Positions 1 to 28,054 of a stretch of DNA of 28,054 nt are shown piece by piece (position 1 is the first letter of the stretch; each line of letters begins with the position of its first letter). Position numbers and translations under genes: made by a program. Source of the stretch: a virus. The stretch spans positions 1 to 28,054 of the IMG/VR virus record IMGVR_UViG_3300027687_000056; one strand, given 5' to 3'. The notes beneath the pieces are model-generated. The model saw only the letters and a program-made list of their open reading frames with translations, searched no databases and had not been told where the DNA came from.

Positions 1-646
1 CCCAACCACAACTTGTATCTAAAACTTTTTTAGCATTTGTTAGTTGATAGATAGTCTTAGCAACATTAGGTTTAAATTGAGTTGCAATATATGTACCTAG
101 TCTAAAGGCACTCATATAACTTGCCTCAGATAATCTACCACCTCTTAATTCTTCTTTACCTTCAACCAATACTGTCTTCATATTGTTTATACCTCGCCAT
201 ATAGGACCTAGACAACGCCATATATCTTTTGCATTACCATTTTGCCATACATCTAAAGGTGCTTTGAAACTATAACTTGAACAGTTTAATCTTAACTCTT
301 GGTGAAAATAATTAGATACACTATTGTAGGTTGATGGTGCTGATATAACACCTAGACCATAATCTTTGTAATTGTATTTGTAATCGTCATATTTTTCTTT
401 AACATTGTTGTCGTTAGTATTGCAGTATGTACTAATATCTTGTTTCTGTAAATCATAAAATGAAGTTCTTACATCATCTAAAGTTATTTTCTTTAAAGGA
501 AATTTTGGTCTATACTTCTCAATATATTCTGATAAGTCTAATCTAAATTGATCTCTACCAATATCATTAGTTATCTTTTCAAATGATTGTTGATCCATAA
601 TAGGCAATCCATTTTCGTCTGCGTATTTTTTTAAATAATCTATCAT
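1..646 (-). CDS. Class I SAM-dependent DNA methyltransferase, N-terminal part (cut by window edge)
   Basis: The frame is open from an ATG at 646 to the window edge, giving about 215 residues. The last visible residues, VLDTSCGWG, look like the SAM-binding motif I of DNA methyltransferases. They resemble the DPSMGYGGRL motif of the complete methyltransferase at 16763-17842, which also carries this motif well into the protein after a helical N-terminal region. The catalytic (D/N/S)PPY motif would lie beyond the edge, so base specificity cannot be read. The ATG overlaps the stop of the upstream GNAT gene as ATGA, which suggests translational coupling. Adenine-N6 or cytosine-N4 methylation is an inference from the family. 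A non-DNA substrate is possible but less likely beside MT-A70 and Mom-like genes. Confidence 0.7.
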   Translation of the reverse strand, partial: MIDYLKKYADENGLPIMDQQSFEKITNDIGRDQFRLDLSEYIEKYRPKFPLKKITLDDVRTSFYDLQKQDISTYCNTNDNNVKEKYDDYKYNYKDYGLGVISAPSTYNSVSNYFHQELRLNCSSYSFKAPLDVWQNGNAKDIWRCLGPIWRGINNMKTVLVEGKEELRGGRLSEASYMSAFRLGTYIATQFKPNVAKTIYQLTNAKKVLDTSCGW

Positions 647-1113
647 AATTTATACTCAAAGTTTTGAGTTACTTCATTTATATGTACTTGTTTAGCACCA
701 TTCTTAATATGAAAGTGAGTTGCCATAGGTGTTAATGGAGATAAAGTTAATAGTCTTGTACACTTATTTTTTATTATCCAGTCTTTAAGTTTTGTAACAA
801 TCTCTTTACCTGCACCTCGTTTCCTAGACCAAACTGTATATGCAATAGCAATAGTACCGTCTTTTACTCTGGACATATAATCCATTTCTCTAACTGTATA
901 TGGTACTTCAGGACAAAATGCAACACAAATAATTGCTTCAATCTGATTATCATATTTTAATCCAAATATTTTTCTGCCGTGTGTAATTCTAAAACCTAAA
1001 GTTAGTTCAGGTCTAACAGGATCCTCGGATACATCTATGTCATCTAGTTCAACTAGTTCAGTACCTTTGACCCACTTAAAGAAGTCGTGTAAATTATCTT
1101 TTAATATCTTCAT
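643..1113 (-). CDS. GNAT-family acetyltransferase-like protein
   Basis: This 156-residue protein has a GNAT-like layout. A central beta strand (residues about 58-70) is followed near residues 88-105 by TIAIAYTVWSRKRGAGKEIV, which matches the GNAT motif A: a strand, then an R-x-x-G-x-G/A loop that binds the acetyl-CoA pyrophosphate and the start of a helix. The C-terminal segment with HFHIKNGAKQV resembles the usual final strand-helix unit (x-F-Y-x-x-x-G-F/A). The substrate is unknown. Similar proteins are common in T4-like marine phages. Its place among DNA-modification genes leaves open a role in acylating a nucleic-acid or protein target. It overlaps the downstream methyltransferase start by 4 nt. 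Only a weak GGA lies in front of its ATG. Confidence 0.6.
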   Translation of the reverse strand: MKILKDNLHDFFKWVKGTELVELDDIDVSEDPVRPELTLGFRITHGRKIFGLKYDNQIEAIICVAFCPEVPYTVREMDYMSRVKDGTIAIAYTVWSRKRGAGKEIVTKLKDWIIKNKCTRLLTLSPLTPMATHFHIKNGAKQVHINEVTQNFEYKL

Positions 1114-1189
1114 TATTCCATTTCATTAGTAACCATACTATAAAAGCATAGATCATTATAACATATAATATTGATAAAGTCAAGAGCAT
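1094..1189 (-). CDS. Tiny single-span membrane protein (31 aa), tentative
   Basis: An ATG at 1189 sits 2 nt after the MT-A70 stop and opens a 31-codon frame. The product is almost entirely one hydrophobic helix (LLTLSILYVIMIYAFIVWLL) followed by a charged tail, MKWNNEDIKR, a typical small membrane-protein layout. Its end overlaps the start of the GNAT gene by 20 nt, as is usual in this genome. There is no clear Shine-Dalgarno sequence, so it would depend on coupling. A good promoter (1155-1183) lies inside the same bases, so the stretch may simply be a promoter region with a chance open frame. Confidence 0.35.
   Translation of the reverse strand: MLLTLSILYVIMIYAFIVWLLMKWNNEDIKR
1155..1183 (-). 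promoter_or_regulatory. Sigma70-type promoter upstream of GNAT/methyltransferase genes
   Basis: On the minus strand TTGACT (1183-1178) is followed after exactly 17 nt by TATAAT (1160-1155). TG-T directly before the -10 gives an extended -10. The predicted start is near 1148, leaving about 35 nt before the GNAT ATG. The same architecture recurs upstream of gp55 and uvsY. Confidence 0.6.
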
Positions 1190-1191
1190 AA

Positions 1192-1731
1192 TTAAAATTT
1201 ATCTGTTTGATTTCCCCAACAGTCCCAACCTTTTCTTTTAGTTCTAGCAAACAATTCTATATATGGTCCGTCTAATAAGTTCTCTATATGATTGTACATT
1301 ATATCTGGTTTTCTACTATGTTCTCTACGCTGTTCTACTACTAGTTGAGGTACTGATTTACTGATTCGTTTTGGTTTACCTTTAGTTGCAAGTAAACACA
1401 TTTCGGGATTGCCTCTTGTCCAGTATCCTAGACCTGTAAAGAATCCTAATTTTTTTCTATTTGTTTTTGCCCAAGTAAATCCTACTGTCTTGTACTTGAA
1501 TCCCCAAGCGTCTATTACTTTAAATGCCTTATCTAACAATGGATCAGTAATCCACATTAATAAAACTGAATTATCATTAGCAATATTGTTTACAGGTAAA
1601 TTACAAATGTCTTTAAAGTTCATTGTAGAGTAATGATTCTCTGGACTTCTATCCTTACCTTTATCAGAATAAGTTTTAAAAGACCAAGGTGGGTCTGCGT
1701 ATATTACGCTATACTTTTTATTAATGTCCAT
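1192..1731 (-). CDS. MT-A70 family adenine-N6 methyltransferase
   Basis: This 179-residue protein carries the family signature at residues 10-18, IYADPPWSF. The DPPW tetrad is the catalytic motif of MT-A70 enzymes (METTL3/IME4 and bacterial or phage relatives). The rest fits a compact single-domain MT-A70 enzyme: VLLMWITDPLLDKA, the GLGYWTRGNPEMCLLATKG block typical of the family, and a C-terminal YIELFARTKRKGWDCWGNQ. It is expected to methylate adenine N6 in DNA using SAM. In a phage this most plausibly protects phage DNA from restriction or marks it. There is no good Shine-Dalgarno before its ATG, and a small membrane ORF overlaps its start, so coupling is likely. Confidence 0.9.
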   Translation of the reverse strand: MDINKKYSVIYADPPWSFKTYSDKGKDRSPENHYSTMNFKDICNLPVNNIANDNSVLLMWITDPLLDKAFKVIDAWGFKYKTVGFTWAKTNRKKLGFFTGLGYWTRGNPEMCLLATKGKPKRISKSVPQLVVEQRREHSRKPDIMYNHIENLLDGPYIELFARTKRKGWDCWGNQTDKF

Positions 1732-1847
1732 ATCGCTAATATTATTATAAAAAATGTTTTAGTATCAATAGTTGTCATTGCAATTTTTTGACCTATTTTA
1801 AATCCTATAAAGATTGTAAAATATAAAATATAAAAATTTGTTATCAT
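1704..1847 (-). CDS. Small two-helix membrane protein (47 aa)
   Basis: An ATG at 1847 overlaps the TGA of the Mom-like gene as ATGA, the coupling signature used throughout this genome, with an AAAGAG element 3 nt upstream. The 47-residue product has two hydrophobic stretches, FYILYFTIFIGF near residue 5 and TFFIIILAIWTLI near residue 32, separated by a short polar stretch. This suggests a hairpin membrane protein. Its 3' end overlaps the MT-A70 start by 28 nt. No family is recognised. It fills what would otherwise be the largest gap in the modification cluster. Confidence 0.5.
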   Translation of the reverse strand: MITNFYILYFTIFIGFKIGQKIAMTTIDTKTFFIIILAIWTLIKSIA

Positions 1848-2407
1848 ACGCTCTTTATAAAAATCATTTTTTTGTTTTCGCCTGTAGGTTTTACATACAG
1901 TTCTTTTAGTTCTTCTTTATTGTGCCACTTCATAGATACTGATTCGTGTTTAGGTAAACCAGCAGTTTCGCCACAATGAATCCAGTTATCTGCTTTATAA
2001 ACTGCACCGTTATTACCACCTGCAACAAATGTAATAAGATATTTTAAATCATTGTTATACTTTTGTTTCCAATGTAGTGGTGCTTGTCTTCTTAATTCTT
2101 TTAGTATCTGTGTACCTGCGTTCTTAATCTTTTCTCTCATACAGAAACGCCAATTGTTTGCAAAGGAGTTGAAGTTATCTTTATATACATCTTTCTTCAT
2201 CTTAACATAGTTAAGAATATCTTTTGGTGGTGGATATACAGACGACCCTATACCTATCATACCTACAGGTTTCCCTTCATTAAAAACAACCCAATCAATT
2301 CTTCTACCAACAGATTGAGTTGATGGTACATAACTATGAAACTGTTGTATTGTTTCTTTAACATATTGTTTAGCGTTGTCATCATTTACTACTCTTAATT
2401 CTATCAT
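1844..2407 (-). CDS. Mom/DruA-like protein, putative DNA base-modification enzyme
   Basis: This 187-residue protein has an N-terminal segment with a glycine-rich strand (KPVGMIGIGSSVYPPPKD), a central helical stretch rich in basic residues, and LITFVAGGNNGAVYKADNWI near residues 126-145. The pattern FV-x-G-x-N-G-x-V-Y-x-A-x-N-W-x-x-x-G is reminiscent of phage Mu Mom and of the DUF4338/DruA group. Mom is a GNAT-fold enzyme that modifies adenine in phage DNA. Assignment rests on this remembered pattern, not on a search. It overlaps the end of gp43 (TAATG) and precedes MT-A70, so a role in modifying DNA bases to evade restriction fits the context. Confidence 0.45.
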   Translation of the reverse strand: MIELRVVNDDNAKQYVKETIQQFHSYVPSTQSVGRRIDWVVFNEGKPVGMIGIGSSVYPPPKDILNYVKMKKDVYKDNFNSFANNWRFCMREKIKNAGTQILKELRRQAPLHWKQKYNNDLKYLITFVAGGNNGAVYKADNWIHCGETAGLPKHESVSMKWHNKEELKELYVKPTGENKKMIFIKSV

Positions 2408-4893
2408 TAGAAAAACGATTCTAAACTTGCTGTTGGTTCAGGTGTCCACCCAATTGGTTGTAAAATAAATGTAATAGGATCAATGAATGTTTTTTGAAAT
2501 TGTAGTTCATAGTCAACATAATTTTTTAACTTAAATTCTTTAGGTAGTTTAGTTACATAACTAATTACATCAAACTTAAATGGATTTGCCTCTAGTAGTT
2601 TAATAAATTTAATCTTATCACCTTCTTGTATCAAAGGATATTTGTTTTGTAGACCTAATTCTTTTAACTGTTGATTATATATCAAAGCACCTTTCACGTG
2701 AATAGGTGTGCCTTTAATGAATACACTGGAACTACTTCTATATTTTTTGAGATTATTACAACTTCTAGGAAACGATATTTCCTCAGCAGGTAGACTAAAA
2801 AATTCTTTCTTAAAGTCTGCAACAAGTTTATGAAGATCGCTTTGTTCTTTATTCATAATGATAGTGATTGCCTCTTTAATCTTACCTCTACAAACTTGTG
2901 GTGTTGATGATTTAACTGCTTCAATACCCATAATCTTTAGTTTAGGTTCATCAAATATAATACCTTCTTCATCTAATACATTTAACATATATCTTTTTTT
3001 AGCAGTCCATATACCTTTGTCAGCAATTACTTCTCGTTTCATTACCATACAGTTTTTAAATGCGTTAGTATAGTCTGATAGTTCATCAAAACATTTTTCT
3101 AGGAAAGGTTCTATTCTACCTTCAACAACTTTGTTAATAAATTTCAATGTCTGTTCTTTTGTTTTATCTTTACATACTTGTTCAACAAGTTTATCTAGTG
3201 AGAGATAAATTGAATCTGTATCAGACGCAACAATATAATCTATCTTCTCATCTGATTTTAATATCTTATTCATATATGCGTTTACATTTTGTTCAATGAA
3301 ACGAATTACGAATTGACCTGCAAGTGTAATTGCTGTTGCCTGTCTTACATCAAAGTATCTGAAATACTGGTTACCTATGGCACCGTAAGCACTATTTAAT
3401 GCAATCTTCTTTGCCCATTGTATGTTATGACATCTTGCAATCTCATTTTTTAATTCAGGAGTTTTTTTCTCATTGTATTTTTTCTTCGCCTCTAACATTA
3501 GTTTCTTATAGGTAACTCTTTCGTTATACATTTTACCTAATAGTTTTGGTAAAAAACCTTCACTATCAGTTTTGAATAACGCACCGTTAGGTGTTATAGT
3601 AGCACCTTCTTCTTTAAGATATGCTAGAGGCGTTGTTTTATTCAACATCTTATCTACACTAATACCTTCTTCTTTCATACCAATAATTTTTTCTGGAGAA
3701 ATATTATACTGCATAATTAAATGTGGGTATAGTGAGTTGATGTCAAACGAAACAATCCATTTGTGCATTCCGACCAATGGGTCTTTTACATATGCACCAG
3801 GATACTTTTCGTCTTTATGATGATCTTCTTTTGGTGGAATAACAATGTTATCTTTACGCAAGAAGTTATAGATTAATGTATCCCAAAATCTAACTTGTGA
3901 AAATACATCTTGGTAATTAACCTTTGCCTCATAGGCCATATTTAAGATTAATTCAATTAGTTTTAATTTGTCTTCTAGTTGGTCAACGATCTCAACATCT
4001 TTAATGTTATAATCAATAAATGATTGATAGTCTTTTGTATACCATTCTCTAAATGTATCGTAAGGGTTATCGTCTTTAGGTAAATTTAATTCTACTCTAC
4101 CGATATGATCTAACTTGTAACTCTCTTGTCTAACAGGTATAAACTTTGTATATAAATCAAGGTAATCTAACATTGCAATACCATATACTTCGTAATACAA
4201 TTGAGCTCTACCTCTTACAAATATTTCTTCACTTCTTACTATGTTCCAAGGTGATAGTTTTGCTACAACTTTCTCATCTGTTAATAATTTAATTCTATTA
4301 CACAAATAAGGCAAGTCAAAAAACTTTGTATTCCAACCTGTAATAACATCTGGATAGTTTTTCATCCAGAATTTCATAAACTCCATAATCAAAGACTTCT
4401 CATTTCTACATTTGATATAAGTTACATCTGATCTATTAGTTTTAAACTCTCCTGTACCCCAGGTAATAATTTGTTTATTAGATTGATTTTTTACTGTGAT
4501 TGCTAATAGTTCTTCGTTTGCTTTTTCTATATCAGGAAAACCATTTTCAGCAGTACACTCTATGTCAAGTGTGAATATTTTTATTTGATCTTTTGACCAT
4601 TGTACATCTTGTGGATAACTGTCTGCAATGTATTGATACTGATAACGATCCATACCATAGATAGATGAATTGTTTGACGCATAAGTTCTTTTAAATTCTC
4701 TTGCTTTTTTAATGTTATCAAAATTAATTGGTTTTAAATTTTGACCTGTAAGTGATTTAAATTCACTTTCTTTTTGTGATTTAACATAGAGAGTAGGTTT
4801 GTAATCAATCTTCTCTTTAAATTCTTTACCCTCGTGTATACCTCTAACAAGAAGTTTGCCGTGATGTTCTATAACACTTTTATAAAAGTTCAT
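2407..4893 (-). CDS. 43: DNA polymerase, family B (T4 gp43 homologue)
   Basis: The 828-residue replicative polymerase has all expected motifs. The 3'-5' exonuclease has Exo I FTLDIECT (DIE at 110-112), Exo II TGWNTKFFDLPYL near 185-197 and Exo III YNIKDVEIVD near 295-304. The polymerase has motif A SFDINSLYP (382-390), motif B KKIALNSAYGAIGNQY (495-510) and motif C ASDTDSIYL (556-564). It is shorter than T4 gp43 (898 aa). The C-terminus ends SLESFF, matching the position of the gp45 clamp-binding tail in T4/RB69 polymerases. Its start overlaps the ferredoxin gene by 14 nt, and the Mom-like gene starts within its stop. RegA, encoded upstream, is the expected translational regulator of such replication genes. 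Confidence 0.98.
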   Translation of the reverse strand: MNFYKSVIEHHGKLLVRGIHEGKEFKEKIDYKPTLYVKSQKESEFKSLTGQNLKPINFDNIKKAREFKRTYASNNSSIYGMDRYQYQYIADSYPQDVQWSKDQIKIFTLDIECTAENGFPDIEKANEELLAITVKNQSNKQIITWGTGEFKTNRSDVTYIKCRNEKSLIMEFMKFWMKNYPDVITGWNTKFFDLPYLCNRIKLLTDEKVVAKLSPWNIVRSEEIFVRGRAQLYYEVYGIAMLDYLDLYTKFIPVRQESYKLDHIGRVELNLPKDDNPYDTFREWYTKDYQSFIDYNIKDVEIVDQLEDKLKLIELILNMAYEAKVNYQDVFSQVRFWDTLIYNFLRKDNIVIPPKEDHHKDEKYPGAYVKDPLVGMHKWIVSFDINSLYPHLIMQYNISPEKIIGMKEEGISVDKMLNKTTPLAYLKEEGATITPNGALFKTDSEGFLPKLLGKMYNERVTYKKLMLEAKKKYNEKKTPELKNEIARCHNIQWAKKIALNSAYGAIGNQYFRYFDVRQATAITLAGQFVIRFIEQNVNAYMNKILKSDEKIDYIVASDTDSIYLSLDKLVEQVCKDKTKEQTLKFINKVVEGRIEPFLEKCFDELSDYTNAFKNCMVMKREVIADKGIWTAKKRYMLNVLDEEGIIFDEPKLKIMGIEAVKSSTPQVCRGKIKEAITIIMNKEQSDLHKLVADFKKEFFSLPAEEISFPRSCNNLKKYRSSSSVFIKGTPIHVKGALIYNQQLKELGLQNKYPLIQEGDKIKFIKLLEANPFKFDVISYVTKLPKEFKLKNYVDYELQFQKTFIDPITFILQPIGWTPEPTASLESFF

Positions 4894-5209
4894 TATCTCT
4901 CAATCTAACTGTTAGGTTATTTAATTCTTTTGTTAATTTTATTTGACAACTCAATCTACTTACACCTTCAATATAACCTTCTTCATATTCTAACAATGAT
5001 TGTTCTATACTATTTTGTTTAATAGGTAACAAATGCGACCAAGCATTAGTTAAATGTATATGACAAGTAGCACAAGCACAATTGCCACCACAATCAGCAG
5101 GAATTTCTCGTAAGTCTGCCTCTCTAGCGGCCTGCATTAAAGTAGAACCTTCAGGCACTTCAACACAGACTTTCTCATTGTTTGTCCGTATAAAGTAAAC
5201 TGTTATCAC
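4880..5209 (-). CDS. Adrenodoxin-type [2Fe-2S] ferredoxin
   Basis: This 109-residue protein carries a clear 2Fe-2S ligand set: C40-x5-C46-x2-C49 in DCGGNCACATCH and a distal C88 in RLSCQI. The CxxCH form with a following H-x-HL strand places it in the adrenodoxin/ISC-Fdx group, not the plant photosynthetic type. An extra Cys44 lies inside the loop. It would carry single electrons in the cytoplasm. Plausible partners are ribonucleotide reductase, Fe-S or cofactor chemistry, or iron enzymes such as the oxygenases encoded nearby, but none is shown. The start is a GTG at 5209 overlapping the upstream TGA as GTGA, so translation is probably coupled. No good Shine-Dalgarno is visible. Confidence 0.9.
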   Translation of the reverse strand: MITVYFIRTNNEKVCVEVPEGSTLMQAAREADLREIPADCGGNCACATCHIHLTNAWSHLLPIKQNSIEQSLLEYEEGYIEGVSRLSCQIKLTKELNNLTVRLRDNELL

Positions 5210-5526
5210 TTCAATATAGGTATATTGTTTTCTGTAATTAAACTTGATTTTGTTGTTATGATCTTACTTGTATTTTGTTCGTAAGATTTTAAGATTTCCT
5301 CTTTAGGATCAGTTTGAAAAACAATTTTATCTTTTGCAATTGTAATGGTATCACTTTTACCAAACGCATTGTACAATGACATCATCAAAGATATTGGTTG
5401 TCCTGGTGCTGATTGTTGAGGTATTATTACGAAAGGATTTTTTAGACTAATCCCTTGATCGTTCTCACCTACTTTAGCGATTACATCTTCGCCAGTAGAG
5501 AGTCTTATTATTTTCACATCTTGCAT
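5206..5526 (-). CDS. Small LSm/Sm-like phage protein (paralogue of 25575-26018)
   Basis: This 106-residue protein starts VKIIRLSTGEDVIAKV, an Sm1-like strand pattern with an xLxxGEDV turn. It continues with a second strand block ending ITIAKDKIVFQTDPKEEILKSY. The same two blocks occur in the protein at 25575-26018 (VKIIKLVNGEDVVTVL and ITIPKNKIMTITNASAEMI), so the two are paralogues. Small beta-barrel proteins of this layout are widespread in T4-like marine phages without a tested function. RNA binding in an Hfq/LSm ring is an inference. It has its own promoter (5555-5583) and a CGGAG element upstream of the ATG. It heads the unit with ferredoxin and gp43. Confidence 0.55.
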   Translation of the reverse strand: MQDVKIIRLSTGEDVIAKVGENDQGISLKNPFVIIPQQSAPGQPISLMMSLYNAFGKSDTITIAKDKIVFQTDPKEEILKSYEQNTSKIITTKSSLITENNIPILK

Positions 5527-5554
5527 TATATTTCTCCGTTATTATTATTATCTA

Positions 5555-5583
5555 ATAGTATCACACTTTGATACATTTGTCAA
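5555..5583 (-). promoter_or_regulatory. Sigma70-type promoter, LSm-ferredoxin-gp43 unit
   Basis: On the minus strand TTGACA (5583-5578), a 17-nt spacer and TACTAT (5560-5555) are preceded by TGA, an extended -10. The predicted start is near 5548, giving a leader of about 22 nt that retains the CGGAG element. It lies in the short gap after the RimK-RimB gene. Confidence 0.65.
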
Positions 5584-5587
5584 GCTG

Positions 5588-7084
5588 CTATTTCTTTTCA
5601 AATCCAACTTTATCTTCTTTTCCTTCTTTTTCAATCGGTCTTAATCTTTTACTTAACACAAAAGTTCTATTAGGATTGACACTAACATTCATTTGTCGCA
5701 TTAAATCTCTATTGATTAGCAAGTCTGAGCCTGATCTAGGTCTACTATCTAATCCTACCTCTACATCTTTGTATGTAAAATTATTAAATGTAAGGTCTAT
5801 TAATATTGTAGGTCTTTTTTCTGATGGTTCGTCTGTTGCATTTGATCTAAAGACTTCACTTGTTCCGTGTTTAGGTTTAGTATAAACTTTACCATCATAT
5901 TTCCACTTAACAATTTTGCCTTTTGATTCTATAATTTCATCAGCGTGTAAAGCACAAGCAGCTGATCCGTTACCAGTATCTAATTTTGCTCTTACTTTTC
6001 CTACATCACCAACATCAACAGTTTCTAACCAACCACATTCAACAAGTGATTGTCTATCCCAATGGGCTCTTGTTTTAATATGATCTATTACATACGACAT
6101 CATTTTTTCGCCGTCTATTCTACCAGTTGGTTCTGGATCAGAATAGTAATCTTTGTATTGATATCCTTCATAATCAGCACCTGATCCTGGACTACCATTA
6201 ATTTCTAATATGTAAGGTTTGCCATTGTAAACTATATGATCTACGCCAACCATATATGCTTTTGATAGTCTAGCCGTTTTTAAAACTAGATCAAGTTCTT
6301 CATCACTTAATCTATAAGGCGCTGCCTCAGCACCTCTATGAGTATTTGATCTAAAATCATAACTACTGTGAGTTCTTTTTGTACTTGCAAATATTTGATT
6401 GTCTACCACAAAAGTTCTTACATCAAACTTTGTAGGCATATATTCTTGTATTAAAACTTCTGCTTCTAACTTCCACATTGCCTGTACAGTTGCAACAAGA
6501 CCTTCATAACTTTCAATCTTAATTACTCCGACACCTTGTGTACCTGTTAGTGTTTTCATTATAATTGGAAACTTACTACCAATCATATCTAGTCCAGCTT
6601 TTATATTGTTCTCATTAGAAATAAACGCAGTTTTAGGTGTGGGTATACCAAATTTTTCAAACAATAATGCTGATGTTAATTTGTTATCACAAGTTAGCAT
6701 TGCTGATCTTGTGTTGACCATAAATGCTTGTGAGTTTTGAAAGGCAGATATTAAAGATAATCCTGCCTCGTCTTCTACAGCACCACCTCTTGTTATGGCT
6801 ATTGTGTCTTTGCCTACGAAAGTATGCTCGGCACCTTTGCCGTCATAGTTATATACTGTTAAAGTATTTTTGTCTTCGTCTTTTTGTGTGATGATTGTAC
6901 TTTTTGTATTTACGATAACACACTCTATGCCTTTTTTCTTACACGCTTTTGATATAAGATCAGCCGTTGTGTTCTCTTTAGGATCCTTAGAGTCTGCTAT
7001 TGTAATAATAGCAACCGTTATAGGTTTTTCTTTACGCTCTAAATCCTGTTCTACAAAAAATTCTTTAAACTTTGGTATCTGCAT
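5588..7084 (-). CDS. RimK-type ATP-grasp ligase fused to a RimB-type (pfam05618) protease domain
   Basis: This 498-residue two-domain protein has an ATP-grasp ligase of the RimK family at residues about 20-335. It shows IIMKTLTGTQGVGVI (nucleotide loop, near 174-188), EVLIQEYMPTKFDVRTFVV (209-227) and YILEINGSPG (291-300, metal-binding E and N). From about 345 follows a domain of the so-called ATP-dependent zinc protease family, with KLDTGNGSAACALHADEI (residues 368-385, retropepsin-like DTG) and SRPRSGSDLLINRDLM. In bacteria RimK adds glutamates to the C-terminus of ribosomal protein S6, and the separate RimB protease trims them. Here both activities sit in one chain. The gene overlaps regA by 20 nt. 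A ribosomal target is inferred; another peptide substrate is possible. Confidence 0.88.
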   Translation of the reverse strand: MQIPKFKEFFVEQDLERKEKPITVAIITIADSKDPKENTTADLISKACKKKGIECVIVNTKSTIITQKDEDKNTLTVYNYDGKGAEHTFVGKDTIAITRGGAVEDEAGLSLISAFQNSQAFMVNTRSAMLTCDNKLTSALLFEKFGIPTPKTAFISNENNIKAGLDMIGSKFPIIMKTLTGTQGVGVIKIESYEGLVATVQAMWKLEAEVLIQEYMPTKFDVRTFVVDNQIFASTKRTHSSYDFRSNTHRGAEAAPYRLSDEELDLVLKTARLSKAYMVGVDHIVYNGKPYILEINGSPGSGADYEGYQYKDYYSDPEPTGRIDGEKMMSYVIDHIKTRAHWDRQSLVECGWLETVDVGDVGKVRAKLDTGNGSAACALHADEIIESKGKIVKWKYDGKVYTKPKHGTSEVFRSNATDEPSEKRPTILIDLTFNNFTYKDVEVGLDSRPRSGSDLLINRDLMRQMNVSVNPNRTFVLSKRLRPIEKEGKEDKVGFEKK

Positions 7085-7505
7085 TATCGCTATCTGTTGT
7101 AACCTTTTTTCCTATGTTATATTTAGCAGATAAATTCCATTCTTTTTTCTCTTTAAATGGTAATACTTTTATCTGACTTAAAGGCGCCTTGTTATTTGCC
7201 TCATCTTTTTTAACTATATCAATTAGGTTCCAGTCTTGTAATAAGATTGCGATTGTGTTTCTTCTTTGAATATCGTTCTCAACTAAAGTTGCCTTCTTGC
7301 CATCTAAAGCAAAAAGTTCTTTAAAGTGTACTATGTAATATTTGCCTTGTTTGTGCAGTATATGACACGATTGAAATAGTGTTTTATCTTTTCTACTTGC
7401 AACGCCGATTCTTGTTAAAGTTTCTCTAACTTTTAAAAAGTCATCTGGTTGTTTGATAGTTACTTCTAACATACTTTCAGGCGACCATTGTAATTCTTCA
7501 CTCAT
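7065..7505 (-). CDS. regA: RegA translational repressor
   Basis: The 146-residue product aligns by eye with T4 RegA (122 aa) over nearly its whole length. The shared run includes DFLKVRETLTRIGVASRKDK, FQSCHILHKQGKYYIVHFKE, then IAILLQDWNLIDIV and finally EWNLSAKYNIGK. RegA binds AU-rich sequences at the ribosome-binding sites of early phage mRNAs, including those for the clamp, clamp loader and polymerase, and represses their translation. The extra length is mainly a short C-terminal tail (TTDSDNADTKV) and a small insertion. It sits in the classic T4 order 45-44-62-regA-43. It starts in an ATGA overlap with gene 62. Its own mRNA and the neighbouring AU-rich start sites are candidate targets. 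Confidence 0.97.
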   Translation of the reverse strand: MSEELQWSPESMLEVTIKQPDDFLKVRETLTRIGVASRKDKTLFQSCHILHKQGKYYIVHFKELFALDGKKATLVENDIQRRNTIAILLQDWNLIDIVKKDEANNKAPLSQIKVLPFKEKKEWNLSAKYNIGKKVTTDSDNADTKV

Positions 7506-7894
7506 TTTTTTCTCCCACCCTTTTTCAAGGTTTCTTTAATGTTTTCAATTTGTTTATTTGAAAGTATGCTGAGAGCCTCTTTAGCCTTTTCATTACTGTA
7601 GCCGTAATACTCTTTCACACAATCTAAAGAAGACAATTTGGATTGCTTTAACCAGCGTCCACCAAATCGTTTTTTCTTTCTAACACTATTTATTAAAAAT
7701 TGAAACTGCACCTTGTTGGTCAAAAAGTGATAGCCGTTCATTTCATTTGCTTGTGGAAGAGTATCCCAAAACATAGATAAACAACGGTTAATGATATATG
7801 CTGGGTACTTTTTAACCCAGGTTTCATCTGATTTCATTAAGTCTTCTTTAGACTCGTTGATCGCTTTTAAGTATTCTTTTAATTCGTATGCCAT
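7502..7894 (-). CDS. 62: Clamp-loader small subunit (gp62-like)
   Basis: This 130-residue protein begins with a helical segment (YELKEYLKAINESKEDLM) followed by WVKKYPAYIINRCLSMFWDT. The KxYPAYIINRCLS core is characteristic of gp62 in T4-like phages. It is shorter than T4 gp62 (187 aa), as in other marine T4-like phages. With four gp44 subunits it forms the AAA+ clamp loader that opens gp45 and places it on primer-template junctions. The position between gene 44 and regA and the ATGA overlap with regA support the assignment. The C-terminus is strongly basic (KKGGRKK). Confidence 0.88.
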   Translation of the reverse strand: MAYELKEYLKAINESKEDLMKSDETWVKKYPAYIINRCLSMFWDTLPQANEMNGYHFLTNKVQFQFLINSVRKKKRFGGRWLKQSKLSSLDCVKEYYGYSNEKAKEALSILSNKQIENIKETLKKGGRKK

Positions 7895-7896
7895 TG

Positions 7897-8034
7897 TTAT
7901 TTGCGTTTGTTATGTCTGCCCATATACCACTCACCTGGTTCGTAATTATATCTTTTACCGTGATGTCCTCGTATATCTGCATACCACATTCGCAATTTGA
8001 CTATAGCTGTTCGCCAAAATGTTCTTCGTGCCAT
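7897..8034 (-). CDS. Small basic protein (45 aa) between genes 44 and 62
   Basis: An ATG at 8034 opens a 45-codon frame that ends 2 nt before the gene 62 start. A GAGG element lies about 10 nt upstream of the ATG. The product is very basic and aromatic (MARRTFWRTAIVKLRMWYAD at the start, then GRHNKRK at the end), with many Arg, Lys, His and Trp residues and few acidic ones. This suggests nucleic-acid or ribosome contact. No family is recognised. It fills the gap between the two clamp-loader genes, which are adjacent in T4. Tight spacing and composition argue for a real gene. Confidence 0.6.
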   Translation of the reverse strand: MARRTFWRTAIVKLRMWYADIRGHHGKRYNYEPGEWYMGRHNKRK

Positions 8035-8060
8035 TGATCTTATATCCTCTTATATAAATG

Positions 8061-9005
8061 TTATTTAAATTTGCAAGTTGCCATTATTTCTGTCAAGCAA
8101 GCAACCATATTTATCTCTTGGTCGGCTACAAATGCTGATTTATATTGGTATCCTGCTAATAAAAGTATTGCTTGTGGTGTTGATGACGGTTGTAGGTACT
8201 CTTTTGCTGAGTCATAAATGATTCTAAACAGATCATTTGGTGCTACGGACAGGTTATTCACTACCCATTTTCTAGTTTCGTTAAAGTCTTTCTTCTTTAA
8301 AGACGCAAATAAACTCTTTATATCTGCCTCTTTTGAATTATAAAAGATTCCACTATCAATTTTACCATTAACTGAATACCTTTGTAGTTCATTAATAGTC
8401 TTTCTAAAGTCTGGATAATGTTTCTGGATCAACTCGGCTAGTACCTTCTTGTCATAAGATACCTCTTGTTCATCAAGGATTTTACCTAGTCTATTAAGGA
8501 AAGATGTTGCTGTCTTTACCTTTTGACCATTGACTATCTTAAAGTCTATTTGAGTAAATCTACTTCTTAATGGTTCAATAAACTTATAAGGATAGTTGCA
8601 AGTTAATATAAACCTACAATTCTTATAAAATGTTTCAATGAAATTACGCAAAGCAGGTTGTACAGATTCAGCATTCATATAGTCTGCCTCATCTATTATA
8701 ACGACTTTGTGTTTGGATTCCGTATTGAAAGATACAGTTGAAGCAAAGTTTTTAATCTTATGCCTCAAGGTATCTATTTGACGACCTTCGTCTGAACCAT
8801 TGATTATGATATAATCAGCGTTAAGTTGTTCACATAAAGCACGAGCAACAGTAGTCTTACCTGTTCCGGCTGTACCTGACAACAACATATTAGGTATTTC
8901 TCCTTGTTTAAGAAATTCTAAAAATGTCTTTTTAGTTTGTTCTGGTAGAATACAGTCCTCTATTGTTTTAGGTCGGTACTGCTCAACCCATAAAAAATCA
9001 GCCAT
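8061..9005 (-). CDS. 44: Clamp-loader large subunit, AAA+ ATPase (gp44-like)
   Basis: This 314-residue AAA+ protein is close in length to T4 gp44 (319 aa). It has Walker A GTAGTGKT (44-51), Walker B VVIIDEAD (101-108), sensor 1 around ILTCNYPYKFIEP, and the arginine-finger SRC-like motif PLRSRF (145-150). The N-terminal WVEQYRPKTIEDCILPE is the usual clamp-loader opening. It hydrolyses ATP with gp62 to load the gp45 clamp. Translation starts 10 nt after the clamp gene ends, so genes 45 and 44 are probably made from one transcript. It is followed by the 45-aa gene and then gene 62. Confidence 0.97.
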   Translation of the reverse strand: MADFLWVEQYRPKTIEDCILPEQTKKTFLEFLKQGEIPNMLLSGTAGTGKTTVARALCEQLNADYIIINGSDEGRQIDTLRHKIKNFASTVSFNTESKHKVVIIDEADYMNAESVQPALRNFIETFYKNCRFILTCNYPYKFIEPLRSRFTQIDFKIVNGQKVKTATSFLNRLGKILDEQEVSYDKKVLAELIQKHYPDFRKTINELQRYSVNGKIDSGIFYNSKEADIKSLFASLKKKDFNETRKWVVNNLSVAPNDLFRIIYDSAKEYLQPSSTPQAILLLAGYQYKSAFVADQEINMVACLTEIMATCKFK

Positions 9006-9015
9006 AGACTAACCC

Positions 9016-9681
9016 TTAAAATTCAGAGTCAGGTTCTAGTGCGATCCAATATTGAACAGGTTTATTCCTGTTGATAAAATGACTTATCTTTTGTTTAGAT
9101 ATTTCTACATCATAATCATCACTAATAATTTTTAAGTTCTCTGCCTTAAAATAAGCAGTAAACTTCTTATCAGATTCTCCGATTACTTCAGAATAGTCAT
9201 TTGAAGATTTATTCTTTTTATCAGTAGCAACTAACTTAATGTTTTTACCATCACCTACTACGGCAACATCTGGTAAATTCAATGTAGTAATTGCTTTTTG
9301 TATTCTAGTAAAATCATTTTTCTTTAAAGTAAAAGCTACATACTGATCTGGCATATTGATTGCTTTTGTTGGTGCAACAATAACTGATTTATCAGCAAAG
9401 AAATACTTGATTGATTGTTTAGAATTGGCGTCTGCTATAGTTACATTTGAACCACCATTAAATTTTAATGCAGGTTTTTCAAATAACTCAACTGCTCTTA
9501 AAAATTCAGGCAAGTCATAGATAGCAAACTCATTTTCAAACTTTTCTGATACTTCAGCTTCTGCTAAAATATTCTTCATAGTAGAAATAGTTTGGATCTT
9601 ATTCCCAGGTTTAACCAAAATGTTTTGATTAATGTCTGAAAAGTTTTTTAACACCGATAAGGTGTTTTGTGTTATGTTCAT
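9016..9681 (-). CDS. 45: Sliding clamp (gp45-like)
   Basis: The 221-residue product matches T4 gp45 (228 aa) in length and genomic place. It has the two-domain beta/alpha pattern of the trimeric clamp: an N-terminal TLSVLKNFSDINQNILVKPG segment, a central FFADKSVIVAPTKAI block, and a second domain ending PVQYWIALEPDSEF. The clamp tethers gp43 to DNA and activates late promoters through gp55. Both partners are encoded in this window and end in clamp-binding-like tails. The start is well supported by AAAGGAG about 7 nt before the ATG, and a promoter lies at 9723-9751. Confidence 0.92.
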   Translation of the reverse strand: MNITQNTLSVLKNFSDINQNILVKPGNKIQTISTMKNILAEAEVSEKFENEFAIYDLPEFLRAVELFEKPALKFNGGSNVTIADANSKQSIKYFFADKSVIVAPTKAINMPDQYVAFTLKKNDFTRIQKAITTLNLPDVAVVGDGKNIKLVATDKKNKSSNDYSEVIGESDKKFTAYFKAENLKIISDDYDVEISKQKISHFINRNKPVQYWIALEPDSEF

Positions 9682-9722
9682 ATATTCACTCCTTTGTCAT
9701 TATATAAATTATTCATACTGTT

Positions 9723-9751
9723 AGTATATACTAAAGAGGTGTAGAAGTCAA
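9723..9751 (-). promoter_or_regulatory. Sigma70-type promoter upstream of gene 45
   Basis: On the minus strand TTGACT (9751-9746), a 17-nt spacer and TATACT (9728-9723) are found. The predicted start near 9716 leaves a leader of about 35 nt containing AAAGGAG. It would drive the 45-44-62-regA block independently of the DUF262-HNH gene upstream. Confidence 0.65.
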
Positions 9752-9768
9752 TGCTTATTGCTTTCAAC

Positions 9769-11310
9769 TTATACGATAACTCTTTTAGTTCTATTACCAT
9801 CGTTCATATTAGTTTTAGAATCAATGACTCTAGTATTTTCAGGTGTTCTATTACCACCTTTTGATACAGGAACAATCTCATCTATATGATAACCACTTTG
9901 TTGAGATAGTGGTATACCTTCCTCTGCTAGGATTTCTGCTCTAGTTCTTTCACCTTTTCTGGATCCTAATTTTGTAATAATTCCTAGTGATTCTAAAGCA
10001 GGTATTTGTTCTTCTAAATCTGCTTTTAAATATCTCAATCTAGCATAATCATTAAATTTATATTTAGAACCACCTTCACCTTTCATAGATACTTTTGATT
10101 GATGTTTCTGATCTGCATTATGTTTAGCAAAAGAGTAGTCGTGTAATTGATTTCTATTTTTACCGTTTGGTAAAACATAAGGAAAATTAGTTCCAGGACT
10201 TTTCAATCTAATGAGTTCAGCATCAAAAAACATCTTAACAAATAGTTCAGGATCACTAATTGAATACTCTACATCTGTTAACCAGATATTATTCTTTTGC
10301 ATTAAAAATGCTAATGTATAAAACAAATTATACAAAGATGATTTACTAAACTTTTTAAGGTCTGTTTCAGGATACAAAGCGCAACCGTCTGCCATTATTC
10401 TTAAAATCTTTTTAGTAAGTTGTCTTTCTGTTTCAGAAATATAAACTTTAGATTTATCTTTTGATTTTCTACTTGATTTTACAGGACCACATACTTGATC
10501 TAATATGTGTGTTTGATTTTCAAAATTATTATTATTAATCCAACACATCATTTCAGCAGCAAATAAAGTATCGCCTTTATTTTTTAAATCATATTCACTT
10601 GTCATTCCAGATATAAGTTGAAACATTGATTTAATATTAGTGTAGTGTAAACAAGTATCAATTAAAAATAAATTATTCTTATTATAGTTTAATATTCTTT
10701 TTTCGTGTACTGTCATTGCAACCATACTATTAGATGTAATAAAGACTTCAACTAATTCAGTTAAGTCACCTGTATTATAAACTACACAAATAATTGGTGT
10801 ATTAAATAAATATGTTTGTATTTCTTCAGGTAATTCTGTAAATTTACCTTTGATAGAAATAAGACCTGGTTGGTCATCTATTTGTAAAGAAATTTCTGTT
10901 AAAGGATTAAATTCTGTTTTGCCTTCAAAGTAATCTACTATTTCTTGTATTCTATGTTGACCATCTAATACTAAATATTGTTTTCCTTTAGTAAGTAAAT
11001 TTTTAAAATACTCTAAATTTTCTTCTAAAAATTCTTTTTCAAATTGATCCTTCTGATTTTTTATATCATTATCTAATTGTTCAACAATTTCTAAAATATT
11101 TGCTAATTGGAATGTATCTTTAAAAGAAGCGCCGTTAAATAAAGTAGTTAAGTAAGAATTTCTTTTTCCTTCAAACCATTTATTTAAGAGTCTTTGTAAT
11201 CTTTCTCGGTCGTAATGTAATAGATTATTTTTGTGTAGGTCGTAAATCCATCTTACTTTTTTAGATAATGCTTCTGAATGGACTTTTGCTGTTGTGTTTG
11301 TTATACTCAT
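9769..11310 (-). CDS. DUF262-like (DGQHR) protein with C-terminal HNH nuclease domain
   Basis: The product has 513 residues from the ATG at 11310, preceded by AGAAAGAG at suitable spacing. A longer reading from TTG at 11337 has less support. The N-terminal half looks like DUF262/GmrS: YLVLDGQHRIQEIVDYFEGK (DGQHR at 116-120), then TPIICVVYNTGDLTELVEVF and a SNSMVAMTVHEKR turn like the family's N-x-x-x-x-L-x-x-x-E. The last 40 residues form an HNH unit, HIDEIVPVSKGGNRTPENTR, with later Asn residues. This layout recalls DUF262-nuclease proteins of type IV restriction. In a phage it could attack host or rival DNA, or act as a homing-type or mobile passenger. It has its own promoter and splits the Hsp20 and clamp genes. 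Confidence 0.8.
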   Translation of the reverse strand: MSITNTTAKVHSEALSKKVRWIYDLHKNNLLHYDRERLQRLLNKWFEGKRNSYLTTLFNGASFKDTFQLANILEIVEQLDNDIKNQKDQFEKEFLEENLEYFKNLLTKGKQYLVLDGQHRIQEIVDYFEGKTEFNPLTEISLQIDDQPGLISIKGKFTELPEEIQTYLFNTPIICVVYNTGDLTELVEVFITSNSMVAMTVHEKRILNYNKNNLFLIDTCLHYTNIKSMFQLISGMTSEYDLKNKGDTLFAAEMMCWINNNNFENQTHILDQVCGPVKSSRKSKDKSKVYISETERQLTKKILRIMADGCALYPETDLKKFSKSSLYNLFYTLAFLMQKNNIWLTDVEYSISDPELFVKMFFDAELIRLKSPGTNFPYVLPNGKNRNQLHDYSFAKHNADQKHQSKVSMKGEGGSKYKFNDYARLRYLKADLEEQIPALESLGIITKLGSRKGERTRAEILAEEGIPLSQQSGYHIDEIVPVSKGGNRTPENTRVIDSKTNMNDGNRTKRVIV

Positions 11311-11378
11311 TATATACTCTTTCTGTTGCCTTAGCAACTTGATTAATTATAGAATCAGACTTATCTAATTCTAATATC

Positions 11379-11407
11379 ATTATATATTATAAAGGCGAGA
11401 AAGTCAA
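11379..11407 (-). promoter_or_regulatory. Sigma70-type promoter upstream of the DUF262-HNH gene
   Basis: On the minus strand TTGACT (11407-11402), a 17-nt spacer and a perfect TATAAT (11384-11379) are found. The predicted start is near 11372, giving a leader of about 62 nt. A second TATAAT at 11391-11386 is too close to the -35 to be the partner. Confidence 0.65.
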
Positions 11408-11433
11408 TGCTGCCTCGCCTCTAGTCTTTTAAA

Positions 11434-11889
11434 CTACTTAATTTTAATAGTTTTAGCCTTCTTGTGATCTGGAATAATTCTCTCCATAGATACACTTAAT
11501 AGACCATCTTTCAGTTCAGCACCGTTGATTTCAACATCTTCAGCGATTGTGAAAGACTTTGTAAACATTCTTTTGGCTATACCTTTGTGTAGCATACCCT
11601 CGTTTTCTTCAACCTCTTTAACATCATTGTCTTTAATAGACTTGATAGTTAAGACGCTGTTTTCAAACGATACATCTACATCTTTTTTACCGTATCCAGC
11701 AAGTGCAACTTGTATATCATAGGTATTTGTACCTGTCTTTACAATATTGTATGGTGGATAGTTTTGAACATTAGCATTTAAGGTATCGTTTTGATGGTCA
11801 AACATTGATTCAAAATGTGTGAACATATCATCAAATCCTACTGATAATGGTCTTAATTGGTTAAAGATTGAAATTGCTTTATTGGTCAT
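11434..11889 (-). CDS. Small heat-shock protein Hsp20 (IbpA-like)
   Basis: The protein has 151 residues from the ATG at 11889, chosen because an AAAGGAG sits 5 nt upstream; an upstream TTG in frame lacks this. The N-terminal LRPLSVGFDDMFTHFESM is the IbpA-type leader. The alpha-crystallin domain runs from about YPPYNIVKTG to the end, with GIAKRMFTKSFTIAEDVE and the hallmark A-x-L-x-x-G-L-L-S-V (AELKDGLLSV). The tail PDHKKAKTIKIK contains the I-x-I type oligomerisation motif. Such ATP-independent holdases are common in T4-like marine phages and are thought to help virion or replication protein folding. It has a near-perfect promoter at 11946-11975. Confidence 0.95.
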   Translation of the reverse strand: MTNKAISIFNQLRPLSVGFDDMFTHFESMFDHQNDTLNANVQNYPPYNIVKTGTNTYDIQVALAGYGKKDVDVSFENSVLTIKSIKDNDVKEVEENEGMLHKGIAKRMFTKSFTIAEDVEINGAELKDGLLSVSMERIIPDHKKAKTIKIK

Positions 11890-11945
11890 TTTATCTCCTT
11901 TGTTAAGCAAGTTAATTTATAGAACCCATTATGGCGTTCTACTGT

Positions 11946-11975
11946 ATTATATAAGTACGATATTTTATTTGTCAA
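11946..11975 (-). promoter_or_regulatory. Strong consensus sigma70 promoter upstream of hsp20
   Basis: On the minus strand a perfect TTGACA (11975-11970) and a perfect TATAAT (11951-11946) are separated by 18 nt. The predicted start near 11939 gives a 50-nt leader with AAAGGAG before the hsp20 ATG. A long hairpin lies directly upstream (11981-12038). Confidence 0.75.
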
Positions 11976-11980
11976 CCCTA

Positions 11981-12038
11981 CTTATAGAAATTCACTAGGC
12001 TGAGGATCCCTACCAGTTCCCTAGTGAATATCTATAAG
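11981..12038. repeat. Long imperfect inverted repeat (18-bp stem plus inner helix)
   Basis: CTTATAGA (11981-11988) pairs with TCTATAAG (12031-12038). After one A/A mismatch, ATTCACTAGG (11990-11999) pairs with CCTAGTGAAT (12020-12029). The 20-nt centre can fold further: CTG with CAG and AGG with CCT around a 3-nt loop, with small bulges. It ends 5 bp from the -35 box of the hsp20 promoter. No T-tract follows on the minus strand, so it is not a standard terminator. Confidence 0.8.
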
Positions 12039-12171
12039 TGCTACTTTATTTTTATCGCTGTAAAGTAGCAAATCAGCGTTTTGCGACACCGACTAATTTC
12101 TTGGTCGGGTTTCTGCGTGAGGACTTACGAATAGCCCCAACATTATATATTTATCTTCACCAACGCAAAAC
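11981..12171 (-). ncRNA. Candidate structured RNA with H-type pseudoknot, between bS21 and hsp20
   Basis: This gene-free stretch is dense in pairings. Read on the minus strand, an 8-bp helix (12164-12171 with 12078-12085, GTTTTGCG/CGCAAAAC) closes a 78-nt domain. Inside, CCCGAC (12104-12109) can pair either with GTTGGG upstream (12136-12141) or with GTCGG downstream (12089-12093), which are exclusive choices. Abutting the closing helix is a classic H-type pseudoknot. Stem 1 is CGCTG/CAGCG (12074-12078 with 12056-12060), stem 2 is the 9-bp GCTACTTTA/TAAAGTAGC (12061-12069 with 12040-12048), and the loop crossing stem 1 is A-rich (12049-12055). The long hairpin 11981-12038 follows. No known class is recognised. 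It could be a 3' UTR element of the bS21 mRNA, a regulatory leader or a free ncRNA. A TATAAT lies at 12142-12147. Confidence 0.45.
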
Positions 12172-12179
12172 TTTAAAAC

Positions 12180-12389
12180 TTAATAACCTCTAGTTCTCTC
12201 TAATTTCTTCTTATTTTTCTTAACATTAGCAATGTTTTCCTTCTTTTTTCTTCTCTTTTTTTCAGAAGGTTTTTCAAAAGATTGTCTTTCTCTTAATTCT
12301 TTTACAAGACCTTCTTTCATAACCTTACGCTTTAACACACGCATAGCTTGTTCAACATTTCCGTTTCTTACATCTACTGTTATACTCAA
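12180..12389 (-). CDS. rpsU: Ribosomal protein bS21
   Basis: This 69-residue protein matches bS21 (E. coli 71 aa) across its length. It has an N-terminal beta strand, [10 protein letters not shown], the [20 protein letters not shown] helix, [19 protein letters not shown] (compare the bacterial R-R-x-x-x-E-K-P block), and a Lys-rich tail ending RTRGY. bS21 sits on the 30S platform beside the anti-Shine-Dalgarno and helps mRNA recruitment. Phage-encoded bS21 is known from marine phages and may replace host copies. The start is TTG (12389) with a full AGGAGG 8 nt upstream; no in-frame ATG occurs near the N-terminus, so the TTG start is well supported. A structured non-coding stretch follows it. 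Confidence 0.95.
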
Positions 12390-12403
12390 TTTATATTCCT
12401 CCT
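12390..12403 (-). promoter_or_regulatory. Strong ribosome-binding site for the TTG-started bS21 gene
   Basis: On the minus strand AGGAGG (12403-12398) is followed by 8 nt and then TTG (12389). It is the strongest Shine-Dalgarno in the window and decides the non-ATG start. Confidence 0.8.
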
Positions 12404-12406
12404 CTC

Positions 12407-12435
12407 ATTATAATGGTATCATACAATCACTACAA
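12407..12435 (-). promoter_or_regulatory. Possible promoter upstream of bS21
   Basis: A perfect TATAAT (12412-12407) lies 17 nt from a weak TTGTAG (12435-12430), overlapping the stop of the membrane-protein gene. Six bases further upstream is TGATACCAT, the extended -10 form seen at other promoters here, but without a -35. Either would give a very short leader carrying all or part of the AGGAGG element. Confidence 0.4.
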
Positions 12436-12764
12436 GATAGCATTGCCTTTAATATTCCTGTTAATAATACTGTTGACAAAATAGCATTTAAAAATATCAA
12501 TGCCCTATCGTGCCATAAAAATCCTACTACCAACCAACCCATTGTACCAGCAAAACTGAAATACAAATCGTATATGTGGTTGACATCTGCTGCCCTAAAG
12601 CATACTGCTATCATTAGCATTATACTTGCAATCCATTTTACATACCAAGATAGATCACCTTTAGGTGTAACTTTCTTAAAGACTCTTGTAGAGTTTAATT
12701 CTTTTATCTTATCATCTAATTTTTGATAAGGTCTATCAGCGTGGTTAAATTCTTCATCTTTCAT
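12408..12764 (-). CDS. Small multi-span membrane protein
   Basis: The protein has 118 residues from the ATG at 12764, which overlaps the preceding stop as TAATG. An upstream in-frame extension would run into the previous gene and is rejected. A polar N-terminus (MKDEEFNHADRPYQKLDDKI, then KELNSTRVFKKVTPKGDLS) is followed by about three hydrophobic segments: WYVKWIASIMLMIAVCF, then LYFSFAGTMGWLVVGFLW, then ALIFLNAILSTVLLTGIL. The N-terminus has a K-x-T-P-K-G-D-L-S-W-Y patch seen in small membrane proteins of marine phages, but no function is known. It closes the AAA+/VWA cassette and may anchor it or act in the host envelope. Confidence 0.7.
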   Translation of the reverse strand: MKDEEFNHADRPYQKLDDKIKELNSTRVFKKVTPKGDLSWYVKWIASIMLMIAVCFRAADVNHIYDLYFSFAGTMGWLVVGFLWHDRALIFLNAILSTVLLTGILKAMLSCSDCMIPL

Positions 12765-13093
12765 TATATTACTCCTGCCGATCCTAATAGTATTAGTATT
12801 AACATACCTGGTACTACGATTGACATTGGCCAAAATTCTAAAAAATCTTTCCAACCAAAGTCTTGTTCTTTCTTTTGTTTCTTCACTTCTTTTTTTATCT
12901 CTCTCATTAAATTGTTAATTGGTTCACCTTTTTGAAAATTAGGAAACCCCATATTGTTTAACAAACCGACTTGATTGTAAACTGCCTGTATAGTTTTCTT
13001 CTTTAGTTCCAAAGTGATAGTCCCTTTAAGGTCAGGCGTCCCTAAGGACGCCTTTCCTGGACTAACACTATGTTTGATAGATTTAGATAACAT
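12764..13093 (-). CDS. Small protein with C-terminal membrane helix
   Basis: The protein has 109 residues from the ATG at 13093, which overlaps the end of the AAA+ gene by 11 nt; in-frame ATGs at 13102, 13114 and 13129 are possible but overlap more. The middle is charged and helical (NNLMREIKKEVKKQKKEQDF). The end is one hydrophobic span, FWPMSIVVPGMLILILLGSA, so it is probably tail-anchored with the N-terminus in the cytoplasm. No family is recognised. It sits between the AAA+ ATPase and another membrane protein and probably belongs to the same unit. A GC-rich 8-bp hairpin (13034-13053) lies inside its coding region. Confidence 0.6.
   Translation of the reverse strand: MLSKSIKHSVSPGKASLGTPDLKGTITLELKKKTIQAVYNQVGLLNNMGFPNFQKGEPINNLMREIKKEVKKQKKEQDFGWKDFLEFWPMSIVVPGMLILILLGSAGVI
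13034..13053. repeat. Perfect 8-bp GC-rich hairpin inside a coding region
   Basis: AGGCGTCC (13034-13041) and GGACGCCT (13046-13053) are separated by the 4-nt loop CTAA (TTAG on the transcribed strand). It is by far the most GC-rich stem in this AT-rich region. It lies about 40 nt after the start of the tail-anchored protein gene. No T-tract follows. Confidence 0.7.
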
Positions 13094-14291
13094 CAGTTTC
13101 ATCAACCTCGTCATCTGACTCACTATCATTGTCTTCCATTTGAGAGTTTAATTCGGCCTTCTTCTGGTTCTCAATAATTGAGTCAGCTGAAGCGCCGGCA
13201 TCCACTTTCGTGTACAACTCTACAAACGAATTTTTTGTATCATCATCAAATCTGTTGGTACACATTTGAATAGCCTTCATCTTATTATTAAAGATTGAAT
13301 AAGCCTGGGTGATATGTACAAGTCTTCTTGTAGATATAATCTCGTCAACACCACCGTCAAAGTAGGTTTTTCTGATTACATCTGCCCAAGTAGTTAACTT
13401 GTCAATAAATTTAACATCTGATTTACCATAAGACTTTAAAGTATTATTCAAAATCTTTTTTTCAGTAGCAACAGACGGATACTTTTGTTCAAAAGTTACT
13501 GGAAATCTTTCAAGGAATGCCTCGTTAAGAACATTAGTACCGATAAACTTACCGTCTTCGGATCCTTGACCTTTAGTATTTGCAGTAGCAATAACATTGA
13601 AACCTTTTTTAGGTTGTACCCATTTGTTAATCTTCTTAACAAAGATACCTGAACCTTCAAGGACAGGTTGTAAGCACATTATCTTATTACTTGCAAGGTC
13701 AATCTCGTCAAGTAAAAGAACAGCGCCTCTTTCCATTGCCTCAATGATCGGACCATTTGCCCATACTGTATGGCCATCTTTAAGTCTGAAACCACCAAGT
13801 AAATCGTCCTCATCTGTTTCAATAGTTATGTTAACTCTTATCAATTCTTTTTTCAGATCAGCACACGCCTGGGTTACAGACATTGTTTTACCGTTACCTG
13901 AAAGACCTGTAAGAAATACAGGATAGAATTTATCAGATTTTATAATTGATTTTACATCTGGATAGTTACCGAAACTTACAAAGTTTTTATCCTTAGCAGG
14001 AACAACATTGTCTGTTAGGGTAGATACGATATACGCCGCCTCTTTATTAATGGTAGGTTTAACAACCGTTTCCATTGTAGTAGGTTTTGAAACATCTGTA
14101 TCTGAACCAGATGGAATTTTATAAATCCCTTGTTTTATTTTAAGGTTTTTATCAGCAACTAACCATTGTGGAAAAGCAACCTTATGTTTCTTTTCAACTT
14201 CAACTAGTTGTTTTCTTGTGATCTCTTTAATATCACCAAACTCTTTGTAGCATAGTTCTACAAATTGTCTTTGTTTTTCATTTAATAGCAT
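13083..14291 (-). CDS. MoxR/CobS-type AAA+ ATPase
   Basis: This 402-residue protein has an N-terminal winged-helix-like region (residues 1-60, NEKQRQFVELCYKEFGDIKE) followed by an AAA+ core. Walker A is GLSGNGKT (129-136), then DDLLGGFRL (the MoxR/CobS specific loop), Walker B VLLLDEID (191-198), sensor 1 VIATANTKGQG, and LNEAFLERFPVTFEQ with an arginine finger. It ends in an acidic tail (MEDNDSESDDEVDETD). MoxR-type ATPases act with VWA partners to remodel or metallate target proteins; CobS/CobT do so in cobaltochelatase. The VWA partner is encoded directly upstream in transcription order. CobS-like genes occur in marine T4-like phages, but a cobalamin role is unproven. AAAGGA precedes the ATG. 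Confidence 0.92.
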   Translation of the reverse strand: MLLNEKQRQFVELCYKEFGDIKEITRKQLVEVEKKHKVAFPQWLVADKNLKIKQGIYKIPSGSDTDVSKPTTMETVVKPTINKEAAYIVSTLTDNVVPAKDKNFVSFGNYPDVKSIIKSDKFYPVFLTGLSGNGKTMSVTQACADLKKELIRVNITIETDEDDLLGGFRLKDGHTVWANGPIIEAMERGAVLLLDEIDLASNKIMCLQPVLEGSGIFVKKINKWVQPKKGFNVIATANTKGQGSEDGKFIGTNVLNEAFLERFPVTFEQKYPSVATEKKILNNTLKSYGKSDVKFIDKLTTWADVIRKTYFDGGVDEIISTRRLVHITQAYSIFNNKMKAIQMCTNRFDDDTKNSFVELYTKVDAGASADSIIENQKKAELNSQMEDNDSESDDEVDETDVI

Positions 14292-14324
14292 TTATTAGTC
14301 CTTTCATTTATTAAATATACATAT

Positions 14325-14353
14325 AGGCTATCACGTTTTGGGTCAAATGTCAA
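14325..14353 (-). promoter_or_regulatory. Possible promoter upstream of the AAA+ gene
   Basis: On the minus strand TTGACA (14353-14348), a 17-nt spacer and TAGCCT (14330-14325) preceded by TGA are found. The -10 is weak, but the spacing and TGATA context match the other promoters. An overlapping alternative pairs TTGACC (14346-14341) with TATGTA (14323-14318), also at 17 nt. Confidence 0.45.
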
Positions 14354-14382
14354 GCGTTTATAACCGTTGATTTTACTCATTA

Positions 14383-16671
14383 TTAAGCGACCTTCTCAAT
14401 AAATTTGTTTAAAAGCACTCTGGAAGTGATTCTTCCTTTCATACTCTTACTGAATAATTGTTTGATTCTACCTGTCTTCATATCACTACTTACAGTTGAA
14501 AGATCAGTATTCTCAACTTTCATATCTTTAGCGTTAACAATATAGTAATCATCATAACCTGATTGAGCAACAGCACATACCTTCTCTTTATTAAATTGAG
14601 TTCTATTCTTTTGGAATACACCTTCTCTTTTATCCCACGATACAGACATATCCTGAGGTCTAAAGTAATGTTCAGTTTCAAATCTTCTTATTCTTTTTAT
14701 CAAATAGAAACCGATAGTTGTAATGCCGTGATATTTTCTTAACATATTTAATATAGTACCTGTAAATCCAGTTGATCTATAACCATAAAGTTCATCTTTT
14801 ACTTCGTGGTTTTTCTTCTTATAGATAAAGACATCTGTATTACCTCTATTGTTTGGATACTCACCTGTTATTTTATTTGATTTTGGATCAATTTTCATTG
14901 TATCTGAACAACCGTAATTACCGCCACCATCAGTTAAGGTAATTAAATTCATTTTTTCTATACCGTATTTTGTTTTAAATAAAGGTACTAGTTTTAACAT
15001 AATAATTAATGCCTCATTTAAAGGTGTTGAACCTAAGTAATACTCACTAGGTATACTTACTGATTCTGGTGGTCTATCAAGAGCATTGAAATTACTTCTC
15101 CAAGTATATCTAGTTTCATAATGTAGTGCTAAGTGATATAGATACATTAAAGACTCATCTAATTTTTGTTTTTTAAGTTTATGACTTGCAACATTAACTA
15201 GTTTGATTTTATCAATACCCATATCGCCAGGTTTGTATTTGAAACCTTTTGACATCTTATTACTTCTAGTGTAATCAACACCGTCATATCTATCCATTTC
15301 ACTAGAAAAGAAATATAACTCAAAAGGTATATTTGTTTTTTGACAAAAATATACTAATTGGATTGTTTGTTGAACAGTTTTAAAAATAGTATCAGACATA
15401 GAACCTGACCAATCAAGCAACATCATCATACCGTGATTTTTAGCGTCTGGTGATACTGTTAATCTTTTGAATATATCTTCGTTGAATTTATAACTATGTA
15501 ATTTAAGAGGATCAATTGTACCTGTTTTATGTGTACTTGATCTTTTATAGGCAGTAGCAGCCTTTTTCATTTCAAACTCTTTAACTAGATACATAATAGT
15601 CTTTTTAGAATCGTTAGTAAACTTTTTATATTCTTTGTTAAGATATGGTAAATAGTTTCTAGCAGTAATAGCGTCTTTTCTAAAAGACAATTTCATATCT
15701 TTAATAAAGTTCTCATTGGAATGAATTACTTTATTTAAAATTGGTTCTGGTATTGATCTGTAATAATAACTTTTTGATTGATCTAATAGTTTTTCTTTGT
15801 GACCTTCAAACCAGTTGTTAGTAATAGAAGTAAGTTTACCGTCACCACCTGAACCGACAGCACCACCGGCACTACCGTCTTCATCTTTAGCAGACTTATC
15901 ACTTACAGCAGGTTTATCTTGGTCTGATTCTGACTCTTCTTTACCTTCTTTTGATTCTTGTTTATCTTTACCTTCTTCATTTGAATTTTCACCGTCTTTG
16001 TCTTTGTCGTCAATGTCTTTACTATCTAATGAATCTTTTTGTGAGTCATTAAGATCATAGTTTTCAACTAAAATGTGATCGTCAAAATCAGGTAACTTTT
16101 TAAGTTTTTTTACTTCTTTTTTCTGCCACTCTAATAATAGTTTAGCAAGATTAACTACATCTTTAAAAGTTTTCATTGCGTCAACTTTTTTCAACCATAC
16201 TTTATCTAATGTACTAAAGTTAAATTGTAATTTTTTTGAAGACTTATAAAAGATATTAATTTTGTCAATTAACATTAAGTCTAAATCATAATCTTTGTCT
16301 TTTAAACCAAAGAAGTTTTGTCTGTTAAGTATTTCAAAACCATTTAAATAGTTGTTAACAACACCTGGATATTTCTTTTGAATCTTCTTATCTATTCTGC
16401 AATCTTCTAATACATTAACATATGATCTTAACTCATCATCATCTGAAACTTTTTTCCAACCATCAGTTGGCGTAAATAATGCGTGGGCACACTCGTGTGC
16501 TACTAACATATCTGTTACATCTTTTGAATCTGTTTTGAATATCGGTAATGTAAGTATTCTGTTTACTACATCAAACGAAGCGGTTTTAACATTATTTTGT
16601 TGTACTGTAATGTTTTCAGTAGCAATTAGTTTTGCAAGTTGTGATTTTGTATCAATATTAAGTGTGTCCAT
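14383..16671 (-). CDS. VWA-domain protein with N-terminal HExxH metallopeptidase-like domain (CobT-like)
   Basis: This 762-residue protein has three parts. Residues 1-200 contain LVAHECAHALFTPTDGW (HECAH at 59-63) and NVLEDCRID (86-94), the zinc-binding HExxH plus downstream E/D pattern of metallopeptidases. Residues about 205-275 are a low-complexity acidic linker rich in Asp, Glu, Ser and Lys. The C-terminal half is a VWA domain with MIDAS motif LLDWSGSMS (418-426), a later threonine region TPLNEALIIML and LITLTDGGGNYG. The order matches CobT-like VWA proteins that partner MoxR/CobS ATPases, but here the peptidase residues are intact. Together with the adjacent AAA+ gene it suggests an ATP-driven remodelling or proteolysis complex. 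The ATG lies exactly at the predicted transcription start of its promoter. Confidence 0.88.
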   Translation of the reverse strand: MDTLNIDTKSQLAKLIATENITVQQNNVKTASFDVVNRILTLPIFKTDSKDVTDMLVAHECAHALFTPTDGWKKVSDDDELRSYVNVLEDCRIDKKIQKKYPGVVNNYLNGFEILNRQNFFGLKDKDYDLDLMLIDKINIFYKSSKKLQFNFSTLDKVWLKKVDAMKTFKDVVNLAKLLLEWQKKEVKKLKKLPDFDDHILVENYDLNDSQKDSLDSKDIDDKDKDGENSNEEGKDKQESKEGKEESESDQDKPAVSDKSAKDEDGSAGGAVGSGGDGKLTSITNNWFEGHKEKLLDQSKSYYYRSIPEPILNKVIHSNENFIKDMKLSFRKDAITARNYLPYLNKEYKKFTNDSKKTIMYLVKEFEMKKAATAYKRSSTHKTGTIDPLKLHSYKFNEDIFKRLTVSPDAKNHGMMMLLDWSGSMSDTIFKTVQQTIQLVYFCQKTNIPFELYFFSSEMDRYDGVDYTRSNKMSKGFKYKPGDMGIDKIKLVNVASHKLKKQKLDESLMYLYHLALHYETRYTWRSNFNALDRPPESVSIPSEYYLGSTPLNEALIIMLKLVPLFKTKYGIEKMNLITLTDGGGNYGCSDTMKIDPKSNKITGEYPNNRGNTDVFIYKKKNHEVKDELYGYRSTGFTGTILNMLRKYHGITTIGFYLIKRIRRFETEHYFRPQDMSVSWDKREGVFQKNRTQFNKEKVCAVAQSGYDDYYIVNAKDMKVENTDLSTVSSDMKTGRIKQLFSKSMKGRITSRVLLNKFIEKVA

Positions 16672-16677
16672 TCTCTA

Positions 16678-16706
16678 ATGGTATCAGCTTTTAACCCAAA
16701 AGTCAA
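16678..16706 (-). promoter_or_regulatory. Promoter predicting a leaderless mRNA for the VWA gene
   Basis: On the minus strand TTGACT (16706-16701), a 17-nt spacer and TACCAT (16683-16678) with TGA before the -10 are found. Six nucleotides (TAGAGA) separate the -10 from the ATG, so the usual start point coincides with the A of the ATG at 16671. No usable Shine-Dalgarno is present. Confidence 0.6.
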
Positions 16707-16762
16707 GCCGTATTATTGATCGTTTTACAAGGATTTAGGGATTGTTTGTTCTTGCTTTGTTC

Positions 16763-17842
16763 TCATTTAGTGAAAATAAACACAGGTTCAAACTTTCTAC
16801 CTGGGAGATTCGGTCTTTCAAACTTACCTAGATAACGATTCTCTTGTTTCTTTTCTTCTATCTCGCCATCTAAATTAACACTTGCTGATCCACCTTGTTG
16901 TGTAGATAGTGATAACCACCAAGTATCTGTATGTTCAAACCCAACATCTAGTCCTAGTTGTACCGTATCTTCTTCAAAGGTTTTGTACTGTTTTGTATTA
17001 GCAACATTCAATGCAAGTTTCTTACCTTTTTTCAAACCTTTAAATGCGTTAGCAATAGTCTGTTTTAAAAATTTCTCTTTCCATACTTCGCTAGTATCAA
17101 ATTTAATACTAGATTGTTCTGGTTCATCACCATATGCTTCCCAACCAAAGTAAGGTGGACTTGTAAATACAAAGTCTAAACTCTCATCTTCAGGTATATA
17201 AGTTTCACTACCTTGTCTTAATAGTGTATATGATTTATGATCGTGTCCATACTTATCTCTTATTTGTTCTAGTCCATTGTATGTTGGAATACAAGGATCA
17301 GTACCTATGTAATTAACACCGGCTGCGATTGCACCTAATAGTCTACCACCATAACCCATACTAGGATCCCATACTGTACCAGCAGATGTGCCTTCTAGTG
17401 GACTATCTTTTTCTACAAAGATGTCGTATAAAGCAGCTGCAGCTGTAGGTCTAAAGTTAGATACCATTTGAGTGCCAGAGTATCTTCTTAGCATTGATCT
17501 CATATCTGAATCTGTTATATCGTGTGCAGGTTTCTTTTTAAAGAAAGTACCAGTAAGTATCTTGTTAATACCTTTACTTAAATGTTCTTCGTCATTCCAT
17601 ACTTCCATAGGTGTCTTCATCTTACCACACTTAATACCCCAAGCGTGTTCCATAAAAGACCACGCAAGGTTTAGTCCGTGAATTGATTGACCTATAACTT
17701 TGTTTTTGTGATCTACCATAGTATCTCGTCTAAATGCTAACAACATATTATAGATGTTGTTTCGCCACTTCTCATCTTTAGGGTAATAGGGAAACCCTTT
17801 AGACTTTATTAGATCGTGTGTTTCTTTTAGTAGATCACTCAT
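16763..17842 (-). CDS. DNA methyltransferase (SPPY-type, N6-adenine or N4-cytosine)
   Basis: The protein has 359 residues from the ATG at 17842, 4 nt after the preceding stop; a longer frame would overlap that gene by 113 nt and is rejected. SAM-binding motif I is VWDPSMGYGGRLLGAIAAG (157-175), followed by the acidic motif II-like YIGTDP. The catalytic motif is FTSPPYFGW (226-234). SPPY is typical of N4-cytosine methyltransferases but also occurs in N6-adenine enzymes, so the base is left open. A helical N-terminal 130 residues precede the catalytic domain. The truncated methyltransferase at 1-646 shares this layout, so the two are probably related. It likely protects or marks phage DNA. Confidence 0.88.
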   Translation of the reverse strand: MSDLLKETHDLIKSKGFPYYPKDEKWRNNIYNMLLAFRRDTMVDHKNKVIGQSIHGLNLAWSFMEHAWGIKCGKMKTPMEVWNDEEHLSKGINKILTGTFFKKKPAHDITDSDMRSMLRRYSGTQMVSNFRPTAAAALYDIFVEKDSPLEGTSAGTVWDPSMGYGGRLLGAIAAGVNYIGTDPCIPTYNGLEQIRDKYGHDHKSYTLLRQGSETYIPEDESLDFVFTSPPYFGWEAYGDEPEQSSIKFDTSEVWKEKFLKQTIANAFKGLKKGKKLALNVANTKQYKTFEEDTVQLGLDVGFEHTDTWWLSLSTQQGGSASVNLDGEIEEKKQENRYLGKFERPNLPGRKFEPVFIFTK

Positions 17843-17846
17843 ACAA

Positions 17847-18608
17847 TTAATATTGCCAACCTGGCATTGCTTGTTTAGGTGGTTTTGCCTGACTAGGCAT
17901 TTCTGGTCTATTGAAATAACAATTACCTGATACACTAATTCTTTCTTGTGTTTTATCATAGAAAGGATTTACTCTATGTCTTAACTGTGCAGGAAATATC
18001 CATAAACCATCTAGTTCAGGAAGATACTTGTATGTATGTTGTGCCCAATCACCATTTGTTCCTTCTCCATAATGAAATCCAATAGAGCCTGGCCCAAGAC
18101 CATTCCCTTTAAAATCTTCGTGTTCTTTTAACATATTAGGTACTTTTAAATACGCAACCCAGGTTAACTGTCCTGTGTGTGTATGTTCAGGATTAAATTC
18201 TCCACCTTTCATATAGTTAATCCATAGATCAATTAAAGTAAATGATGTAGAGTGATTTTTATTATCAAATTCTTGTCCGTCAAACTGTGCTTTGCCTCGT
18301 ACATATTCTTCCATATAAGGTTGAAATTTCTTTACAAACCATTCTTTGTCTTCGTCTGTATAAACTCTTTGATCTCCTAATAGACCTACAAGTCTGTCAT
18401 TAGCACTTCCTGGTTTTAATTCTTTACCTTTTTTTAATAGTCCTTCTCTTAAACTTTGAGGTATTTTAAAGTAAGCAACAAAAGGTCCAAAGTTTAGATT
18501 ACCTTTTATTAATGCTTCATCTTCTACTTGATTTACAGGTTGATCTGGTTCAAACTGTTGTTTATTTTGGTGCAATGATTTTAACAATGCGTCTTTATTA
18601 GTTACCAT
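17847..18608 (-). CDS. 2OG-Fe(II) oxygenase (2OG-FeII_Oxy_5-like)
   Basis: This 253-residue protein has the pattern of the phage/marine 2OG-FeII_Oxy_5 group. GGEFNPEHTHTGQLTWVAYL (about 135-154) holds the first iron ligand(s). LDGLWIFPAQLRHRVNPF (about 201-218) holds the distal histidine. QERISVSGNCYFN supplies the arginine that binds the 2-oxoglutarate carboxylate. Such enzymes hydroxylate or demethylate unknown substrates in an Fe(II)- and O2-dependent way; targets could be protein, nucleic acid or small molecules. It has its own promoter within the 3' end of the upstream glycosyltransferase gene and an AGGAG before the ATG. It lies just before the methyltransferase. Confidence 0.78.
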   Translation of the reverse strand: MVTNKDALLKSLHQNKQQFEPDQPVNQVEDEALIKGNLNFGPFVAYFKIPQSLREGLLKKGKELKPGSANDRLVGLLGDQRVYTDEDKEWFVKKFQPYMEEYVRGKAQFDGQEFDNKNHSTSFTLIDLWINYMKGGEFNPEHTHTGQLTWVAYLKVPNMLKEHEDFKGNGLGPGSIGFHYGEGTNGDWAQHTYKYLPELDGLWIFPAQLRHRVNPFYDKTQERISVSGNCYFNRPEMPSQAKPPKQAMPGWQY

Positions 18609-18609
18609 T

Positions 18610-19605
18610 TTATTCTCCTATTATTTTGAATAATGTAGACTCAAAGGTATCATAAATTTCGTCTTTTGTCAATAGTGATTGCTTATAGTTGTTGTGGATT
18701 TCTTCAAATTTACTGTTATAATCAGTATTCATCATCTTATCACACAACTCCTCAGCACTTTCTACTCTTTGCCAATCGTCTTTTACGAGTATTCCTGTCG
18801 AATCATAATCTTTGTAAACCATAGGTATAATGCCACTTGCAAGTGCTTCGTGGTATCTACTTGTGGTTGCTTTGTTATCTTTCCAATTAAAACATAATGT
18901 ATATTTTGATTGGTTTAATATAGGTAATATGTTTCTCATACTGTCTGGTTTCATATCTCTTTTGACAGTAGAAAATCTACCTATAAATCTTGTATAAAAT
19001 CTACCCATACCATTTTGTATTTCTTTTAATACTTCGTGTCTTTTATCTCCACTAACCACACCACCTACATCTCGTCTTTTTTCTGTTCCCCAATAAGAAA
19101 AGAGATAAGGTCTCTTATCATTCTCTGGTAGTTCTTCTTTAATAAAATGATACTTCAATTGATGTATGTTTCCTGGTATATCTGTTTCATCTAATATAGA
19201 TACTTTACGAATAGGGTTATCTTTAAATGTATAATTTCTATATAAGTTTTCATCATCTCCTCTATCTGATCTGAATATAATAATATGTTTATCTTTTAAA
19301 TCTTTAAAGTGTTCTTTGATTGCAGTATTAGATTTCTCTAAATTTTTAGGATCAATGTAGTTAGGTATATGGTAATGAAATTCATTCTCACTAGGTATAA
19401 TAATTATATCACTATCAGGTACATCATCTGCTTTTCTTCTATGTGCTTTATCATAACCAAAGTTATATACGCCATAGTTAAATTCTGTATTCTTAACTTG
19501 AAATCTTTTTAATAGATAACAAAATGAATCTATAATATGATCTAGTGGTCTTTTATAATTAACACCACTTCTTAATCTAGCAATTGTTATCTTCCTACAT
19601 TCCAA
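18610..19605 (-). CDS. Exostosin/GT47-like glycosyltransferase
   Basis: This protein of about 331 residues ends with a glycosyltransferase signature. LNQSKYTLCFNWKDNKATTS is followed by RYHEALASGIIPMVYKDYD, the E-x-x-x-x-G-x-x-P nucleotide-sugar block of exostosin-like GT-B enzymes, and an acceptor loop with DDWQRVESAEELCDKM. A preceding SYWGTEKRRDVGG segment matches the usual R-rich entry to the C-terminal domain. The start is uncertain. TTG at 19605 has AAAGGAAG upstream and gives MECRKITIARLRSG. A GTG at 19647 would overlap the previous gene by 61 nt. The acceptor is unknown: host surface sugars, a phage structural protein or modified DNA are all possible. It lies between a PLP enzyme and a 2OG oxygenase. 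Confidence 0.7.
   Translation of the reverse strand: MECRKITIARLRSGVNYKRPLDHIIDSFCYLLKRFQVKNTEFNYGVYNFGYDKAHRRKADDVPDSDIIIIPSENEFHYHIPNYIDPKNLEKSNTAIKEHFKDLKDKHIIIFRSDRGDDENLYRNYTFKDNPIRKVSILDETDIPGNIHQLKYHFIKEELPENDKRPYLFSYWGTEKRRDVGGVVSGDKRHEVLKEIQNGMGRFYTRFIGRFSTVKRDMKPDSMRNILPILNQSKYTLCFNWKDNKATTSRYHEALASGIIPMVYKDYDSTGILVKDDWQRVESAEELCDKMMNTDYNSKFEEIHNNYKQSLLTKDEIYDTFESTLFKIIGE
18644..18672 (-). promoter_or_regulatory. Sigma70-type promoter inside the glycosyltransferase 3' end
   Basis: On the minus strand TTGACA (18672-18667), a 17-nt spacer and TACCTT (18649-18644) preceded by TGA are found. The predicted start near 18637 gives a leader of about 28 nt with AGGAG before the oxygenase ATG at 18608. 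Confidence 0.6.
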
Positions 19606-20342
19606 AACAGACTTCCTTTCTTTGCATATTTTTTCATAATTGCCCACGCCTTAGCGTCATATGTAGGCACAGATGGAAAAGGTGGTTTATCTTCTTCTTT
19701 AACTTCTTGCATAAACTTATATTTTGTTAGATATAATTTTGCTCTACCTATTTCATTCTGTTTCATTTTGTGACCAACTGATACTACATTAACATCTTTG
19801 TCTGGAAACGCCATTTGTAATCCTCTAGTTAATGTACCACTTGATCCTACTGACCATACTTCACTTATGTTTATGTTGTAATCTTTTTCTATATCTTTTG
19901 CAATTTGTTTTATATCTTCAAACACTCTAAATTCTTCTAAACCTAATGGTAATAATCTTCTTCTCTTTGGGTCTTCATAAAAGTATTCTCTTGCTCTTGC
20001 CTTTGTAACCTGTAGCATACCATTTGGCACCCAACGAATATCTGCACCATAATCTAATGCTTGTTGTTGATAAGGATGTAAATTATCTAGTGATCTTTTT
20101 GCCATAAAGAATACTGCTTTTTTACCATACTCTTTTGCTTGTAGTGTTAAAGATAGTTGAGCATAACCATTTGCAGGACAACCACCATATATAAATTCTT
20201 CAGCACCTTCGGCGATTTCTTCTCTAATCATTCTATCTACAAATCTTCTTTTAGAACCACCTTCTAATAGATCATCACGGACTATATGAAACCCCTCGTG
20301 TTCTTCTATTACTAGTTTAGGAAATTTGTAAGGTTGCAACAT
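19587..20342 (-). CDS. PLP-dependent enzyme, ACC-deaminase / D-cysteine desulfhydrase-like
   Basis: This 251-residue protein shows the fold-type II PLP pattern. FHIVRDDLLEGGSKRRFVD (about 18-36) has the presumed Schiff-base Lys31. FIYGGCPANGYAQLSLTLQA (50-69) corresponds to the GG-x-x-S/A-N-H/G substrate loop of ACC deaminases. EVWSVGSSGTLTRGLQ (161-176) is the phosphate-binding glycine loop. It is shorter than bacterial ACC deaminases (about 330 aa), lacking part of the C-terminal region. The reaction could be deamination, desulfhydration or another PLP chemistry and cannot be fixed by sequence reading. It starts 1 nt after the deformylase stop and its 3' end overlaps the glycosyltransferase start. 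Confidence 0.75.
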   Translation of the reverse strand: MLQPYKFPKLVIEEHEGFHIVRDDLLEGGSKRRFVDRMIREEIAEGAEEFIYGGCPANGYAQLSLTLQAKEYGKKAVFFMAKRSLDNLHPYQQQALDYGADIRWVPNGMLQVTKARAREYFYEDPKRRRLLPLGLEEFRVFEDIKQIAKDIEKDYNINISEVWSVGSSGTLTRGLQMAFPDKDVNVVSVGHKMKQNEIGRAKLYLTKYKFMQEVKEEDKPPFPSVPTYDAKAWAIMKKYAKKGSLFWNVGR

Positions 20343-20343
20343 A

Positions 20344-20886
20344 CTATTTTTTCATCTTCTTATATCTATTCATTTGTTTCTGTGCTTTTTTATATGCCAT
20401 ATCTAGTTTCATTTTACTTACACCATCAACAAATGTTTTACCTAGCATATGATCGTATTCGTGTTGAAAGACTCTACTAATCATACCATCTAAACTGCCT
20501 TCTTTTAGATCGCCATTTTCGTCTTCGTATTTTACAACTACTTTACGAGGTCTTGTTATGCTTAAGAATACAAAAGGAAAAGTTAAGCAACCTTCTTTCA
20601 TCACTTCTTCCTCTACACTACTTGATATAATTATAGGATTAAAACAAGTCATCTTTAAATTTTTTTCTACTTCAGGATGATCGCCTATTACAAACATATT
20701 AAAAGGTAAACCTACTTGATTAGCAGATAAACCTATGCCACCATATTTTTTCATTGTGTCAAACATTGCTTCTGACAATTCTTTTCTATCTTTAAATCCT
20801 TCATCTTTTAACATATCGTTATTAAAAGGTGCGATTGCCGATTGTACTCTTGGATCAGTTGGTGGTATTAGTTTTAGTTCTTTCAT
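20344..20886 (-). CDS. def: Peptide deformylase
   Basis: This 180-residue enzyme has the three deformylase motifs. Motif 1 is GGIGLSANQVG (49-59), motif 2 is KEGCLTFP (97-104) with the Cys100 metal ligand, and motif 3 is FQHEYDHMLGKTF (140-152) with H142, E143 and H146. It removes the formyl group from nascent N-terminal methionine at the ribosome exit. Phage-encoded deformylases are known in marine T4-like phages, where they are thought to support rapid processing of particular proteins. Leu-Thr in place of the more common Leu-Ser in motif 2 and Ser-Ala-Asn-Gln in motif 1 are variations seen in phage forms. Its start overlaps the upstream oxygenase stop as ATGA. Confidence 0.95.
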   Translation of the reverse strand: MKELKLIPPTDPRVQSAIAPFNNDMLKDEGFKDRKELSEAMFDTMKKYGGIGLSANQVGLPFNMFVIGDHPEVEKNLKMTCFNPIIISSSVEEEVMKEGCLTFPFVFLSITRPRKVVVKYEDENGDLKEGSLDGMISRVFQHEYDHMLGKTFVDGVSKMKLDMAYKKAQKQMNRYKKMKK

Positions 20887-21536
20887 ATTAGCCTCACATA
20901 GTTATCTTTGTTTGGATTGTAAGTTATTAAATCAAATGCAATTGTTATTCTTTCTTTATCTGATTTTTGTATATCTGTATAGTGTGGTATATTGTTCGGA
21001 AAGATAGTCATTTTACCTACATCATTTTTACTAGCAAATGTCATAGGATCATTAATTTGATTTACTGGATTAATATAGTGAGTAGATGTATCATCACATT
21101 GTACACAAATATGACCTCCTAAATAACAGTTTGGTCCTATATCGTGTATATGAGGTTTTATTTGTTCTCCCTTTCTCATTATATTGGTCCAACATTGTAT
21201 ATACAATTCTTTTGGAAGTGGTTGATTAAAGTATTTCATCATTCCGTTGTGAAAGGTTATTATGTTTCCTTTTAGGTGTTTGATGTTTTCGTCTTCCCAA
21301 TTAAGAACATTGTACTTATCAAATCTAGTAGTTGTACTGTCTTCTTTCATTCCTGTGTAAGCGTCACCTGTTGCAGGTAAACTTAATATTTCTTTTTCTT
21401 TAGTTAAGATAAACTTTGCTAACTCTTTGAAGTCAATTTGTTCTGCTTGAGTTTCAAATATGTTGTAATCATATTCAGGTGCAAAAAAAGTTTTCTTAGG
21501 TTCACTTTTCATTTTTGTTATTTTAACTTCTTTCAT
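20883..21536 (-). CDS. 2OG-Fe(II) oxygenase (2OG-FeII_Oxy_5-like)
   Basis: This 217-residue protein contains EQIKPHIHDIGPNCYLGGHI (about 124-143), carrying the first iron ligands. GKMTIFPNNIPHYTDI follows with the distal histidine, then KERITIAFDLITYN with the 2OG-binding arginine. This is the 2OG-FeII_Oxy_5 arrangement and similar to the oxygenase at 17847-18608, though shorter and divergent. The N-terminal TFFAPEYDYNIFETQAEQID is the usual lead-in to the double-stranded beta-helix. Substrate unknown. It is translationally linked on both sides: TAATG with gp46 upstream and ATGA with the deformylase downstream. Confidence 0.78.
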   Translation of the reverse strand: MKEVKITKMKSEPKKTFFAPEYDYNIFETQAEQIDFKELAKFILTKEKEILSLPATGDAYTGMKEDSTTTRFDKYNVLNWEDENIKHLKGNIITFHNGMMKYFNQPLPKELYIQCWTNIMRKGEQIKPHIHDIGPNCYLGGHICVQCDDTSTHYINPVNQINDPMTFASKNDVGKMTIFPNNIPHYTDIQKSDKERITIAFDLITYNPNKDNYVRLI

Positions 21537-23251
21537 TATGTATTCTGCAATCTAGTGAAGTTTTTATACTTCTCAAATTTTAATATGTTGTTAAACTTGT
21601 CAAATAGTATATCGCCTTTGTGTGATATAATAAAGATGTTTTCATTTTTTAGTTTGTTGACTATCTTAAAGAAATCATCTGTGCCTTGTTGATCTAAACT
21701 ACTATCAAATATTTCATCTAGTATTAGTAAGTTTGTATTTACACTATTTTTCATTTTTGCAATAGTTCTCCAAGTAAATAATAATGCAAGGTCTATTCTT
21801 AACTTCTCTCCTTGACTAAAACTATTATAGGTAAATTCATCTCTATGACGACTCTTTACTGTTTCGTTAAATTCTTCATCTAAATGAAACGATACAAAGA
21901 AATCCATTGCCTGTAAGTATTGATTAATTAGATTGTTTATAATAGGTATGTACTTCTTAATTATATGTCCTCTAGCACCTTTATCACTTAACACTTCTCT
22001 TAATACATCAACATATTTCTTTTGATCTATTATCTTATCTGTTGATATTTTACAAGTTTCTAGTTCTTCTTTTAGTTGTTGTAGGTCTGTAGCAATAGTT
22101 TTACTGTCTGTTTGTTTGTTTTCTAGTTGTAGTATTTCTTCATTTATCTTATTACTATAATTGTTTATTTCTGTTAATGAAGTATTTACTTTTGCTACAT
22201 CAACATATAAGTCTGATAGTTTTTTAGATACAGCACCAAAGAAAGTAATCTTTTCTTCTACTTTAGTAATCTCACCAGTTAGTTTTTGCATACCATCGTT
22301 GAGAGTTTTTACTTTACCTTTTAATTCATCTTGTTTATTATGTTTAAAGTCTTCGTCAATAGGTTGTGTACAAGTAGGACAGTTGTCATTCTCACTAAAG
22401 AATTGTAAGTTTTTATTATGATTTTCTAAATTAGTTTCTATTTTAGTTTCTATCTTCTCTAGTTCTTTCAACTTGCTATCTGATTCGTCTTTGTCTTTTA
22501 GTTGTGTTGTATGTTCTTCTATTGAAGTATTTAAATCTGTTATCTTATTTGAGTAGTCTTCTTTTGCTTTTATATGTTTATCTAATTGTAGTTTCTTATC
22601 ATCTATATCGGTTGTATTTAATTCTGATAGTGATTTAAAATGTTTCATTTCTGTTTCATACTTTGTTTCTAATAGATCACATTTATGTTTTACATTTAAA
22701 ACTTCTTTTGATAACTGACCTTGTTGATCTCTTAATATTAAATCCATTTGAGTAAATACTTTTACATCTAATATTTCTTCAACGACATCTCGTCTGTATC
22801 TTGCCTTCATTTTCATAAAAGGTTCGTATGAAGAAGAACCTAGTATAACAACTTGAATAAATGATCTATAATTTAACTTCATAATATTGTGTTCTAAATA
22901 TTTTTGATAGTCTATACTAGAGGCATTTTGATTTAACAATTGGCCATTCTCATATATTTCAAATAGATTAGGTTTTATACTTCGTTTAACTTTATATTGT
23001 TTTGTTCCTACATCAAAGTCTATCTCTACTTCACATTCACTATTGTTAATAGTGTTTACCATTTGTTCTTTTTTAATTATTCTAAAAGGTTTATTAAATA
23101 ATGCCCAGCACAATGCGTCAAGTAAAGTAGATTTACCTGATCCGTTTTGTCCTATAACAAGTGTTGTAGGAGATTTTACTAAATCTATTTCTATTGGTGT
23201 GTTACCTGTTGATAGAAAGTTTTTATATCTTATCTTTTTAAAAATTATCAA
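21536..23251 (-). CDS. 46: Recombination nuclease subunit, Rad50/SbcC-like (gp46)
   Basis: The 571-residue SMC-like ATPase is close to T4 gp46 (560 aa). It has Walker A GQNGSGKST (34-42), long coiled coils around a zinc hook CPTC (291-294), ABC signature SFSQGEKLRID (477-487) and Walker B LLILDEIFDSSLD (508-520). With gp47 it processes double-strand ends for recombination-dependent replication and degrades host DNA. The start is a TTG overlapping the upstream oxygenase stop as TTGA, preceded by AGGTGA. The N-terminus IIFKKIRYKNFLSTGNTPIE matches the family start. It is separated from gp47 by a 2OG oxygenase gene. Confidence 0.96.
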   Translation of the reverse strand: MIIFKKIRYKNFLSTGNTPIEIDLVKSPTTLVIGQNGSGKSTLLDALCWALFNKPFRIIKKEQMVNTINNSECEVEIDFDVGTKQYKVKRSIKPNLFEIYENGQLLNQNASSIDYQKYLEHNIMKLNYRSFIQVVILGSSSYEPFMKMKARYRRDVVEEILDVKVFTQMDLILRDQQGQLSKEVLNVKHKCDLLETKYETEMKHFKSLSELNTTDIDDKKLQLDKHIKAKEDYSNKITDLNTSIEEHTTQLKDKDESDSKLKELEKIETKIETNLENHNKNLQFFSENDNCPTCTQPIDEDFKHNKQDELKGKVKTLNDGMQKLTGEITKVEEKITFFGAVSKKLSDLYVDVAKVNTSLTEINNYSNKINEEILQLENKQTDSKTIATDLQQLKEELETCKISTDKIIDQKKYVDVLREVLSDKGARGHIIKKYIPIINNLINQYLQAMDFFVSFHLDEEFNETVKSRHRDEFTYNSFSQGEKLRIDLALLFTWRTIAKMKNSVNTNLLILDEIFDSSLDQQGTDDFFKIVNKLKNENIFIISHKGDILFDKFNNILKFEKYKNFTRLQNT

Positions 23252-23799
23252 GTTGCGTCACCTGTGTAAACATTTGTGTTTAATACTATTCTTCTTGCTG
23301 TATCTGTTTGAGTTACACCATAATGTTCTTGTTTGCCATCAAAGATAACTAGTGAGTTTTCAATTGATGGTACTTTTATTGCTTTACCTTCGTCATCAAA
23401 TACAAAGGTGTATCCATCGCAGTTAGTAAAATTAAATACCGAAGTAAAAATGGATGCTGGTTGCATTGGAATATCTGTATGTCTTCCGTGTTCAACTGGT
23501 TCTTTTTGATTTAGATACATATTCAATTTCATTTTAAGTAATTTTGAGTTAGTAAATTCAAGTTTTTCTTTTTGGAAATCTTCTATACAACCAAAGAGAG
23601 GTAGTATATCTTTGTCCCAAACTTCAGTTTTTGAATCTGATAGTTCAGGACGACAATATAATGTTTTAGTAAGCATATGTTTGCCATCACCTCTTATCGT
23701 TTCGTTTTTGTAGTTCCAATCAAACAATTCATTTTCTACAATTCTTTTCATATACTGAAACAAAGGTTTAGGTAAAAAATCTTTTATTATTTTTATCAT
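23248..23799 (-). CDS. 2OG-Fe(II) oxygenase between genes 47 and 46
   Basis: This 183-residue protein starts IKIIKDFLPKPLFQYMKRIV, the lead-in common in P4H-like phage oxygenases. It then has VEHGRHTDIPMQPASIFTSV (about 107-126) with the H-x-D iron ligands. SLVIFDGKQEHYGVTQTDTARRIVLN (about 148-173) has the distal His and the Arg for 2-oxoglutarate. It differs from the two other oxygenases of this window by a true H-x-D motif. Substrate unknown. It is fused into the recombination operon by ATGA with gp47 and TTGA with gp46, so it is co-expressed with the Mre11/Rad50-like complex. In T4 this gap holds small unrelated genes. Confidence 0.78.
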   Translation of the reverse strand: MIKIIKDFLPKPLFQYMKRIVENELFDWNYKNETIRGDGKHMLTKTLYCRPELSDSKTEVWDKDILPLFGCIEDFQKEKLEFTNSKLLKMKLNMYLNQKEPVEHGRHTDIPMQPASIFTSVFNFTNCDGYTFVFDDEGKAIKVPSIENSLVIFDGKQEHYGVTQTDTARRIVLNTNVYTGDAT

Positions 23800-24854
23800 T
23801 CGTTTGCCTCAACATATAGTTCTTTAGTAAAGTCTTTTAATTTCTTTCTATCTAAATCTGTATCAATTTGTTCAATGTAGTTATCTAGGAAAGTCATAGT
23901 ATCTTCTCCTTGATCTAGTATGTTTGCTTTTACAGTTTGTTGAATATCTACCGGATCTTCTATTATTTGTAATTCGTGTACATTGCTATTAGTGTAAAAC
24001 TTTTCTACAAGTTTGTTATACATTTCTTCGTTTGTTTTAAATGATACAAACATTTTAACAAAGCAATTTTCGTAAGGTGTTAGATCAAAGTTATTATAGT
24101 CTTTTGTTCTATCATCATATATTATCTTTTTAAATATAGCAAGATCATTAGGTATTCTTTCTAACTCTCTTGTTTCTGTATCAAAAATATGAAACCCTTT
24201 AGGGCAGTTGTGATCTGACCACATAATCTGATACTGTGTACCTAGATAATAGATAAGTCCGTCATCTGATTTTTTATGAAAGTGACCAGACATAACTTTT
24301 TCAAATCTTTTAAATTGTTCTTTCTCTAGTCCGTGCATATTCATATGACCTTTGTGCATTTCAAAACCTTTAATTTCTAAATGTCCAAAACATATAGCAG
24401 CCTCCGAGTGATCTATTGCGTGTATTGAATCTTCGTAATTGTCATCACATATCCAAGGTAAGAATAACATACGACAACCACCTAGTTCTACTTCTTTGGG
24501 ACCATCATATATCCAAGGTTCGTTTACACCGTCAAAAGATGTACACAATTGTTCAATTGAGTTTACTTTGTTTGTGTTCTTGTAATAGGTATCGTGGTTA
24601 CCTAATATGATATGTGTATCTATCTTTAACTCCCATAGTCTTTTCCAAAATTTCTTTTGAAAGTTATGGGCAGTATTAAAGTTAATAAATTTTCGTCTAT
24701 CAACAACATCACCTAAATGTATTAATGTATCTATCTTGTTTTCTATTAGATAAGGAAAAAACTTTTCATCATAAAAACGGTTTTGATAGTTTATAAAAGC
24801 AGGTGAGTCGTTACGACAACCAAAATGCGTATCATTCAATAGTGCTATTTTCAT
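23796..24854 (-). CDS. 47: Recombination nuclease subunit, Mre11/SbcD-like (gp47)
   Basis: This 352-residue protein (T4 gp47 is 339 aa) has the calcineurin-like phosphoesterase motifs in order: LNDTHFG (6-12), HLGDVVDRR (46-54), LGNHDTYY (84-91), CFGHLEIKG and MSGHFHKK. These residues bind two Mn ions for the nuclease that works with gp46. It starts inside the gp55 stop (TAATG), so late sigma factor and nuclease are translated from one message. Its stop overlaps the following oxygenase start as ATGA. Confidence 0.97.
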   Translation of the reverse strand: MKIALLNDTHFGCRNDSPAFINYQNRFYDEKFFPYLIENKIDTLIHLGDVVDRRKFINFNTAHNFQKKFWKRLWELKIDTHIILGNHDTYYKNTNKVNSIEQLCTSFDGVNEPWIYDGPKEVELGGCRMLFLPWICDDNYEDSIHAIDHSEAAICFGHLEIKGFEMHKGHMNMHGLEKEQFKRFEKVMSGHFHKKSDDGLIYYLGTQYQIMWSDHNCPKGFHIFDTETRELERIPNDLAIFKKIIYDDRTKDYNNFDLTPYENCFVKMFVSFKTNEEMYNKLVEKFYTNSNVHELQIIEDPVDIQQTVKANILDQGEDTMTFLDNYIEQIDTDLDRKKLKDFTKELYVEANE

Positions 24855-25414
24855 TACGACAGAAAGTAATCTAGTGTGCTACTCTTTGTTTTCTTCTTTC
24901 TTTTTTTCTTTTTCTTTGCTAGATCATCAGCAATTTTTTGTTGTTCATCAACAGACATATTCTTTTTAAGAAATTCTGTAAACTGGTTTTTAAATTCTCT
25001 ATCTTCACCTGGTTGCAAAGTCATATCATCATAATTAGATTCTGTTATAAGTCTATTTTTAATAGTTACTTGTTTTTTCTCTTTCTGTATTCTTCTTATG
25101 AAGGCATAATATATTATTTGCGTGAAGTATGCAAAAGGATTGTTTGATTTCTTTGGATTAAAATTGTCTAGGTACTGTAAGCAGTTTTCTATACCATCAC
25201 TAATCATATCATCTCTAAATGTATAATTAATAAAATTTGGTCTATAAGATAAGTGATTCGCTATCTTTAAAAAACAACCACCAATGTAATCTGTAACAAG
25301 TGGTTTTTCTGTTTTCTTTCTTTCCGCCTTGTTAACTCCTTTTTTATATTCCACCATTGCAGCTAAAAATTCTTTATTGTTTACATAGTGTTCTTTTTTT
25401 GTAGTTTTTCTCAT
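24854..25414 (-). CDS. 55: Late-transcription sigma factor (gp55)
   Basis: The 186-residue product resembles T4 gp55 (185 aa). Shared features are YVNNKEFLAAMVEYKKG near the start, MISDGIENCLQYLDNFNPKK (the DGIE...NF block of sigma region 2) and NPFAYFTQIIYYAFIRRIQK. gp55 directs host RNA polymerase to late promoters when bridged to the gp45 clamp. A very basic linker (KKKKKRKKKTKSS) leads to the end LDYFLS, equivalent to the SLDFLY clamp-binding motif of T4 gp55. The ATG at 25414 coincides with the predicted transcription start of its own promoter and has no Shine-Dalgarno, so a leaderless mRNA is predicted. Confidence 0.95.
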   Translation of the reverse strand: MRKTTKKEHYVNNKEFLAAMVEYKKGVNKAERKKTEKPLVTDYIGGCFLKIANHLSYRPNFINYTFRDDMISDGIENCLQYLDNFNPKKSNNPFAYFTQIIYYAFIRRIQKEKKQVTIKNRLITESNYDDMTLQPGEDREFKNQFTEFLKKNMSVDEQQKIADDLAKKKKKRKKKTKSSTLDYFLS

Positions 25415-25420
25415 TATCTT

Positions 25421-25449
25421 AATATAACACCTTTCTCTTAAAAAGTCAA
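25421..25449 (-). promoter_or_regulatory. Promoter predicting a leaderless mRNA for gp55
   Basis: On the minus strand TTGACT (25449-25444), a 17-nt spacer and TATATT (25426-25421) with TG-T before the -10 are found. Six nucleotides (AAGATA) lie between the -10 and the ATG, so position +1 falls on the A of the ATG. Confidence 0.65.
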
Positions 25450-25504
25450 TGTTTAAATGAAATTTCGGTTACTTTTTTTATTGTAGTTTGGCTCTGAATC
25501 AGCA

Positions 25505-25532
25505 TTGACTTTTCGGTAAATCTGTGTATAAT
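25505..25532 (+). promoter_or_regulatory. Plus-strand promoter-like sequence pointing into LSm/uvsW genes
   Basis: TTGACT (25505-25510), a 16-nt spacer and TATAAT (25527-25532) with TGTG before the -10 lie in the 160-nt gap between the LSm-like gene and gp55. The predicted start is near 25539. A second, weaker pair follows: TTGACC (25548-25553) and TATTCT (25570-25575), also at 16 nt. No plus-strand gene follows, so any transcript would be antisense. Nothing else is seen in this gap besides the gp55 promoter. Confidence 0.5.
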
Positions 25533-25574
25533 AGAGCGTGTAGCGGGTTGACCAGAGACCTAGCTATAGTATTC

Positions 25575-26018
25575 TTAATGGATAGTTTTATCCATATCTT
25601 CATCATCAAAATCTTCATCAAATATATCACCTATCTTTTCATTCTGAGCGTCCGTAAACCTTTGTTGTTTGTAGTTTTGTTGCCTAACAGGAACGGGTTT
25701 TACATCATAGTTCACAGCAATGTTAACATAACTACTAATCATTTCAGCAGACGCATTTGTTATTGTCATTATTTTATTCTTAGGAATAGTTATTACTTTA
25801 TCTGGAGTGTAAGAACACCATTTAATTAAAGCGATATAGTCTTTGAATCCTGTCATTGTCATTTGAGGAACATACTTAATTAGTAACGGTTTTTCGATTC
25901 GTACTAATTGAGAGTTTTCTGGTAACTGATTCTTACCTGTGGGTAATACAGTTACAACATCTTCTCCATTGACTAACTTGATTATCTTAACGCCTATTAG
26001 TGGTTTATCTACATTCAT
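25575..26018 (-). CDS. LSm/Sm-like phage protein (paralogue of 5206-5526)
   Basis: This 147-residue protein has an Sm-like start, GVKIIKLVNGEDVVTVLPTG, then RIEKPLLIKYVPQ, and a second strand block VITIPKNKIMTITNASAEMI. The same blocks are found in the protein at 5206-5526. An additional C-terminal tail is acidic (GDIFDEDFDDEDMDKTIH) and would suit interaction with basic partners. RNA chaperone or ring-forming activity is an inference from the Sm-like pattern. Such proteins recur next to uvsW and gp55 in marine T4-like phages without assigned roles. It follows uvsW closely (ATG at 26018, uvsW stop at 26020 in the transcribed order). Confidence 0.55.
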   Translation of the reverse strand: MNVDKPLIGVKIIKLVNGEDVVTVLPTGKNQLPENSQLVRIEKPLLIKYVPQMTMTGFKDYIALIKWCSYTPDKVITIPKNKIMTITNASAEMISSYVNIAVNYDVKPVPVRQQNYKQQRFTDAQNEKIGDIFDEDFDDEDMDKTIH

Positions 26019-26019
26019 A

Positions 26020-27498
26020 TTATTTTAACTCCACATTATGGATCTCGTATTCAAAATCCTCTTCGTTGTATATATTTATCCTTTCTCTAAAGTGTGCAAG
26101 AGTATAATTTTCTTTTTCATTGTGCGTTAAATCATCTGCTATATCATACAAAGTAGCATCCGAATCATTATCTTTTAATCTTAAACCTCTACCAATTGAT
26201 TGCAAGTTTCTTATTCTACTTTTACTAGGACTTGCAAAAACTATATTGTGTAAGTTTCTAATATTAATACCAGTAGAGAAAGTACCATAACTAGCAACTA
26301 TGATTGCACCTTCAGACTTTTCAGTTATAAATCTAATCTTTTCTCTTTCTTCAGCTGCCACACCACCATAAACAAAGAACACTTGTTTGTCTGATTTTTC
26401 TTCTATTAACTTTTGAAGTATCACTCCGTGTTTCTCTACATATTGAAATAAGACTAAAGTATTACCTTGTAGTCCTGTAACTAAATTACGAATATACTTG
26501 TTTCTTTTTTCATTAGAAACCAAATAGTCCATTTCTTCTTGGTATGTTTTGCCAAACATATCAGCTCTGACCTGTTTATCGTGTTGTAAAATTAAACAGA
26601 AAATTTTTAAATTAGCAAGTTGTTTCTTTTCTTGTAGTTCACTTGTAGATACTACTTTGTTTACTGTGCCAAACAGACCTTCTAATACGAGTTTGTGTGT
26701 TTTAGTGCCATCTAAAGTACCTGTAAGACCTACTCTATATTTGCACTTCTCTAGTTTAGACATTATCTTTGTTAATGAAACGGCTTTAAACAAGTGTGCT
26801 TCGTCACCAACAACCATACCATATTGTTCAAACCATTTCTTTGGTAGATTGTAAATAGACTGCCACGTACTGATTACTACTCGTTTGGTAGTGTCCTTAT
26901 CGTGTCCTTGGTATATTCTGTGTACATTGCGATCACTATTATATCCATAGTCTTTAAAGTCTTTATATAACTGTTCCACTAAAGATGTTGTTGGTACAAT
27001 TATTAATATCTTATCTTGTTTCTTTTCTTTTAACCTTAACAGATTGTATATTAACATTAGATAAATGATTAACGATTTACCTGAGGCAGTTGGCGACAAC
27101 AACAAACATCTACTCTTTGTTATAGAGTGTACAAATGCTTCTCGTTGATAATCTCTTATTTCTATTTTAGGTATCTTTAATGCTTTTAAAAATCTAGTTA
27201 CATCATCAGCATTAGTTTGTACATCTTTAATTTTAGTACCATCAACTATCTGTATGTTGTTCTTTTCGCACCAGTCAATAATGTAAGGATACAATCCTGC
27301 ATATATCTTACCAGTTGCATAAGCAAATAACCTAATTTTTCCATCCCATACTCTATTACGAAATGCTGGCATAAACTTATATCCAGGTACCTCAAAGGTA
27401 AAGTATTCACCTAATTCTCTACGAATATCAGCGTCTGCTTCTATCTTTAAATAGACTTCGTTTATTTTATCTATGATAAGGTATCTTGTTATGGTCAT
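26020..27498 (-). CDS. uvsW: UvsW-type DNA helicase
   Basis: This 492-residue SF2 helicase (T4 UvsW is 503 aa) has an N-terminal domain followed by LLLSPTASGKSLIIYLML (132-149, Walker A), VVGDEAHLFKAV (229-240, DEAH box), KYRVGLTGTLDGT (motif III) and, near the end, SIGRGLRLKDNDSDATLYDI (motif VI with arginine fingers). UvsW unwinds branched DNA and R-loops, reversing forks and shutting off origin-primed replication in favour of recombination-dependent replication. It lies directly after uvsY, the gene for a recombination mediator, with 2 nt between. Confidence 0.96.
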   Translation of the reverse strand: MTITRYLIIDKINEVYLKIEADADIRRELGEYFTFEVPGYKFMPAFRNRVWDGKIRLFAYATGKIYAGLYPYIIDWCEKNNIQIVDGTKIKDVQTNADDVTRFLKALKIPKIEIRDYQREAFVHSITKSRCLLLSPTASGKSLIIYLMLIYNLLRLKEKKQDKILIIVPTTSLVEQLYKDFKDYGYNSDRNVHRIYQGHDKDTTKRVVISTWQSIYNLPKKWFEQYGMVVGDEAHLFKAVSLTKIMSKLEKCKYRVGLTGTLDGTKTHKLVLEGLFGTVNKVVSTSELQEKKQLANLKIFCLILQHDKQVRADMFGKTYQEEMDYLVSNEKRNKYIRNLVTGLQGNTLVLFQYVEKHGVILQKLIEEKSDKQVFFVYGGVAAEEREKIRFITEKSEGAIIVASYGTFSTGINIRNLHNIVFASPSKSRIRNLQSIGRGLRLKDNDSDATLYDIADDLTHNEKENYTLAHFRERINIYNEEDFEYEIHNVELK

Positions 27499-27500
27499 TG

Positions 27501-27929
27501 TTAGATAGCGCCACTAGTAAACTTTCTCCAGTCAATAGCATTCTTAATATTAAATGATCTATTGGAGATTTGTCTTACCGTTCTATCTAAAAAATCTACT
27601 GTTACTTCCAAGTATTTAACCTTTTGATGTGCCTTTGTGTACTCGTCATCGGCCTCAATATATCTATCAACATCTGATCTCATAATTTTTAAGTTAAAAG
27701 GTTTCAATTGATAAACAGCAGGATCAGATTTACCTGTGTAGTATTCCCACTTATCTCTTTTGATTAATTTAAATTCATCTTCAGCACGAGTCAATAATAA
27801 CTTAAACTTTGTTAAGTGTTTCAAAAATTCGTTGTGTAGTTGAGGGGTCTTTAATGATTCTAAATCTAATTCAGTATCATTAATTTTTAGCTTCTTATCA
27901 GCTAGTTCTTGCAGTTGTTCTAAATCCAT
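27501..27929 (-). CDS. uvsY: UvsY-type recombination mediator
   Basis: The protein has 142 residues from the ATG at 27929 (T4 UvsY is 137 aa), starting MDLEQLQELADKKLKINDTE, which matches T4's MRLEDLQEEL opening. It has a WEYYTGKSDPAVYQLKPF segment comparable to LDYYSGRGDG in T4 and a C-terminal RSFNIKNAIDWRKF like GFAIKHIQDMRAF. UvsY loads the UvsX recombinase onto gp32-coated single-stranded DNA. GGAG lies 5 nt before the ATG. A longer reading of the frame upstream is rejected because another coding frame occupies it. Confidence 0.9.
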   Translation of the reverse strand: MDLEQLQELADKKLKINDTELDLESLKTPQLHNEFLKHLTKFKLLLTRAEDEFKLIKRDKWEYYTGKSDPAVYQLKPFNLKIMRSDVDRYIEADDEYTKAHQKVKYLEVTVDFLDRTVRQISNRSFNIKNAIDWRKFTSGAI

Positions 27930-27938
27930 AATAACTCC

Positions 27939-27967
27939 ATTATAACACAAAACTCTTAAAAAATCAA
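27939..27967 (-). promoter_or_regulatory. Sigma70-type promoter immediately before uvsY
   Basis: On the minus strand TTGATT (27967-27962), a 17-nt spacer and a perfect TATAAT (27944-27939) with TG-T before it are found. The predicted start at about 27932 leaves only a 3-nt leader, so the GGAG element (27938-27935) would lie upstream of +1 on this transcript. Confidence 0.6.
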
Positions 27968-27969
27968 GT

Positions 27970-28054
27970 TTAAGAGGTTGTAATTGTTGTTCTACTCGCC
28001 TGACTATTAGCGAAATCGTATATTTTATATTCAAAAGTTACAGTTGCCGTTAAG
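27970..28054 (-). CDS. 3' end of an upstream gene (partial, 27 codons)
   Basis: The minus-strand frame entering at 28054 is open for 27 full codons to TAA at 27972-27970, just before the -35 of the uvsY promoter. The residues (LTATVTFEYKIYDFANSQ, then a Thr/Ser-rich end) have an alternating beta-strand pattern like the C-terminus of a structural protein. In marine T4-like phages the gene before uvsY is often the tail-completion gene 3, but too little is visible to name it. Confidence 0.5.
   Translation of the reverse strand, partial: LTATVTFEYKIYDFANSQASRTTITTS

Follow-up and report, generated by a model that had tools for sequence, protein, structure and literature searches.

The window analysed here is the whole 28,054-nucleotide stretch of IMG/VR record IMGVR_UViG_3300027687_000056. 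On its minus strand, between the genes for the ribosomal protein bS21 and for hsp20, we recognised the following elements (window coordinates, listed in 5' to 3' order of that strand):

12180-12389, minus strand: gene of ribosomal protein S21 (bS21), directly upstream of the RNA described below (open reading frame; tblastn to the bS21 of Mosig and HTVC008M)
12162-12170, minus strand: 5' strand of helix P0, TTTTGCGTT, pairing with 12111-12119
12148-12155, minus strand: T4-type late-promoter octamer GATAAATA, with a predicted start at ~12141-12142, the base of P1
12120-12137, minus strand: P1, the 5'-terminal hairpin (GGGC 12137-12134, loop 12133-12125, G12124, bulge 12123, CCU 12122-12120)
12111-12119, minus strand: 3' strand of helix P0, CACGCAGAA
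12089-12108, minus strand: hairpin P2, CCGAC 12108-12104 with GTCGG 12093-12089 (taken from the fold; the stems vary in homologues)
12083-12090, minus strand: linker GGUGUCGC of the short-form RNAs
12074-12078, minus strand: pseudoknot stem S1, 5' strand CGCTG
12070-12073, minus strand: pseudoknot loop 1, ATTT (U-run conserved in homologues)
12061-12069, minus strand: pseudoknot stem S2, 5' strand GCTACTTTA
12056-12060, minus strand: S1, 3' strand CAGCG
12049-12055, minus strand: pseudoknot loop 3, ATAAAAA, crossing S1 (A-rich in homologues too)
12040-12048, minus strand: S2, 3' strand TAAAGTAGC, the 3' end of the conserved RNA
11980-12039, minus strand: optional hairpin right after the pseudoknot (arms 12039-12020 and 11999-11980, 20-nt loop)

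A sequence-only reading of this DNA had placed an H-type pseudoknot at 12040-12078, and its coordinates proved exact when read off the sequence. From 12078 to 12040 the minus strand runs CGCTG-ATTT-GCTACTTTA-CAGCG-ATAAAAA-TAAAGTAGC, which gives the topology that had been described (S1 of 5 bp, S2 of 9 bp, an interstem gap of 0, a first loop of 4 nt and an A-rich third loop of 7 nt). Scored with a simple nearest-neighbour model for H-type pseudoknots made for this analysis, it reached -18.1, the top value among 1,399 sliding windows of the minus strand (runner-up -13.0), and none of 200 dinucleotide shuffles of the pseudoknot region attained its score. The nested fold of the 211-nt intergenic region, with the pseudoknot left out, had a z of -4.5.

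An IMG/VR scan by hsp20 returned 80 loci, many of them ordered as bS21, intergenic stretch and hsp20, and the same architecture was recognisable by eye in most of these intergenic stretches. With DNA-pattern scans added, 85 unique RNAs were gathered, all sequences being from related phages; these IMG/VR sets are partly pattern-selected, whereas those obtained by scanning with the bS21 protein only (80 best loci; 38 unique loci) are not. Among cultured relatives the RNA is present, as a single copy each, in the Pelagibacter phages Mosig EXVC030M (L082) and HTVC008M (L083, a minimal form), and the P1 pattern was absent from the Melnitz, Kolga, P-TIM40 and HTVC115P genomes searched. The cyanophage hsp20 loci (Syn33, P-TIM40) have no bS21 beside hsp20, and a lone P1-motif match in Syn33, far from hsp20, was taken as chance. 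Scanning bacterial genomes with the P1...GGTGTCGC pattern gave 21 scattered, chance-like matches (none in SAR11), and a blastn search of annotated phages with the intergenic region produced a 21-nt chance match only.

Compensatory changes in both stems, which the sequence-only reading had named as the check on its pseudoknot, are present among the homologues. When 46 sequences were aligned with MAFFT without constraints, 92.8% of the S1 cells were paired and four of the five S1 pairs had changed on both sides; S2 scored lower there because one of its gaps had been misplaced between two subtypes. Across 37 distinct pseudoknots the paired fraction was 90.8% of cells for S1 and, after moving that one gap, 96.5% for S2, against 12-57% for slid partners, and base changes on both sides occurred at no fewer than 7 pair positions (four of the five S1 pairs included). 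The exchange can be followed within a single lineage, where L035 and L039, nearly the same in their P1-P2 region, differ in S1 (ACGGAG/CUCCGU vs ACGCAG/CUGCGU) and at the outer end of S2 (GGC/GCU vs GCC/GGC). On the bS21 gene tree, pair-type changes numbered at least 4, 4, 9 and 6 for four S1 pairs and 8, 8 and 6 for three S2 pairs, hence the covariation counts do not stem from one inherited event; whole-module recombination could lie behind some of the pair changes. On these comparative grounds the predicted H-type pseudoknot is confirmed as real.

The pseudoknot had been taken as the unit; it appears instead to be the terminal (3') module of a larger late RNA, in which the late-promoter octamer is followed by the P1 hairpin, a variable middle (~20 to 330 nt) and the pseudoknot. 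Sequence conservation is strongest in P1, 45-60 nt upstream of the pseudoknot, and extends in most short forms to the linker GGUGUCGC, whose GUGUCGC is (nearly) invariant in 37 alignment rows and which is lacking in some other forms. The near-invariant letters of P1 read AGGC-NRYYCRUAAG-W-CCU, with a conserved loop YYCRUAA. In the 38 unique loci found by the bS21 protein alone and anchored on CRTAA only, GG, CRUAA and CC were kept in 38/38, and the C of GGC and the G following CRUAA in 37/38 each. Two likenesses of this hairpin were dropped: an anticodon-loop mimic (YUCRUAA), in which the positions needed to close a 7-nt loop are unpaired, and a match of UCGUAA to 16S rRNA, which as a 6-mer is at chance level.

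Helix P0, at the foot of P1, covaries as well (five of its nine pairs changed on both sides), and P0 and P1 together were paired in 97.2% of cells vs 35-59% when slid. Since part of P0 is located before the predicted start, the helix is possible only in transcripts reading in from bS21, and such read-through transcripts therefore matter too. The 8-bp helix said to abut the pseudoknot, GTTTTGCG (12171-12164) with CGCAAAAC (12085-12078), stood only in part: the pairing is possible in the GTTTTGCG subgroup only, it would share C12078 with S1, and the conserved partner of its 5' strand is instead 12111-12119, that is, P0.

What stays constant across the family is a 5'-terminal P1 and, in most forms, a pseudoknot immediately ahead of the next promoter. 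P2 is missing or substituted in the long forms, which carry extra predicted pseudoknots (Mosig, L073, L057, L253, L294, L296, L304, L341, L347, L349, L353); some have two or three predicted vs a shuffle average of 0.1-1.0, and the RNA of the window has one. Throughout, they keep P1 at the 5' and a pseudoknot at the 3' end, the latter with differing S1 stems (for instance GUGUU/AACAC vs GAGUU/AACUC and GGCU/AGCC). Totals from a relaxed-S1 automatic caller of terminal pseudoknots were excluded as evidence because it fires on 40 of 60 shuffled sequences. Many long forms share a domain, TTGGTCTTCGTAGC...GGGTGAGACCTACC, which in the L380 type stands at the end in place of the pseudoknot. This ~85-nt domain also stands alone in other phage contigs (L378, L396, L397, L409, L412, L416, L417), in three of them beside a Flavobacterium-1 RNA (RF02976), and its sharing may reflect domain exchange among phage noncoding RNAs. 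The hairpin at 11980-12039 has a 34-nt core, made up of its loop and inner arms, that does not vary across 53 IMG/VR stretches, in which the adjoining pseudoknots differ. Its outer arms covary. Where P1 falls within range, the hairpin lies 105-137 nt beyond it (in one case 233), and many relatives are without it. It may be a mobile module, or else the RNA may optionally end in it.

The octamer NATA[AT]ATA precedes the GGC of P1 in 85/85 unique RNAs, usually ending 8-12 nt before GGC, and in 79 of the 80 bS21-only loci (L308 was read by eye). The window holds GATAAATA three times on the minus strand and not once on the plus strand. Mosig has TATAAATA 27 times on one (coding) strand vs 3 on the other, and the octamer sits 19-25 nt before late structural genes (prohead protease, neck, tail fibre, gp48-type and gp8). 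T4 late promoters carry their octamer at -13 to -6, a geometry that places the predicted start at the base of P1. As in a T4-type late transcription unit, a NATAAATA-type octamer thus occupies -13 to -6 relative to a start that is itself predicted, and we infer transcription from the base of P1, late in infection.

The RNA itself lacks an open reading frame. A stop falls within 134 nt of the predicted start in 252 of the 255 reading frames, and the median longest ATG frame has 3 codons; two hypothetical proteins of Mosig (MT647606, 9619-9735 and 9748-9867) are annotated on top of the RNA and are probably spurious. The covariance models of Rfam 15 gave no match at gathering score in the window and none on the RNA of 15 relatives, the Mosig region had none at E<5, and the RNA of the window drew chance-level hits only, which bears out the earlier statement that the pseudoknot matches no recognised class. 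A tmRNA was rejected, as ARAGORN finds none and the ssrA of Mosig lies elsewhere (111467-111805), ~100 kb from the RNA.

The RNA is associated with bS21, not with hsp20. In the 80 best IMG/VR loci by bS21 protein scan it lies 27-105 nt downstream of bS21 in every case (the strict motif in 79, with L308 one letter off), and in most of them hsp20 follows within ~600 nt. In Mosig, L032, L041, L045, L050, L058, L339, L341 and L353, hsp20 is 1.0-1.9 kb off, behind another gene, and the RNA is kept. It is likewise kept in HTVC008M, where bS21 and the RNA are separated by a gene. In the L380/L390 types, 587-615 nt lie between bS21 and the shared domain of the RNA, and both octamer and P1 are intact. 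As it persists despite genes intervening on either side, the RNA behaves as its own unit, and the earlier suggestion that it might act alone is upheld as a possibility. The suggestion that hsp20 might be the read-out gene found no support: after the RNA, hsp20 has a promoter of its own (TTGACA/TATAAT or TATAAATA) as well as a ROSE-like leader, and many relatives have it 1-2 kb away.

The hsp20 leader (11884-11943, minus strand) has the look of a ROSE-type RNA thermometer, with a weak ROSE_3 match (E 0.006, below gathering). Its first hairpin covaries among relatives (AGAACGCC/GGGTTCT, ACAACGCC/GGGTTGT, GACGCC/GGGTC), and a conserved ACTTGCTT stands ahead of AGGAG. Between hsp20 and the sliding clamp, the open reading frame at 9769-11337 (minus strand) shows a DGQHR motif and an HNH-like C-terminus when read by eye.

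We reason that a discrete late noncoding RNA gene lies just downstream of bS21 and that the pseudoknot forms its 3' module, a reading to which we give an even chance. The comparisons establish the predicted fold (P0, P1 and pseudoknot), gene-like conservation, the lack of an open frame and an octamer at a near-fixed distance before P1; the whole is best read as a new family of late phage noncoding RNA in SAR11-type phages, one that probably acts in trans. Late in infection, the phage late sigma factor would initiate at the base of P1, and the 5'-terminal hairpin, together with a coaxial H-type pseudoknot, or several, whose loops are A-rich, may make the RNA compact and nuclease-resistant. The conserved P1 loop (YYCRUAAG) could then be where the RNA, in trans, meets a protein or a second RNA; neither partner nor target was found. 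The pseudoknots would serve as structural modules at the end, a role that would account for their drift in sequence, size and number while pairing is kept. Transcripts reading in from bS21 could carry the RNA too, with P0 then forming below P1.

Two alternatives stay alive because no intrinsic terminator was identified after the pseudoknot and because P0 covaries. The late transcript may enter hsp20, and the RNA may be a structured leader only. On this account, which we regard as unlikely but worth serious attention, it is the 5' leader of a late mRNA for the downstream gene (often hsp20), in which P1 and the pseudoknot slow decay or hold a protein. The late octamer at the 5' end and the lack of an identified terminator before the gene speak for it, as do L058 and L253 (offsets +167 and +219 from P1), where a start codon falls ~15 nt or less past the last pseudoknot and is without a clear Shine-Dalgarno. 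A precedent exists in the T4 gene 32 leader, in which an H-type pseudoknot near the transcript's 5' end nucleates gp32, the protein making use of this 5'-terminal pseudoknot together with a 3' portion that is unstructured (PMC535899). That pseudoknot, however, is the gp32 operator just before the ribosome site, whereas the one described here lies in the bS21-hsp20 region with its own P1, and gene 32 is elsewhere (in Mosig the gene of the ssDNA-binding protein, 106744-107634, is far from the RNA). The leader account is further weakened by the promoter and leader that hsp20 has of its own, by a downstream gene that varies among relatives, and by the gene inserted in Mosig, which has a sigma-70-like promoter of its own ahead of it (read by eye).

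Less probable still is that the element belongs to the 3'-UTR of bS21, where a read-through P0-P1-pseudoknot would set the mRNA 3' end or serve protein feedback, in the manner of the L17 downstream element. Its constant place downstream of bS21 in all 80 best loci fits, as does a covarying P0 that forms only if the RNA starts upstream of the late start, but the RNA has its own late promoter, and P1 and promoter persist where a gene separates them from bS21 (HTVC008M and the L380/L390 types). The L17 downstream element (RF01708), a proposed precedent, is likewise a structured RNA just after a ribosomal-protein gene (PMC2864571); it is known from Lactobacillales and Listeria, no late promoter is described for it, and its Rfam model was unmatched here.

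ToxI antitoxins are repeats of one unit beside toxN. Neither trait was seen here (successive pseudoknots differ in sequence and are not tandem repeats of one unit, and no toxN-like gene was recognised beside the RNA, its neighbours being bS21 and hsp20), so we consider it very improbable that the pseudoknots are antitoxin-like decoys that mimic host ToxI and neutralise a nuclease toxin, even though H-type pseudoknots with an A-rich loop, sometimes several in a row, are shared with ToxI and such mimicry has a phage precedent in the pseudo-ToxI of PhiTE (PMC5449768). A metabolite-sensing riboswitch for hsp20 or bS21, an analogy drawn in the sequence-only reading from the H-type pseudoknot with its A-rich third loop, and one that could appeal to the glutamine riboswitches of such phages (PMC9004378; including RF01739 in L096, a contig of the same phage group, at 9724-9774), is largely refuted and hardly credible: stems and loops vary freely, and so does even the number of pseudoknots, a drift in keeping with a structural end module and hard to square with a ligand pocket; the strongly conserved letters lie outside the pseudoknot, in which no conserved preQ1/SAM-II-like aptamer letters were found (only the L1 U-run and A-rich L3 recur); no Rfam family matched; and the RNA stands after, not before, bS21, with a downstream gene that is not fixed.

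Set against known systems, the candidate late noncoding RNA has its closest structural analogue in STAXI (RF01728), which is pseudoknot-built, often with several in a row (PMC2864571), but enterobacterial and made of repeats of one pseudoknot; the RF01728 model matched neither the RNA of the window nor its relatives. The closest kind of phage RNA is GOLLD/ROOL, multi-pseudoknot RNAs with variable regions, of which GOLLD rises in phage lysis (PMC12286853); these are much larger (659 nt in a ROOL example, many GOLLD >800 nt) and lie near tRNA islands, whereas the RNA described here has ~100-380 nt and goes with bS21 and a late octamer, and their Rfam models were unmatched. The manA motif (RF01745) is a structured RNA of T4-like marine phages that is sometimes found upstream of ibpA (hsp20) (PMC2864571), and its covariance model left the window unmatched. 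Previous pelagiphage work has reported bS21 as core to the group, late promoters as not predictable, and no riboswitches by Riboswitch Scanner (PMC7029224), and the description of Melnitz has reported tmRNA and glutamine riboswitches, Mosig included (PMC9004378).

The OLE RNP contains bS21, which binds a Shine-Dalgarno/anti-Shine-Dalgarno-like duplex (PMC12054373), and OLE RNA resembles the RNA reported here as a structured noncoding RNA linked to bS21. It is ~600 nt long and found in Bacillota, its Rfam model was unmatched here, and the bS21 link here is one of gene adjacency. By analogy, we entertain as a speculative and rather improbable extension that phage bS21 and the RNA form an extraribosomal complex, in which the AGG/CCU duplex of P1 would mimic the Shine-Dalgarno/anti-Shine-Dalgarno helix bound by bS21; the AGG/CCU core is compatible with the idea and too short to count as evidence for it. 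If true, the complex would be the phage counterpart of the OLE-bS21 RNP, and the RNA would load, store or titrate phage bS21 late, helping to retune host ribosomes to phage messages.

In the phages of SAR11, whose hosts are among the most numerous cells on Earth, earlier annotation appears to have missed a conserved noncoding RNA gene. If expressed, it would be a late RNA amenable to study in cultured phages and their hosts (Mosig, HTVC008M), where one could ask directly if phage bS21 has an extraribosomal RNA partner.
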